Assembly: GCA_905221615.1 (NCBI GenBank)
Contig: CAJNDT010004013.1
Span: 209,501-273,500, forward strand
DNA length: 64,000 nucleotides
Source: Symbiodinium sp. CCMP2592
Lineage: Eukaryota > Sar > Dinophyceae > Suessiales > Symbiodiniaceae
Direction: 5' to 3'
The position numbers were made by a program, and so were the translations under genes. Positions within the stretch are counted from its first letter, which is position 1. The number at the start of each line of letters is the position of its first letter. Of this stretch, positions 1-64,000 are shown piece by piece. The notes under the pieces are model-generated. The model was not told the DNA's origin. It saw only the letters and a program-made list of their open reading frames with translations, and did no database searches.

Positions 1-2
1 CA

Positions 3-119
3 GAGTCTACGACGCAAAGCCAATGCATCCCGGAGTCCGGCTCCATGGGCTCTCGCGCGCCCACAGACTGCGCCTTCTTCGGCACCGGTGGTTCTTCTGG
101 ATCCGACATGGATCTCTGA
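3..119 (+). CDS. C-terminal end of an unknown protein (partial)
   Basis: The window opens inside a coding-like stretch. Frame 3 reads 38 codons and stops at TGA 117-119, ending in a hydrophilic S/G/D-rich tail (SSGSDMDL). Third codon positions are mostly G or C, as in the confident genes here. The other two plus frames are also open over this stretch, so the frame choice rests on composition and is uncertain. Upstream exons lie outside the window. I do not recognise a family. Positions 120-890 after it show no convincing coding signal. Confidence 0.35.
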   Translation, partial: ESTTQSQCIPESGSMGSRAPTDCAFFGTGGSSGSDMDL

Positions 120-889
120 CAACGCGCAGCTTAGAGCCCAGTAACATTCGGAGGTTGCTTACTGCCTCGTAGCGTTTGTTGCTGTTTGCTGAGTCAGTGG
201 CTGGGTGCGGAATGAACTAGGCTCTGATAATGCAAGTCCCCATTCAACACCAGATCAGACGGACATCAAACCTTGGAGCCAAAGGACCGTGGTTGATACC
301 TGTCGAACGCTACCTAAGCCCCAAACTCTTACACCAAGTGCAACGAGTCTGGCAACCCGTGTCCGTTCAATCCCTGTCTGTGAATCTCAACCATACGTTC
401 TAACCCCTCAACTCTCACTGCATGAGCTTCTAGACTGAAAATGTTCCTGCTTGGGGAGAAGCCGGGATATGTTTGCTAGTTGTCAAGTCGAGCTAAGGAC
501 AGGTTGCGAGTGAACGGCGGGGCATGGTTTTGTGTTTTCAAGACTTGGTTATCAAGTAAGGACAGCAACAGGACGGTTTGACGTGGAAATGCGGAGTAGG
601 GTGTGTGATTCCCACTTCGGGCATTAAGGGGTTGGGACAGCCCCGAAGCGTTCGCTATGTCTGCTGAGTGTACAATACGATGTTTTCGTCCCTGGCCTTG
701 CGAGACAGCTTCAAGCCGACGGAAGCCTTTCGCGTCGCAGCCGCAGATCTGTTGAGCAGAGTTCAGGTTAGGTGTGTGTGATGCTCGGACCACATGTAGG
801 TGCTAGAGCACAAGACAGACACCGTGTAATCAGATTATTTTTCTTCTGTAGCAGGACACAGGGACAGTAGGCTGGCTTCCTAACTTTGC

Positions 890-1330
890 TGCTTCAGTCA
901 GTTGAAGCTTAGTAGATCGTAGCACGTGGTCGTGCAAGTCATTGGCATCGGAGACGGGAAGACGATTGGCTTCAGGCTTTTGAAAACCAGGACCAGGACC
1001 ACAGTCCAGCACACCTGCGCCGTTTGACATGAAGTTGCTCTACCGAAATGGACTACTTAGAGCTAGGTATCTTTCTTCGGGGTGCTGCGTGCGGGTGGCA
1101 GCTTGCGGGCCCCTATAAGCACCTCAAGCCTTGTTTCCTTGGGGTGTAGGGTTTGGACTGGACCGGGATCGCAAGGTTAAAGGGAGGCACAGCCTCTGGC
1201 TGCACAGCCGCAAAGCCGGACGCCCAACCGAAGCCGAGCGAGCGCAGTTCGACAGGATAGGGTCAGCCCGGACACCCTGCCCGAGTTCGGGTGAGCACAG
1301 GAGACCCAAATCCTGAGAAAGAACTAGAGC
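890..1330. repeat. Diverged third copy of the 5.1-7.2 kb duplicated unit
   Basis: About 440 bp align by eye with 5100-5860. Shared landmarks include 'gttgc(c/t)ctaccgaaa', 'gtagggttggac(c)tgg', 'ggacgccca(g/a)ccgaagc(t/c)gagcga' and 'gagcacaggagaccca'. Divergence is far higher than between the two copies at 5.3-7.2 kb, so this is an older member. No conserved coding frame spans it. The flanking 1330-2060 has degenerate TTTAGGG-like motifs and nothing recognisable. Confidence 0.6.
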
Positions 1331-2124
1331 CTGCTACTTGACCTGTTTAAGTTCTACGGTTTTATGCGTGTCGGCCATCAGTCTAAATCAATCCCAATCG
1401 GCAATCATTCAAGAGGTTGACTGACCGCCAGCTGACAGGCATTAGATAACCGATTGTAGCATCCAGGGTACAACTTAGCTACATTCAGTGACCCTGAGCC
1501 GACAGCTCGAGGTCTTGACAGTGGCCTGTGACAGGTCGTTGAAGTAGCAGGTCTGGATGAAGATCTCTCCTGTCGGGCTTTGGGTATGGATTTCAAGATC
1601 GGTGTCCGAGCTTTCGGGTGTGCTCAGCTTTGGGGTTATAGAGTTTAGGGTTTGGGCTCTGTGGTTTCGGGCAGGGTTGGGGTTCGGGGTTACAGTGCGG
1701 GCTTTGGGGTTCCAGGTTTCAGACAAACACCGTCCCAAAAGCCCCAACCCCATGACCAAGGCCAAACCCCTACCCAAGTGAACCCAGGAACAGAAAGCCA
1801 ACACATATCACCGTGAATCTCAAGCCCGAAACCCCACTCCTTTATATCACCGCAAAAAGCGTTGCGAGTAAGGGATAATGAAAGTGTGCTCAAGAATTCT
1901 ACAATCCTGCTATACCCGACCTATGCCTAGGATCTACAATGTATGACCCGCCAGCCCGAGCACATCTCTCACCCCGGTGTGAAAAAACCACCCCTCGGGC
2001 CCGCGAGTGCAAATTAAGTACTCTTGCGCTTCATGGTGTTGCTGCTGCGCTACTCTTCTTGCTCAAACCATTTGAGCATTACGGGTAATGTGCAACTTGT
2101 AACTGGAACCTTGCAACTTTGCAC

Positions 2125-3408
2125 TCAAGGAGAGCGGGGAACGCCCCACGTGACTATTGTGCCATCGGCTCGGACAGCAGCAAAGCCATAATGAGAGGCC
2201 TGGATGTACTGTACACCTACAAGCTGCTCCTGCACAGCATTGACGTCGGTGTGTTCCGCGTAGCCGTGGCCCCACGTGACGACGGTTCCGTCACTCTTCA
2301 AAGCCGCGAAATTGTTCCGGCAGGCTTGGATCATGATCGTCCCCTGTGGGTCTGGAAAAGGGTCAAGAAACAAAAGGTAGTTCCACGGCACGACGGAACC
2401 GTCTGCAAGAAGGGCAGCAAACATAAAGTCACTGGCCTGGATCGCTATCACGTTCTTCAGCTGATGCTGAACACGTGTGCTGTCGCCTCCGGCGCTGCCG
2501 CTACCCCAAGTCACCACACGTCCATTGGCCAGAATTGCCGCGAATGCCAACTGTGAAGCTGCGATGCATTGAACGTTCTGAAGCTCTGTCTGCAATGATT
2601 CTGTCAACTCCAACTGATCGTCACCCCAGCTTACAACCGTTCGATCGTCACGGATGGCGGCGAATCCAACACCATTAGCCTGAATATGCTGCACATTCCG
2701 GAGCTGAGCCTGCACGACACTGCTGTCGCCACCGGTTCCATGAAAACCCCAAGTCACGACCGAACCATCACCAAGGATGGCAGCAAAAGCTGATTTTGTG
2801 CTGTTGATCTTCTCCACGTTCTGGAGCACATGCTTCACAGAGCTGCTGTCGCCACCGTTTTCAGGATCTCCCCAAGTCACCACGGAACCATCACCACGAA
2901 TGGCAGCAAAAGCTGTTTCTGTGCATTGGATCTGCACCACATTGTGCAGCTCATCCTGCACAGCACTGCTGTCACCACCACTGCCAGCATCACCCCAGGT
3001 TACGACCCGTCCGTCACCACGAATGGCTGCAAAAGCTTTGACATTGGCTTGAATCTGTTGCACATTGTTCAATGCATCCTGCACATCCATGCTGTCGCCA
3101 CCGAATTCAGGATCGCCCCAAGTGATAACGGAACCGTCGCAGGCAATGGCAGCAAAGGCCTTAAGCGTGCTCTGGATCTGTTGCACATTTCTGAGCAGCT
3201 TGTCGTTCGCAGGGTCAATGTAGCCACCCGCCTTTGGGCAGCCCCAACACATAACATTTCCATCACCCAAAATGGCAGCGAAAGCAGTGACTGTGGTCTG
3301 AAGTTGAACGGCGGTGACGTGCATCATCAGCCGTTCGCCGCCCTGAAGCCCAGCTGCCTCGAGGGTGAGAGTCGGGTCCAGGGGCGTGCCAGACGAGTCC
3401 AGCAGCAT
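2125..3408 (-). CDS. RCC1/HERC-like repeat protein
   Basis: The frame has 427 codons and about nine tandem ~50-residue repeats of the form F-A-A-(I/L)-x-x-D-G-x-V-V-T-W-G, followed by G-G-D-S-S-x-V-Q-x-x-L-x-N-V-x-x-I-Q. These resemble single blades of RCC1-type beta-propellers. Proteins of this kind are very numerous in dinoflagellates and are often labelled HERC2-like; none of the HECT ligase domain is present. The N-terminus (LLDSSGTPLDPTLTLEAAGLQGGE) looks like the end of a ubiquitin-like fold. The frame stays open upstream of the Met at 3408 for at least 40 codons, so the true start is probably in an upstream exon. It ends in VPRSP and a TGA. Function is unknown; protein-protein interaction is the usual inference. 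Confidence 0.85.
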   Translation of the reverse strand: MLLDSSGTPLDPTLTLEAAGLQGGERLMMHVTAVQLQTTVTAFAAILGDGNVMCWGCPKAGGYIDPANDKLLRNVQQIQSTLKAFAAIACDGSVITWGDPEFGGDSMDVQDALNNVQQIQANVKAFAAIRGDGRVVTWGDAGSGGDSSAVQDELHNVVQIQCTETAFAAIRGDGSVVTWGDPENGGDSSSVKHVLQNVEKINSTKSAFAAILGDGSVVTWGFHGTGGDSSVVQAQLRNVQHIQANGVGFAAIRDDRTVVSWGDDQLELTESLQTELQNVQCIAASQLAFAAILANGRVVTWGSGSAGGDSTRVQHQLKNVIAIQASDFMFAALLADGSVVPWNYLLFLDPFPDPQGTIMIQACRNNFAALKSDGTVVTWGHGYAEHTDVNAVQEQLVGVQYIQASHYGFAAVRADGTIVTWGVPRSP

Positions 3409-3682
3409 GGCATCAACAACCGGGCCCCACTTTCTAAGACGGAGACCTTGTAGCCTACACGGCTTAAGGGCCTCTTTGCACTTTTGGGTGAGGGTTCCGA
3501 TTCAGGTTTAGGATAGCTTTCTATAATGGGTCCTCTCAGGAGTCGAGTACAGCAGTGATTCGAACGACGGTAAAGCCAACGAACACGAAGAACTGCACCT
3601 CACCGCACACACCGCAGAAGACACTGACCACCTTCTAGCACGAAGTGTCCCTGGTTGACACTAGAACACCCCAAACGTACTA

Positions 3683-3868
3683 CTACAGTTCCTGCAAACA
3701 ACCGGAAGCCAGCAGAGTGTTCTCGGATCGGTCCTCATCGTGGGTCACAACTGCACCGTCAGCCCGGAAGGCTGAACTGGCCACCTGCCCCGGCTCAAGC
3801 GGAATCGTTATCGTTTTTGTTCTGCTCTTATCGTTTTCAGTACTTTGGATTACTTTCAAACCGTCCAA
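3683..3868 (-). CDS. Possible exon between the RCC1-like and SR-rich genes
   Basis: A 61-codon minus frame lies between the stop of the SR-rich gene (3921) and the RCC1-like gene. It contains A-F-R-A-D-G-A-V-V-T-H, which resembles one blade motif of the adjacent RCC1-like protein (F-A-A-x-x-A-D-G-x-V-V-T-W). It may be a decayed or upstream exon of that gene, or 3' untranslated sequence of the SR-rich gene. No splice model was proved. Confidence 0.25.
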   Translation of the reverse strand: MDGLKVIQSTENDKSRTKTITIPLEPGQVASSAFRADGAVVTHDEDRSENTLLASGCLQEL

Positions 3869-3920
3869 TGATCCAGCACGTTTTGCGGCACCGCTGGCTC
3901 ACTTGACATGGCGACCATAT

Positions 3921-4604
3921 TTATTGGTCTCTCGTCTCCTCTACATCCCCAAGCTTTTGCACGAATGATGCCTCACTTGGCCGGTCTGCGGTGGAGTCCG
4001 CACTGGGGTTCTCGGTCATCTCACTGGGGTCCTCGGTCTCAGGCCACTCAGGTGACTCAAGTCGTCCTTCTGTCTCTGCATCCTCCTCAGGTAACTCAAG
4101 TCGCCGCCGTGCCCTCTGTGCGTCCACTCGGGCCAAGTGTGCCTGCCATCGTCTGTCATCCTCCCTTTCCCATGCCCGTTGCCTGTGGTTCTCTTCTCTG
4201 AGCCTTTGACGTACCTTCCGGTATAAGAAAACCGGTGAGCCGAACGGCGAGGCCCCCTGCTGCACCTCCGCAGCCTCCGGGACCACGGCCACCGCCCCCT
4301 GCGACCTCCGCGACCTGGGCGATGTCCGCGATCTGTGCGATCTCCGGGACCTGTGCGATCGGGATCTCCGCGATCTGTACGATGTAGATCTCCGCCGCGA
4401 AATGTGCGATCTAGATCTCCGCGATCCCCGCGATCTCGATCTCCGCGATTTCCGCGATCTTTGGGATCTCCGCGATCTCGATCTCCGTGATCTGGATCGT
4501 CTCCGCGATCTAGATCTCCGCGTCGATCTCCGTGATCTGGATCTCCGCGAGCTCGAACTGGACGCAGCAGAACCAGCCGGCGGGGTGGAGCTCAACTCTT
4601 CCAT
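3921..4604 (-). CDS. Arginine/serine-rich (SR-like) protein
   Basis: A 227-codon frame starts MEELSSTPPAG. Residues ~18-105 form an RS domain of alternating Arg-Ser/Arg-Arg-Ser dipeptides. A short A/V/P linker follows, then a charged helical stretch (~130-180) rich in R, E, Q and W that could form a coiled coil, and an acidic E/P/S tail. RS domains are typical of splicing factors and other nuclear speckle proteins, but no RRM is visible in this exon, so it may be an SR-related factor or lack an upstream RRM exon. The RS region is built from 'gatctccgcgat'-like repeats on the plus strand. Met 4604 is the first in-frame Met. Confidence 0.7.
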   Translation of the reverse strand: MEELSSTPPAGSAASSSSSRRSRSRRSTRRSRSRRRSRSRRSRSRRSQRSRKSRRSRSRGSRRSRSHISRRRSTSYRSRRSRSHRSRRSHRSRTSPRSRRSQGAVAVVPEAAEVQQGASPFGSPVFLYRKVRQRLREENHRQRAWEREDDRRWQAHLARVDAQRARRRLELPEEDAETEGRLESPEWPETEDPSEMTENPSADSTADRPSEASFVQKLGDVEETRDQ

Positions 4605-4627
4605 GACAGGCGAAGATGAGCTGAGCC

Positions 4628-4850
4628 ACCTAGGCCTATAATGGCTATGAGCTACAGCTGCCTAGACCTATAGCCTATGTTGTGGCTATGAGCTACAGCT
4701 GCCTTCAATGAACTTCTGTTCCAGTGCATCTGCTGCTCGATGCTGTAGTGTGCTCAGCTAAGTGGACTTATCTGCTAGTGCCTCTGGTGCTCAATGCTGT
4801 AGGCGCCTAGTAAGCCTACTGGACTCTGAGCCTCCATGGGCTACTCGCAT
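4628..4850. repeat. Short imperfect repeats upstream of the SR-rich gene
   Basis: A 22-bp segment ('tggctatgagctacagctgc') occurs twice about 50 bp apart, followed by a pair of 'tct(g)gtgctc(a/g)atgctgtag' units. The stretch lies just 5' of the SR-rich gene and could include its promoter or 5' UTR; no dinoflagellate spliced-leader sequence or TATA-like box was recognised. Confidence 0.4.
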
Positions 4851-5073
4851 GTTCTGCTTGAAAAGAACTCGAGCCTTGCAACGGGATAGCCACTGGACAA
4901 TCTAGACGCCTCCCTCAAACAATATCCGTGAAAATATGCCCCGCCCAGCACTCTTGCTTCCCATTGTCGTATCGAGCAAATCTTTCGAACCCACCCTGCC
5001 TTGAGTCTAAATCCACACCTAGAACCCCAAACCCTTCGGAAACAACTATATTAAATTTTCTGGAGCCTTAACG

Positions 5074-5244
5074 TCACCATAGACCTGAAGCTCTGAAAAA
5101 CCCTTTCAGATGAGGTTGGAGTTCGACAAGCTGCATCGGGATGAATAGTTGCAGGCTGACTCTTCCCGGGTTGTCATGGGCATCAGAAATGGGAAGAGGC
5201 TTGACTTCAGGGAGTCTTTGGAGTACCAGGACCAAAGAATCCAT
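5074..5244 (-). CDS. Small hypothetical ORF (56 aa) in a duplicated block
   Basis: An ATG at 5244 opens a 56-codon frame ending at TGA 5076-5074. Its centre (LPISDAHD) corresponds to LPVSDAND in the diverged copy near 960, in the same frame, but neighbouring positions carry indels and many replacement changes. It could be a fragment of an old gene caught in the duplication. I do not recognise a family and no splice partner was found. Confidence 0.22.
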   Translation of the reverse strand: MDSLVLVLQRLPEVKPLPISDAHDNPGRVSLQLFIPMQLVELQPHLKGFFRASGLW

Positions 5245-5330
5245 AAATTCACTCCAGAATCCCGGGCACCTGTGCGTTCGGCACCAAGGCAGGCGGAGGC
5301 CAATGGAAACTAAAGTCTAAGGCTACTTTC

Positions 5331-6085
5331 ATGATCACGGGGTGGCAATGGTCAGGTGTCGTCATGTTGCCCTACCGAAAGTTGTTCTGCGACCTCCTCT
5401 GGATTTTAGCTGGCTGACTCCCATGCGTTGTGTGTTCTCATATGCATCAGCCGACTGTGGGCAGAACGGCGTGGCTGCAAGGATTTGAGGCCTATCGTTC
5501 CGGCTACAATGCTGCTGAAGGCTTGTTGCAGGGTTTGGGCCTCGGGCAGGAACTCTTTGGGGCTAGATATTTTTGGTGTTTCGGGGTGCTGGGTGCCGGT
5601 GGCAGCTGGTGGGCCTCTATGAGAGTCTCAAGTTTGTTTTTGGGGTGAGGTTGAGGTGTAGGGTTGGACCTGGGCCTGGATCTCGAGGCCCAAAGAGTGA
5701 ACACAGCCTATAGCTGGAGACCCGCAAAACAGGACGCCCAGCCGAAGCTGAGCGAGCGCAGCCCGACAGGATAGGGTCAACCTGGACACCCTGGCCGAAG
5801 CCGGATGAGCACAGGAGACCCAGATCCTGATAAAAACCCTGCGCCCTGAAATCCTTGAACTCACCACCAGGGCCCCGTCTGGTGTTGCTGGCGCCAGGGG
5901 GTTTGCGATCGGGCTTAGGGTCTAAGGTTTAGGGTCCGGGCTTAGGGATAGATTTTCGGAAGGATGTCCTAGAATCTGAACAGACCTCCGAACATCCAAA
6001 ATCTCTCGGCCCCAAGACCTTAAAACCTCGACCCTGTATCGTCTACAGATCTCGCTTGGCTTGACCGAGCATGACCGTGGAGACC
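5331..6085. repeat. 755-bp duplicated block, copy 1
   Basis: Near-identical to 6425-7177 (offset 1094 at the left end). The match starts at 'atgatcacggggtggcaatgg' and ends near 'gaccgagcatgaccgt', with scattered substitutions. No conserved open frame dominates; the open frames in it differ by stops between copies. Confidence 0.85.
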
Positions 6086-6424
6086 CCCATACGCGACACC
6101 CACAAACCCACAACGACCTGATTCGCAATCTCACCACCCGCTGAAGCCTAAATGCAATTTAGAGTAAAAGATTATAGGGATCGCTTCTTATATTCAGGGT
6201 CCGGGTCTTATATTGATTATGCGTTAAGCCAGAACGAACGGGACAAGAGCTTAAGAACATGGGGTGGCTCCGCCAAAACCCTGAACTCCGAATCCAAATA
6301 GCATCCATCCAGTCCAGCACAGGACTCTGAACCCTGAATCCTACGAGTATTCCTTGAAACAAACCCCTTACCCTGAACCGTACATCTTGGTGCTATCTCT
6401 TCAAGAAGCCCACGACCTGCTTTC
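6086..6424. repeat. Satellite fragment between the two 755-bp copies
   Basis: This spacer carries the same sequence as the satellite arrays further right: 'aacccacaacgacctgattcgcaatctc', then the 'ggatcgcttcttatattcagggtc' tag and 'gcttaagaacatggggtggctcc'. It is an isolated single-copy insert of the satellite family far from the main arrays. Confidence 0.7.
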
Positions 6425-7177
6425 ATGATCACGGGGTGGCAATGGTCGGGTGTCGTCATGTTGCCCTACCGAAAGTTGTTCTGCGACCTCCTCTGGATTT
6501 TAGCTGGTTGACTCCCATGCCTTGTGTGTTCTCATATGCGTCAGCCGACTGTGGACGGAACGGCGTGGCTGCAAGGATTTGAGGCCTATCCTTCCGGCTA
6601 CAATGCTGCTCAAGGCTTGTAGCAGGGTTTGAGCCTAGGGCAGGATTTCTCTGGGGCTAGATATTTTTGATGTTTCGAGATGCTGGGTGCAGCTGGCAGC
6701 TGGTGGGCCTCTACGAGAGTCTCAAGCGCGTTTTTGCGGTGAGGTTGAGGTGTAGGGTTGGACCTGGGCCTGGATCTCGAGGCTTAAAGAGTGATCACAG
6801 CCTATGGCTGGACACCCGCAAAACTGGACGCCCAGCCGAAGCTGAGCGAGCGCAGCCCGACGGGATAGGGTCAACCTGGACACCCTGGCCGAAGCCGGAT
6901 GAGCACAGGAGACCCAGATCCTGATAAAAACCCTGAGCCCTGAAATCCTTGAACTCACCACTGGGGCCCCGTCTTGTGTTGCTGGCGCCAGGGGGTTTGC
7001 GATCGGGCTGAGGGTCTAGGGTTTAAGGTCCGGGCTTACGGATAGATTTTCGGAAGCATTTCCTAGAATCTGAACAAACCTCCGAACGTCCAAAATCTCT
7101 CGGCCCCAAGACCCTAAAACCTCGACCCCGTATTGTCTACAGACCTCGCCTGGCTTGACCGAGCATGACCGTCGAGA
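6425..7177. repeat. 755-bp duplicated block, copy 2
   Basis: Direct-orientation partner of 5331-6085. Beyond 7177 the copies diverge abruptly and the sequence becomes a run of degenerate 'ccctaaaccctgaacc' motifs (7180-7550) with no coding signal. Confidence 0.85.
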
Positions 7178-7558
7178 CCATGCACCCCGGAACCCTACAT
7201 TGCAAACCTCAGACTCTGAACCTTAAACCTCAAGCCCTAAGTCCTATACCCTCAAGCCTAAATTCCGAAACCTGAACCGGAACCCGAATCCTAAGTACTA
7301 CACCCCAACCTTCAGCCCCGACGCCCTGAGACCAAAAGTTTCTAAATATGAACCCGAACAAATACTACTTTGGAGCCTTTGCGTAGTGTCACACCCTGAC
7401 TAGACGCCTTATGGTTTAATTACAGGGTGCTCTACGTAAACCTGTCCGACACCTAAGCGGTATACACCCGAAACCTGACACCCTGAACCCTACACCCTGA
7501 GAACTGGGCACTACACGCTAAGTCCTGAACCCTAGGTCTTAAGCCCTAAACCCTATAG

Positions 7559-7645
7559 ACTCCTAACGGACGAGTTCACCCGTCCTAACGGACGAGTGTT
7601 AACCCGTCCAAACGGACGAGCATGAGCCCGTCCTGACGCACGAGC
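7559..7645. repeat. Four tandem 22-24 bp units with hairpin potential
   Basis: Units of 'gacgagt..acccgtcctaacg' repeat four times. Each contains 'cgtcc-taac-ggacg', a 5-bp inverted repeat with a 4-nt loop. They sit immediately 5' of the 'caagcccatccaggcgag' minisatellite. Confidence 0.55.
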
Positions 7646-7679
7646 GTTTCCTGATTCTACCTGAATCTGAAATCTGTCA

Positions 7680-7960
7680 AAGACCCGGGGCAAGCCCATC
7701 CAGGCAGGCCCCCAAAACCCTGAGCAAGCCCATCCAGGCGAGCTCCGAAAATAACCCTGGGCAAGCCCATCCAGGCGAGCCCTCAATTCCTGAGCAAGCC
7801 CCTCAGGCGAGTTCGAATCCCCCCGAACCAGGCTGAAGAACCCCATCCCGCCCGAGCACGCTGACCCAGTGGGCTTCCCGGCCGCAGCCCAAACAAATCA
7901 AGCTCGCTGCCACATGACAGAGGATGCTTTCAGGAAAAAGCCGTAAGCAACAGCAGCAGC
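7680..7960. repeat. Minisatellite element 'caagcccatccaggcgagccc', copy 1
   Basis: Four to five units of ~34-37 bp are followed by a unique tail ('gccacatgacagaggatgctttcagga'). The same array plus tail recurs at 53900-54250. The minus strand is open in several frames (ARLDGLAQG / PAWMGLPRV), which is a property of the repeat and not evidence for a protein. 7960-8640 after it is AT-rich and featureless. Confidence 0.7.
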
Positions 7961-8659
7961 ACTACAGAAAGCAACGGCGGTTATGCATTGCTGTTGGGTC
8001 CTAGTAGCAGTAGGACTACCAGCAGTCGTAGTCTGGATTCGTCTATTTAAACTTCAGCGTCATTCGGATAACTTTCCTGAAATGAACTCGCTTGACAGCA
8101 TCAGCCTCACCTCTTAAGCTAGACCTTGCAACACAATTATATACCCTCACCCGAATATCGTATGAAAAATGTGCAGAACAGCCTCCGGCCTAAGACTCGT
8201 ACCCCCCCAAGATGTAAACAGACTCATCAGAAATACGAGATTAGGGTATGTTTCGATCACACGTCTTCTTTGGGCGGGAAGCTTCAGCGTCTAGATTGAC
8301 AAAAGAGTAATTAGATAGGCTATTTAAATAAAACCAACATGTACAGGGAACCTAAACACCAAGACCCCAACCAATAAGGTGGCATCTGGATCTGTGCCCA
8401 AACTGGGAATCCCCGACAACTAGAAAGGTTTGACTGGATGCTGCTGGCAGCCCCCCACAAAAAAGATCCTGCACGCTAAGCCCGATTCCAGGACTTCTAG
8501 CCACAACGAACTAAGGGTGTGAGGTTTAGGCTATCGAAGGGTTTCGGCTTCAGGGCATCAGTAGGGTTGAAGGGTTCAGGAGTAATGGCTATCTATATAT
8601 CCCACTATCTACAGCTGCATGATTCCTTATCCACCTGGTTGCAGGAGCTGTCGATCCAG

Positions 8660-10100
8660 ATCGCAACCATGCAGAGCACCACTTCTTAGCACCCATATTA
8701 GAGGAGCAATGCAACTGTATAAAAGAGTATGATCTCTACATCTGCTATACCCCAAGCCCTGTTGACACTCTGTTGAAACCCTACACATCGACTATGCACC
8801 TATAGTATCTCTCCATATCGCAACCATGCTGCGCCCACCACTACTTAGAACCCACGATGGACGAGCAATGCAATTATATATATATATATAGATACAAACC
8901 ATCGAAACGAAACATAAAGCTATACCCCAATCCCCCTTCAGGACGTGCACATCCCGCATGATGTATATTGGTCGTGTACTTCAGAATATTGCAACCATGC
9001 AGAGCCCGCCACTACCTAGAACCCAAGATGGGCGAGCAAGGCAATGTATATGTGTATATATATATATACATATGTGTATAACCATAGCAACGAAACTGAA
9101 GCTATACCACAATTCCCCTTGAAGACCCCGCACATCCCGCTTGAGATGTATATTAGTCCTGTACATATATTGCAACCATGCAGAGCCCGCCACTACCAAG
9201 AACCCAAGATGGGCGAGCAATGCAATGTATATGTATATATATATATATATATATGTATAACCATCGAAACGAAACTGAAGCTATACCACAATTCCCCTTA
9301 AAGACCCCGCACATCCCGCTTGAGATGTATATCATGTCCTGTACATATATTGCAACCATAAGAGCTCGCCACTACCTAGAACCCCAGATGGGCGAGCAAT
9401 GCCACGTATCTGTGTATATATATATATGTGTATGTACTCACGAAACGAATCCATATGCTCTAATACTCCTTCAAGAACCCACACATCCCGCCTGAGATGT
9501 ATCGGTCCTATACTTCACATATATATATATATGTATATTGCAACCATGCAGAGCCCGCCACTACCTAGAACCGAAGATGGACGAGCAATGCAATGTACTG
9601 TGTATATGTTAAATTAGAGCTATTCCCCAAGCGTTTGCAAACCTTGCACATCCCTCCTGAAATCTATTCTGCCATATTACAACCATGCAGAGTCCGCCAC
9701 TACCTAGAACCCAATTGGCCGAGCAATGCAGTGTATATTGTATGCTACACACCCAGGCGCCTTCAAAACACCGCACATCATTATGCAACAGGGAATATAG
9801 ATTATCCTGAAGTACATTTAAACCATAGTTTATATATGTACTTCAGGATAATCTGTATTCCATGTTGCAACCATGCAGAGACCGCCACTACCTAGAACAC
9901 AATCGGGTAATGCTATATTATGGAACTAAAGCTCTCCCTTTGAATACCCCGCACAACGATCTCGTGCTATTTCATATTGAACCATGCAGAGCCCGCCACT
10001 ACCTAGAACCCAAAATGGTCGAGTACCGCAGTGTCTTACATGATTATCTAGAACTATTCCCGAAGGCCTTTCAAAACCCTGCACAACCTGCTACCTGAAT
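8660..10100. repeat. Nine-copy ~115-190 bp tandem array with embedded TA tract
   Basis: The segment 'gcaaccatgcagagcccgcc' begins units near 8667, 8821, 8991, 9172, 9353, 9540, 9681, 9865 and 9980. Each unit continues 'actacctagaaccca(a)gatgggcgagcaatgcaa', a variable TA microsatellite, 'gaaacgaa..', then 'ccccgcacatcccgc'. The outer copies are most diverged and the central 8991-9353 copies most alike, consistent with recent central expansion. Open frames across it read IYIYIY from the TA tracts and are not genes. Confidence 0.85.
9784..9869. repeat. Long near-perfect inverted repeat (34-bp arms)
   Basis: Arms 9784-9817 and 9836-9869 are reverse complements with about two mismatches; the inner 19 bp match exactly. 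The 18-bp loop itself contains a short palindrome around 'cata'. It lies between tandem units seven and eight of the surrounding array. Confidence 0.85.
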
Positions 10101-11000
10101 AACATCGATGCAAGATCTCACGTCTATCCCATAAACCCCGCATATCCTCGAAGGCTGCACCACACTTCGCGGCCTCAGATGAAAGGGTGTCCGGTGTTGA
10201 GCATTCGGCTTTGAGGCTAAGAGTTTCGGGTTTATGCTGGCTTTAGGGTTTGGGGCTTTAGGGGTTTACGAATTCGAAGGTCGGGGCTTCAGAGCCTGTA
10301 GGATGTAAGAGTACGGTACTATAATTTTAATCGTTCGTGGCACAGCACCGGCAGTACTACCTGGCGGCAAGGGATTGCGCGGTGGCTTCAATGTTGTCGG
10401 GCATAGGGTTTCGGGGTTATAGGGATTTCAGGCTTCCCCGATGGAGTCCTCACGAATTGTCCTGAGGGCACATGCTGGTGACTGCAAGTTGATCATTTCC
10501 GTTCGGGTGTTTTATTTAGATATTGGGGTTATATTTGAGGATTTACCCAAAGGCTACACTATATACAACTGGGCAGGGTTGATAAATTTCGGCCTAATTG
10601 CATTGGGTCCTGGATATAACTAGTCTAGGGGACTCACTACAAGATCTAGAGCTCTACTTTATTTTTCTGTTCTACCAGGAGGAGGCTTAGGGCTCTCGGT
10701 GGGGGGGTGCCCCAATAGTTTGGGCAGTGCCCCAATCGTGATAAGAAGCTATGGCTTCAGATCTTAGCTAAAGCCCTCAAGCCTTGAAACCCTAAACCCC
10801 AAAGCTTAAAGCTTAAAGTCCTAAAGCCTAAAGCCTTGAAGCCCCCAAAACCCCCTGAAGAAAGCCCAAAAGCCTAGAGCCCCCCAAAACCCTAAACCTA
10901 AAATCCCCTAGCCTAGGGAGCGGTGATTCCAGCAGCAATGCAATGAAGCAACAAAGGGAAGAAGTGGAAGAACGAGCCTTGAGCTTCAGGTCGACACGCT
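10100..11000. other. No gene seen; degenerate TTTAGGG/CCCTAAA-like DNA
   Basis: The stretch alternates between 'tttagggttt'- and 'ccctaaaccc'-like drifted motifs. The open frames at 10441-10623 (plus) and 10828-11097 (minus) have no recognisable content, though the latter contains a hydrophilic segment near 10950-11090 that could be an exon. Confidence 0.4.
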
Positions 11001-11167
11001 CATCGTCTTTCTCCGTGAGTAGGAGGAGAGGCGTGAAAGGATTGGCCCGTGGGTACGTGGCGCCGGTCCTTGCGTCTTGCGCCTCGGCCCGGGCCAAGCG
11101 TCGTAGCAGTCAGGCATCGTGGTAGAAGAAGTCGTGAAGACGGCCCTTCAGATTCAAGCGCCCACAG

Positions 11168-11251
11168 TCATGGCCACATCTTCCATATCTTGTCGGCCAT
11201 AATGTCGCGCATGCCCCGCTTCATGGCCTTCTGTCTGTCTGAGTTGTCGGA
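11168..11251 (-). CDS. Coding-like exon, unknown protein
   Basis: On the minus strand, 27 codons and a TGA read SDNSDRQKAMKRGM..ADKIWKMWP, a basic, helix-prone composition unlike random DNA here. An AG lies at the upstream limit (..ACTCAG). The sequence downstream to ~10990 stays open in alternating frames (for example GRLHDFFYHDA and ARAEAQDARTGATYP), so further exons are likely, but no unique joining was found. 11260-12790 beyond it shows only degenerate repeats. Confidence 0.4.
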   Translation of the reverse strand, partial: SDNSDRQKAMKRGMRDIMADKIWKMWP

Positions 11252-12796
11252 TCACAAGACCCTGTTGAGCTGTCAACTCCATTGTCTGCGAAGCAGCAAA
11301 TCCAGGAAGCTTGAAATTGAAACTTATCCCCACAGGCCCCGTACTAAACCCAACACTCGATTGAAGCTATATACCCCTGACGATCCGATCCAAAAGCAGA
11401 CTCGCTATGCATCCTCGCCTAGACCCCGTAGCCCTAAGCTGAATCCCGAAATTACATCTGAAGTCCCCACCTCAAACCTAAAAAACCCTATAGGCCCTGT
11501 ACCCTTAAAGTCCCACATGATCGGCTCCCAGCTGAGGGCTTGCAGGAGCTCAAGCACTGCCTGCTCGGGACTAAATCCGGAATCACCTCCTGAGTACTGA
11601 CTTCTGAATACCAGCATCTGAAATATGGAGTTTCTTGTAGCCCCAATAGAAAGAATGGCGATTTCTGTTAGGGCTTCCTTCAGGTATCTTACAAGAAGCC
11701 CCTTAAAGACAAAACGCTAAAGCTCACGCCAAACGTACAAGAGTCCCTCAGGGACCAACCCCAAAACGTGAGCCTAAGAGCCTAAACCTCAGGGAGACCC
11801 AACACACCACGAAGGGCGAAAACCGAAAGTTAGCCTAACGACCAGACAACAGCCATGCTTAAAAACCCAAAGTCTTAAACCCTAAAACATTACAAGGCAC
11901 CTATTCTCCAGAATCCACGAGAACTCGCCGTCCAGCTACGGCTGCTGCCACCACCTTTATTTTCGAGTTTTCGAGGGATTAGGGTTTTGGGCCTCCTCGA
12001 CCTCTGCATCTACTAGATAACTAGCAATTGAACCCTGAACCCTATATACCTTCCCCTTCAATGCTAAACCGCAACACCTAAACCGACTTCCTAAACCCAC
12101 AACCCACACCTTAGACCCCTAAATTCGAACCCAGAACCCCAATTTGTAAAGCAGGATCCACGGCTCCAGGGTGGTTGTTCACCGGCGCTTAAGTTGCTTT
12201 GAATCCGCTTTACAAGACTCCACAAGATTAGACTAAGGCATAGAGTTTGTTGGAGAGCTAGCGGTTTCTAATGATTGCAGAAGATCTGTGCAGGCCCGAA
12301 ACCCTGAAATCCCAGAAGTGCTACAGCATCCGCACCAACTGGCCTCTTAGAGTCCTAGCCTCGGCTTCAATATCTTGTTCCCAAATCCAAGTTAATAACT
12401 CCGTAGTAGCGCTGAACAACCGCCCAAGGTCTATGGCCTCCAAGGATCCTACTGGTTAGGGTCGTACACCTACGACTCTCATCTGTCATGACTATCCTAA
12501 GTACAGCTTAGGAAGACCAGCAGTCTGCAAGGTTTGTTGTTTTTTGAAGGTCTCGTGTTCTGTAGAATCGTCAGGGTTCAGACTTAGAGGCCTCATACTG
12601 AATGCCCTTGTCTTCACCAACCACCAGATGATTCTTCCAATACTAAGTAAAAACCCAAACCGAGAAAAAAACATCAGTAACACCTCAGGAGTGTTTGCGC
12701 AAGCATCCCGTGTCAGCTCTTCAAGCTACTGTCTACTAGTCTAAGCTGTAAGGTTAAGGTTACTCTCTTTAGGGTCAGGGTTAGGCCATTTGTAGA

Positions 12797-14180
12797 AGGC
12801 AGAGGATTCAAGGGATCGCTTCTTATATTGAGGGTCAGGGTCTTATATTAATTCTGCGTTATGACCGAACGAATGGAATGAAAGCTTAAGAACATGGGAT
12901 GGATCCTGGGGGCCTACTCCAACTCCAGCCTATCGTCCCCTGGCCAAAAAAAAGCAACCTGGAAACCCCAAGCAAGTGATGATGCCCGATCTGAAAATGC
13001 ATCGATTAGCCGACACCCACAAACCCGCAACGACCTTTTCTGAAATCTCACTCCGCACTGAAGCTTAAACCCAATCTGAAGATCGATCGGGATTGAGACT
13101 GAAAAAAATGGGGTCGATCGTAGAGGCTTCTTCCAACCCTGACCTACAGCCACCTGGCCCCACAACAGCAACCTGCAGACCCCAAACAGCTATTGATCCC
13201 CAGTCGTAAAATACATCAAACACGCGAAACTCACAAACCCACAACGACCTAGTCCGAAATCCCACCCCCCCCCTGAAGCCTAAACCCAATCTGTACCGAT
13301 CGGGATTAAAGCTTAAGAGAATGGAGTAGGTCCGAGGGGCCTACTCCAACCCCAGTCTATCGTCCCCTGGACCCACAACAGCGCTATTGATCCAGAATCA
13401 CAAAATGCATCCAATACGCGACACCCACAAACCCACAACGACCTGATTTGCAATCTCACCAACCGCTGAAGCCTAAATGCAATCTAGAGTCAAAGATTAC
13501 AGGGATCGCTTCTTCTATTCAGGGTCAGGGTCTTATATTGATTATGCGTTAAGCCAGAACGAACGGGACGAAAGCTTAAGAACATGGGGTGGCTCTTGGG
13601 GGCCTACTCAAACTCCAGCCTATCGTCCCCTGGCCTAAAAAGATGACACCCGCAAAGTCTCAAAGACCTTATCTGAAGTCCCACCCCGCACTGACGCTAA
13701 ACCCAGTCTAAAGATCGATCGGGATTGGGGCTGAAAAAAGTGGGCTCGATCCTAGGGGCCTATTCTAACCCTAACCTACCGTCCCCTGGCCCCGCAACAG
13801 CAACCTGCAAACCCTAAACCGCTACGATACCCAATCGCGACATACATCCAACACACGAAACCCACAAACCCACGACGACTTAACCCGATATCCCACCCCC
13901 CACTGAAGCCCAAACCCAATCTATATCGCACGGGATTAAGGCCTCAGAAAATGAGGTAAATCCTAGGGGCCTACTCCAACTCTAGCCTCTCGTCCCCTGA
14001 GCCCACAACAGCGCTACTGATTCCGAATCATAAACTGCATCCAATAACAGATACCTCCCAAACCGTCAACAACCTGATCCGAAATCTCACCACCCACTGC
14101 AGCCTAAATACAATCTCAGGCAGAGGATTACAAGGAGCGATTCTTATATTAAGGGTCAGGGTCTTATATTACTGAGGGGT
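12797..14180. repeat. Satellite array 1 (~200-215 bp monomers)
   Basis: About six to seven monomers of the family 'gatcgatcgggattagggcttaagaaaatggggtggatcctaggggcctactccaac..'. A longer variant with the tag 'gggtcagggtcttata' recurs at 12832, 13522 and 14153. The whole array belongs to the segmental duplication that recurs at 37878. Confidence 0.9.
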
Positions 14181-14848
14181 TAACCCAGAAAGTTGGAATG
14201 TGTGCTTATCCCGGAAACCAATTGATATGTTCCATCTATCCGAAATTCCCGTTAAAGCGGCCTCCCCAGCAAGGAGCAGCGCCTGCCAATAGAGTCAATT
14301 AGCATGAATTAAAACTTACCGGCTGTTCTATATTATATATATAGATACTATATCGCGGCATGACTTACAGTCCGGATTGATTTTCAGGTAGGTTTCAGCA
14401 TGTAGGGTTTTGGGTTCAAGCTTCTAAAGGTTTCGCATGTTACTGCTTGGTTTCACGGCTACGAGTTTGGAGTTAGGCCTAAGGCCCGAGTTAAGCGATA
14501 GGTTTGGGGTTGGATTCAAAGTTTGCGCTCAAGATCACCAAGATCTGAGGCATGCCGCATTGCATATTTATATATGGACTAAGGACTAGACTTAAAGCAA
14601 CCCTAATTAAATGCATCGGGTACCTCCAACTTATGTAGGGATCGATTGGGGTTGAGGCTTCCGCAAATGGGGTGGATCCTAGGGGCATACTCCAACTCTA
14701 GCTTCGGGCCCCTCCTGCACTATCGAAAAATAATCTATCTAGTCTACCGCCCTCCCCCCACCACAGTCACCAACGAACGTTCGATCAGGATTAGGCCTTA
14801 AGAAAAGAGCGATGGATCCTGGGAGCCTGCTCAAAATATAGCAACTCC

Positions 14849-15082
14849 TCATCTATCTATCCTCCCCCCTCCCCCACCCCCCCACCCCCAAACATTGGCC
14901 GAGCGATTGTCGGTCGGCCAAGTCTCAGATGCCAGGCAAGGACCGATGTGTCTCGGGCCACTGTTCTCCTTGTCCGTGCCATAGCAGACAGCATCGACAC
15001 CCAGTGCCAGCGAGTTCAGCGCTGAGCATTCAGCGTTGATGAGCCGCTTGCAGGATGTCCAAATCAGCGCTCCGAATGCCAC
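14849..15082 (-). pseudogene. Decayed retroelement-like (RNase H-like?) fragment
   Basis: The minus frame contains GALIWTSCKR..NAECSALNSLALGVDAVCYGTDKE. This is reminiscent of the 'W-x-S-x-K/R ... AE..AL..G' region of Ty1/copia-type RNase H domains. The copy at 39928-40161 has a stop within the same region (after NAEC), and the diverged copy near 21690-21860 is scrambled. Catalytic residues cannot be identified. This is an inference from a short motif only; no intact polyprotein is present. Confidence 0.25.
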
Positions 15083-15351
15083 AGTTCCACTGCTTCTGTG
15101 CAGGGTGCCGATCCGAAAGTCGGACTACCATTTGATTGTCGCGCCGGCGATCTGTAGTCCAGGTCTCCTCTTACAGTCAACTCGGGGTTGCTCCATTGCA
15201 CGCACACGCACTATGCAGTTCATCCGTTGCAGCGAGCCATCCGCTGGATGCCAGAACCATGGTCCTAAACCCAAGAACTAAACCCGATGATCGCGAATTT
15301 AAATTAAATAATGATACCACGACTTAGATACTTTTTCGGCCAAGCTGGTTC

Positions 15352-15400
15352 AATATATATATATATATCTGTATATATCTATATATATATACATATATGT

Positions 15401-15446
<46 letters not shown>
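15352..15446. repeat. TA microsatellite
   Basis: Interrupted (TA)n tract inside the duplicated tail. The paralogous tract at ~40433-40527 differs in length, as expected for a slippage-prone repeat. Confidence 0.9.
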
Positions 15447-15449
<3 letters not shown>

Positions 15450-15889
15450 TTATGGGCGCGTACTCTAGCGGTAGCGTATCGGGATTCAAGATTCAGAGAT
15501 CACGGCCACGGAACTTGGCAAGGGTCAGCGTGCCCAATACATAACAGAGAAACTAAGCCTAGCCACCTAGCTTATCCTCAATCCCGGCACAATCCTAAAC
15601 GGAACGCCGCATATCCAGGAATCCAGATCATGCTCCAAAACCAAAATGGTTCTGAAAACTCCCAAACGAAGTTCAAACCGAACCACATATGGGAAGACCC
15701 ATGTTAGGGTCAGTCAACCCCAACCGCATGCCAGCTAAAACCCGAGTTAAAGATAATCATCCCCAACCCTATGCCACATAAACCCGATGCAAGAGTGATC
15801 CCTACAGGAACGTGAACCCCTATATATGCCACAGAAACATAACCAAATTCAACCCCAACCCTATGCGAGCGAAACCCTTGCACCCTGGG

Positions 15890-15951
15890 TGCCTGCCCGG
15901 AAGCGAAGACCAGGAGTGGCGTTGCGTCAGCTGCGAGACCTGCGACTGCAA
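15890..15951 (+). CDS. Possible Cys-rich exon at a duplication breakpoint
   Basis: The plus frame reads GSEDQEWRCVSCETCDCKSA and is followed exactly by a good donor (gtgagt at 15952). W-x-C-x2-C-x2-C-x-C spacing resembles the W-x-C-x2-C-x2-C turn of tandem PHD-type zinc fingers. However, the first half derives from the duplicated repeat tail and only the CVSCETCDCKSA half is unique, so this may be coincidence. No flanking exon was tied to it. Confidence 0.25.
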
Positions 15952-15959
15952 GTCGGCAG

Positions 15960-16800
15960 GTGAGTCTTAGTTTCAGGTTGACGGTCGGGGGTTTAAGGTT
16001 CCAGCTTTCTTTACATGAGGCCTTTGGGTGTGGGTTTGGGGCCTCGAAGGGGTTTACAGTTTAGGGTCTTAGGGTTTGGACGTCAGGGTTTTGGGCCTAG
16101 TTGGCAGCCTAAGTTTCGGGGACCTGGGGTTTGGGCTCAAGGCTCTGGGAGCCTATAAGGTTTAAGCCTTAGGGTTTTAGGATGTGGGGTGTAGGTAGAA
16201 GGGGCAGGTGTCTAAGCTTTAGGTTTAAGCTTTCGGGTTCCGGTAAAACTTGGGGTTTGAGGACCTAGGGTTGCGGGAGCTAGGCCTTGGGCTTGAGGCT
16301 TGGACCCTAGGGTTTGAGCTTTGGGTTTGGGCTTTAGGGTGTGAATTTCAGAGTTAAAAGGCCTATAGGGCTTGGAGTTGGAATTGACGGCGTAAGGCTT
16401 AGGGTGTAAGGGTTTGGGGTCTTAGGATTGAGAACGTAAGATACGGGCTTCAGATACAAGTTTCTGGCGTTTAGGGACTCAGTCTTAGGGTTGAGGGTGA
16501 AAGGAGTGCGGGCTTTGTTTCAAGAGCGTTATACTCGTACCGCGACTGTGGCGGCACGAGTAAGCCCTAAACCGGAGTTTCTACCTGAATTGTGACAATG
16601 ACAATCCCAACAGAAGCCCGGTTCCTATGTTCCCTCTGGTTTGTTTTCGAGCTTAAGCTTGGGAGCCTAGGGTGCAGGATAATAGGATTAGGCGTACAGC
16701 TTTGGGTTTCAGGGATGACAGGGCCTAGGGTTTGGGCCGGGTTCAAGCTGTAGGTGGTTTAGGCCAGGAATGGGAACTTTGGGATTAGCAGGCTTTAGGC
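15960..16800. other. No gene seen; dense TTTAGGG-like degenerate repeats
   Basis: Drifted 'tttagggttt', 'gggtttgggg' and 'ctttagggt' motifs fill the stretch. A perfect-stem hairpin (ctcgt-ccgc/gcgg-acgag) lies near 16532-16559 and is followed by a donor-like gtaagc; it may be a tiny exon but nothing else supports that. Confidence 0.4.
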
Positions 16801-16802
16801 CT

Positions 16803-17057
16803 TTAAGGCTTTAACTTGTGTGGGGCCCAGAGTGAAGATTCTAAATCTGAATTGTGTAAAATCTGTGACATTCCCCTTGCAATCTCCCGAGAACACTTCA
16901 ATAACAGGATCGACAGGATTCTCCCCAAGGATTCAGGGTACGGGATGCAGGACCAGACATGCGAGCCAAGTGATATGCTCAACGACTCTGCACGCGGTTT
17001 TGCGTTGGCGGCAACAGAACCAGGAGTACCAGGACCCGAGGCTTGTTTGGGGGGTTC
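16803..17057 (-). CDS. Coding-like exon (unknown), 3' segment
   Basis: The minus strand is open for 85 codons from an AG acceptor at 17058-17059. It reads EPPKQASGPGTPGSVAANAKPRAES at its start and ends with ..NSDLESSLWAPHKLKP, then TAA. A plus-strand frame overlaps, but the P/A/S/E-rich start resembles other local proteins. It lies just downstream of the segment at 17094-17345 and may be the next exon. Confidence 0.35.
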   Translation of the reverse strand, partial: EPPKQASGPGTPGSVAANAKPRAESLSISLGSHVWSCIPYPESLGRILSILLLKCSREIARGMSQILHNSDLESSLWAPHKLKP

Positions 17058-17093
17058 CTGACTCCCTGCCGCAGCATAAATGCATAGTGCGGA

Positions 17094-17345
17094 TCACCCA
17101 ACGCACTGCGGGCTAGGATCAGTGTCCTTTCGCACTTGTAGGTCCCAGTCATCTGGCTGTCCCAAGTCAGCGAACCTCAAAGAGCCGGACAGAGCGGCTC
17201 TTTGGGAACAAGCTTTTTCACTTTGCACGACATTGGCTGCAGCTTCCGCCTCTAGGACAGAGCCAGCTTCTCTGGCAGCGTCTAATGCTCTCTGTTCTCT
17301 GATTCCAGAGCTCCTGCTGCTTTTGCGAGCTTGTCTCGCTGGGCC
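17094..17345 (-). CDS. Coding-like exon (unknown), central segment
   Basis: The minus frame is open for 83 codons from a cttag acceptor, with no Met. It contains an Ala/Glu-rich helical part (REQRALDAAREAGSVLEAEA) and then SLRFADLGQPDDWDLQVRK. A GT lies just before its TGA (gg|gtgatc). In another frame the first 20 codons read AQRDKLAKAAGALESENREH, which joins in phase to the upstream exon at 17617. A frameshift or alternative junction is therefore possible, and the gene may be decayed. Confidence 0.4.
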   Translation of the reverse strand, partial: GPARQARKSSRSSGIREQRALDAAREAGSVLEAEAAANVVQSEKACSQRAALSGSLRFADLGQPDDWDLQVRKDTDPSPQCVG

Positions 17346-17616
17346 CTAAGATTGGCATCGCGATTAAGGGTAAAGGTTTTGAGGTTTGGGTCTAGGGATG
17401 AGGACACCAATCCAACAAACCCTAAACCCTAAGATATGGAAGCCCTCAAAAACCTAAACCTTTAACAATCAACCCTGAGCCTCACGCAGAAAATCTTGAA
17501 CCATAATTTGATTGGAAACCCTTTAGTGGAATTGGAGACGTCCCTTGGAAGCCCTAAACACGCAGCTTGAACCCTATACCTGGAGACCCTGCTCCTAACT
17601 CTGGGCATGAGTTTAC

Positions 17617-17742
17617 CTTAGGGGCAACATGTTCTGATCTTCTAGCTGCCCTGGAACCACAGCAACCTCATTGCACCTGCATGCGTTGACTGGCCCAGGT
17701 GCAGCCTCGGTCGGGCACATCACGGTCAAGAAAACCGAGAGG
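17617..17742 (-). CDS. Coding-like exon with good splice signals
   Basis: Bounded by a T-rich acceptor (ttttttag at 17743) and a consensus donor (aag|gtaaac at 17616). The frame reads ..VMCPTEAAPGPVNACRC.. and ends ..QNMLPL(R), leaving phase 2. It is probably the 5'-most visible exon of the minus-strand gene continuing at 17345. Confidence 0.45.
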
Positions 17743-17918
17743 CTAAAAAATTGGTAAAGCACCTGCCCTCCACAGAACCCAATGGTTGATGTGGGGGAAA
17801 GACCTTGGAGAGAATGCAGCACCACGAATGTCAGCTGTGATTGAATTCACAAGCCGTTTTGGTCTCAAGACTGGAGAAGCATTACGTTTGCCGAGATTCG
17901 ACATAGACTTAAGCGCAG

Positions 17919-18050
17919 AGTGCCGCGGCTACGCTAACTGGCAAGAAGAAATCAAGGACAAGACTCCACATGCGACACTGGTCAGCACGAACCTTGAAGA
18001 AAGCCTTGACAGACATCACAAAGATGCTCGGGGCGCGCAAAGCCAAGTGA
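17919..18050 (+). CDS. Coding-like C-terminal exon, basic protein
   Basis: After a gcgcag acceptor the plus frame reads 43 codons (SAAATLTGKKKSRTR..TLKKALTDITKMLGARKAK) and a TGA at 18048-18050. A second plus frame over the same DNA (from 17786, ..NWQEEIKDKTPH..) is also open and runs into a near-perfect donor (gct|gtaagt at 18059). I cannot decide between them. An associated plus exon may lie at 18309-18434. Confidence 0.35.
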   Translation, partial: SAAATLTGKKKSRTRLHMRHWSARTLKKALTDITKMLGARKAK

Positions 18051-18308
18051 CAGCAGCTGTAAGTGAAGGTCAACAACCACATGCAAAACTTACTTCTTGA
18101 CTCTGTGTCATTCTCCACTGTCTGTTGCCAGGGACAGGTAGCTCAACTTCGACGCAGTCCATGCACAGCCTCGATCACTAAGCGAGCTAATTGTCTTGAC
18201 TCTTAAAATGAATGTTAGAAAGCTTTTCTACGTACGCTTTCGCTCCCGTTCTGCTCTTCCTCACATCCTGGGGCTCCAGCAATCCTTTATTCTTCACATC
18301 GCCGATGA

Positions 18309-18434
18309 TCGCCAGTGGCCGCCACCCGCCGGTGGCCGCTGAGCGCCCGCGGCCGTGGCACTGCAACAGGAAAAGAACGGGAAGGTGCTTCCAGGCGGGA
18401 GGGAAGGTCTGAGGACGAGGAGTGGAACTTACAG
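18309..18434 (+). CDS. Coding-like exon, R/E-rich
   Basis: 42 plus-strand codons ending exactly at cag|gtggga. The charged part reads GKEREGASRREGRSEDEEW and the composition is far from background. It could be the next exon of the plus-strand frame at 17786-18058, which ends in phase with a gtaagt donor, but no acceptor was fixed. Confidence 0.35.
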
Positions 18435-18823
18435 GTGGGAGAATCTATCTGATATGAGCTTAAGACCCCCAGACCCTGAAACCTGCCTGAAGTGGTACAA
18501 GATCGCTTCAATCCCAGACCTGAATTCGCTTAGTATTCTTATAAACCCTAGGAGAATCTTCCTGAAGCGCTCTGAGACTCAAAATGTGGAAACCAAAGAC
18601 GCCTTAAAACCCTAAAGGACGATTCTGAGGCCGAGGCCTTACCCTGAAACTTGCAATTCACTAACACCCCTTGCACCCGCAATCCGGAAACTGTAAATCA
18701 GCTCTGAAAACCCACGACACCAGGGTTTCGAAGTCCAAGGTTTCGAGTCTTGCAGCCGTATGAAAGCTATGACGACCTTCCTCTACATAACAGCCCTTAT
18801 CCTAACCTTGGATCCACCACCCC

Positions 18824-18965
18824 TCAGCGGGACCCAGCCTGTCGCCAGGGGGAAGGAACATCCGCTCCAAGCAAAGCCAACGCCTTGAGTGGGCCACGGT
18901 TCGGAAAGATTGCGGCTTTGGGAGGTTGCGACCGAGGGAGTGATATGTTTCGAGCTCTAGAGCTC
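18824..18965 (-). CDS. C-terminal exon, unknown protein
   Basis: The minus frame reads ..LPRSQPPKAAIFPNRGPLK..LLGADVPSPWRQAGSR and stops at TGA 18826-18824. Codon choice (GCC, AAG, CGC) and composition match the confident exons. The upstream limit lies in a 'gctctagagc' palindrome region. No partner exon was identified; 18970-20190 holds mainly degenerate telomere-like motifs. Confidence 0.4.
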
Positions 18966-19439
18966 CGGGATCCGGGGTTCAGAGGCATAGGGCCGAGGGT
19001 TTTATGTGTTTAGGGTTCTAGAGTGAAGGGTTTGGGGTTTAGTACCAGAGGACTCGGTTTTGTCTGCTAGGATTTGAAGAAAGGTCTTGCGATTTCAGGT
19101 TCTAGAGCTTGAGGTTTGGATTCATCATGATTTAGGCTTGCGTAGCTTGCGGTGCCAGAGTACCAGATGTCGGATGTTCGAAGACCTGTGATTCTGGTTC
19201 GGAATGTTTTAGGGTTTACAAGTTTTCGGTTTTACAATTTTGGCAGTTTGAACTAGTTCAGGGTTTGGGGGGGTGTGTTTCGAGCTCTAGGGCCAGGAGC
19301 ACTTCAAGCTTAAGGTTTCGGTACGCGGCGGTTTTCAGGTTGAACGCAACACTAGTATTATCTTAGGTCTTGACTAGCCTTGCCCAATACAAAGACACCG
19401 AACCACTTGACTAGTAGTTTTTTTCCCGAAGCGGGAGCC

Positions 19440-19703
19440 CGTCAGCTGCCATTGAATCAAGCAATGTTTCGAGTTTCAGTGCCTAGGGTTTTTGTGTTTT
19501 TGTCTCTGCCCAATATATACTTACATCTTTACCGTGAGATCGCGCTCGCACTGCAGCAATTCAAGCAGCAAGCTTCGGTTGCGCCCAAGATAGCAAATTT
19601 TGCGGTCACGACAATGCTGCCCGTGGCTCTTACAGCCCCTTGCGGACAGTTACAGGACAACTCACATGCAAGGGCAGGACGCGTAGCCACTCAGTGTACT
19701 TAG
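19440..19703 (+). CDS. Doubtful plus-strand ORF segment
   Basis: A frame open to TAG at 19701-19703 contains EIALALQQFKQQASVAPKIANFAV. A second plus frame is equally open (DRARTAAIQAASFG..). Composition is suggestive of coding but strand and frame are not secure. Confidence 0.22.
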   Translation, partial: RQLPLNQAMFRVSVPRVFVFLSLPNIYLHLYREIALALQQFKQQASVAPKIANFAVTTMLPVALTAPCGQLQDNSHARAGRVATQCT

Positions 19704-20199
19704 GGGGATGACTTCCGGTCCTCTTTTCTAGGAGCTGGTTCCCTGTTCCAGCCGGTGGCAGTCAACATCATGGAGAGCAAACCTGACCAGCGTATAAGAA
19801 AACAAAGATGGGACGACCGAGTCTACTGGCTTGAGAAGCCGATGAGACCATGTGACGGCCTCTATATCTTGGTCACAGCACCATTGAGCCAAAACACCTA
19901 AAGCTTAAATCTCCAAAACCTCAAGCGCTGTTGTGCATCGGGACTTGCCCACTCGCCTGAACACTGAACCCCGAAACGCTATATACACCCCAACTTTCAA
20001 TCCTCTAAAACCCCTACACATGTCTTGAATGATAACTGTCAAGACAGTTCCTGCCCACATGCCACAACACCAAAACCCTTGACCTACAAGACACCAAAAA
20101 CCTAGACCCCATCTCGGCCCCTAAACCCTAAATTCCTCCTCACGATGCCGTACTCTCTTTTTCACCCCCTGGGTCCCTGGCTATCCCTGCACTTCTCAC

Positions 20200-20276
20200 C
20201 GCACCGCCGCACCGACCAATGCCGTTGCTGTGCTACTGGCAGCCGAAGAGGAAACAGCTTGCGGACAGCTTAACCC
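20200..20276 (-). CDS. Short exon with consensus donor
   Basis: Between an acceptor (gtcag) and a donor (gcg|gtgaga) the minus frame reads GLSCPQAVSSSAASSTATA.., 25 codons plus two bases. Ala/Ser-rich. No neighbouring exons resolved. Confidence 0.35.
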
Positions 20277-20639
20277 CTGACCTGGATTTACCAGTAGCAA
20301 AACCCTAGAACTGGTTCGAGACTTAGAAGCTAGGTCCGATGGTTCTTTGTGTTTATGGTGCTCGGGTTCAGCAATTCTATGGACTGCAATGGCATCGGGC
20401 CACTTTTCTGTGTTCTAGGCTCTGAAGAAAAGTCGTGAGTGTGGAGGTTGCTTCGAGGGTTGGGTGTATCAAAACTTCAGTTTGCAGAGCTTGGAGTGGC
20501 TGGGTTTCAGGTTTGGAGACGTTAGGGTTCTTTGCAGGTTGTGTTTGGTACTATAAGTTCCACAGACTTAAGGATCATGGGTTTTGGGATTTAGGGTTTC
20601 CAGCTGCAGGGTAAAGGTCGCAGGGCTAGACCTTGAAGC

Positions 20640-22530
20640 CGTAAAGCATCTGTGAAACCCCTTAAGAGACCTTCAACCCTAGCCTATCGTCCCGTGCCCC
20701 ATGACAGCAAGCATACACTGATAGCCAAGTGTCAAATGCAACCACAACCCGACACCCACAAACCCTCAACGACTTAAGCCGAAATCTTACCCCCCACTGA
20801 AGCCTAAACCTCATTTACATCGTTCGGGCTTAAGGCTTAAGAGAATGGAGTAGATGCTGAGGCTTACTCCGACCCTGCCCTCTCGTTCCCTGACCTCGCA
20901 CCAGCACTATTGATCCCGCGTCGTACAATGCATCCAATACCACACACAGCCAAAACCTCAACGACATAATAACCCGAAATCTGACTAGCCACTGCCACGT
21001 AGAAAGAAACTATTCGAAACGATTACAGAGATCGATTCTTAAATTAAGGATCAGGGTCTTATCTACTTGACGGGTTCAGGCAGAAAACGGAACGTATGAC
21101 TCTTCTCGGATACCAACTAATAGTGTCCCACTTTCTGGAGTTGTCTGGGTAGCTGCCTTCCCAACAGGCACCAGCGCCTGCTAATAGAGTTCAGTAGCAT
21201 AAACGCGAAGTTGCAGTGTTTCTACATATTGATACAAATACATAGATATATATCTACATATGCATAATAGATCGCAGCGTGACTAACAACCGGAATCAGC
21301 TGCTGGGTTGGCGTCGGGATTTAGGGTTTTGAATTCAAAATTCGACGGGATTCGCCTATTATAGCTTGGTTACGGGGTCAAGGATTTCGAATTCAACCTG
21401 GGGCCTGAGTTAAGCTACAGGTTCAGAGTTGGATTCAGGGTCTGGGGTCTGGATCACGAGAATGAAGCGCATGCCGCATTGCATTGTACACGGAATAGAG
21501 ACTTGAGCTCAGAACAACACCAATTCGGTGGATCAATGCCTCCAACACATGTACAGTTCGATCAAGATTAAGGCTTAAGCAAGTGGGGTAGATCCTGGAA
21601 ACTTACTCCACCCCTAGCCTGTACTCCCCTCCTCGACTATCGAATCATCTAGCTAGCCTAGGGATGCTCGCCCGGACTTGGCCCTCCTCTGCATGCCCAG
21701 TGCCACCGACTTCAGCACGTAGCGTTTAGCATTGCACGAGGCCTAGCCTCCACGCACACGCTCAAACCCACACGCGGCAGAGGAATCTCGTCAGTGCCGG
21801 TCGGAGGATGTGCAAATCAACGCTCCGAGTTCCGGACATCCAATGCTTTACACCGGGTGCCGAAGTAAGACTCCGAACGTCGCCCGATCGTAGCCTCCTG
21901 TGAAATCTGTGGTCATAGATCTCTTCTCACAATGCACATGGGGTTGCCCCTTTGCGCTGGCATCTCGCAGCCGCACTATGCAGATCGTCGGTTGCAGCCG
22001 AATGCTGGAAGCGTGATCCTAAACCGAAGACCAAAACCTCATGACCCCGAATTTAAACTACGTGGCGCTACCAGGACTTCAGACACTATCTCGATCAAGC
22101 TGGCTCAGGATATGTATACATGTCAATGCATATACACATATTTTGGGTGTCGGACTTAGGGGTTCACACTTCAGGCCCAGAGGCTCGGCAAGAGACAGTG
22201 TGCCCAATATACAATACAAGAACCCCGCCTAGCTGCCCCGCCTATCCTCAATGCCAGCCCGATCGTAAACGGAATGCCGCATATATAAGAAAGCAGATCA
22301 TACTCCAGCGCCGAAAGTGTTCTCAAGACGCAGAACGAAACTCAATCCCGACCACCTAGTGGAAACACGCGTTATCGACGGGAAAGTGAACCCTTATATA
22401 TGCCACCTGAACCTACCTAAATTCCACTCCAACCTATGCAACCGAAACCGAAACCCGTGGATCCTTGGTGCCTGCTCCGAGGCGAAGACCACGTTATCAC
22501 CGCGAGCCTAGACGAGTGAAGCCGGGGTTA
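20640..22530. repeat. Diverged copy of the satellite-plus-tail compound unit
   Basis: The order matches 12797-15921: two or three satellite monomers, the 'gggtcagggtcttat' tag near 21050, 'gcatgccgcattgcat' at ~21471, a 'gatgtgcaaatcaacgctccga' segment, a short TA-rich part and 'ggtgcctgctccgaggcgaagacca'. Substitutions and indels are frequent, so this is an old copy. Its right end continues as copy 2 does (41008 onward), showing that copy 1 is truncated at 15921. Confidence 0.7.
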
Positions 22531-22549
22531 CGTTCATCCATTGAGCCTT

Positions 22550-23580
22550 ATGCACTAGGTCCCCTGCCTATACTGCCAGGCCTTCAAACAACCCCATTTA
22601 AGCAGATGTCCGCTATCCCCAACAAATGCAAGAGTCGGTCAGGATTAAAGCTTGAAAAAACGAGCTAGATCCTAGGGGCCTACTCCAACCCAAACGCACC
22701 GTGCCTTGGTCCTACAACAAGAACCTGCAAACCCCAAACAGGTATTGATTCTCACTTCTAAAATGCGCCCAATGAAGCCTAAACCCAAGTTGGAGGTTGA
22801 CTCGCAATACAGCTTAAGAAAATGGGATGGATCCTAGGTGCCTACTCCAGCCCTAGCCTATCGTCCCTTGACCTCACACCAACACCCACTAAACCCCAAA
22901 CCACTACAAAGCAACCTGCAAATCCCGATCAGTTCCTGATCCCCAATCCTAAACTGCAGCCTACATCCAACACCCACAACACCATCGGTTGCCTTATCGG
23001 AGTTCTGACCCGCCACTGAAGCCTGAACCCAAAATATATATATATATATATATATCTATATACAAATATACATCTAGAGGTATGTATATACAGATATATA
23101 TATATATATATATATAAAGACAGAGAAAAAAAAGAGATAAAGGCAGCGAAAAAGATCAGTCCGTACTAGGCCTTCAAACCAAGGAGTGGCTCTTACGAAC
23201 CTCCACCAACCCTAGCCTATAGTCCCTAGCCCCATAACAACAACGACATCTTGATAACCAAGCGTAAAATGCACTCGATACCCAACACCCACAAACCCTC
23301 AACAACCTAATCCGAAATCCCAGCTCCTACTGAAACCTAAACCCAGTTTACATCAGTCGGGATTAAGGCTTCAGAAACTGGAGTGGATCCTAGGAGCCTC
23401 CGCCAACCCAAGCCTATCGACACCTAGCCCCACAACAGCGCTAGTGATCTCGACTCCTACAATGGGCCCAATACCAAACACTCGCGAACTCCCAACGACC
23501 TCAACCGTAAACTTCGTAAAATGAGTCCAATACCAGACACCCATAAACACTCAACGACCTAAACCATACATTCTTTGGGC
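22550..23580. repeat. Satellite array 2, diverged, with TA tract
   Basis: Begins with the array 'head' ('gccttcaaacaacccca.ttaagcag..tccgctatccccaac') and continues with four to five degenerate monomers interrupted by a TA microsatellite at 23034-23115. Confidence 0.7.
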
Positions 23581-24480
23581 TCCTTTATATTTTATTTATA
23601 GTAAGAAACCTCAAGAATGATATTGGTATTGATTTCTAGAGCACACCCCAGAGCGTGAAGTTTTGGGGCTTGGGGCTGAACGTTTAGAGTTTGGTATCTT
23701 GGGTCTCAGCAAAACTGTCCCTGAACCCTGAACCCTAACGTATGTACACACAGACATGCAGCTGTAAGTGCTTGAATATATATTCACCTTAGGAATCTAA
23801 TTATTGATTTTAACTGGTTTATTCGAAATAAATTTTAAGATGCCGCAAGTGGACAATGCCGGTCGAGGACTTGGGCCTTACTACTCCGCTGTCGCATGTA
23901 GTCGGAATATGAGGACTGGGCTTGAAAGGCCATTGAACTCGCAACGCATGCAAAAGCCGCAATTCTGGGGTTCGGGGTTTTTATGGCCTAAGGCCCCAGA
24001 CCCGAAACGCCCTAAATCAAGCCTCTGACTTGTTTCACGAAACAGGGGGAGTGGTTCAATAAGACTTCGTGGTATTAGTGATCACGGAACAGCATCACGG
24101 AACAGCAACTGAGTTTGGGAATAGCGGTCATTCTTGTGATCGTATTGGCCGTTGACCTCTTCTTCGCTGATGCTCTCCATTCTCCTTTACTTGCTAGTTA
24201 GTAGTATCTACAAATCAACCTAGTGGTGCTAGTAAGCTTAAGGTAGTCCTCCAGAGTCCTGGAAGTTTCCCATTACCACGGGGCCCGAAACTGCGAAATT
24301 AAACACCTCTAAAGCCCGTGCTTCAATTCCGCATTAAAACTCGCAGCCCTAAACCTAAAACCCTAATGCCTTGGCCCAAGTTAACTCCCCAAGCAAGCTG
24401 AACCCACATCTCTGAAAAGATGGAGACCCCCCACAGAAAACAAAAATCGTCTCATGGCTTAATGTTTTTGCGGTAGGATT
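23580..24480. other. Little structure; possible short ORF only
   Basis: AT-rich DNA. Near 23576 a 'ggctcctttatatt' motif resembles elements at 61.7-61.9 kb. The plus frame 23804-24028 has no recognisable content. Confidence 0.3.
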
Positions 24481-24499
24481 TTGAGTTTAGGGATTTCAG

Positions 24500-26770
24500 G
24501 CCAATGTGCGGGCAATCTAAGCATCGATCGGGATTAGGGCAGAAGAAAATGAGGTAGATCCTAGCGGCCTAGTCCAACCCCAGCCTATCGTACCTTGGCC
24601 CAAAAAGAACACCCTGCAAACCCAAACGACTATTGATGCCCAATCGAATGCTACATCCATTACACGCCTAAGACAATGGGGTGGATCCTGGGAGCATACT
24701 CCAACCCCAGCCTATCGTCTCCTGGCCCAAACAGAGCAACCTGCAAACCCCCAACGACTTTTGATCCCCAATCTTAATATGCATCCATTCAACGAGACCC
24801 ACGAACCCTCAACAACCTTATCGAAATCTCACCCCCCACTGCAGCCTAAACCCAATCTAAGCATCGATCGGGAATAGTGCTTAAGAAAATGGCGTGTCAC
24901 CAAGGAGCTTACTGCAACCCTAACCTCTCGTCCCCTGGCCCCACAACAACAATCTGCAAACCCCAAACAGCTTTTGATCCCCAATCGTCAAATGCATCCA
25001 ACACGCGACGTCCACAAACCCAGAACGACCTAATCCGAACTCCCACCCCCCACTGAAGCCTAAACTCAATCTATATCCATCGGGATTACGGCTTCAGAAA
25101 ATGAGGTGGAACCTAGGGTCCTACTCCAACCCTAACCTATCGTCCCCTAGACCCACAACAGCGCTGTTGAACCTGCATCGTAAAATGCATCCACTACCGG
25201 ACACCCACAACCCCTCAACGACCTGATCCGACGTCTCACCGCCCACTGAAGCCTAAATACAATCTCGGGCAAAGGATTGTAGAGACTGCTTCTTAAATTA
25301 AGGGTCAGGGTCTTATATTATTTATGGGATAAGCCACAACGATCGGAATCAGAGCTTAAGAAAATGGAATGGATCCCAGGAACCTACTCCAACCCCAGCC
25401 TATCGTCCCCTGGCCCAAACAGAGCCACCTGCAAACCCCAAACGACCATTGATCCCCAATCTACAACGATCGGGATGGGGGTCCACCGGAAGTAAGGCTT
25501 AAGAAAATGGGGTGGATTCTAGAGGCCTGATCTAACCCTAGCCTGTCGTCGTCTGGCCCAAAAAGAGCAACCTGGAAAGCAGACGCCTATGGCACCCCAA
25601 ACGCAAGAACCATTCGTTATTCGATACACACAAAACCGCAACGACAACATCAGAAATTTCACCCCCCACCAAAGCCTGAACTTAAACCGAAGCAGGTGAT
25701 TGATCGGGACTAAGGATTAAGAAAATGGGGTAGATCCTAGGGGCCTACTCAAACACGAGCCTGTCGTCCCCTGACCCCGAAACAGCAACCTGCGAACCTC
25801 AAACGACTATTAGTTCCCAATCTGAAAATGAAGCCACTAACCAACACTTACGAACCCTCAACCACGAAATCCGAAATCTAGCTCCTAAAGCTTAAACCCA
25901 TTCTAAAGCTCGATCAGGACTAAGGCTAACCTTTCTACGTACTATAGATACATATCTTGGATACATCGGGATAGAGGAGGTGGATCCTAGAGGCCTACTC
26001 CAACCCAAATGTATCAGTTCCTGACCCTACTACAGCAACCTGAAAACTCCTCAAAGGCCTATTGAGCCTTAATCGTAAAATGCACCCAACACCCGACACC
26101 CACAAACCTTCAACGACAGCATCAGAAAACTTACCCCCTTCTAACGCCTAAACTCTATCTGAAATTGATCGAGATGAGGGCTTAAGAAAATGGGGTAGAT
26201 CCTAGGGGCCTACAGCAAGCTGCAAACCCCAGACGGCTGTGGATTCCCAATCGTAAAATGCAGCCAACACTGAACACCCGCAAACCGTCAGCGACATCAT
26301 CTCAAATCTCATCCCCCACTGAAGACCAGACCCCTGATCTACATATATATATATATATATATGTGCATATCTGTACATGTATGTATATGTTAACAACCTA
26401 ATCCGAAATCCCAACCGACGCTCAAACCTAAACCCAGGTTATATCGAGCGGGATTGAAACATAAGACGATGCAGTGGACTCTTTTCAACCTATTCCAACC
26501 CGAGCTCATCGACCCGGGGCCCGACCACAGCGCTAGTGATCCCGAATCGTAAAATGCATCTAATACCAGACACCCACAAACTCTCAACGACCAAACCCAA
26601 AATCTCGCCACCCACTGAAGCCTAAACCCAATCTGGGAATCGATCAGGATTGAAGCTTAAGAAAATGGGGCAGATCCTAGGGGCTTACTCCAACTTTTGC
26701 CCATGTCCCCTGGACCAAAAACAAGAGCTTGCAAACCCCAACGCGATTGATCCCCAATCGTCCTAGAAGT
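24500..26770. repeat. Satellite array 3
   Basis: About eleven monomers in the same orientation as the other arrays. 24663-25500 is nearly identical to 32368-33170, including the deviant 'aatagtgcttaagaaaatggcgtg' monomer, so whole multi-monomer blocks have been copied between arrays. The higher-order tag occurs at 25302. A TA tract at 26341-26360 interrupts the array. Confidence 0.9.
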
Positions 26771-26953
26771 TATTTCCGGGAACCAGGGTTGCAGTGTCTA
26801 AGCCTTGCATTCAGCGATTGGGGTTTGATGCATTTCAAAGCGCCGATCAAACCTCAACCTCAAAGCCCGAACCCTAGGCCCTGAACCGTGCACTAATTTG
26901 ACACACTCATGGCCAGACTACACAGCCTCGAATGAAGCCACGACCGGCTGCAG

Positions 26954-27256
26954 TCACGACATCGGTTCGTGATAGCCACGACGGCTGTTAAATTTCTTGC
27001 CGACAACCGTCCAGCTTGTCTCCACGGTTGAGGATGTCATGTCCTTTACTGTTTCCACATCGGGCTGTGTCCACTGCTCTGGTCTATCTCGTTCTGTGTG
27101 CGTTGGGGCCAACCTATGTGGCCGTGCGCCTGGTCCTGGACGAACCTCGACGGCTGTTTGGCTAGCTCGGCTATTCAAGCTCAAACGCTTCCGAGCAGCG
27201 AGCTCTCCCCACTGAAGCCACGACCCAGCACACGATAGCCCAAAACAGGCCGCCAA
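26954..27256 (-). CDS. Coding-like segment, unknown protein
   Basis: A 100-codon minus frame. The second half is polar and protein-like (PTHTERDRPEQWTQPDVETV.., SWTVVGKKFNSRRGYHEPMS, then TGA). The first 20 residues are less convincing and probably upstream of the true exon. It lies in a non-satellite island between arrays 3 and 4. Not recognised. 27260-28030 beyond it shows only drifted telomere-like motifs. Confidence 0.38.
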   Translation of the reverse strand: MAACFGLSCAGSWLQWGELAARKRLSLNSRASQTAVEVRPGPGARPHRLAPTHTERDRPEQWTQPDVETVKDMTSSTVETSWTVVGKKFNSRRGYHEPMS

Positions 27257-28029
27257 AGTTTAGCCCTAAACCCAAAAGCCAAACCCTAGGCACATCCACT
27301 TTGGACGAACCCCTAAGCCCTACCTAAACCCGAAACTCCGACATCCTCACCTCCAAATCCTCGTGCGCCCCGAAGACTCGAGCCCACACCCCAGCTCCTA
27401 AAACCCTAAGCTCGCCCAAAACCCTACGCCCTGTCCAATCCCTAAGCGCGAACCCGAGGCCCAAAGCCTCTGAACCCAGACTTGCTGAGAATTCGGACGC
27501 TTCGACCGCAACCTTACACTTGCAACTCAATACACCTGCGATTAAACACGTGGAAACCCTACACAATCACTTCTAACCTTTACAGAAACCACACCCCAAA
27601 GCCCTTGGATGCAGCCCTTGAAAATAACCCTTTCTAAAACTAACACTTAGTCTCAGTTGCTAGTGAGTTATACATAAACGCTAAACATCAGGATCCTTCT
27701 CTTGGATACTGCCCGCTCACAGTGACAGTCTGTAATATAGATACTACGAAAGGCCCAGTAATCTCAAGTCTAGATCATGAAAAGTATCCAACTGTTGCTA
27801 ACTGGGAATAGTATCCCGTTCCTTTCAAGCCTATGAATACTACGAAAATCCGTTGACCTCCAAAAGCGTCTCTGTGCCTACAAAATCCACACAAGCTTGG
27901 CAAGCCTTGGCATAGCCGGAAAACGCAGCCAACAGCACGAAGTCCTGCAGTTCATGTCAGCTGTTTCGACTTTCCAAGTTTCGCGGTCTGTATATATATA
28001 TATATTTTGTATAGAGAAGAAACAGAGAA

Positions 28030-28330
28030 AGAGACAGAGAAAGAAAACATGCAGTAGATCCTACGGGTCTACAACAACCTCAGCCTAGCGACCCGTAACT
28101 TCATAACAACAACCATATAGTGGTAACCAAGCTAAATGAACTCAATACCCGATACCGCCACACCCAAAACAACTTAATCCGAAATCCTAACCGCCACTGA
28201 AACCTAAACCCAGTTTGTATCGGTCGGGATTGAGGCTTCAGAAACTGGGGTGGATACTGGGAGCCTCCTCCTCCAACCCGAGCCTACGACCCCTGGCCCC
28301 GCAACAGCACCATTGACTTCGAATCCTAAA
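28030..28330. repeat. Satellite fragment
   Basis: One to two degenerate monomers ('gatcctacgggtctacaacaacctcagcctagcgacccg..') following a TA tract and a purine-rich run. No gene seen in 28330-28930. Confidence 0.65.
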
Positions 28331-28936
28331 ATGAATCCAGACATGTGACAGAGACACAGACAGTGACGGAGACAAAAGACATAGTTTCATGGTCAACAAA
28401 TGAGTCAGAGACAAGACTGACATGACATAGAGTTTTCGTAGAAAACCTTTCGTGCACATGAAAGAGACAGCATGGTGTCATTAACAGAAGGTAACGAGTT
28501 CCAGGTCCTTGCTCAACGAGAGATTTAGGTTTCTTGACTCGAAACACGTTGGGTCGTAGGATCTCGCGCTTTGGGTTACTGGGGGTTCAGACAGGGTTTC
28601 TGGACTTATGCTTGTAGGTTCAGCACACTCAGGGTTAAGTTTCTAGACTGAAAATTTGCTAGGGATGATGTAGTTACCACGGTTGGAAGTACAGTTTGTT
28701 TTTCGCGCTTTGTTAAGGATGCTGCATAAAATCGTCTGAATATGCAACGACAGGCCATCTGGTGAGAGGATTGACAATGTGGGCTATACCAGCAACGTAG
28801 ATTTTGTATCCGTATACTCTAGTACGCCCACCATCGTGTGTTGAATTTAACCCAAACCCTGCACCCATGAACCTTACCTCTGAATAGCCTAGCTCCATCC
28901 ATAAGTCCTCGGAGTCAAGCTCCCCACCTTAAACCC

Positions 28937-29715
28937 CTACCAAGCACTGAAAATCTTTTCCTGCCGGACCTTCTTCTGGACGCTGCATCCAGCGGGCAGA
29001 TCAAACAGCTGTGACACGAGCTCATCGCCGAAGCTTTTTGGACGGCTGCTGCAATTCAGCTTGCTCCTTGGGGTTGAAAACCTAGATAGCCTTGAAATCT
29101 AAACCCCACATACGCACACTGATTAATTCATGAGTCTTCAAACCCTTGTCCTGCCAAAACATGCCCTTCAAGAACGGGTTGGCTTCCAGGAGGTCATGAG
29201 GAATCTCCTTGGACAGCTGGATGATGTCAGCCGGAAGTTTGCCTGGCATACTACTTCTTGAAAAATACTGAGCTAGGCCGAGAACAAGCTCGAACTTATG
29301 GACCAAAGAGCCCAAACAACACCAGACCCCTGAACCCGAAAATCTCCAACTTCAACCCGAAAATCTGCGCCGAGAAACGATGCGACGAGTCTAGCGCTTT
29401 GGCAAGACTCGACAGAAACTCGCCGACGAATTGCCGGTGCCCGGCCTTGCATCTCAGAGCGAAGTACCGCACGAGGCGCTGGCGCTCTTCCGTGTTCACG
29501 TCCGTCAAAAGCATGGCCGTAATGTGCTGAGTTGGATTGAACTAGCCAAACAAGGTTACCCTAAACCCTAAACCCTACGGATTCTATACGGGCCAAACGA
29601 TGTAAGTTGCTTACACTAGCAGTACTTGCTATGAAACAGCCAAAACAGATGCTGAGCAAGTCCAAGAAGCTGCCACCTCGCTAGCATCCACATTGTCCTG
29701 CTTCGGACACGTTGC
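28937..29715 (-). CDS. Four-exon 3' part of an unknown gene
   Basis: Exons 29715-29677, 29541-29379, 29242-29161 and 29048-28937 join in frame through GT-AG introns (phases 0, 1, 2) to a TAG stop. The product reads ATCPKQDNVDASE, FNPTQHITAMLLTDVNTEE.., KLPADIIQLSKEIPHDLLEAN.. and SRPKSFGDELVSQLFDLPAG..IFSAW. The content is helix-rich, with charged and leucine residues interleaved; I recognise no domain. An alternative acceptor gives exon 2 a start at 29526. It probably continues upstream into the Ala-rich exon (29790-30309), since strand and spacing agree, but that junction was not solved with canonical sites. Confidence 0.65.
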
Positions 29716-29789
29716 CTTGGATTCAAAAACCCAAACAGAATTTCAGTGTGGGAAACTGCAGGCAAGGAGAGGATTCGAAAATTTGCTTA

Positions 29790-30309
29790 AACTGTGACAA
29801 CGTGCCCAAGGATCCCTTTGACGACCCTTTCGGCCACCAGATGCAGTTGCTGATGACAGCTCATCCTCCGGCTCCGCAGCTGGTGCTGCTGAAGTTGGCT
29901 CCTCACTCTTGTAGCAACCCCCTGGGCCTGCCAGCTCGGCGGCTGCTGCTTGCTCAGCTGCTGCCTGGTTGGCTGCCGCTGCTTGCTCACCTGCTGCCCG
30001 CTCTGCCGCTGCCTTGCTTGCTGCCTGCTCGGCTGCTCGCTGAGCTGCTGCCTGCTCGGCTGCTGCTAGCTGGGCTGCCTGCTCGGCTAAGGCTTGCATG
30101 GCTGCTAGCTCGGCTGCTGCTTGCTCGGCAGCTGCTTGCTCAGCAGCTGCTTGCTTGGCTGCTTGCTGGCTTGCTGCCTGCTCAGCGGCTGCTGCTAGAT
30201 CAGCTGCCTGCTCAGCTGCTGCTTGCAGAGCTGCTTGCTCGGCTGCTGCGTCAGCCGCTGCCGCCTCAGCCTCAGCCGTAGCCCGCAGCCCACAAAGCTT
30301 CTTCTATGA
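29790..30309 (-). CDS. Ala/Gln/Glu-rich coiled-coil exon
   Basis: After a tttcatag acceptor the minus frame reads KKLCGLRATAEAEAAA.. and then ~120 residues built of A-E-Q-A-A-A units, a long alanine-rich helix or coiled coil, followed by an acidic P/E/S tail (EEPTSAAPAAEPEDELSS) and ..GGRKGRQRD. The plus strand carries LLPARLL/LLA-type shadow frames caused by the 'gctgctgcctgctcg' repeat. It is very likely the central exon of the gene whose 3' exons are at 28937-29715. The donor is uncertain: several GTs lie at 29790-29830, all leaving phase 1. Confidence 0.55.
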
Positions 30310-30709
30310 AACAACCTCCTCGACACTACCTGCGCCGTAAACCGTAAACTCTACATATTTATTTCCAACTACAACCCTAAAAGTGTACAGAAGCCGTCAC
30401 AAACACCAAACCTCTAACTAAACTTCTGAATACTACGTACTCGCCAAGTCCACGCTCTGCTGCTGCGACGATGCCGAGGCAGGCCTGACTTTGGCCTGGA
30501 TTGAAGCTGCAAAAGATTACTAACCAGAATCTAGCAGCGTAGCCATCGAAACCAGAAAACAAAAACGAATCCCGTACACTGAACGATTCGCGGCAGCATG
30601 GCGGAGGGAGGTATACAGATATAGATACCGCAAATCTCGGTCTAGTCTCACCATCAGTGTTACAAAAACCAAAGGCCTACCTGCAAACAGAACCCACCCC
30701 TAATGTCAG

Positions 30710-30817
30710 TTCGAATCAAGAATCTTTTGACTGTGGTCGAAACGGTGCTGCAGCTTCTCGAGCTTCTTTGCTTTCAAACTGCTTCGACCAGCCGCCCCTC
30801 CGTCTTTTGCCGCCCAT
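30710..30817 (-). CDS. First exon with start codon
   Basis: ATG at 30817 opens MGGKRRRGGWSKQFESKEA..APFRPQ, a basic N-terminus typical of small dinoflagellate proteins. A donor-like GT follows at ..ccaca|gtcaaaag. A candidate second exon lies at 30506-30441 (tttgcag acceptor, cga|gtacgt donor). It is probably the 5' end of the Ala-rich gene to its left on the same strand, but the phases were not fully reconciled. 30820-31080 holds no further signal. Confidence 0.45.
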
Positions 30818-31082
30818 GGCGACCAGACAGGGGTTCGGAGCTTATGCTTTAAGGTTTGAAGAAAGATAATGACTACTGCTCGAGTTATTTAAGATGGTGG
30901 TCCAGTACTACTCTTGTCTAGGATATTGACAGCTGCTGTTATTCAGCCATTTACTCCTTACATATAAATACTGAGAGTGAGGAGTCAGGTACACGCGCCT
31001 CGGTTCAGTAGCAGGGTTGAGAACAATAAGCTGAAACAGCATGAATAGCTGGCCCCAAGCCTTCCACTAAATTAGTTACTTG

Positions 31083-31193
31083 TTACATGATGCCAGTGCT
31101 AGTCCTTGCGTCCGACTTCTTGGCTCTCACGCATGCGACTGCTCTGCTGCGCGTGTTGCAAGGCAATGCTGCGACACGGAAAGAGTCATTCCG
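31083..31193 (-). CDS. Possible 3' exon of a HEAT-like gene
   Basis: A 36-codon minus frame ends at TAA 31085-31083 (..RVAALPCNTRSRAVACVRAKKSDARTSTGIM). RVAAL after N-D-S-F resembles the helix-turn of HEAT or armadillo repeats. It lies downstream of the 31440-31590 exon. A plus-strand frame overlaps. Confidence 0.3.
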   Translation of the reverse strand, partial: RNDSFRVAALPCNTRSRAVACVRAKKSDARTSTGIM

Positions 31194-31445
31194 ATGCCAT
31201 TGTGATTCCATTGTCTCACGAACGAAGCCAGTGCCGAACAGGAATCAACAAACGCCTACGGAAACCCTGAACATGTGGGTGGGCATGATGACCAATTAAA
31301 ACTTATCTAAACGAGGTTGCTGAGTGGGGGTATGAGATCACTTGATACCTTGCAGCACGTTCTGTAGTAGCATACCGAAAATGTAGATTTTTTAACTCAA
31401 TCTCCTCCAACCCCGCCCTAACTTCAGACCCCACAGTGTTACCTC
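31193..31445. repeat. 250-bp segment duplicated at 47055-47300
   Basis: Shared stretches include 'gccattgtgatt(t)ccttg', 'acgaacgaagccagtgcc', 'gaatcaacaaac' and 'actcaat(c/t)(t/c)cctccaacc'. Divergence is about 20%. It overlaps the region between the two HEAT-like exons, so part of that gene may have been copied. Confidence 0.55.
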
Positions 31446-31590
31446 AAACCCCGCGCCATGGCATGGTCCTGCTGAAACCACGCGCAGCAGCTCAATGCAG
31501 GCGCAAGCAGCAACCTGAGTCGTCGAGATAGAAGGATGTGTCAGGCTGTTTAACAGCGGTAGGATCGTGGACTTAACCAGGTCCCCCAAG
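31440..31590 (-). CDS. HEAT/armadillo-like exon fragment
   Basis: The minus frame reads LGDLVKSTILPLLNSLTHPS.., then VAACACIELLRVVSAG. The pattern of two amphipathic helices (L-L-N-S-L-x-H-P-S..V-A-A-C-A..L-L-R) fits a single HEAT/ARM repeat, a protein-interaction solenoid. The exon sits right against the head of satellite array 4, so the 5' part of the gene may have been displaced or lost. Confidence 0.4.
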
Positions 31591-31604
31591 TACAATAAAG
31601 AGTT

Positions 31605-34600
31605 AGAGGCTGGGCTTGAAAAACCCGAGAGGCTAGGGCCTGAAACAACACCAATTAAGGGAATATCCGGCATCCCCAACTTATGCAAAGATCGATCGGG
31701 ACTAAGCTTAGGAACATGGGGTGGATCCTTGGGGCCTACTCCAACCCCAGCCTATCGTCACCTGGCCCAAAATGAGCAACCTTCCAACCCCAAATAACTA
31801 TTGATCCCCAATCTTAAAATGCATGTAGCCGACCCCAACAAACCCTCAACGACCTTATCCGAAATCTCATTCACCACTGAAGCTTAAACCCAGTCTAAGG
31901 ATCGATCGGGATTAGGGCTTAATAAAATGGGGTAGATCCTAAAGGGGCCTACTCCAACCCAAACCTACCGTCTCCTGGCCCCACAACAGCAACCTGCAAA
32001 CCTTAAACGGCTATTGCTCCCCAATCGTAAAATGCATCCACCACACGACACCCACAAACCCTCAACGACCTAATCCGAAATCACACCCCCCACTGAAGCC
32101 TAAACCCAATCTATATCGATCGGGATTAAGGCTTAAGCAAACGGAGAAAATCCATAGGGACTTACTCCGACCGTAGCCTCTTGTCCCTTGGACCCACAAC
32201 ATCGCTACAGATCCCGACTCCTCAAATGCATCCACTACCCGAACTCACAAACCCTCAACAACCTAAGCGGAAATGTCACCACCCACTGAAGCCTAAATCG
32301 ATTCTTATATTAAGGGTCAGGGTCTTATAGTCTTGATAGGATAAGCTACAACGATCGGGATCAGGGCCTAAGACAATGGGGTGGATCCAGGGAGCATACT
32401 CCAACCCCAGCCTATCGTCTCCTGGCCCAAACAGAGCAACCTGCAAACCCCAACGACTTTTGATCCCCAATCTTAATATGCATCCATTTAACGAGACCCA
32501 CGAACCCTCAACAACCTTATCGAAATCTCACTCCCCACTGCAGCCTAAACCCAATCTAAGCATCGATCGAGAATAGTGCTTAAGAAAATGGCGTGTCAAC
32601 AAGGAGCTTACTGCAACCCTAACCTCTCGTCCCCTGACCCCACAACAACAATCTGCAAACCCCAAACAGCTTTTGATCCCCAATCGTCAAATGCATCCAA
32701 CACGCGACGTCCACAAACCCACAACGACCTAAGCCGAAATCCCACCCCCCACTGAAGCCTAAACTCAATCTACATCCATCGGGATTACGGCTTCAGAAAA
32801 TGGGGTGGAACCTAGGGTCCTACTCCAACCCTAACCTATCGTCCCCTAGACCCACAACAGCGCTGTTGAACCTGCATCGTAAAATGCATCCAATACCGGA
32901 CACCCACAACCCCTCAACGACCTGATCCGACGTCTCACCACCCACTCAAGCCTAAATACAATCTCGGGCAAAGGATTGTAGAGACTGCTTCTTAAATTAA
33001 GGGTCAGGGTCTTATATTATTTATGGGATAAGCCACAACGATCGGAATCAGAGCTTAAGAAAATGGAATGGATCCCAGGAACCTACTCCAACCCCAGCCT
33101 ATCGTCCCCTGGCCCAAACAGAGCCACCTGCAAACCCCAAACGACCATTGATCCCCAATCTACAACGATCGGGATTAGGGCTTAAGAAAATGGGGTGGAT
33201 CCTAGGGGCCTACTCCAACCCCAGTCTACCGTCCCCTGCCCCAAAAAGAGCAACCTGCAAACCCCAAACAACTAGTGATCACCGATCTTACAATGCATCC
33301 ATTAACCGACACCCACAAACCCTCAACAACCTTATCTGAAATCTCACCCCCAACGGAAGCATGAACCCAATCTAAGGATCGATCGGGATTACGGCTTAAG
33401 CAAATGGAGCGGATCCTAGAAGCTTACTCTAACCCTAACCTATCGTCCCCTGGCACCACAACAGCAACCTGCAAACCCCGAACGGCTATTGATCACACGC
33501 GACACCCACAAACCCTCACAACCTAATCAGAAAAAACCACCCCCCACTGAAACCTAAACCCAATCTACATCGATCGTGATTAGGGCTTAAGAGACTGGGG
33601 TGGATCCTAGGGGCCTACTCCAACCCTAGCCTCTCGTGCCCGGGAACCACACCAGCGCTATTAATCTCGAATCGTAAAATGCATCCAATACGAGACAACC
33701 ACAATCACTCAACAACATGATCCGAAATCTCACCACTCACTGAAACATGAATACAATCCAGGGCAAAAGATTCTAGGGATCGCTTCTTGTATTAAGAGTC
33801 AGGGTCTTATATGAATTCTGCGTATGACAGCACGAACGGGATGAAAGCTTAAGAACATGGGATGGATCCTGGGGGCTTACTCCAACACCAGCCTCTCGTC
33901 CCCTGGCCCAAAAAAAGCAACCTGGAAACCCCAAGCAAGTGATGATCCCCAATCTTAACATGCATCCATTAGCCGACACCCACAAACCCGCAACGACCTT
34001 ATCTGAAATCTCACCCCGCACTGAAGCCTAAACCCAATCTGAGGATCGATCGGGAGTGAGGCTGAAAAAAATGGGGTCGATCGAGGAAGCTTCTTCCAAC
34101 CCTAAACTACGGTCCCCTGGCCCCGCAACAGCAACCTGCAGACCCGAAACGGCTATTGATCCCCAGTCGTAAAATACATCCAACACGCGAAACCCACAAA
34201 CCCACAACGACCTAGTCCGAAATCCCACCCCCCCCTGAAGCCTAAACCCAAGCTGTACCGATCGGGATTAAAGCTTAAGAGAATGGGGTAGGTCCGAGGG
34301 GCCTACTCCAACCCGAGTCTATCGTCCCTTGGACCCACAACAGCGCTATTGATCCAGAATCACTAAGTGCATCCCATACGCGACACCCACAAACCCACAA
34401 CGACCTGATTCGCAATCTCACCACCCGCTGAAGCCTAAATGCAATTTAGAGTAAAAGATTATAGGGATCGCTTCTTATATTCAGGGTCAGGGTCTTATAC
34501 TGATTATGCGTAAGCCAAAACGAAAGGGACAAGAGCTTAAGAACATGGGGTGGCTCCTGGGGACCTACTCAAACTCCAGCCTATCGTCCCCTGGCCCAAA

Positions 34601-34690
34601 AAGAGCAACCTGGAAACTCCAAACAACTACTGATCCCCAATCTTAGAATGCATCCATTAGCTGACACCAACAAAGTCTCAACGACCTTGG
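31605..34690. repeat. Satellite array 4
   Basis: About fourteen monomers of ~200-215 bp, opened by the head 'gttagaggctgggcttgaaaa..'. Higher-order tags at 32314, 33001, 33796 and 34484 give spacings of 687, 795 and 688 bp. 33780-34690 matches 12800-13650 and 37890-38740. Confidence 0.92.
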
Positions 34691-34979
34691 ACTGAGGTCT
34701 GGAGCTAAGGAAGTCTTAACCCAAGATCTGGAAGTGCAATAGATTATAACTTTATTTAGTACAGCCCCTAAAACCGGTTCTGCACATGTTGCAACAGTCC
34801 CAGCTAGAGCACATGAACCAGTTTTCAAAAGCTAAACCACCTAAGATCCCGAGCTGCTCAAATCCGAATCCTAAGTATGCCACGATTCCTCAGACATTAA
34901 ACCCTTATACTGGGAGCCCAGGCAAGCTCCCTCAGCTCGCCCGCCTGCATTGCAGAAGCAGCTGTGCCGATTTTTTAAT

Positions 34980-35265
34980 AAATTCAGAGGTTTGGGATTA
35001 GATTCAGGGTTCAGGGTCAGGATCGGAACACAAGGATCTAAGACAGGCCGCTAGGCGTTATATATGGGTTAGGGACTCGAGCGTAAAGCAACCCCAATTA
35101 AGTGGATCGGGTACCCCCAACTTATGTAAGCAACGATCGGGATTAGGGCTTAAGCAAAGAGGGTGGATCCTAGGGGCCTACTCGAACCCTAGCCTCTAGT
35201 TCCCTCTTGGAATATGGATTATTCTATCTAGCCTACTGCCCTCCCCCGGCCACAATCACCAACGG
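34980..35265. repeat. Partial copy of the compound unit tail
   Basis: Contains 'gcgttatatatgggttagggactcgagcgtaaagcaacccc', the head-like 'atcgggtacccccaacttatgtaa' and 'cctactgccctcccccggccac', as in 14560-14800. It breaks off where the gene at 35233-35623 begins. Confidence 0.65.
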
Positions 35266-35623
35266 GTCTGCCCCAACTCCTTGGGCTGGGAGATGGAACA
35301 AACGACTGTAGAGGATCACTGGTGCTAGACGTCGAAGCACCACCCTGCTGAAGTCCATCTTGTGGAAACCGCAACCTCGAGAGGATTTAGGGTTGTAGTA
35401 CGACTGCCAGGAATGACAGCACACCTCGCTGTTCGAAATTCTGGCAGACCAGCCTGCACATGCCTGCTGAGCTGTACTGGGAACCGCACGTGTGATCAAG
35501 GACATCACACACCGTGGTGCCTTCGTCCGTGCGGCCTCGACAGCTTCGGCTCTCCCACGCTCGGGTGAAGATCATCACCAGAAATATGGTGACAAAGGAC
35601 ATGCCCTGCGCGCCAAGGGCCAT
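35233..35623 (-). CDS. Two-exon small membrane or secreted Cys-rich protein
   Basis: Exon 1 (35623-35425) starts at an ATG and exon 2 (35375-35233) ends at TAG. The 49-bp GT-AG intron is phase 1 and both parts join in frame (113 aa). Residues ~8-20 (MSFVTIFLVMIF) are a hydrophobic segment after a short N-terminus, consistent with a signal peptide or anchor. A Cys-containing part follows (SCRGRTDEGTTVCDVLDHTC..MCRLVCQ), with six cysteines in about 40 residues that could pair in the ER lumen. The C-terminal half is basic and hydrophobic (KMDFSRVVLRRLAPVILYS..). No family recognised. It is an island between satellite arrays 4 and 5. Confidence 0.55.
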
Positions 35624-35777
35624 GTTCCAGCTTCAAAGCAAGGCAGTGGGGAAGTTGACGCTTAAGCCTCCATGCATTCAGGGCTTAGGGGCTTGTCACC
35701 CTAAACCCTAAACCCTAAACCATGAAACCTTCACCCAGGCTGAAAGCTTCAATCTATTTTGGATTCAGCAATCAATG

Positions 35778-38700
35778 AAGAGTTAGAGGCTGGGCTTGAA
35801 AACCTCGAGAGGCTAGGCCCCGAAACAACACCAATTCAGGGGATATCTGCCATCCCCAACTTATGCAAAGATCGATCGGGATTAAGGCTTGAGAACCTGG
35901 GGTGGATCCTAGGGGCCTACTCCAACCCCAGCCTATCGTCACCTCGCCCAAAATGAGCAACCTTCCAACCCCGAACAACTATTGATCCCCAATCTTAAAA
36001 TGCATGTGGCCGACCCCAACAAACCCACAACGACCTTATCCGAAATCTCATTCACCACTGAAGCTTAAACCCAGTCTAAGGATCGATCCGGATTAAGGCT
36101 TAATAAAATGGGGTAGATCCTAGGGGCCTACTCCAACCCAAACCTATCGTCTCCTGGCCTCACAACAGCAACCTGCAAACCCTAAACGGCTATTGCTCCC
36201 AATTGTAAAATGCATCCACCACACGACACCCACAAACCCTCAACGACCTAATCCGAAATCACACCCCCCACTGAAGCCTAAACCCAATCTACATCGATCG
36301 GGATTAGGGCTGATGCAAGTGGAGAGGATCCATAGGGACATACTCCAACCGTAGCCTCTTGTCCCTTGGACCCACAACAGCGCTACTCATCCCGAAAGGT
36401 CAAATGCATCCACTACCAGAACTCACAAACCCTCAACAACCTAATCCGAAATCTCACTAGCCACTGAAGCCTAATTACAATCTCGGGCAGAGGATGCTAG
36501 GGATCGATTCTTATATTAAGGGTCAGGGTCTTATATTATTTACAGCATAAGCCACAACGATCGGGATCAGGGCTTAAGACAATGGGGTGGATCCTAGGGG
36601 CATACTCCAACCCCAGTCTATGGTCTCCTGGCCCAACAGGAGCAACCTGCAAACCCCAAACGACTATTGATCCCCAATCTTAATATGCATCCATTCAACG
36701 AGACCCACGAACCCTCAACAACCTTATCGAAATCTCACCCCCCACTGCAGCCTAAACCCAATCTAAGGATCGATCGGGAATAGTGCTTAAGAAAATGGCG
36801 TAGCTCCTAGGAACTTACTCCAACCCTAACCTATCGTCCCCGGGCCCCACAACAACCATCTGCAAACCCCAAACAGCTTTTGCTCCCCATAGGGTTTCAG
36901 AAAATGGGGTGGAACCTAGGGTCCTACTCCAACCCTAGCCTCTCGTCCCCTAGACCCACAACAGCGCTGTTGATCCTGCATCGTAAAATGCATCCAATAC
37001 CGGACACCCACAACCCCTCAACAACTTGATCCGACGTCTCACCACCCACTGAAGCTCAAATACAATCTCGGGCAAAGGATTATAGAGAGTGATCCCTAAA
37101 TCAAGGGTCAGGGTCTTATATTATTTATGGGATAAGCAACAACGATCGGGATCAGAGCTTAAGAAAATGGAGTGGATCCTAGGAGCTTACTCCAACCCCA
37201 GCCTATCGTCCCCTGGCCCAAACAGAGCAACCTGCAAACCCCAAACGACCATTCACCCCCAATCTACAACGATCAGGATCAGGGCTTAAGAAAATGGGGT
37301 GGATCCTAGGGGCCTACTCCAACCCCAGCCTATCGTCCCCTGCCCCAAAAAGAGCAACCTGCAAACCCCAAACGACTATTGATCACCGCTCGTACAATGC
37401 GTCCATCAACCGACACTGACAAACCCTCAACGACCTTATCTGAAATCTCACCCCCCAACGGAAGCATGAACCCAATCTAAGGATCGCTCGGGATTAGGGC
37501 TTAAGCAAATGAGCGGATCCTAGGAGCTTACTCTAACCCTAATCTATCGTCCCCTGGCACCACAACAGCAACCTGCAAACCCCGAACGGCTCTTGATCCC
37601 CAATCGTACCATGCATCTATAACACGCGACACCCACAAACCCTCACAACCTAATCAGAAAAAACCACCCCCCACTGAAACCTAAACCCAATCTACATCGA
37701 TCGCGATTAGGGCCTAAGAGACTGGGGTGGATCCTAGGGGCCTACCCCAACCCTAGCCGGGGAACCACAACAGCGCTATTAATCCCGAATCGTAAAATGC
37801 ATCGAATACAGGACACCCACAATCACTCAACAACATGATCCGAAATCTCACCACCACTGAAGCCTGAATACAATCTAAGGCAGAGGATTCAAGGGATCGC
37901 TTCTTATATTGAGGGTCAGGGTCTTATATTAATTCTGCGTTATGACAGAACGAATGGAATGAAAGCTTAAGAACATGGGATGGATCCTGGGGGCCTACTC
38001 CAACTCCAGCCTATCGTCCCCTGGCCAAAAAAAAGCAACCTGGAAACCCCAAGCAAGTGATGATGCCCGATCTGAAAATGCATCGATTAGCCGACACCCA
38101 CAAACCCGCAACGACCTTTTCTGAAATCTCATCGCACTGAAGCTTAAACCCAATCTGAGGATCGATCGGGAGTGAGGCTGAAAAAAATGGGGTCGATCGT
38201 AGAGGCTTCTTCCAACCCTAACCTACAGTCACCTGGCCCCACAACAGCAACCTGCAGACCCCAAACGGCTATTGATCCCCAGTCGTAAAATACATCCAAC
38301 ACGCGAAACTCACAAACCCACAACGACCTAGTCCGAAATCCCACCCCCCCCCTGAAGCCTAAACCCAATCTGTACCGATCGGGATTAAAGCTTAAGAGAA
38401 TGGAGTAGGTCCGAGGGGCCTACTCCAACCCCAGTCTATCGTCCCCTGGACCCACAACAGCGCTATGGATCCAGAATCACAAAATGTATCCAATACGCGA
38501 CACCCACAAACCCACAACGACCTGATTTGCAATCTCACCAACCGCTAAAGCCTAAATGCAATCTAGAGTCAAAGATTACAGGGATCGCTTCTTCTATTCA
38601 GGGTCAGGGTCTTATATTGATTATGCGTTAAGCCAGAACGAACGGGACGAAAGCTTAAGAACATGGGGTGGCTCTTGGGGGCCTACTCAAACTCCAGCCT

Positions 38701-39240
38701 ATCGTCCCCTGGCCTAAAAAGATGACACCCGCAAAGTCTCAAAGACCTTATCTGAAGTCCCACCCCGCACTGACGCTAAACCCAGTCTGAAGATCGATCG
38801 GGATTGGGGCTGAAAAAAGTGGGCTCGATCCTAGGGGCCTATTCTAACCCTAACCTACCGTCCCCTGGCCCCGCAACAGCAACCTGCAAACCCTAAACCG
38901 CTACGATACCCAATCGTGACATACATCCAACACACGAAACCCACAAACCCACGACGACTTAACCCGATATCCCACCCCCCACTGAAGCCCAAACCCAATC
39001 TATATCGCACGGGATTAAGGCCTCAGAAAACGAGGTAAATCCTAGGGGCCTACTCCAACTCTGGCCTCTCGTCCCCTGAGCCCACAACCGCGCTACTGAT
39101 TCCGAATCATAAACTGCATCCAATAACAGATACCTCCCAAACCGTCAACAACCTGATCCGAAATCTCACCACCCACTGCAGCCTAAATACAATCTAAGGC
39201 AGCGGATTACAAGGAGCGATTCTTATATTAAGGGTCAGGG
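35778..39240. repeat. Satellite array 5
   Basis: About fifteen monomers, opened by the same head as array 4. Tags at 36520, 37105, 37913, 38601 and 39232 give spacings of 585, 808, 688 and 631 bp. The last part (37878 onward) is the duplicated block also found at 12797. Confidence 0.92.
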
Positions 39241-39927
39241 TCTTATATTACTGAGGGGTTAACCCAGAAAGTTGGAATGTGTGCTTATCCCGGAAACCAA
39301 TTAATATGTTCCATCTATCCGAAATTCCCGGTAAAGCGGCCTCCCCAGCAAGCAGCAGCGCCTGCCAATAGAGTCAATTAGCATGAATTAAAACTTACCG
39401 GCTGTTCTATATTATATATATAGATACTATATCGCGGCATGACTTACAGTCCGGATCGATTTTCGGGTTGGTTTCAGCATGTAGGGTCTTGGGTTCAAGC
39501 TTCTAAAGGTTTCGCATGTTACTGCTTGGTTTCACGGCTACGAGTTCGGAGTTAGGCCTAAGGCCCGAGTCAAGCGATAGGTTTGGGGTTGGATTCAAAG
39601 TTTGCGCTCAAGATCACCAAGATCTGAGGCATGCCGCATTGCATATTTATATATGGACTAAGGACTGGACTTAAAGCAACCCTAATTAAATGCATCGGGT
39701 ACCGCCAACTTATGTAGGGATCGATTGGGGTTGAGGCTTCCGCAAATGGGGTGGATCCTAGGGGCATACTCCAACTCTAGCTTCGGGCCCCTCCTGCACT
39801 ATCGAAAAATAATCTATCTAGCCTACCGCCCTCCCCCCACCACAGTCACCAACGAACGTTCGATCAGGATTAGGCCTTAAGAAAAGAGCGATGGATCCTG
39901 GGAGCCTGCTCAAAATATAGCAACTCC

Positions 39928-40161
39928 TCATCTATAAATCCTCCCCCCCCCCCCACCCCCCCGCCCCCAAACATTGGCCGAGCGATTGTCGGTCGGCCAA
40001 GTCTCAGATGCCAGGCAAGGACCGATGTGTCTCGGGCCACTGTCCTCCTTGTCCGTGCCATAGCAGACAGCATCGACACCCAGTGCCAGCGAGTTCAGCG
40101 CTTAGCATTCAGCGTTGATTAACCGCTTGCAGGATGTCCAAATCAGCGCTCCGAATGCCAC
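39928..40161 (-). pseudogene. Decayed retroelement-like fragment, second copy
   Basis: Same frame as 14849-15082 but interrupted by a TAA after NAEC, showing that the open frame is not under constraint. Confidence 0.25.
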
Positions 40162-40432
40162 AGTTCCACTGCTTCTGTGCAGGGTGCCGATCCGAAAGTC
40201 GGACTACCACTTGATTGTCGCGCCGGCGATCTGTAGTCCAGGTCTCCTCTTACAGTCAACTCGGGGTTGCTCCATTGCACGCACACGCACTATGCAGTTC
40301 ATCCGTTGCAGCGAGCCATCCGCTGGATGCCAGAACCATGGTCCTAAACCCAAGAACTAAACCCGATGATCTCGAATTTAAATTAAATAATGATACCACG
40401 ACTTAGATATTTTTTCGGCCAAGCTGGTTCAA

Positions 40433-40465
<33 letters not shown>

Positions 40466-40499
40466 CTATATATATATATATATATATATACATATATGT

Positions 40500-40527
<28 letters not shown>
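40433..40527. repeat. TA microsatellite
   Basis: Expanded (TA)n in copy 2 of the segmental duplication. Confidence 0.9.
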
Positions 40528-40532
<5 letters not shown>

Positions 40533-41009
40533 TTATTTATGGGCACGTACTCTAGCGGTAGCGTATCGGGATTCAAGATTCAGAGATCACGGCCACGGAA
40601 CTTGGCAAGGGTCAGCGTGCCCAATACATAACAGAGAAACTAAGCCTAGCCACCTAGCTTATCCTCAATCCCGGCACAATCTTAAACGGAACGCCGCATA
40701 TCCAGGAATCCAGATCATGCTCCAAAACCAAAATGGTTCTGAAAACTCCCAAACGAAGTTCAAACCGAACCACATATGGGAAGACCCAAGTTAAGGTCAG
40801 TCAACCCCAACCGCATGCCAGCTAAAACCCGAGTTAAAGATAATCATCCCCAACCCTATGCCACATAAACCCGATGCGAGAGTGATTCCTACAGGAACGT
40901 GAACCCCTATATATGCCACAGAAACATAACCAAATTCAACTCCAACCCTATGCGAGCGAAACCCTTGCACCTTCGGTGCCTGCCCGGAAGCGAAGACCAG
41001 GAGTGGCGG

Positions 41010-42060
41010 CGTGCCTAAACGAGCTTAACTCGAGTTCCTTTCATCTATTGAGAGCTTGACATGACTGAGTCCTATTCCCTAGACCCGGAAACCGACACCT
41101 TGTGCTATAATCCGCAACCCGGGAAAACAGAACCCCTGAAACTAAGCCTAAACCCAAAACCTAAACCCTAAACCCTTAGCTGACGGGTTCAGTTCATGGT
41201 TCAGGGTCTAGGGTTTAGTTTTTCTAGATTTGTGTGTGTCATCCTTGCACAGAGGCCAAGCTCGATCTGTATCGTTCCAATTCTAGCAGATGATCCGAGA
41301 AGGGTTCAGTTTGTAGGGTTTAGACTTCAAGATTTAGACATAAACCGTGCAGCCTGATGAGCCAGATGGATACTCATTTTAGAATTTAGGATGTAGAGGC
41401 TTGAGGTTTAGGGTGGGGAAAACATGGAAAAAAGTCCAGGTGACAGCAACTCCTCAAACTGCCCTCAGTCCTGTTTCCTTACACCCGCAACCCAACACCC
41501 TAAGCCTTAAACCTAAAAAGCTCGGGAAAACCGAAACTCTTTAGACAAAACCCATGCAGCCTGATGAGCCGGTGGATACTAAGTTTAGAATTTAGTTTTT
41601 AGGGGTCTGGGTTTAAGTCTTATTCCCTACACCCGCAACCCAACACCCTAAGCTTTAAACCTAAAAAACTCGGGAAAACCGAAACCCTAGACACTAAAAC
41701 CTAAACCCAAAACCTAAAGCCCCACTGTGCTACCGACAGGTAAACTGCCCTCTTGCGTCTCTCGATATTCGACCCGAGTCCGGCTGAAAATTGGGTACAG
41801 AACCCATAATGCTAAACCCTAAACCCAAAGAACCCTAAACCCTCAACTCTCGAACCCTAAACCGTACGATTCTAGGATCCAATTCAGCGCGCAGGGTCGT
41901 GGAGCGGTTTAGGCTTTAAAGTTCCGCAAACCCTCATACCCCAAATCCTACACCCTGAACCCTAAACCGTTTTAGGACCCAATTAGGGCGCGCAAGGTTG
42001 TGGAACAGTTTAGGAGTTTAGGGTGCACGGGGTTCGGGTTTAGAGTTTACACGGGGGGTG
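41010..42060. other. No gene seen; telomere-like motifs and a small repeat family
   Basis: The motif 'aacccaacaccctaag(c)cttaaacctaaaaa(g)ctcgggaaaaccgaaa' occurs near 41480 and 41640, with a relative at 45240-45290. The rest consists of 'aaccctaaaccc' arrays that resemble degraded CCCTAAA telomere repeats. Confidence 0.5.
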
Positions 42061-42075
42061 CCCCAATAGTCCCAG

Positions 42076-42279
42076 TGCGTTGAGCGGTTCTTCAACACGC
42101 TCTCGAAGTCTGCGTCCGTGGTCCGGACGTGTCTCGCCTTGCTGAAGCTGGACATCCGTGCAGACGTCTCGCACACTCCAATAGAGGAACTGGGCTTCGA
42201 GAGAAATGTCTCCTGTGACAGACATCTTGAAGGAAGACGAACAAGGTCTTCGCACGTCATCTCGTCAACTGACCGGTGA
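42076..42279 (+). CDS. Coding exon, unknown protein
   Basis: After tcccag the plus frame reads 67 codons, CVERFFNTLSKSASVV..CLALLKLDIRADVSHTP.., to a TGA at 42277-42279, with strong G/C third positions (TTC AAC ACG CTC TCG AAG). No Met, so it is internal or C-terminal. A second plus frame (from ATG 42206, MSPVTDILKEDEQGLR) and a minus frame (42018-42260) also stay open here; the exon may use one of them downstream of an unseen donor. Not recognised. Confidence 0.45.
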   Translation, partial: CVERFFNTLSKSASVVRTCLALLKLDIRADVSHTPIEELGFERNVSCDRHLEGRRTRSSHVISSTDR

Positions 42280-42677
42280 ATCGTTTCATGTCTCGCTTCA
42301 CTGGCAACCAGGGTCTAAGCTTTCGATTCGGGTCTGCGGCAGAGCTTCTGGATTCAGGTTGTTTAGCACTCCTACTACGAACTACTGACAACATTGTTAA
42401 CTTAACTAGCCTAGCCGAGCTCGCTCGCTGCCCTAAATTCTTTACCTATCTTTAGAAATCAAGCACCGAGCTACAGCCAAAGTTATGAAGGGTGCCAAAG
42501 CGAGCAAAACAAATAGAACTTAAGATTATGCTGCTTCGTACTCTTAGCTCGAGAGCTCCCCAACCCTGAGAGCCTTAGCGCTAACCCTAAGCCCCAGGGT
42601 TGAGTTTAGGGTTTAGCCTTGCAAGGGTGTGCAGGTTTGCCTGCATTCACAGGTCTTGGCCTTGGATGCCTCAGCTT

Positions 42678-42760
42678 TCAAGCTTCGAAGTTCCGATCAA
42701 CGCATAATTCATACGATACTGGGGATGGGAATATCGGATGATCCTTTGGTGCCGTTTCCC
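42678..42760 (-). CDS. Possible C-terminal exon
   Basis: The minus frame reads GETAPKDHPIFPSPVSYELC.. and ..DRNFEA, then TGA. Short and unsupported by neighbours, but the composition is protein-like. Confidence 0.3.
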
Positions 42761-43039
42761 CGAAAACCCCAAGCCCTAATTTCAAAAACCTTGAAATACT
42801 CAACCCCAAGCCACTAAGCCTAAACCCAGCAAAACCCAAATCCCTAACCTTCTCTACAACAAACCCTAAACCCCGCGAAAACCCAAATCCCAAACCTCGA
42901 CATGAGTTTGCAGGTTGCTAACCTACTGCCCTAAGGGTCCAAGTATTGAGGACCTCCTGGGGACAAGACTTAAAGTATACCCGAACTTTACTCAGACGGC
43001 AGAGGTTTGCATTTAGGTTTCGGCCTCGGTTATTTCGAC

Positions 43040-43096
43040 GTAAAGCTTATGTCGAGCACGCTCGCGCAACAAGTACAGCGACGGCTCCTGCGCGAC
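43040..43096 (-). CDS. 57-bp exon, unknown protein
   Basis: Between tcacag and a GT (tac|gtcgaa) the minus frame reads VAQEPSLYLLRERARHKLY, exactly 19 codons, with strongly G/C-ending codons. The frame remains open a further nine codons (VEITEAET) if the donor is not used. Confidence 0.42.
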
Positions 43097-43983
43097 CTGT
43101 GATTTCCGGACTCGGAAAAGAACCCCTTTAGCCTATGGCCCAAGCTCTTGCTGTCTCAGGTCTAAGCCCCTTAGATCTGAGGCCCAGATTTACGGCTTTG
43201 GGGTTGGGTGCCTAGCGCACACCAGCTATCACAGCTTTACGGTTCCGGGTTTGGGGTACTCATTCGGCCAATCCAGACGGAGCATGCGGTATTCTGAGTG
43301 TCATGACTTTAGGGTCAGTGAAGGCTACGAAGTAAGCAATAACTAGCCCTGCTTCACCCCGAGCCCTAACCCTAAACCGAAACCTAATGCCAAGCCTAAA
43401 ACCGTGTCACCAGCTGAGCGTGTAAGTAACTTTGAACTCGTTTCCACAAAATGTCACACCAAAGCTCCTGGGCTTGAGGCTTCGCGTCTAAGTAACTTTG
43501 GACTCATTTCCACAAAATGTCACACCGACGCTCTGGGCTTGGGGCTTCCTACCCAAAAAAATTAAGATGCAAAACCCAAGCCCGATGCAATCTGCTATCA
43601 ATACTCGGAATATTCCCTACTTAAAGAATATTGGGGTCGCTAGCAAGTCTTAAAGGCGCAAACTGCACCATTCTCTAACCATAAACCCTGAACCTTACAC
43701 CCAAAACCGTAACGCCTAAACTCTAAACCCTCACCCCTAAACCCTAGTCTCTAACCCGTGAACCCTTACCCCTGAACCCTAACCCCTAGAGCCTAGACTC
43801 TAACCTAAACCGAAACCTTGAACCTAAGCGCTAAACCCTAGCAAACACTGTCCCCTGCGGCCTCAGGCAGCATTGCGCCGTGACAGCGCAAGCTTCATTG
43901 ACCTCGGCGCTATTGTCATTGATACACATTGAATAAAATGATCTCTAGAAAGACATCATTACTCATGACTGGTAGTCGTTGCC

Positions 43984-44062
43984 ATGACTACGACTACTAC
44001 AACTACTACTACTACTACCACTACTACTGCTACTGCTGCTACTACTTGTACTACTACTACCC
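43984..44062. repeat. Trinucleotide (TAC/CTA) microsatellite
   Basis: Interrupted 'ctactacta' tract, translating as poly-T or poly-Y. It has the opposite strand sense to the larger GTA tract at 44824. Confidence 0.9.
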
Positions 44063-44386
44063 GAATGGCGCCCTCAATCTCCAGAGTTGCAGCGTCCAGC
44101 GCAATTTTGTCTTTGCCAGAGTCTTGGTTGTCGCATCCCACTTCGAATGCTACTTTTGACGGTCGTGAAACTTGTCTGCGCTACAAGTCTAAACTAAGTC
44201 TTAAATTAATTAAAGCAGACAGCAGACGGACTAAGTTTCCAAGGCACCAATCCGCAAGTGCGCGACCCCTAAACCCTAAAGCTTAAACCCTAAACCCTGA
44301 CCCCTAAACCCTAACTCCTCAGATCTAAACACCACGATAAGAAGGACGCCTCTATACTATCTATTAGGCCACAGGGAAACAAATAC

Positions 44387-44439
44387 CTGACAGCCCGCCA
44401 GCAAATTAGAAGGAATGACGCCCTTGACTCTCTTGCGTC
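44387..44439 (-). CDS. 53-bp exon, unknown protein
   Basis: Acceptor cctag and donor cag|gtattt enclose a minus frame reading RKRVKGVIPSNLLAGCQ. Basic and hydrophobic. Too short to classify. Confidence 0.38.
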
Positions 44440-44823
44440 CTAGGACGCAGCCGTCATCCCAAAACGCCTGAAACTCTAAACTCCTGACCCTGAACCGTAT
44501 CAAAAGCGGAAAACCTTACACCCCAGGACTTAGAATTCCAAAACACATAGCCTAAGTCCTCAAGCCCCACAACAAGGCTACTCCAAACCCAACCCCCCAA
44601 CCGTAGCTGTTGAACCCTAACGCCTCAGGTTCCAAGTTCCCCGTCCTCAACCCTCAAAGCGAGCCCAAGATACTGGACTTATAACAAGCGAACCACCAAG
44701 GAACAAGAGGGACATCCTAAGGAGCCAAACTGTTACCATGGGGGGAAACACTGATGCGTGCTAGTCGTGAAGGTACTAGCAATGGTGCTTGCAGTCTGTT
44801 GTACTGTACTTCTAATTCCTTGT

Positions 44824-44846
44824 ACGAGTAGTAGGACGTAGTAGTG

Positions 44847-44885
<39 letters not shown>

Positions 44886-45054
44886 ATACTAATAGTACTA
44901 GTAGTAATAGTAGTAGTCGTAGTAGTCGTAGTAGTAGTAGTAGTACTACTACTACTAGTAGCAGCAGTAGTAGTACGTACTAGTCGGAGTAGTAGTCCTA
45001 GAAGTCGTAATCGTATAGCACTAGTAGTAGTAGTAATAGTAGTCGTACTAGTAC

Positions 45055-45092
<38 letters not shown>

Positions 45093-45163
45093 CTAGTAGT
45101 AGTAGTAGTACTAATACTCGTAGTAGTAGTCATAGTCGTAGTAGTAGTAGTAGTAGTAGCACG
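44824..45163. repeat. Interrupted (GTA)n microsatellite, ~340 bp
   Basis: Runs of 'gtagtagta' with scattered 'tactac' inversions and point changes. Long open frames on both strands (poly-V, poly-T) are artefacts of the period of three. Confidence 0.95.
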
Positions 45164-45333
45164 GGTGAAAAAAAGCTGGAAACCAGTTCAGGTGACAACC
45201 ACACTTGAAGCTGCCCTACGTCTAAGTCGCCACATCCGGAACTCAGCACCCTAAGCCCTAAACAGCTCGAGAAAAACGAAACCCTGAAAAACCAAAGCCT
45301 GAACCCAAAACTTAAACCCTGAACCCTTGAGAC

Positions 45334-45393
45334 TGCGACACTCACGCCGAGAAAGAAAAACGCCGCCAGCAGGCCAGGAACCTGCGTTCCAAG
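45334..45393 (+). CDS. Short basic exon
   Basis: The plus frame after ccttgag reads CDTHAEKEKRRQQARNLRSK, a charged helical stretch typical of coding DNA. It is followed by aag|gaaaat, so a GA-type or other non-canonical donor would be needed. Uncertain. Confidence 0.33.
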
Positions 45394-45915
45394 GAAAATA
45401 CCCAATTACTGTGCTTCTATTCTTTAGACAGCCTTACAGGATCCTACTTTCTCCGCTTTCTTTTCGTGGCTACCTTATAGGATCCTGGCTAGAAACTAGG
45501 TCAATGAGCGAAAACAATGAACTACAATAGTGACTGCAGCTAGGGTGGATATGGGTCAGTACCACTTCAAGAAGACGATGATTTTGAACACTCCAGGTGA
45601 TGCCAGTTTCTACATATTTAGGAGCTTCCACAAAGGGGAGCTCTAAATATAGTACCCGACATAGTCGGATCCTAATCAAATGGACCCCAAAGAAGGTACC
45701 CTAATTTTCAGACACACCCCTGTTGGGACCTCTGCAGTACTCTTATAGTACCCTCATAGTCCTCTTATAGTCTCAGGATGCCTAATACTGTGCAAGTCGG
45801 CCTAGACCAGAAAGGCCTCCAATCTACTCTAAGTAATCCGAAGCCGCTCTTCTTTGCTTAGCCCGTGCCTATGAAGCCCGGAGTGAATCTGGATGTAGGG
45901 CTGTTTGTGCCTCAC

Positions 45916-46576
45916 TTACAGGTTCAGGTGTAGGGACCCCCGACAAATTACGTATGCACCGTCCACCAGCTCCACGATGCCGCTGTGGGTTTGAAAGCGG
46001 TAGCTTTCGTTCAGTCAATGGGGCCTGCAACTTCTGCACAATCGCCCAAGTCCATCCACCAGCTCCACGATGCCGCTGTGGGTTTGAAAGCGGTAGCTTT
46101 CGTTAAGTCAATGGGGCCTGCAACTTCTGCACAATCGCCCAAGTCCAAGTAGAAAGAAGTTTTCCCGCTTCTTCCGGGTCGTCCACCGCTCCTGCTGATG
46201 CGGCTGCGGGTTGAGTCTGCGCTGCTGCGACGGGCTGCCGTCACTCTTGTGCCATTCTGTGGCTGAGAGTAGCAGCGTCTGATTGAGTCTGCGCCGCTGC
46301 GACGGGCTGCCGTCATTCCTCTGCCAGTCTGTGGCTGAGAGTAGCAGCGTCTCGTGCTCTTCAACGCAAGCTGCTTCAGATTAGAGCTGGGCTTGAGCCT
46401 TTGATAGTTGATGGCAATTTGGGGAGTACGATATCAAGCACTGCGATTGCTCGGCACGATGTGAGCTTACCACGGGTTCTCATAGCTCGGGCCTGGAAGC
46501 CTTGCTTGGGTGCTTGGATTAGTGGTCTGTCTAACGCCGGTATCTCCTGCCACCACGGGTCAGGGCCAGAAACAAC
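45916..46576 (-). CDS. Four-exon gene with internal tandem duplications
   Basis: Exons 46576-46471, 46373-46133, 46075-46040 and 45982-45916 join in frame through GT-AG introns, including a consensus gtaagc donor at 46470. Exon 1 reads VVSGPDPWWQEIPALDRPL... Exon 2 contains a 24-residue direct repeat, LLLSATDWQRNDGSPSQRR / LLLSATEWHKSDGSPSQQR, with mainly conservative changes. Exon 3 and the start of exon 4 both encode FGIVELVDG, because a 93-bp unit (57-bp intron + 36-bp exon) is duplicated in tandem. The frame ends ..AYVICRGSLHLNL, then TAA. Competing minus frames (46364-46011) exist but show stops or poor composition. 5' exons and function are unknown. Confidence 0.58.
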
Positions 46577-46579
46577 CTG

Positions 46580-47430
46580 TTGGTCCCGAAAAAACCAAAA
46601 AATTTCCCTGTCCTCCTCCGAGTAAGGAAACTTTGAGGGTTCAGACCTTAAGTAAGATGGATAGAGGCTAGACATTCACACCAATACGGAGCAAAGACTT
46701 GTCCAATGACACAATCGTCCGACACCAAGGTTAGCCTAGCGAACCTTGTCTTTCTCAAGCCTACGGGAATTCTCCGGCCCCAAAACCCAAGCACCCCACT
46801 TAAGTCAGAAGTTTGGGAAGGGCCCAGCTGCCAGCATTTTCTGGGTATGGGAAGCGGGAGCCGACTGGGCAAGCACGGTTAAGGTTTAAGCTTCTGCTTT
46901 CACTTCCTATCATACTCTACACACACAGCCTAACTCAGACAAAAAGCCTCACTATTTCACATTTCCGTGCTTTAAGCTTAAAGGTCAGACTCCTAGGATG
47001 TAGGGTTCAGAACTAAGGATCAGGAATCTTGACCCGAATAAGTACCCAACACAAGCCATTGTGATTTCCTTGCTCTACGAACGAAGCCAGTGCCAAACGG
47101 GAATCAACAAACCTCTACAGAAACCTTGATCCTGTGGGCGGGCTTGATGATCAATGCAACCCAATCTCATCGGGTCTGAATAATTGAAGTCTCACATGAA
47201 TTGAAAACTTGCTACACATTGTGTAACAGCATACGGAAACTAAAGAATTTTGCACTCAATTCCCTCCAACCCAACCCTAACTTCTAGCCCGACGAGCACC
47301 ATAAGGAGGTACGGTTACTAGCTACTCAAGCATCGGAAGGCAAAAGAGTCATATCTGCGAACCCTGGGTGACACACCTTAACCCCTAATCACCCTAAACC
47401 CTTAAATAGCTCTGAACACTTCAATCCTGG
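46580..47430. other. No firm gene
   Basis: A polypyrimidine stretch near 46600 precedes the exon-1 acceptor of the gene at 46576. The plus strand near 46811-46870 is weakly coding-like. 47055-47300 is the second copy of the 31193-31445 segment. Confidence 0.35.
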
Positions 47431-47432
47431 GA

Positions 47433-47537
47433 GCCGGCACTGACGGAGCGGCCAAATCAGCAGCCGGGGCGGACCTGCAGGCAGAGATACTGAGCCCTAC
47501 ACCGACACAGCCCAAAGAGCCGGACGCTGGGGTTTAG
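47433..47537 (+). CDS. Ala/Pro-rich exon
   Basis: The plus frame reads AGTDGAAKSAAGADLQAEIL..TPTQPKEPDAG, then V-TAG, with a donor-like GT (ggg|gtttag) at the end. A P/E/K-rich plus frame continues at ~47765-47980 (..KGTPEPDTTPKRNQQPKQ..), which may be a following exon of the same low-complexity protein or simply a proline-coded drift of 'cccgaa' repeats. Confidence 0.4.
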   Translation, partial: AGTDGAAKSAAGADLQAEILSPTPTQPKEPDAGV

Positions 47538-48217
47538 GAGGGCCTGGGATTAGGTCTAGGGTTTAGGGGTACCGGTTCGGACGTTGGGGTTAGCAGGGCC
47601 TGGGATTATGGAAGTTTGCGGTTAGTGTCATGCTTCCAGCTCAGACGGGCTTCTGGATTGGGTTTTCGGGTCTAAGGGTTTGCGGTTTGTACGCGTCCGG
47701 TTCGGACGTTGACCATTGCTGCTTAGAACGGGTTCGGGCCCGGGGCTTGGGGTTTCGGGTTTAGGCTTTGGAGCCAAGGTCAAAGGAACGCCTGAACCCG
47801 ATACAACACCAAAGCGAAACCAACAACCGAAGCAGACCACGAGTCCCGAACCGAAGATAGCCGAAGCCCTGTCTCCCGGACCCGAACCCAAACCCCGAAA
47901 GCCCGAAACCCGAAGCCTGGTTTTCCGAGCTCAGACAAAACGAGCTGCCGGCCGGCCGTGCATGCATTTTGTTAAACCCAATGTAGTCAGTCTGCAAATA
48001 TGCTAACCCAACCCGGCCTATGCCTAGGAAATCTGGCCTGCGACACCCTACAAATCTACCCCGCACACACGGCACGGCGTGAAACTGAAACTCACCCCTC
48101 TCTGGCAGGAGCGGCCAGCGAACCACGGCCGATGCTTTATTCAAGGCGCTTAGCTGTACTCTAAGTCTTACGTAAGGCTATTATGTTAAAGCTAACCCCC
48201 CAAGCCTAAGCCGTGGA

Positions 48218-50371
48218 TCAGCCTTTGCTCTTGCCCTTTCCAGAGCCTTTGCCCTTGCCCTGGCCCTTGGCAGGGCCTTTGCCCTTGCCCTGGCCCTGGG
48301 CAGGGCCTTTGTCTTTGCCCTTGCCAGGGGCTTTGCCCTGGCCCTTGCCAGGGGCTTTGCCCTGGCCCTTGCCGGGGCCTTTGCCCTGGCCCTCAGAGCT
48401 CGCCGCAGAAGAGCTCGCCGGCGCAGAAGGCTCTGGCCGTTCTTGGCATCAATAAAAAACCAAGACAACCCTGAACCCTAAACCCTAAAAAATCATTGAT
48501 TTTTAAACCCTAAGTGCCACCACTGGCAATAAGCCCGTCCCCCCAAGAGTATCCTAGGAATAAAAAGGATGCCCTTTTTGGTTTAAAGGGGCTTATAAGG
48601 GAACCCGAACCCTCAAAAAAGGAATTAGGGCCTGCTCTAGGTCCTTAACCAAAAATCCGAATGAATGTGATCGACGAGCAACGTGGCGGCGGTGTCACCC
48701 ACGCCACATAGGGGCTGTGGTCCCCGCCATGCTGCTCCAGGTGGCGGTGCCACTGATGCAGGATCTCGTAGGCCTTGCAGAGCCGTCTCACGAGATCCTG
48801 CCAGGGCCAAACGTCCACAAGCCGAATCATAAGCCCCAAGAGTAACCTAGGGATAAAAAGGATGCCCTTTTTTGTTTAAAGGGGCTTATAAGGGAACCTG
48901 AACCCTAAACAAGGGAATAAGGGTTGAATCAAGCCGAGGCACGTCGAGCTCATGAAGCAATGCCTGCATCAGGCCCTTGTCACCCGGCCCTTCCCGGTGA
49001 ACGTGATCCGGGCCAAACGCTGCCGGGATCGACGGGAAGTTCAAGGCCTGCCACTCTGGCGCGGGAGTGGTACTGGCGTGGGAGTGGTACCACTCCCACG
49101 CCGTCCTGTACCGCTGCAGCAAGGTGCGAGACTCCTTGGCTGGTTGCTATTCGACCAGAAATAGCCTGAAAGCCCCGAAAGGAAAAACCAAAAAAAGACA
49201 AGATGCTGAATAAAGGACAAGCGTCCGCTATGTCGCAGAGAAGCTTCTGATGCAAGTGCAGGTGCGACACGTTTGTGTCGTGGCCACTTTGCAGCAGGGC
49301 TTTCGCCTTGGAATGAGTGTTCCGGGTTGACGGAAATCACTACGCCGAAAACTAATTCGAACAAATCTTTCACATACACGGAAGAGTGCAAGACTTTACT
49401 AAGAGAGGTCCAAGAGGCAGCCTTGGCCTCCTCCTTGCGCTTCAAGCGATCCCGCTCCTTCTTCGAGGCCTTGTTCTTGCCCTGAGACAACGGACTTAGT
49501 ATTATTATTGAATAAAAGCGGCTATACATACAAAAAACCTTGATAAGCCGCCAAACCGCTAAACCCCATGAGACAAGGCACCTTGGCCTTGGCCTTTGGC
49601 ACTGGCTGTCCGGCATCCGCCTCGCACAAGAGACTTAGTATCATTTACTATGGATCTCAAGCGGCTAAACATCATACAACCACCGGACAAACCCCTAAAC
49701 CACATAAGAACAAGGCTATCACCATGACCTCCGGCGCCACCGCGGCTGCCTCGCCCTGTGGCTCCTCCGCCGGCTCCCGCAGCTCCTGGTCAGAACCAGC
49801 CGCCTCCTCCTCGCCAGACTCCACTGGCACCTCGATTGGGCTCACAATTTCTTGGGCCAAGATCAATATATTCTAACTATTTATTATCGCAACCCACCTC
49901 AAAAATACAACTCCTTGCCCCAACGAGTTGCGACAGAAGTGGGGCTCTCGTCGTCATGCTCGTACCAAACAGGAGCCTTAGCTTGCAATTTCATATCAAC
50001 ACATCAACTAATTTGATGACGGAGGGCTTTGAGCGAACCCGATCCGACAAACAAAACTTTCAGGTTGCAACTGTGAAGCTGACGGGTCGTGTTGGAGCCG
50101 CAGCATCGCCCTCAGTGTTTGGGTGTCCATGTTGTCGAGGTGCTCTGAAAAGTCCGAAGCCGGCGACGCCTGCAGTTTATGAACATGATCAGAATCATCC
50201 CCGAATACTTATAAAAGGTACTGTTATTTCTCGCCAAGCAGCAGGCTGCGCCGCAGCAGACGCCGACGGGCGATCGTCCCCAGAACCAGCAGAGCCGCGA
50301 GCCGCAGCAGACGCCGACGGGCGATCGTCCCCAGAACCAGCAGAGCCGCGAGACCGCGAACGGGAAGACAT
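48218..50371 (-). CDS. Ten-exon gene, unknown GK-rich protein (~426 aa)
   Basis: Exons 50371-50222, 50169-50058, 49981-49912, 49840-49729, 49620-49582, 49481-49422, 49306-49219, 49139-48911, 48846-48650 and 48441-48218 sum to 1281 bp and keep one frame from ATG to TGA. Introns are GT-AG except after exon 6, which needs a GC donor. Order in the product: an SR-like start (MSSRSRSRGSAGSGDDRP, with that 16-residue unit repeated), KAPVWYEHDDESP, an acidic ESGEEEAAGSDQELREP part, basic PKAKAKGKNKASKKERDRL, a helical AKALLQSGHDTNVSHLHLH region, WEWYHSHASTTPAPEWQ, WPWQDLVRRLCKAYEILHQW, and a C-terminal GQGKGPGK-type tail. No known domain. Junctions after exons 3 and 8 have alternatives. Several introns are repeated elements (see separate entries). 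Confidence 0.75.
48531..48625. mobile_element. Introner-like element, family B, in intron 9
   Basis: Shares ~85 bp with 48827-48925 ('aaaaaggatgccctttttt', 'tttaaaggggcttataaggga'). Ends form a short inverted repeat (ataagccc / ggggcttat). It lies wholly inside the intron between exons 9 and 10 of the gene at 48218-50371. Confidence 0.7.
48827..48925. mobile_element. Introner-like element, family B, in intron 8
   Basis: Second copy in the same gene, 200 bp from the first. The coding strings on either side share 'cggcttg', compatible with a target-site duplication, and the GT-AG solution uses bases inside the element. Confidence 0.7.
49482..49581. mobile_element. Introner-like intron, family A (intron 5)
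   Basis: This 100-bp intron resembles the neighbouring intron 4: shared 'ccttgt..atg.ggtttag.ggtttg' near the 5' end, then 'tagccgctt' and 'atactaagtc' near the 3' end. 'ttgtctca' occurs at both ends, compatible with a target-site duplication. Confidence 0.65.
49621..49728. mobile_element. Introner-like intron, family A (intron 4)
   Basis: 108-bp intron paralogous to 49482-49581. Only a 39-bp exon separates the two copies. Confidence 0.65.
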
Positions 50372-50387
50372 GTTGTGAAACTAGTTG

Positions 50388-50423
50388 GCCGGGGCTTCGA
50401 TGAGTGCCGGGGCTTCGATGAGT
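50388..50423. repeat. 18-bp direct repeat 5' of the ten-exon gene
   Basis: Two copies of 'gccggggcttcgatgagt' lie 17 bp upstream of the ATG, in the 5' UTR or promoter. A tag before 'tttcacaacatg' could serve as the trans-splice acceptor; this is speculative. Confidence 0.5.
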
Positions 50424-50731
50424 GGGAACTATCGAATTCAAAGTTTATTTAGTGACTTAGTTCAAGCCAAGAAGCAACATGAATGGTATAGTTTAGGTTT
50501 CCCGAAGGGCCGCCGAGCAGCTGAGCATTCATATCTAAGGCACTAGCCACTCAGGCACCAGCCACCTCTATGGCATCAGCCTAGACAGTCCAAGGCTAAG
50601 GCATTCAGCCATTTGTAAGATTCATATCTAAGCAACTAGGATGCCCAATAGTACCCTTAAATTATTCCAATCTTGTAGTCCTAGGTTCCTTGTAAGGGCA
50701 TATGCTCATATTATTCCAAAGGCTTAGTTAG

Positions 50732-50863
50732 CCTAACTATCGTGCCTACGCCTTGCACTCCAACCATGGTCGGAAGCCCAAATTGCAGCAGAAAGCACGA
50801 GCGGTGGGACAGGCACTGGGTCGGGTTCTTAACCATGTCAAAGGCTCCTTGACACCATCGTAG
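50732..50863 (+). CDS. C-terminal exon, basic protein
   Basis: After gttag the plus frame reads PNYRAYALHSNHGRKPKLQQ.. and ..VGQALGRVLNHVKGSLTPS, then TAG; 43 codons in phase with the acceptor. The composition is clearly protein-like. The upstream exon was not found in the 350 bp to the divergent minus-strand gene, so it may be a gene fragment. Confidence 0.45.
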   Translation, partial: PNYRAYALHSNHGRKPKLQQKARAVGQALGRVLNHVKGSLTPS

Positions 50864-51149
50864 AACCCGAAGGAAGCACCACACAGTCCAACATTGACAG
50901 TTTCCGAACCCTATTCAAAATTAGTCGTATTGTCATGGCCCCGCAAGCAACAATAAAATCGTACGTGCCAATGCCCTGTACACCCTGGAGACAATGCCAA
51001 AGGGTTTGGCCGACAATGGGTACGGGTCAGTTAGCTGAGACGTTAAGCGAGGTCGTGGAGCATGAGGGCTCTCGTTCTCTCTCTTAGCCAGAAACCCTAG
51101 AACAGTGAAGACTACTGTTACAGTTTGAAGAGTCTTGACTTATTTACAG

Positions 51150-51275
51150 GGGCACGGAAAACCCACTGGAATTCATGATCCCGAACAATATTGCTCTTGC
51201 CTCGAGGACTGCGAAGCGCCGCCAAGGCAGCAAGCAGCCAACGGGCAGGCAGCCTCGGATAAGACGGCCGTTAAG
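51150..51275 (+). CDS. Exon with consensus splice sites
   Basis: Flanked by tatttacag and aag|gtaacg. Frame 1 reads GHGKPTGIHDPEQYCSCLED..ASDKTAVK (phase 0 at both ends). Frame 2 (ENPLEFMIPNNIALASRTAK..) is open too and stops at the donor. A following exon may start near 51350 (..ADKTDSQIVANQPRHLNH..), just before the AT-rich inverted-repeat element. Confidence 0.42.
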
Positions 51276-51427
51276 GTAACGATCACAATAACAAGTAAAT
51301 GGCGCCATTGTTCAACCTTTCGTATGTCAATAAGGGTTTAACAGCTTTCAGGCGCCGCGGATAAAACTGACTCACAAATTGTGGCTAACCAGCCGAGGCA
51401 TTTGAACCATATTCTTAGGTCTTCAAA

Positions 51428-52383
51428 CACCAGCAACAGCCGCAACAATAGACCCGCTGCGAGTGATCAGATCACCTCAAATTTTGAATCTGTTGCCATT
51501 CAAGTTTGCCTCTAATTTGCTATCAGCCGCCTCAAAATTGATTACCTATGCTTGTTTGCCTTCTGTGAGTTCAATTCAATTAATTATTTGCCACTTAGCA
51601 ACTATTCTTCATTTCTAGATTCATAGGTAAAGGCAAGGGGAGCATTCAATGCCAACGAAACAAATCGCTTTTGCATGTGATATGCCACAAGGAGTTGATT
51701 TTAAGCAAGAGCCTAAGATCTTACCGAAAAACAAATACATAAATTTTGAAGCGGCTGATGCCAATTTTGATTCAAACTTGAGAGTGAGCCTCAAATTTGA
51801 GGCAATTTAATCGCCTGGAGAAGGTTTATTGTTGGCAACCGCCCAACCGTTGCTGCTTCATGTGATTAGAATAGTAATAGTTAATATATTTTTATTCAGA
51901 ATTAATAGCAAGAATACAGCAACAATGTGTGGATTTCCGTACATCCACGAGAACTTTCCGACACAGCATACAGAATTGATTGAACAAACGAAGCTAACCA
52001 TTACAAGCTCGAAGCGCCTTCTTTATTTACCAGCAGCAGCCGCGTCAAAATTTGTATAGTTGGTTTTGGTAATTAATATTACTAGCACTACTTCAACGAC
52101 TCATAATTTGTACGATTTGCAAAGCAATTCTTTCGCTGATTGAATACCACTGACAGATAGTGGATGCTTCCCTTGATTGCCGCTGCCTATTGAATCCAGA
52201 AATGAAGAATAGTTGCTGAGTGGTAATTGACTTGAACTCACAGACGGCAAACCAGCATAGGTAATAAATTTTGAGGCGGCTGGTAGCAAATTAGAGGCAA
52301 ATTTACCGTTCAACAAATTCAAAATTTAAGGTGATCTGATCACTCGCAAGGGGTTACTGTTGCAGCCGTTGCTGATGCTGGAA
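51428..52383. mobile_element. AT-rich ~0.95-kb element with long terminal inverted repeats
   Basis: Arms of ~220 bp (51428-51650 and 52160-52383) are imperfect reverse complements, with 'gcgagtgatcagatcacct' in each, 'gcctctaatttgct' and 'agccgcctcaaaatt'. The ~510-bp centre is AT-rich and holds related fragments ('gaagcggctgatgcc', 'cctcaaatttgaggc') but no transposase-like frame. Composition contrasts sharply with the flanks. Probably a non-autonomous foldback or MITE-like element. Unambiguous target duplications were not found. Confidence 0.75.
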
Positions 52384-52905
52384 GTATACGCTTCGAGTTT
52401 GTGGCTTGTTTCGATTATTTGTTGCCTCAGTGATGTTTTGTATGCTGCACCTCGAAATCTTCAAGGTCTTATTTAGTCTTAGTAGTATTTGAGACATCTT
52501 GATTCCATGGTCTTCTTTTGGCAGTATTACAAAATATATTCCAGAAGCTCAGGCCCAGCACGTAAAGAATCATTTGTTCGCAAGGCTTGTCGCAGTGATG
52601 AACAGTTAATCATCTTCTGCTAAAGAGTGCGTTATTTCGAAATAGTTTACCCATAATGTAGTGCAGAGGCGGCTATTGACCAAACTAGAACTAGACTCGG
52701 ACTGTCATACAGTGTTTCAGTAACGGCGTCAAGAACTAGCATACACAACAATTAATTACGAAGAAGAACTGCAAGTGTAAGGAATACTGGGGGCAAGGAG
52801 CCGCGAGCACCGGAGTGGCACGACTCGTCTCCTTTGGGGCGGGTGTTTTGCTTGCGGGTTTAAGCTTTCGGGTTCGGGCGCTCACTCTCCGGCACTCTGG
52901 ACCCT
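52384..52905. other. No gene seen
   Basis: AT-rich DNA continuing from the inverted-repeat element, then a GC-rich transition into a minisatellite. No supported frame. Confidence 0.35.
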
Positions 52906-53070
52906 TGGAAGTCCGGATGCCCAGAGCCGAAACTCCGGGCAAGCTCGGATCTTCCCCGGCCCTTGAAGTCCGGATGCCCAGAGCCGAAACTCCGGGCAAG
53001 CTCGGATCTTCCCCTTGAGGTCCGGATGCCCAGAGCCGAAACTCCGGGCAAGCTCGGACCTCGTAACCCG
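52905..53070. repeat. Three-copy 52-57 bp minisatellite
   Basis: 'gtccggatgcccagagccgaaactccgggcaagctcgga' begins at 52911, 52968 and 53020. The open frames in both strands here come from the repeat. 53230-53880 after it is telomere-like or AT-rich, with no gene. Confidence 0.85.
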
Positions 53071-53899
53071 GTGACCCGGTCCCCCACAGACATCCAGGAC
53101 CGAAGTCCCGGACGAGCTTGTGGGCAACCAGCATCACATACCACCCTGTATCCCTGTACGCCTAAACCCGCGCCTCGTCTCAACGCCGCCAGCACAGGGG
53201 GTTTGCCGGGGTTTAGGGTTTAGGGGTCTAGGGTCTAGGGTTTCGGGTGGAGGTCTGAGTCTAGGGGTCAGGGTTTGGGGCTTGAGGTTTACGGGCTCCA
53301 AGGTCTCGGGTCTAGGGTTTAGATAATAGAGTTTGGAGATCAAGATTTCTAGTTTTAATTACACTCGGGCAAGCCTGGCCAGATCTGCAATATTAGGGTT
53401 TACAAGGATTTGGGTTTAGCGCTTAAGATTAGGCTATGCAGTTTAAGAGCTTCCATTTATTAGAGGACCCCACAATCCTTTCTGAATTCACGATCTAGCA
53501 TTTTCACCCGATTTTATCTTTGAAATTTAAACCTTTCAAATCATTGCAGGCCCAAACAAACCTGAAACTTAAATTTTCCCAACCCGCCCAACCCCCCCTT
53601 TCCCTAAGATCCTCCAGCCGATGAACTCATCCGGCAGGAGGCCCGCCCCGGAGCCAAAACTAGAAAGTCCCTCCTTACTCCCTTCTATATTCACAGACAT
53701 ACATATGCATATATATAATAGATATATAGAAGGTTCCGTGAATAGTTAGTTGGCTAGTAGTACCATCATTTTAGGATTCGTACATGGATGAAGGTAGGTG
53801 GGGCCATCCCGAAAAAGACTCCTCACTGTCAGGGCCTTCATACTTAGACTCGGGGTTTGGGGCACTATGCTATACTCTCTGTGTGTGTGTACAAAGAAG

Positions 53900-54310
53900 C
53901 GAGCCCCCTAAACCCTGAGCAAGCCCATCCAGGCGAGCCCCGAAAATTACCCTGGGCAAGCCCATCCAGGCGAGCCCTCGAAATCCTGAACAAGCCCCCC
54001 CAGCCGAGCCCTGAGCAAGCCCATCCAGGCGAGCCCCGACAATAACCCTGGGCAAGCCCATCCAGGCGAGCCCTCAAAAACCTGGGCAAGCCGCTCCGGG
54101 CGAGCCCGAATCCCCCCAAAACAGCCTGAACAAGCCCCTCCGCCCCGAGCAAGCTAGCCCACTGAGCCTCCCGGCCACCGAATCAAGGTCGCCGCCACAT
54201 GACAGGGAATGCTTTCAGGAACTACTCGTCAGTAACAGCACCAGCAACAAAGGGTTACTGGAACTCATGCAGGACTCCGTTGCCGGGCAAAAGGGTCGGC
54301 GGCAGTGGCG
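53900..54310. repeat. Minisatellite element 'caagcccatccaggcgagccc', copy 2
   Basis: Six to seven ~34-37 bp units plus the same tail as 7680-7960 ('gccgccacatgacagggaatgctttcagga'). It lies directly after the last recognisable exon of the carrier gene on the minus strand. Confidence 0.75.
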
Positions 54311-54418
54311 GCAGCCATTAAATATATTTATATTTATGTAAGTCCGTTGCGAAAATCTTACTAAGCTCCATAAACCCGAATTTAAAGCCTGTAACGCCCT
54401 TGCAACATGCCAAGTCAC

Positions 54419-57400
54419 ATCCAAGGGGTATGTGGCAATAGTGGCAGAGACCGCTGCAGAAGCCCCAGCGCAGGCGGGAACCCAAAACGGTGCGAAGGGC
54501 AACCTCATGGGTTTAGCTTCGCGTCTGGGGTTGAAGAGGGTGTAGGGTTTGGGGTTCAAGGTTTCGGGTTTAGGGTTTGGGGATTTGGTTGGGGATTTGG
54601 GATGGGTTTAGGGGGTGCTTTTAGGTTAAAACCTGCCTTCACAATGGTCTTCATCAGGTTGTACAGCTGGATACGAGTCAAAAGAGTCAAAGGAGCCTCC
54701 CCGTGCACCAGCTGAGGTGCCGTGGCAATATGGCGGGCCTTCCTAATTTTAATAAGACTTCGGGTATGCATACTATAACTACGTATAATGAAGATCAAAT
54801 CAAGACGTGTCGAATTTTGGGCACGACAAAATTCCAGCAGGAAGATCCCCAAGACCATAAAACTGATATGAGAACAAACAGAACGGTTCCTTACTTCTCC
54901 TATAAGCCACAGAAACATAACTATACTGAACTTAGAACCCTAGCAAAACTACAATTTTAGCGGTTTCTTAGGGATTATAATAACAGAAAGTTTAAAATTG
55001 TTTCTAAGTACGCCTAAGATAAGGTTTAACTCTCCGGCAACCACTAAACTATAAGAACCCAAAAAGTTTAAAGGTTGGGTATTGGGGAACTAAGGTTCTT
55101 GAATCATCTCAGCCAGGCGACTCCTTGGCCTCTGGCGTCCTCGAAAGACGTTTCATGATGGTTTCAAACATGAGAAACTGGACGCCTGCGAACGGCACGA
55201 CGCGATAGACCGTCGCCATGTGGCCATACCTTGTGCTGCTGGTTTAAATGGAGCATCAGCTTAGCGCTCTGCTATTGAAACTGAAGGCCTGCATATATTC
55301 TACACTGCCCGGAAGATATGTTGAATACTTCCAAGACGCAGTACTTCCCGAAGGTAACCCAGTAGAATCAGGTCTTACGGTTCGTCTTGTGCTTTCCATT
55401 CCCTTATGGAACACAAATCGTACAGAGGACCCTGGCAGGATTTGGAGTGCCATCCTCTGAAACTTGCCAACACCTGAACCCGACCCAACCGCCAAAACCC
55501 CAAACCCTAATCTTAGATGATTGCGCTCCATGGTTTAGGGATGTCAAGGGTCGAGGAGCTGGTTGGGGCTTCGAGTTGAGAACTTAATGAGAGAGCTGAC
55601 ATTCACTGGGGTTCCGGAGTTGAAAGTAGCTTACCCTAAAACCGCCTGTGTCCCAGTGAGGATCAGCGAGTCTTGGCGCGTTATGTAATCGACATTTTGG
55701 CTTGTCCTTCTTCCTCTGAGCGCTAAGCACTTTGAGTGTGATAAGAACTAACAAAAAATCACAAAGATTCCAACAAGGGCTCGGGAACCAAAGCCCTTGC
55801 GGACCTGCAAGGCGGGCAATATCCCGAGCCAGCTCGATCGCACAGCGAAGGCTGTAAACTTTCGAGGGCGTGACCTTGCATCTTTCAAACACTCAGGTCT
55901 GACTCTCGAAATGATGAGATGAAACATACAGATTGCTTTGTTGCCACGAGGCGTTCCTTTCCTTCCAGGCATGTTGCCACCGCCATGAAGCTAGCTACTA
56001 CTACCGAGCCTGTTGCCTCTGTTGTTTTCACATAGTTTCGAATGCCACTCTAGTTGGACACATATCTCGCATGCAGCTTATTACTACCAACGAGAACCGT
56101 ACGCACGGGACCCGGGCGAATGAAACCCGTGAAACCCCGCCACAATAAGAACCAGTGAAGAAAAATCCTGCAAGCCCTTAGGAACCCTAGATATAACCTT
56201 GAAAAATCAGATGAGAACTACAAAACCAGACACCGTAGAGCCCTTGCAGAACACCCATGGAACTCTTCTCAGAGATAAGGCTTAATCCAACACCTGCTTC
56301 TTTTGAAACTCCAACCCTAAACCCTCCACCCTGCACCGCATCCTAGACCCTAAACCTTCAGCCCTAAACCGCACGCAAAGCGCTACCCCTCAACCCTAAG
56401 CTGGACCCTAAGTCCAAAACCCTCAACCTTAAAACAGATGGTGGCCTAAACTCCCAAAACCCTATAAAACTCGCATCATCAACTTGTGGAGCCACTATAA
56501 AAAACCCCCATGCGTTGAAATTCCCACCTGGTAGATCAGCCTCACCCGGTCCAATGGAGCAGTGACAGTTTTGGCGACGACCCCTCGGTGCCATCGGAGG
56601 CAGTGCAGAGTGTTTGGGTTCCTTCAAGATGTCTGTAAAGTTTGAGGTGTAGGGTTTGATGCTTAGGATGTAAGTCAGGCAGCAAAGGGTGTAATGCAGG
56701 GTTCTGCGTTGTGGCGCGTGGGGTGTAGGATGCAAAGTCGAGGGTTTGCTGTCTACATAACCGAGAAAACTCCTCGTTTTAAATGGATAAGTGCGACGCC
56801 ACCGACAGAAATAAACCCTCAACCCAATAAGATTGATAAGCGGACTGTAGCGGTGGGAGGCATGCACGCGGAAGGCAAGGAATGCTGCCACGGCCAGATA
56901 GTTCGATGGTGACCGGCTCTTGGGAAACCCCAAAACCAAACACTCTAACCCCGAAGCCCTAAGAGACAACCTCCGTAGAACCCCATAATACCGAAACTTA
57001 AAGGGTAAACCTTGGGATTGTATAGAAGCCAGCATACCCCAAAAACGATAAAGCTTACCTGACCTAACCCTTAAACCCCTGAACCCTAATATAGGGAATT
57101 AGAACAGGGTTTTGGGTCACATTGTACTGCATTTATAAAAGGGAATTTCCCCATAGGCACCCTATTATGAATCCCTTATAGACCCCTTTAAGGATCCCTT
57201 TAAAAGGAACCCTCGGATTGCTATTAAGGCCCCTGTACTCATAAACTCTTATAGTAGCCCTTACAGCAACCCTTGTAGACCCCTTTAACGGAAACTTCGG
57301 AACCCAGTTATTATTCCTATTGTTAATGTTATTATGTCTTTTATTATTTTGCATAATGTGGTTATTATTATCAGAAACGAAACGCCTAAACCCTAAATTA

Positions 57401-57781
57401 GATCCTCTAAGGAACCCGTATGGATCCACCTTCTTTCAAGGAACCCAAACAAACCCCCAAACCCCCAAAACCCTACTTAAAGGATCATGGGACTTAGTAA
57501 CTAGGGTTATTATTGGGGTAACTATACTTCTAAATCTTATAACCCCAATTAAGGGACATATAACTATAGTTACTAAGTCCCATGACCCTCCAAGTAAGGT
57601 ACCATAATAAGGGTTCCTTGAAGGTACCATAATAAGGGTTCCTTGAAGGGATCTATGAAATAACCAGTTACTAAGTCCCATGATCCTCCAAGTACCCTCA
57701 AAGCCCCCCAAGAAGCGCCTGCGATGGAGCCCACCACCAGGAGCTCCACTGGGCTCAGCTCGGCTTCGCCGCGCGTCACCT
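54419..57781 (-). CDS. Mitochondrial carrier family (SLC25-type) gene, 3' end not found
   Basis: Exons 57781-57719, 56583-56528, 55874-55789 and 55229-~55125 join in frame. They give SPVELLVVGSIA, GVVAKTVTAPLDRVRLIYQ, VTPSKVYSLRC..AGPQGL, and WYGHMATVYRVVPFAGVQF. This is one complete carrier repeat: helix, P-L-D-x-V-R signature with Q, matrix helix, G-L-W-x-G, and R-x-x-P-x-A-G-x-x-F. A linker exon (~54742-54640, ..APLTLLTRIQLYNLMKTIVK) and the next odd helix (54503-54419, ACAGASAAVSATIATYPLD) follow. Then the frame meets a GT and no further exon was recognised before the minisatellite. The first intron needs a GC donor for the conserved join. Such proteins move nucleotides or metabolites across the inner mitochondrial membrane; the substrate cannot be told. 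It may be a truncated gene. Confidence 0.72.
54890..55095. mobile_element. Intronic repeat shared with 60290-60400
   Basis: Both contain 'gccacagaaaca', 'ggttaaact(t/c)tc', 'actaaactat', '(a)aaagtttaaag.tt' and 'ttggggaactaa(g/a)g'. Here it lies between the fourth and fifth exons of the carrier gene; at 60.3 kb it abuts a coding-like exon. Confidence 0.6.
57479..57597. mobile_element. MITE-like element, family M2, in the first carrier intron
   Basis: Terminal inverted repeats 'ggatcatgggacttagtaact' / 'agttactaagtcccatga.cct' flank a core with 'ggggtaactata'. A second copy is at 63734-63839, and a half copy at 57655-57697 directly follows the first carrier exon. Confidence 0.8.
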
Positions 57782-57784
57782 CTT

Positions 57785-57895
57785 CCGTCGGAGCTTCCGA
57801 ATATAGCGTACCCCAGTATAGTACCCTGAATAGTAGGATCCTTATTATAAAGATCCCAAAATAAGGTACCCCTGATTGTCGGAAACTCCCATATG
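57785..57895. mobile_element. MITE-like element, family M1, copy 1
   Basis: About 110 bp with inverted ends (cggagcttccgaa.. / ..tcggaaactccca), inverted relative to the copy at 61961-62072. The core shares 'ggatccttattataaagatcc'-type sequence. It ends 4 bp before the first recognised carrier exon, so its end is at or near the splice acceptor. Confidence 0.8.
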
Positions 57896-57899
57896 GGGC

Positions 57900-58060
57900 C
57901 TGGGGTTTAGGGTTTAGGGTTGAGAGCTTTAGGGTCTCTTCTGTCGATTTAGGGCCCAGCGGCGTTCGGGGTTTAGGGGGTTTAGTGGGTTTAGGGGGGG
58001 GTGTGGGTTTAGGGGGTTTAAAGGGTTCAGGGCTTCAGCAGGGTTTTAGCATTAGTGTGT
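57900..58060. repeat. Interstitial TTTAGGG-like repeats
   Basis: 'tttagggtttagggtt' and longer G-rich variants, resembling the plant-type telomere repeat reported for dinoflagellates. Another patch closes the window (63966-64000). Confidence 0.75.
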
Positions 58061-58078
58061 AAACATATTGCGCACGCA

Positions 58079-58981
58079 CGCACACACAGACAGACACAGA
58101 CAGACAGACACAGACACAGACACGGACACAGACAGAGACACAGACACGGACACGGACACGGACACAGACACGGACACGGACACAGACACAGACACAGACA
58201 GACACAGACAGACAGACAGACACAGACAGACAGACAGACACAGAGAGACAGACACAGACAGACAGACACGGACAGACAGACACAGACAGACAGACACAGA
58301 CAGACAGACACAGACAGACAGACACAGACAGACAGACACAGACAGACAGACACAGACAGACAGACACAGACACACAGACAGACACAGACAGACAGACACA
58401 GACAGACAGACACAGACACACAGACAGACACAGCCACACAGACACAGACACACAGACACAGACACACAGACAGACACAGACACAGACACAGACACGGACA
58501 CGGACACGGACACAGACACAGACAGACACAGACAGACACAGACAGACACAGACAGACACAGACAGACAGACAGACACAGACAGACACAGACAGACAGACA
58601 CAGACAGAGACACAGACAGAGACACAGACAGAAACAGACAGACAGACACAGACAGACAGACACAGACAGACAGACACAGACAGACACAGACACAGACAGA
58701 CACAGACACAGACACAGACAGAGACAGACAGACACAGACACACAGACACACAGACACAGACACACTGACACAGACACACAGACACAGACACACAGACACC
58801 GACACAGACACAGACACGGACACAGACACAGACAGACACAGACACAGACGCAGACAGACACAGACAGACACAGACAGACAGACACAGACACAGACACAGA
58901 CACAGACAGACACAGACACAGACAGACACAGACACAGACACAGACACAGACAGACACAGACAGACAGACAGACAGACAGAC

Positions 58982-59052
<71 letters not shown>

Positions 59053-59240
59053 CAGACACACAGACACACAGACACACAGACACACAGACACACAGACACA
59101 CAGACACACAGACACACAGACACACAGACACACAGACACAGACAGACACACAGACACACAGACACACAGACACACAGACACACAGACACACAGACACACA
59201 GACACACAGACACACAGACACACAGACACACAGACACACA

Positions 59241-59272
<32 letters not shown>
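58079..59272. repeat. 1.2-kb CACAGA/CAGA simple-sequence array
   Basis: An almost uninterrupted mixture of cagaca, cacaga and cacgga units with local higher-order blocks: (cagacaga)n in 58960-59050 and a regular 'cacacaga' octamer from 59055 to 59245. Frames of over 400 codons on both strands (T/D/R/Q/H or C/V/S/L only) are artefacts. Confidence 0.97.
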
Positions 59273-59273
<1 letters not shown>

Positions 59274-59391
59274 GGGCGATAAGTGCTTTGAAGAACGTAT
59301 CGTAGTCCAATAAACGGAACTTGGCACCCGTGCAAAAATCGTACTTGTTAGCTGTTTCTTGCGGATTTTAGTAACCCCAAAAGCTATTTGA

Positions 59392-59889
59392 TTTCCAAGC
59401 ATTCGTCAGTGTTTAGGACCCCTGAAAGTTCAATGTGGAGTCTCTGTTCGCACCGCGCGAAAGCCGCGAGGGCTTGAAGTACAACACCAAACTACCAGAG
59501 ACCAGGGCCGTTTTGCGAAGTTGAAGAAGCAAGACTGGTGCGGTAACATCAGCAAAAACCTCCTGAAGGGTTTCGCCCTAAATTTTAAGATCCTGCACCC
59601 GAAGTTGACCCGTGCTTCAGCGCCGCAACCTTGCTCTGCTTTCCATCATAACGCAGCCCTCAGAGCTGTGTTTGTATGGCGCCAATACTCTTTTTGATTG
59701 ATGCCTGTCTGGGGACCGAGCCAGTGTTTTGAGCCCCAACACTTTGAACATTGGGGTTTGGGTTAAGGCTATTCCAATCCCTGCATACCTGCAGTGCTGA
59801 ACTCGATGCCTGGAGCCCTTATCAACTCTGAAGTCGCCCAAACTTCTGCGATGGGAGGCCAAAAGTGGGGTTTAAGATTCTTGGGGTAG
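59392..59889 (+). CDS. Two-exon 3' end of a plus-strand gene
   Basis: The frame is open from 59392 to a donor at 59570 (aagg|gtttcg, phase 1) and resumes after cctgcag at 59795, ending at TAG 59887-59889. The product reads ..[56 protein letters not shown], ..[12 protein letters not shown]. Basic and hydrophilic. No known domain. The upstream acceptor lies among several AGs at 59400-59435; earlier exons would have to lie across the CACAGA array. A minus frame (59862-59617) overlaps but fits worse. Confidence 0.5.
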
Positions 59890-61170
59890 GGATTCCTTAA
59901 TATGAACCCTATTATGGGAACCCTAATCCCTACTAAACCCCATACATAGGCTAAAACCCTTGTGGCCTCCTATGATTCTGTTTCCGGAAAAGGGTTCAGG
60001 GCTTAGGCGGGCTCAGGGTGGGTGCAGAGTTCTCTTTTGCCGCGAGGCTTACCATGCTACTGTAGTAGTCTCAATGATCGGTAGTAATATCCTCTCAAAG
60101 TCCCTACTATAGCTGTACAAGCTATACTATGACAGACTATAACATAACCGACAACCCTATTCATTTCAACTGTTAGGCATGTCATAGAACCCTACAAAGC
60201 CCCAAGCAAAAAAGCGTTCTCACAACTCATGTCATACAAACCCTCAAATAAACGATTCCTATTCGGTCCTGTTCTAAATCTAAGGATCCTTTTTCTTACT
60301 CCCCCTACACGCCACAGAAACAGAAGGTTAAACTTTCTGGTTACTACTAAACTATCGGAACCCCAAAAAATTTAAAGTTTTGGTGTTGGGGAACTAAAGT
60401 TTTTTTCGCCAGTATGGGGCCCCGCCAGCGCACCCAGCCCCGCAGCGGGAGCAGCTGCGTCTGCCTGCAAGGGGCAGAACCCAGAGACTTGCGAAATTTT
60501 AGGGCCTACAATTGGCTGACTTCTGAACCCCTCCTAAAAGTTAAACTTGTAGCCTCCTTAATATAGTTCATATAGAAACCCAACAAGTTAAAGTCCTAAG
60601 AGTCAACCAGCAGAACGTCAAGTAGAGGGCCCTGAACCTTAAACCCTGGGTCTGGGGTTTAGGGTCAAGGGTTCAGCTTGAGGCGTTCAAGGTTTATTAG
60701 GAACCACAGATCTCACTATTTTGAGTCGAGGGTTTGGGGCTTTTGGATACAGAGGCCTGGGATCCCGATAACTTGCTCATGGTTGGGATAGGATTAAAAA
60801 TGTACCTCTTTATTCCTTATTGGGTTTAAATACCCATAAAAATGTAAACTGTTACTCAACTATGACAAAGTTAACTATTGCCCTTCATGAGCGGACGTTG
60901 CTCATGCAATGACAAGAGATAGAATTGAAGGACTATGCAATATTTTTCGGCCCTTGCTCACAAGTAAATACTCTGAACATTTATCGTAAAGCTGGTCCTG
61001 GAGCCCTTCAGGCATAAACATGAAATGTCCCAGCGTCTGCCTAGCATTGGATCAGGTTTCTGGGCCGAGAAGTAACCAGGGAGAAAAAAGTATAGACTTG
61101 TATTTCATATTGGTTCCTTTAAGGAACAGGTACCCAAAAGAAGTATTCAAGTATGGTACTCCAAACCCAG
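59890..61170. other. Mostly non-coding; one exon candidate
   Basis: AT-rich stretches, the intronic repeat copy at 60290-60400, and a GC-rich island at 60405-60474. On the minus strand the island follows ccttgcag and reads ADAAAPAAGLGALAGPHTGE, probably an exon. The plus frame of the same island (..ASAPSPAAGAAASACKG) is an alternative. Confidence 0.4.
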
Positions 61171-61174
61171 GGTT

Positions 61175-61246
61175 TTGGCAGCTCAACAGGTTTGGAGAAC
61201 TGGATCTTCCGAGCTTTCGTGGGCCTTGCCGCAGGAGGTGGATCTG
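61175..61246 (-). CDS. C-terminal exon next to a foldback element
   Basis: Directly after the foldback element (acceptor gggcag formed at its edge) the minus frame reads STSCGKAHESSEDPVLQTC and a TGA. Candidate last exon of the minus-strand gene starting at 63936. Confidence 0.42.
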
Positions 61247-61355
61247 CCCAGAGACTCCAATATCCCTTAATTAAGGAATATTCCTTAAATCTTATTAGGG
61301 ATCCTGCTATGATTTAAGGAATATTCCTTAATTAAGGGATGTTGGAGTCTCTGGG
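61247..61355. mobile_element. Foldback (MITE-like) element, family M3, copy 1
   Basis: 109 bp: two 45-bp arms (61247-61291, 61311-61355) that are reverse complements with one mismatch, around a 19-bp loop. The arm starts cccagagactccaa. Another copy is at 63065-63173. Confidence 0.92.
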
Positions 61356-61469
61356 TGGCTCAAGAAGCCGGCATGCAAGCACAACGGCCTAACACGAAGC
61401 CTGAGACCCTAAACCCAAACCCTCAAGAACAGTCAGGCTTTGAGGCCGAAAGTCAAACCCTCAACCACA

Positions 61470-61598
61470 GCCTACTTGCCGGGTATCATGGGGAACTAAA
61501 GGTTAAGCCCATAGGGATTATATAGGGACTATACTACCCAAAGCAGGTCAAAGGTTACCTACTCTACTGCTAGGAAAGGGTGTAGGGTTAAAAGGAGC
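61470..61598. mobile_element. Introner-like element, family M4, copy 1
   Basis: Shares 'cttg(c/t)cgggtatcatgggga', 'tatatagggactata', 'caaaggtta.ctactctactgcta' with 63565-63680. On the minus strand it directly follows the exon 61704-61599. Confidence 0.75.
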
Positions 61599-61704
61599 CT
61601 TGACCCCCCGAGCCGAAGTCGTGCCTGGAAAGCAGGGTAGGGGCGAGTAGCAGAAGTCTTCGCCGGCGGTCCAGCCGTGTGCATGCCCGTCTGAAATCCC
61701 ATGG
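61599..61704 (-). CDS. Internal exon of the 61-64 kb minus-strand gene
   Basis: From ctcttgcag to aag|gctcc (GC-type donor) the frame reads HGISDGHAHGWTAGEDFC, YSPLPCFPGTTSARGVK: 35 codons plus one base. Clear protein-like composition with W, C and P. The donor side is the start of an M4 repeat. Confidence 0.48.
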
Positions 61705-61736
61705 CTGCAAGAGACCATCAGACTTTAGAGGGGCCT

Positions 61737-61860
61737 TAGGGTTCTGGGCTCCTTTATAGTCTAACTATAAGACGGGACCCTAAGGAATGATACTAGTATT
61801 AGGGTTCTGGGCTCCTTTGTAGTATAACTATCATCAGGAACCCGAAGGAATCATATAGGT
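61737..61860. repeat. Two tandem ~62-bp units
   Basis: 'tagggttctgggctcctttatagtctaactata.ga.gggaccctaaggaatga' occurs twice in a row with small changes; related motifs occur at 23576 and 62260-62340. It lies between candidate exons. Confidence 0.7.
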
Positions 61861-61960
61861 AAGTACTTACGCTTCAATATTAGGGGCTTGCAGGGGGTGA
61901 GAGGTTAGAAGTGGCGGGATGGGGCGAGGGACTGATTGCTTCAGCCCCTCCGAACATGTT

Positions 61961-62072
61961 TTGGGAGTTTCCGAAAATTAGGGGTACCTTGTTTCGGAGT
62001 CCTTATAATAGGAATCCTACTACTTAGGGTGCTGTATCAGGGTCCCCTTTTTCCGAAACTCCCACCTGTCGA
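61961..62072. mobile_element. MITE-like element, family M1, copy 2 (candidate intron)
   Basis: Ends 'tgggagtttccgaaaa' / 'ttttccgaaactccca' are inverted. On the minus strand the exon 62163-62066 runs into cag|gtgggagtttcgg, so the splice donor is formed by the element's terminal repeat plus a flanking base. A possible acceptor lies 18-30 bp beyond the other end. Confidence 0.82.
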
Positions 62073-62163
62073 TTGCCACTTCATCCAGCACAGTTGCTAG
62101 GTTCAGGGCTTTGGGGCTACGGGTTCGCGTGCTTTTTGATCGGCGAGCTTCGGGGTGCAAGAG
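62066..62163 (-). CDS. Internal exon ending in an M1 element
   Basis: After an aag acceptor the frame reads LLHPEARRSKSTRTRSPKAL, NLATVLDEVAID: 32 codons plus two bases up to the donor. Joining to an AG at ~61930 gives ..SNQSLAPSRHF and a TAA. An alternative frame (GGAEAISPSPHPATSNL) in 61880-61940 suggests the chain may instead continue. Confidence 0.48.
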
Positions 62164-62339
62164 CTTGGAATGACTCAGAGGTTACGTTGCGGGGGTCGAC
62201 TCTCCAAGCAAAGCCCAAACAAATAGACCACACGCACAACCCCATTCCAAAATAGGGTCCTAAATCACTACCGCTACTATTCTGGGGGCTCTTTAATGAT
62301 TAGTAGAATATACCCCCCAAACCTCTTCTAATGATTAAG

Positions 62340-62510
62340 GCTCCCATTGTGCTTCTTGGCTGCTATGACACGGCAATTCTGGGGAGTCGTGGGTTTAGGA
62401 TTCAGGGCTTAGGGTGCAGCCTTTGGCGAGGGCTTTTTTTTGAGCAGCTCGCGGCCACGGCACGTTCAACGAGAGCCATCGCTCGTTTCCGCTTAAGGTT
62501 TGGGATTGTC
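62340..62510 (-). CDS. Two short exon candidates
   Basis: Minus frames KRKRAMALVERAVAASCS (near 62510-62445) and TPQNCRVIAAKKHNGS (near 62388-62340) are coding-like but without fixed splice sites. They fit between the neighbouring exons of the same strand. Confidence 0.3.
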
Positions 62511-63064
62511 GTGGCCCTCAACCCTGCACCCCAAAGCAAGACAAAGAGGAGCAGTTTTTTGGCTGCGACATTACAACCTGTTACTAGTAGGGTTTAGTGC
62601 TTTATCTTATTTTCTATCTATGAGGAACAGTCTGGAAGAGCTCAGGCAATTCGAGACAATTGGATCTCTTGAGGGCGAAATAACTTTATTGCTTAATTGA
62701 CACTAACCTCCGCAAGACATAACACTAAACCGCAACATAGCCAACCCGAAGCCCTGAACCACTATACTCTATACCCTGCACCCTTAGCCCTGGAGCCCTA
62801 AACGCGTAGGCCAACTTACCGGGTCAGCATGCTGTCGGGGCAAAATGAGTGTTGTGAACTCAAGCGGCTACGAAAGCTGAATCCACAAAACGACGCCTGA
62901 ACCACGAAATCACATGAAGGTTTTGGGGTGTCAGTGTTTAGGGCCTAGTTTTCTGCAACATATAGGCTCTTCCGGCACTTTCGAAGCAAGAACAGCTATG
63001 CGACAATGCAGCGCTTCGAGCCTTGTCCGGTTTCTTGGTTTAGGGTATCCAAAGTCACGTGACT

Positions 63065-63173
63065 CCCAGAGACTCCAATATCCCTTAATTGACGAATATA
63101 CCTTAAATTGTAGTAAAATCCCTAATATGGTTTAAGGAACATTCCTTAATTAAGGGATATTGGAGTCTCTGGA
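63065..63173. mobile_element. Foldback (MITE-like) element, family M3, copy 2
   Basis: Same arms as 61247-61355 with more arm-to-arm mismatches (for example 'gacgaatata' against 'aaggaatatt'), so this copy is older. Confidence 0.88.
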
Positions 63174-63223
63174 TTCGGGTTTTAGGAATCCCAAGCCCTG
63201 AGCTTCGGTGGGGTTTTGGGTTC

Positions 63224-63324
63224 TCAAACCAAGGACCCGGACTCGTAGACATCATGGTCGAGCCAACGGCGACTGGCCGGCTTGTAGACCTTGGGGCAGG
63301 TTGGAATCGGCCGGCTACGAGAAC
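63224..63324 (-). CDS. Internal or C-terminal exon
   Basis: After agcag the frame reads SRSRPIPTCPKVYKPASRRW, LDHDVYESGSLV and a TGA, or exits at gat|gtctac or ttg|gtttga (both phase 0). Codons are strongly G/C-ending (AAG GTC TAC AAG CCG). The M3 foldback copy lies ~50 bp downstream, presumably in the next intron. Confidence 0.5.
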
Positions 63325-63464
63325 CTGCTATTATGTCAGGTTTACTGTTGTTAATGCTTAGACGGCATCGCCCATCGTCCCTCTAAGTTCACGTCGTCGT
63401 CGTCGTCTCTGTTGTTGTTGTTGTTGCTGCTGCCGCCCTGTTTAGCACTTTGCGGCTACTTTAC

Positions 63465-63531
63465 CTTTACCACCACTGACTGGTCAGACCCAGGCTTTCG
63501 TCGTGGGCGTGGCATCAGACTCACGTTAATC
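63465..63531 (-). CDS. Short basic exon
   Basis: Between gtcag and a perfect aag|gtaaag donor the frame reads INVSLMPRPRRKPGSDQSVVVK. Only 27 nt downstream, after ..aaacag, another open frame begins with poly-Asn and poly-Asp (GGSSNNNNNRDDDDDVNLEG), from a CAA/GAC triplet tract. Confidence 0.42.
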
Positions 63532-63564
63532 CTGACCCCCTCCAGGTACAAAAACAAACCCCTA

Positions 63565-63680
63565 AGCTTACTTGTCGGGTATCATGGGGACATCAAGGTT
63601 AACCTTTTTGGGTATATAGGGACTATATAGGGACCATACTCCCCCAAAAAGGTTAAAGGTTATCTACTCTACTACTAGGT
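63565..63680. mobile_element. Introner-like element, family M4, copy 2
   Basis: Paralogue of 61470-61598. An internal inverted repeat (aaggttaacctttttggg / cccaaaaaggtt) is better preserved here. It follows the second exon candidate (63708-~63679) of the gene starting at 63936. Confidence 0.75.
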
Positions 63681-63733
63681 AAGCCGAAACCATCATCAAA
63701 CCTGAACCCTGCAACCCCAAAGCCCTACTTGGA

Positions 63734-63839
63734 GGATCACGGGACCTAGTAACTGTAGTTATAAGTCCCTTAATTGGGGTTATAGTTACAAGTATAGTTA
63801 CCCCAATAATAACCCTAGTTACTAAGTCCCATGATCCTT
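63734..63839. mobile_element. MITE-like element, family M2, copy 2 (candidate intron)
   Basis: Inverted ends 'ggatcacgggac.tagtaact' / 'agttactaagtcccatgatcc'. It starts 7 bp after the donor of the first exon (gat|gtactt), and gtactt is also the junction sequence before the half copy at 57697. Confidence 0.82.
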
Positions 63840-63846
63840 TAAGTAC

Positions 63847-63936
63847 ATCCAAAACGACCAACAAAAGTTGAAACCCACTCAGAGCTCCCCCGGGTTCAGC
63901 AGAACCCGGAACCTGAACCTTGAGCCAGGAAACCAT
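63847..63936 (-). CDS. First exon of a minus-strand multi-exon gene
   Basis: ATG at 63936 opens MVSWLKVQVPGSAEPGGALS, GFQLLLVVLD: exactly 30 codons to the donor gat|gtactt (phase 0). The next candidate exon (63708-~63679, after ttgcag) reads GSGLMMVSAY and lies just beyond the M2 element. The hydrophobic LLLVVL and MMV segments could be part of a membrane anchor. The gene appears to run left through the exons at 63.5, 63.3, 62.1, 61.7 and 61.2 kb; the full chain was not proven. Confidence 0.48.
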
Positions 63937-64000
63937 TGGAAGCAGCGAAGCCCCAAATGGGCTTGTGGATTTAGGGTTTAAGGTTTAGGGTTTAGGTTTT

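What the first reader, a model, noticed from the sequence alone, without database searches (positions are those of the whole stretch)
48218..50371. One gene carries two families of introner-like introns
Ten exons of the 48218-50371 gene join in a single frame, which fixes the introns. Introns 4 and 5 are paralogous to each other (family A), and introns 8 and 9 contain another shared element (family B) with short inverted ends. Direct repeats at the exon edges (ttgtctca; cggcttg) look like target-site duplications. Multiple related introns within one gene are the signature of recent intron gain by insertion of non-autonomous elements, as known for introners in several algae and reported in dinoflagellates. 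The sequences of these two families may not have been described.
Basis: partly seen in the sequence, partly recalled or inferred. Interest (0 to 1): 0.88.

Follow-up and report, generated by a model that had tools for sequence, protein, structure and literature searches.

The report
Sense-oriented mobile DNA in algal introns
Two introns of this algal gene hold worn copies of a short jumping-DNA family whose checked copies point the same way over long stretches of chromosome, apparently along the genes, while the other look-alike intron pair seems to be an old duplication inside the gene.

Summary
The gene (minus strand, ATG 50371 to TGA 48218) and both similar intron pairs are real.

Introns 4/5 ("family A") resemble each other far beyond chance (z 15.5), but a pattern from their shared parts hits 21 places in the 1.1-Gb genome: 20 in this gene's ten copies, one elsewhere. 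At this sensitivity A is an old intragenic intron duplication, not a dispersed family.

"Family B" is mobile: a MITE-like element of about 111 bp with imperfect inverted ends (12 of 15 bases), an exact 4-bp target duplication in 31 of 42 sampled copies, and about 4,000 copies. B1 lacks its 3' end, B2 both ends. I found no sign that B creates introns: sampled sites do not interrupt long open frames, and AG|GY sites occur at background rate.

Unexpectedly, B is polarised: all 81 neighbouring pairs within 400 kb, among 196 places examined, share orientation, and 7 of 8 nearby RCC1 coding places agree with it. This fits sense-only survival in transcribed DNA, or directional integration.

The frame does not fix the introns (5-58 in-frame solutions each; introns 6 and 7 are not forced). 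No RNA data were available.

The parts
48218..50371 (-). host gene, about 10 exons; protein with an RS/E/K-rich N-terminal half and a GKGQGK-rich tail; no Pfam family found
   Evidence: three-frame reading and codon scores; Pfam scan of a joined-exon protein, 0 families; nine full-length genomic copies counting the window's own, one lacking the 3' part (C1001) and one 3' fragment (C558)
50170..50221 (-). intron 1, likely GT-AG, 52 nt
49977..50052 (-). intron 2, one of several in-frame choices
49831..49913 (-). intron 3, ambiguous (GA-AG choice shown)
49621..49722 (-). intron 4 (A2), GT-AG choice, 102 nt; conserved ATACTAAGTC near the 3' end
49482..49581 (-). intron 5 (A1), GT-AG choice, 100 nt; old paralogue of intron 4
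49569..49576 (-). direct repeat TTGTCTCA, first copy (inside intron 5 by the GT-AG choice)
   Evidence: control
49483..49490 (-). direct repeat TTGTCTCA, second copy (inside intron 5 by the GT-AG choice)
   Evidence: control
49307..49394 (-). intron 6, GT-AG choice (a GC-AG choice also keeps the frame); not forced by a stop codon
49140..49188 (-). intron 7, GT-AG choice; not forced by a stop codon
48798..48942 (-). intron 8, GT-AG choice (GTGCCT...TGGCAG); the alternative is exact excision of 48826-48937, which is non-canonical but also keeps the frame
48832..48923 (-). B2: core of family B (consensus 18-109 of 111, 88 of 92 identical), regular ends missing
48930..48937 (-). direct repeat TCGGCTTG, first copy, next to B2
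   Evidence: control
48818..48825 (-). direct repeat TCGGCTTG, second copy, next to B2
   Evidence: control
48442..48649 (-). intron 9, GT-AG choice (TTG|GTTAAGG...GCCAAG|AAC), 208 nt
48542..48645 (-). B1: family B (consensus 3-106 of 111, 99 of 104 identical); 5' end nearly intact directly after the donor GGT, 3' end missing

Best explanation
Two different things were read as one pattern.

(1) Introns 4 and 5 are copies of one spliceosomal intron, duplicated inside this gene long ago (about 70% identical); the pair was then copied along with the whole gene. Shown: the similarity and the confinement at the sensitivity used. Inferred: the duplication route.

(2) Introns 8 and 9 each hold a degraded copy of a dispersed, MITE-like DNA element of about 111 bp with imperfect 15-bp inverted ends (CTAGGACCTAGAGTA / TACTCTTGGGTCTAG) and 4-bp target duplications. 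Shown: ends, target duplications, copy number, and that B1 and B2 are truncated and carry different diagnostic bases. Inferred: it is moved by a transposase supplied in trans, and the two copies sit in spliced-out DNA.

(3) The orientation of the family is uniform over chromosome stretches of hundreds of kb. Shown on 196 places of about 4,000. That the direction is that of transcription rests on 8 RCC1 places, one kinase place and this gene. Likely reason (inferred): copies survive in transcribed DNA only in sense direction, because the antisense copy would disturb splicing or RNA ends. The element's own 3' end, ...TCTAG, reads like a 3' splice site in sense.
For: A: pair z 15.5. The search with A1 gave 10 candidates, all in this gene's copies. 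The pattern TAGCCGCTT-N10..35-ATACTAAGTC has 21 places, 20 of them in the gene copies (two per copy), backward control 0.

B: 5'-end pattern 2065 + 2204 matches, backward control 109 + 103. Exact 4-bp TSD in 31 of 42 copies; two loci were fetched twice, so 31 of 40 distinct. Inverted ends 12 of 15 on my consensus. Truncations.

Polarity: 71 of 73 adjacent pairs (at least 200 bp apart) among the first 100 listed places agree. With the places added (196 in all), 81 of 81 pairs within 400 kb agree and 86 of 91 overall; all 5 switches lie more than 450 kb apart. Same-contig neighbours L010/L012 and L022/L023 have unrelated flanks, so they are separate insertions. RCC1 coding strand agrees with the nearest B in 7 of 8 places within 210 kb. 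The one usable kinase place (C990, 352 kb away) agrees. Other asymmetric repeats in the sampled loci are mixed, majority:minority 121:59 over the 25 families tallied of 27.
Against: The frame-keeping 8-nt repeat at B2 would fit a true insertion that made an intron. There is no transcript here to settle splicing. The A1 search did not return A2 although the two are homologous, so A-like relatives near 70% identity could have been missed; the pattern search finds only those keeping 19 exact bases, and the A2 search did not complete. Sampled B copies are the best-scoring ones, not a random draw. The listed places come from low-numbered contigs only, about 5% of those matches are chance, and only two same-contig pairs were checked for independence. 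C9 contradicts the gene-direction link, the two C49 places may be one gene, and of two RCC1 places more than 1 Mb from any listed B one agrees and one does not. Some other repeats also lean to one side (8:1, 7:1, 8:2), so polarity may not be unique to B; a genome-wide asymmetric control was not obtained.
Confidence: 0.66

Rival explanations
1. Family B is a true introner family. Insertion creates an intron by taking splice sites from element and target duplication, as described for Symbiodinium microadriaticum; the sense-only orientation is then simply the requirement to be spliced.
For: 4-bp TSD, inverted ends and a 3' end reading TCTAG match the published description of S. microadriaticum introners, whose example spans 115 bp by its printed coordinates (PMC9860276). 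Uniform orientation. B1 starts directly after the donor GGT.
Against: AG|GY insertion sites: 40 of 4,269 matches (about 4,057 net of control), about 1%, against a background AGGY rate of 0.9%. Open frames across the emptied sites are no longer than controls: median 62 against 73.5 codons, at least 100 codons in 5 of 42 against 46 of 206.
Confidence: 0.2
2. B2 is an exactly excised non-canonical intron of the Amoebophrya type: direct repeat at the borders, hairpin inside, no GY-AG needed.
For: Cutting at TCGGCTTG keeps the reading frame. The element folds with a stem pairing ATAAGCCCC with GGGGCTTAT, z -1.79, 7 of 200 shuffles as good. Amoebophrya introners have 3-5 nt direct and 8-20 nt inverted repeats (passages of PMC7789003).
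Against: No register has an AG acceptor (sequence). A GT-AG solution exists (48942-48798). The direct repeat is not beyond chance on its own (305 of 4000). B2 lacks the family's own ends.
Confidence: 0.2
3. Introns 4/5 belong to a dispersed but strongly diverged introner family.
For: The homology runs nearly from splice site to splice site and both copies keep CCTTGT...TTGT. One outside pattern match on C5362.
Against: Only this gene's copies are found by the A1 search, and 20 of 21 pattern places are in them. The outside match is not far above chance (control 0; my estimate about 0.2 expected).
Confidence: 0.2
4. B integrates directionally (coupled to transcription or replication) rather than being sorted by selection.
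For: Orientation concordance is total over the tested range (81 of 81 within 400 kb), stronger than I would expect from selection against one orientation. Sampled sites look non-coding.
Against: Inverted ends plus a short TSD point to a cut-and-paste transposase, for which I know of no such directionality (recalled).
Confidence: 0.2

Closest known systems
Introners of Symbiodinium microadriaticum (Gozashti et al. 2022, PMC9860276)
   Same: probably the same family of algae; 4-bp TSD; inverted ends; 3' end suited to a 3' splice site; similar length (example 115 bp by its coordinates; B element 111 bp plus TSD 4)
   Different: B insertion sites show no AG|GY preference and no long open frames in the sample; sequence identity to the published family was not tested
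Miniature inverted-repeat transposable elements (MITEs)
   Same: short, inverted ends, fixed-length TSD, thousands of copies
   Different: orientation uniform over chromosome stretches; inverted ends imperfect; the autonomous partner is unknown
Amoebophrya introner elements (Farhat et al. 2021, PMC7789003)
   Same: inverted repeats plus 3-5 nt direct repeats
   Different: there found inside RNA-seq-supported non-canonical introns; here splicing is untested
Polarella glacialis introners (Roy et al. 2023, seen only as cited in PMC11453091)
   Same: many introner families in a dinoflagellate
   Different: 12,253 introns from introner insertion are reported there; A and B here fail or lack that evidence

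Membership tests
MITE / non-autonomous TIR DNA transposon (family B) | terminal inverted repeats | tested here: met
   12 of 15 bases on my consensus (6 of the outer 8); 0 of 20000 random 15-mer pairs reach 12; ends seen in sampled copies
MITE / non-autonomous TIR DNA transposon (family B) | target-site duplication of constant length | tested here: met
   exact 4 bp in 31 of 42 copies, 31 of 40 distinct
MITE / non-autonomous TIR DNA transposon (family B) | dispersed high copy number at unrelated sites | tested here: met
   4,269 exact 5'-end matches, control 212; different flanks
MITE / non-autonomous TIR DNA transposon (family B) | mobilised by a known transposase | not tested
   no autonomous partner sought
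Introner (family B) | copies coincide with introns in many genes | not testable with these tools
   unannotated genome, no RNA; open-frame test negative
Introner (family B) | splice sites supplied by element or TSD (AG|GY target) | tested here: not met
   40 AG|GY sites of 4,269 matches, at background; tested on the AG|GY form only
Introner (family B) | sense orientation relative to genes | tested here: inconclusive
   81 of 81 neighbouring pairs within 400 kb concordant, 7 of 8 RCC1 places agree; the link to genes rests on few places
Introner (family A) | multiple similar introns in different genes | tested here: not met
   20 of 21 pattern places lie in copies of this one gene; 10 of 10 hits of A1 likewise
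Introner (family A) | target-site duplication | tested here: inconclusive
   TTGTCTCA at A1 is frame-breaking; its TTGT core is shared by A2; chance 338 of 4000, and 2582 of 4000 for the A2 repeat
Amoebophrya-type non-canonical intron (B2) | RNA-seq-supported splicing at non-GY-AG borders | not testable with these tools
   no RNA; both models keep an open frame

The most novel reading that the evidence does not exclude
A MITE-like family of about 4,000 copies whose orientation is dictated by the direction of transcription of its chromosome domain: either it can persist only in the sense direction because its RNA behaves like an intron end, or it integrates directionally. Its copies then form a natural strand map of unidirectional gene blocks, and it would be an intermediate between an ordinary MITE and an introner.
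Probability: 0.5. Interest if true: 0.75.

Novelty: new variant of a known kind. Interest (0 to 1): 0.58.

Why it matters
How introns arise from transposons is open, and dinoflagellates are a main test case. This family has the anatomy of reported introners and a strict strand polarity, but in the sampled copies it does not seem to make introns. It could show what an introner looks like before it gains, or after it loses, the ability to be spliced. The polarity can be tested on existing annotated Symbiodiniaceae genomes. The case also warns that two similar introns in one gene need not mean a mobile family.

Tried and rejected
Protein homologues to fix the exons: two searches with a joined-exon protein found none (one search scored only the 8000 candidates sharing most words). 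A third, with the RCC1 open frame, only pointed to the kind of organism. Viral contigs: none. Folding as evidence of function: z between -1.79 and +0.30, not convincing. TSDs from direct repeats alone: rejected as weak. B2 as its own subfamily: rejected. A as a dispersed family: rejected at this sensitivity. Tandem exon-intron duplication for A: exon 5 is not clearly like its neighbours (scores 9 and 8, no shuffle control); undecided. TIR word TGGGAGTTTCCGAAAAT as orientation control: it proved to be an inverted-repeat end, so it is not a clean control. All-against-all repeat matches (801 same, 717 opposite) are also blurred by palindromic elements; one search is the cleaner control. Codon scores and open frames of the B flanks relative to B sense were balanced and uninformative (score above 3: 8 B-sense, 6 antisense). 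A genome-wide asymmetric control (GTACATGGAGCCTTAGG) did not complete.

Full report
What organism. The window is C4013:209501-273500 of a 1,098,105,373-base assembly in 5,383 contigs. The 458-aa RCC1-repeat open frame at 2128-3501(-) has 2,615 matches; the ten best are EukProt and ENA entries without organism names and named Symbiodinium proteins, at 44-54% identity. A U6 snRNA lies at 41207-41307(-).

The gene. Read on the minus strand, codon scores and open frames show about ten coding blocks. An in-frame stop forces a break at seven of the nine gaps; introns 6 and 7 are not forced, since the frames of exons 6 and 7 stay open to 49043 and 48982. The claim that the frame fixes the introns is too strong: every junction allows 5 to 58 in-frame GT/GC/GA-AG solutions. 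Besides the window's own, three copies are 99.9-100% identical, five more full-length copies are 97-98%, one copy (C1001, 98%) lacks the 3' part and C558 holds a separate 3' fragment. None of the eight aligned copies lacks any of these introns. In that alignment the 1-nt and 7-nt indels fall in introns 4 and 9, a 33-nt indel keeps the frame in exon 1, and one copy (L006) has a 10-nt deletion in exon 9. That supports the layout of those parts, except that L006 may be a pseudogene or an assembly error.

Pair A. Introns 4 and 5 are homologous nearly from donor to acceptor (z 15.5, 0 of 200 shuffles) at about 70% identity. Searching the genome with intron 5 gave 10 candidates, all in this gene's copies. 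A pattern made of two blocks shared by both introns gave 21 places: two in each of the ten gene copies and one on C5362, with a backward control of 0. The A2 search did not complete. So A behaves as an old duplication inside the gene. The TTGTCTCA repeat is not a clean target-site duplication: its TTGT core is also in intron 4, cutting at it breaks the frame, and random places in the window give as long a repeat in 338 of 4000 trials.

Pair B. The shared 90-bp piece (91%) belongs to a large family. Looking at copies in 20 and then 20 more loci (two of them the same loci again) showed full elements with ends CTAGGACC... and ...GGGTCTAG; on my consensus the ends are inverted repeats at 12 of 15 bases. 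In 42 copies with both ends, 31 have an exact 4-bp target duplication, 2 have one mismatch and 9 have more; two of the nine are repeats of loci fetched twice. The exact 5'-end word CTAGGACCYAGAG occurs 2065 + 2204 times against 109 + 103 for the backward word, so about 4,057 net. B1 matches consensus positions 3-106 of 111 (99 of 104 identical) and lacks the 3' end; B2 matches 18-109 (88 of 92) and lacks the regular ends. The 5' end specific to B2 occurs only in the ten gene copies plus one place with one mismatch (backward control 1). B1 and B2 carry different diagnostic bases (GTTCGGG/GGATAC against GTTCAGG/GGTTAC), so they look like separate insertions.

Does B make introns? Two tests say no for the bulk of the family. 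First, only 40 copies sit at AG|GY, about 1%, while AGGY occurs at 0.90-0.91% of positions in this DNA; none of 30 sampled intact 5' words had it (two loci counted twice). Second, after removing element and duplication, open frames across the site are not longer than at control positions: median 62 against 73.5 codons, at least 100 codons in 5 of 42 against 46 of 206. The copies tested are the best scoring, not a random draw. Introns and intergenic DNA cannot be told apart here.

Polarity. In the first 100 listed places the strand is nearly uniform along each contig. Of 73 neighbouring pairs at least 200 bp apart, 71 agree; within 400 kb, 68 of 68. Adding places (196 in all) gives 81 of 81 within 400 kb and 86 of 91 overall, the five switches being 450-822 kb apart. 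Neighbours L010/L012 and L022/L023 have unrelated flanks, so at least there this is not segmental duplication; other pairs were not checked. Coding strands of RCC1 repeats (one position per cluster) agree with the nearest B in 7 of 8 places within 210 kb (one disagreement, C9; the two C49 places may be one gene), and one of two further places beyond 1 Mb agrees. A kinase motif gave 29 places, of which only C990 had a listed B on its contig; it agrees at 352 kb. In the window, gene and B copies are both on the minus strand. Other asymmetric repeats in the same loci are mixed (121:59 majority:minority), though a few lean. Genes in alternating unidirectional blocks are known for S. microadriaticum (PMC8110479, passages including parts of the abstract).

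Explanation. The simplest account is an ordinary cut-and-paste element whose copies survive in transcribed DNA mainly in one direction; the sense 3' end TCTAG resembles an acceptor, and the antisense copy may bring harmful RNA signals. Directional integration is the bolder alternative. The in-gene copies are worn remnants in introns 8 and 9. Intron 8 is probably spliced at GTGCCT...TGGCAG; exact excision at the 8-nt repeat remains possible because it too keeps the frame.

Literature. Introners with 4-bp TSD and TIR in S. microadriaticum: PMC9860276, section 7 read and passages seen. Suessiales introner frequencies: passages of PMC10522408 and PMC11114475. Intron gains and MWG|gy..sag|GY borders in Symbiodinium: passages of PMC4201569. 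Amoebophrya: passages of PMC7789003. Review with the Polarella numbers: passages of PMC11453091. In my searches for dinoflagellate MITEs or transposon orientation bias none of the titles and abstract openings listed (10 of 246, 10 of 14 and 8 of 46 papers) is about this polarity; I did not look at the rest, and the tool states that most subscription papers are missing from that library.

Noticed in passing
L073 (C1001) from about 4164 on and L074 (C558) before 3371 on its minus strand: One gene copy is split inside B1 at window 48638/48639: its halves lie on two contigs and the foreign DNA begins CTTCTAAGGGCGGTGG and ends CCACCCCGCCCTTAGAAG with a TA at the junction, as if a TIR transposon had inserted into the element.
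   Followed up: partly
window 46718-54333 and C2057, C1413, C240: At least three further contigs carry this gene region at 99.8-100% identity: recent segmental duplications or uncollapsed haplotypes.
   Followed up: partly
genome-wide, pattern TGGGAGTTTCCGAAAAT: Another repeat with 11,367 + 11,274 exact matches of one word, often paired + and - some 70-100 bp apart, so probably an inverted-repeat end.
   Followed up: no
12796-41008: Many diverged direct repeats (TRF units of about 127 and 211-214 nt, and multi-kb copies), including a 3.1-kb pair 97.8% identical.
   Followed up: no
58027-59405: About 1.2-kb CA/CAGA-type microsatellite open in several frames on both strands.
   Followed up: no
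2128-3501, minus strand: Stop-free 458-aa RCC1-repeat open frame; a back-translated pattern of its repeat (DG-x-VVTWG) occurs 2,891 + 3,224 times in this genome, backward control 0.
   Followed up: partly
63577-63659, minus strand: Weak match to family B (nhmmer E 1.2e-5) at a hairpin-like TAACCTTTAACCTTTTTGGG...CCCAAAAAGGTTAACC element; may be another MITE.
   Followed up: no
49075-49102: Perfect 28-nt palindrome inside exon 8 of the gene.
   Followed up: no
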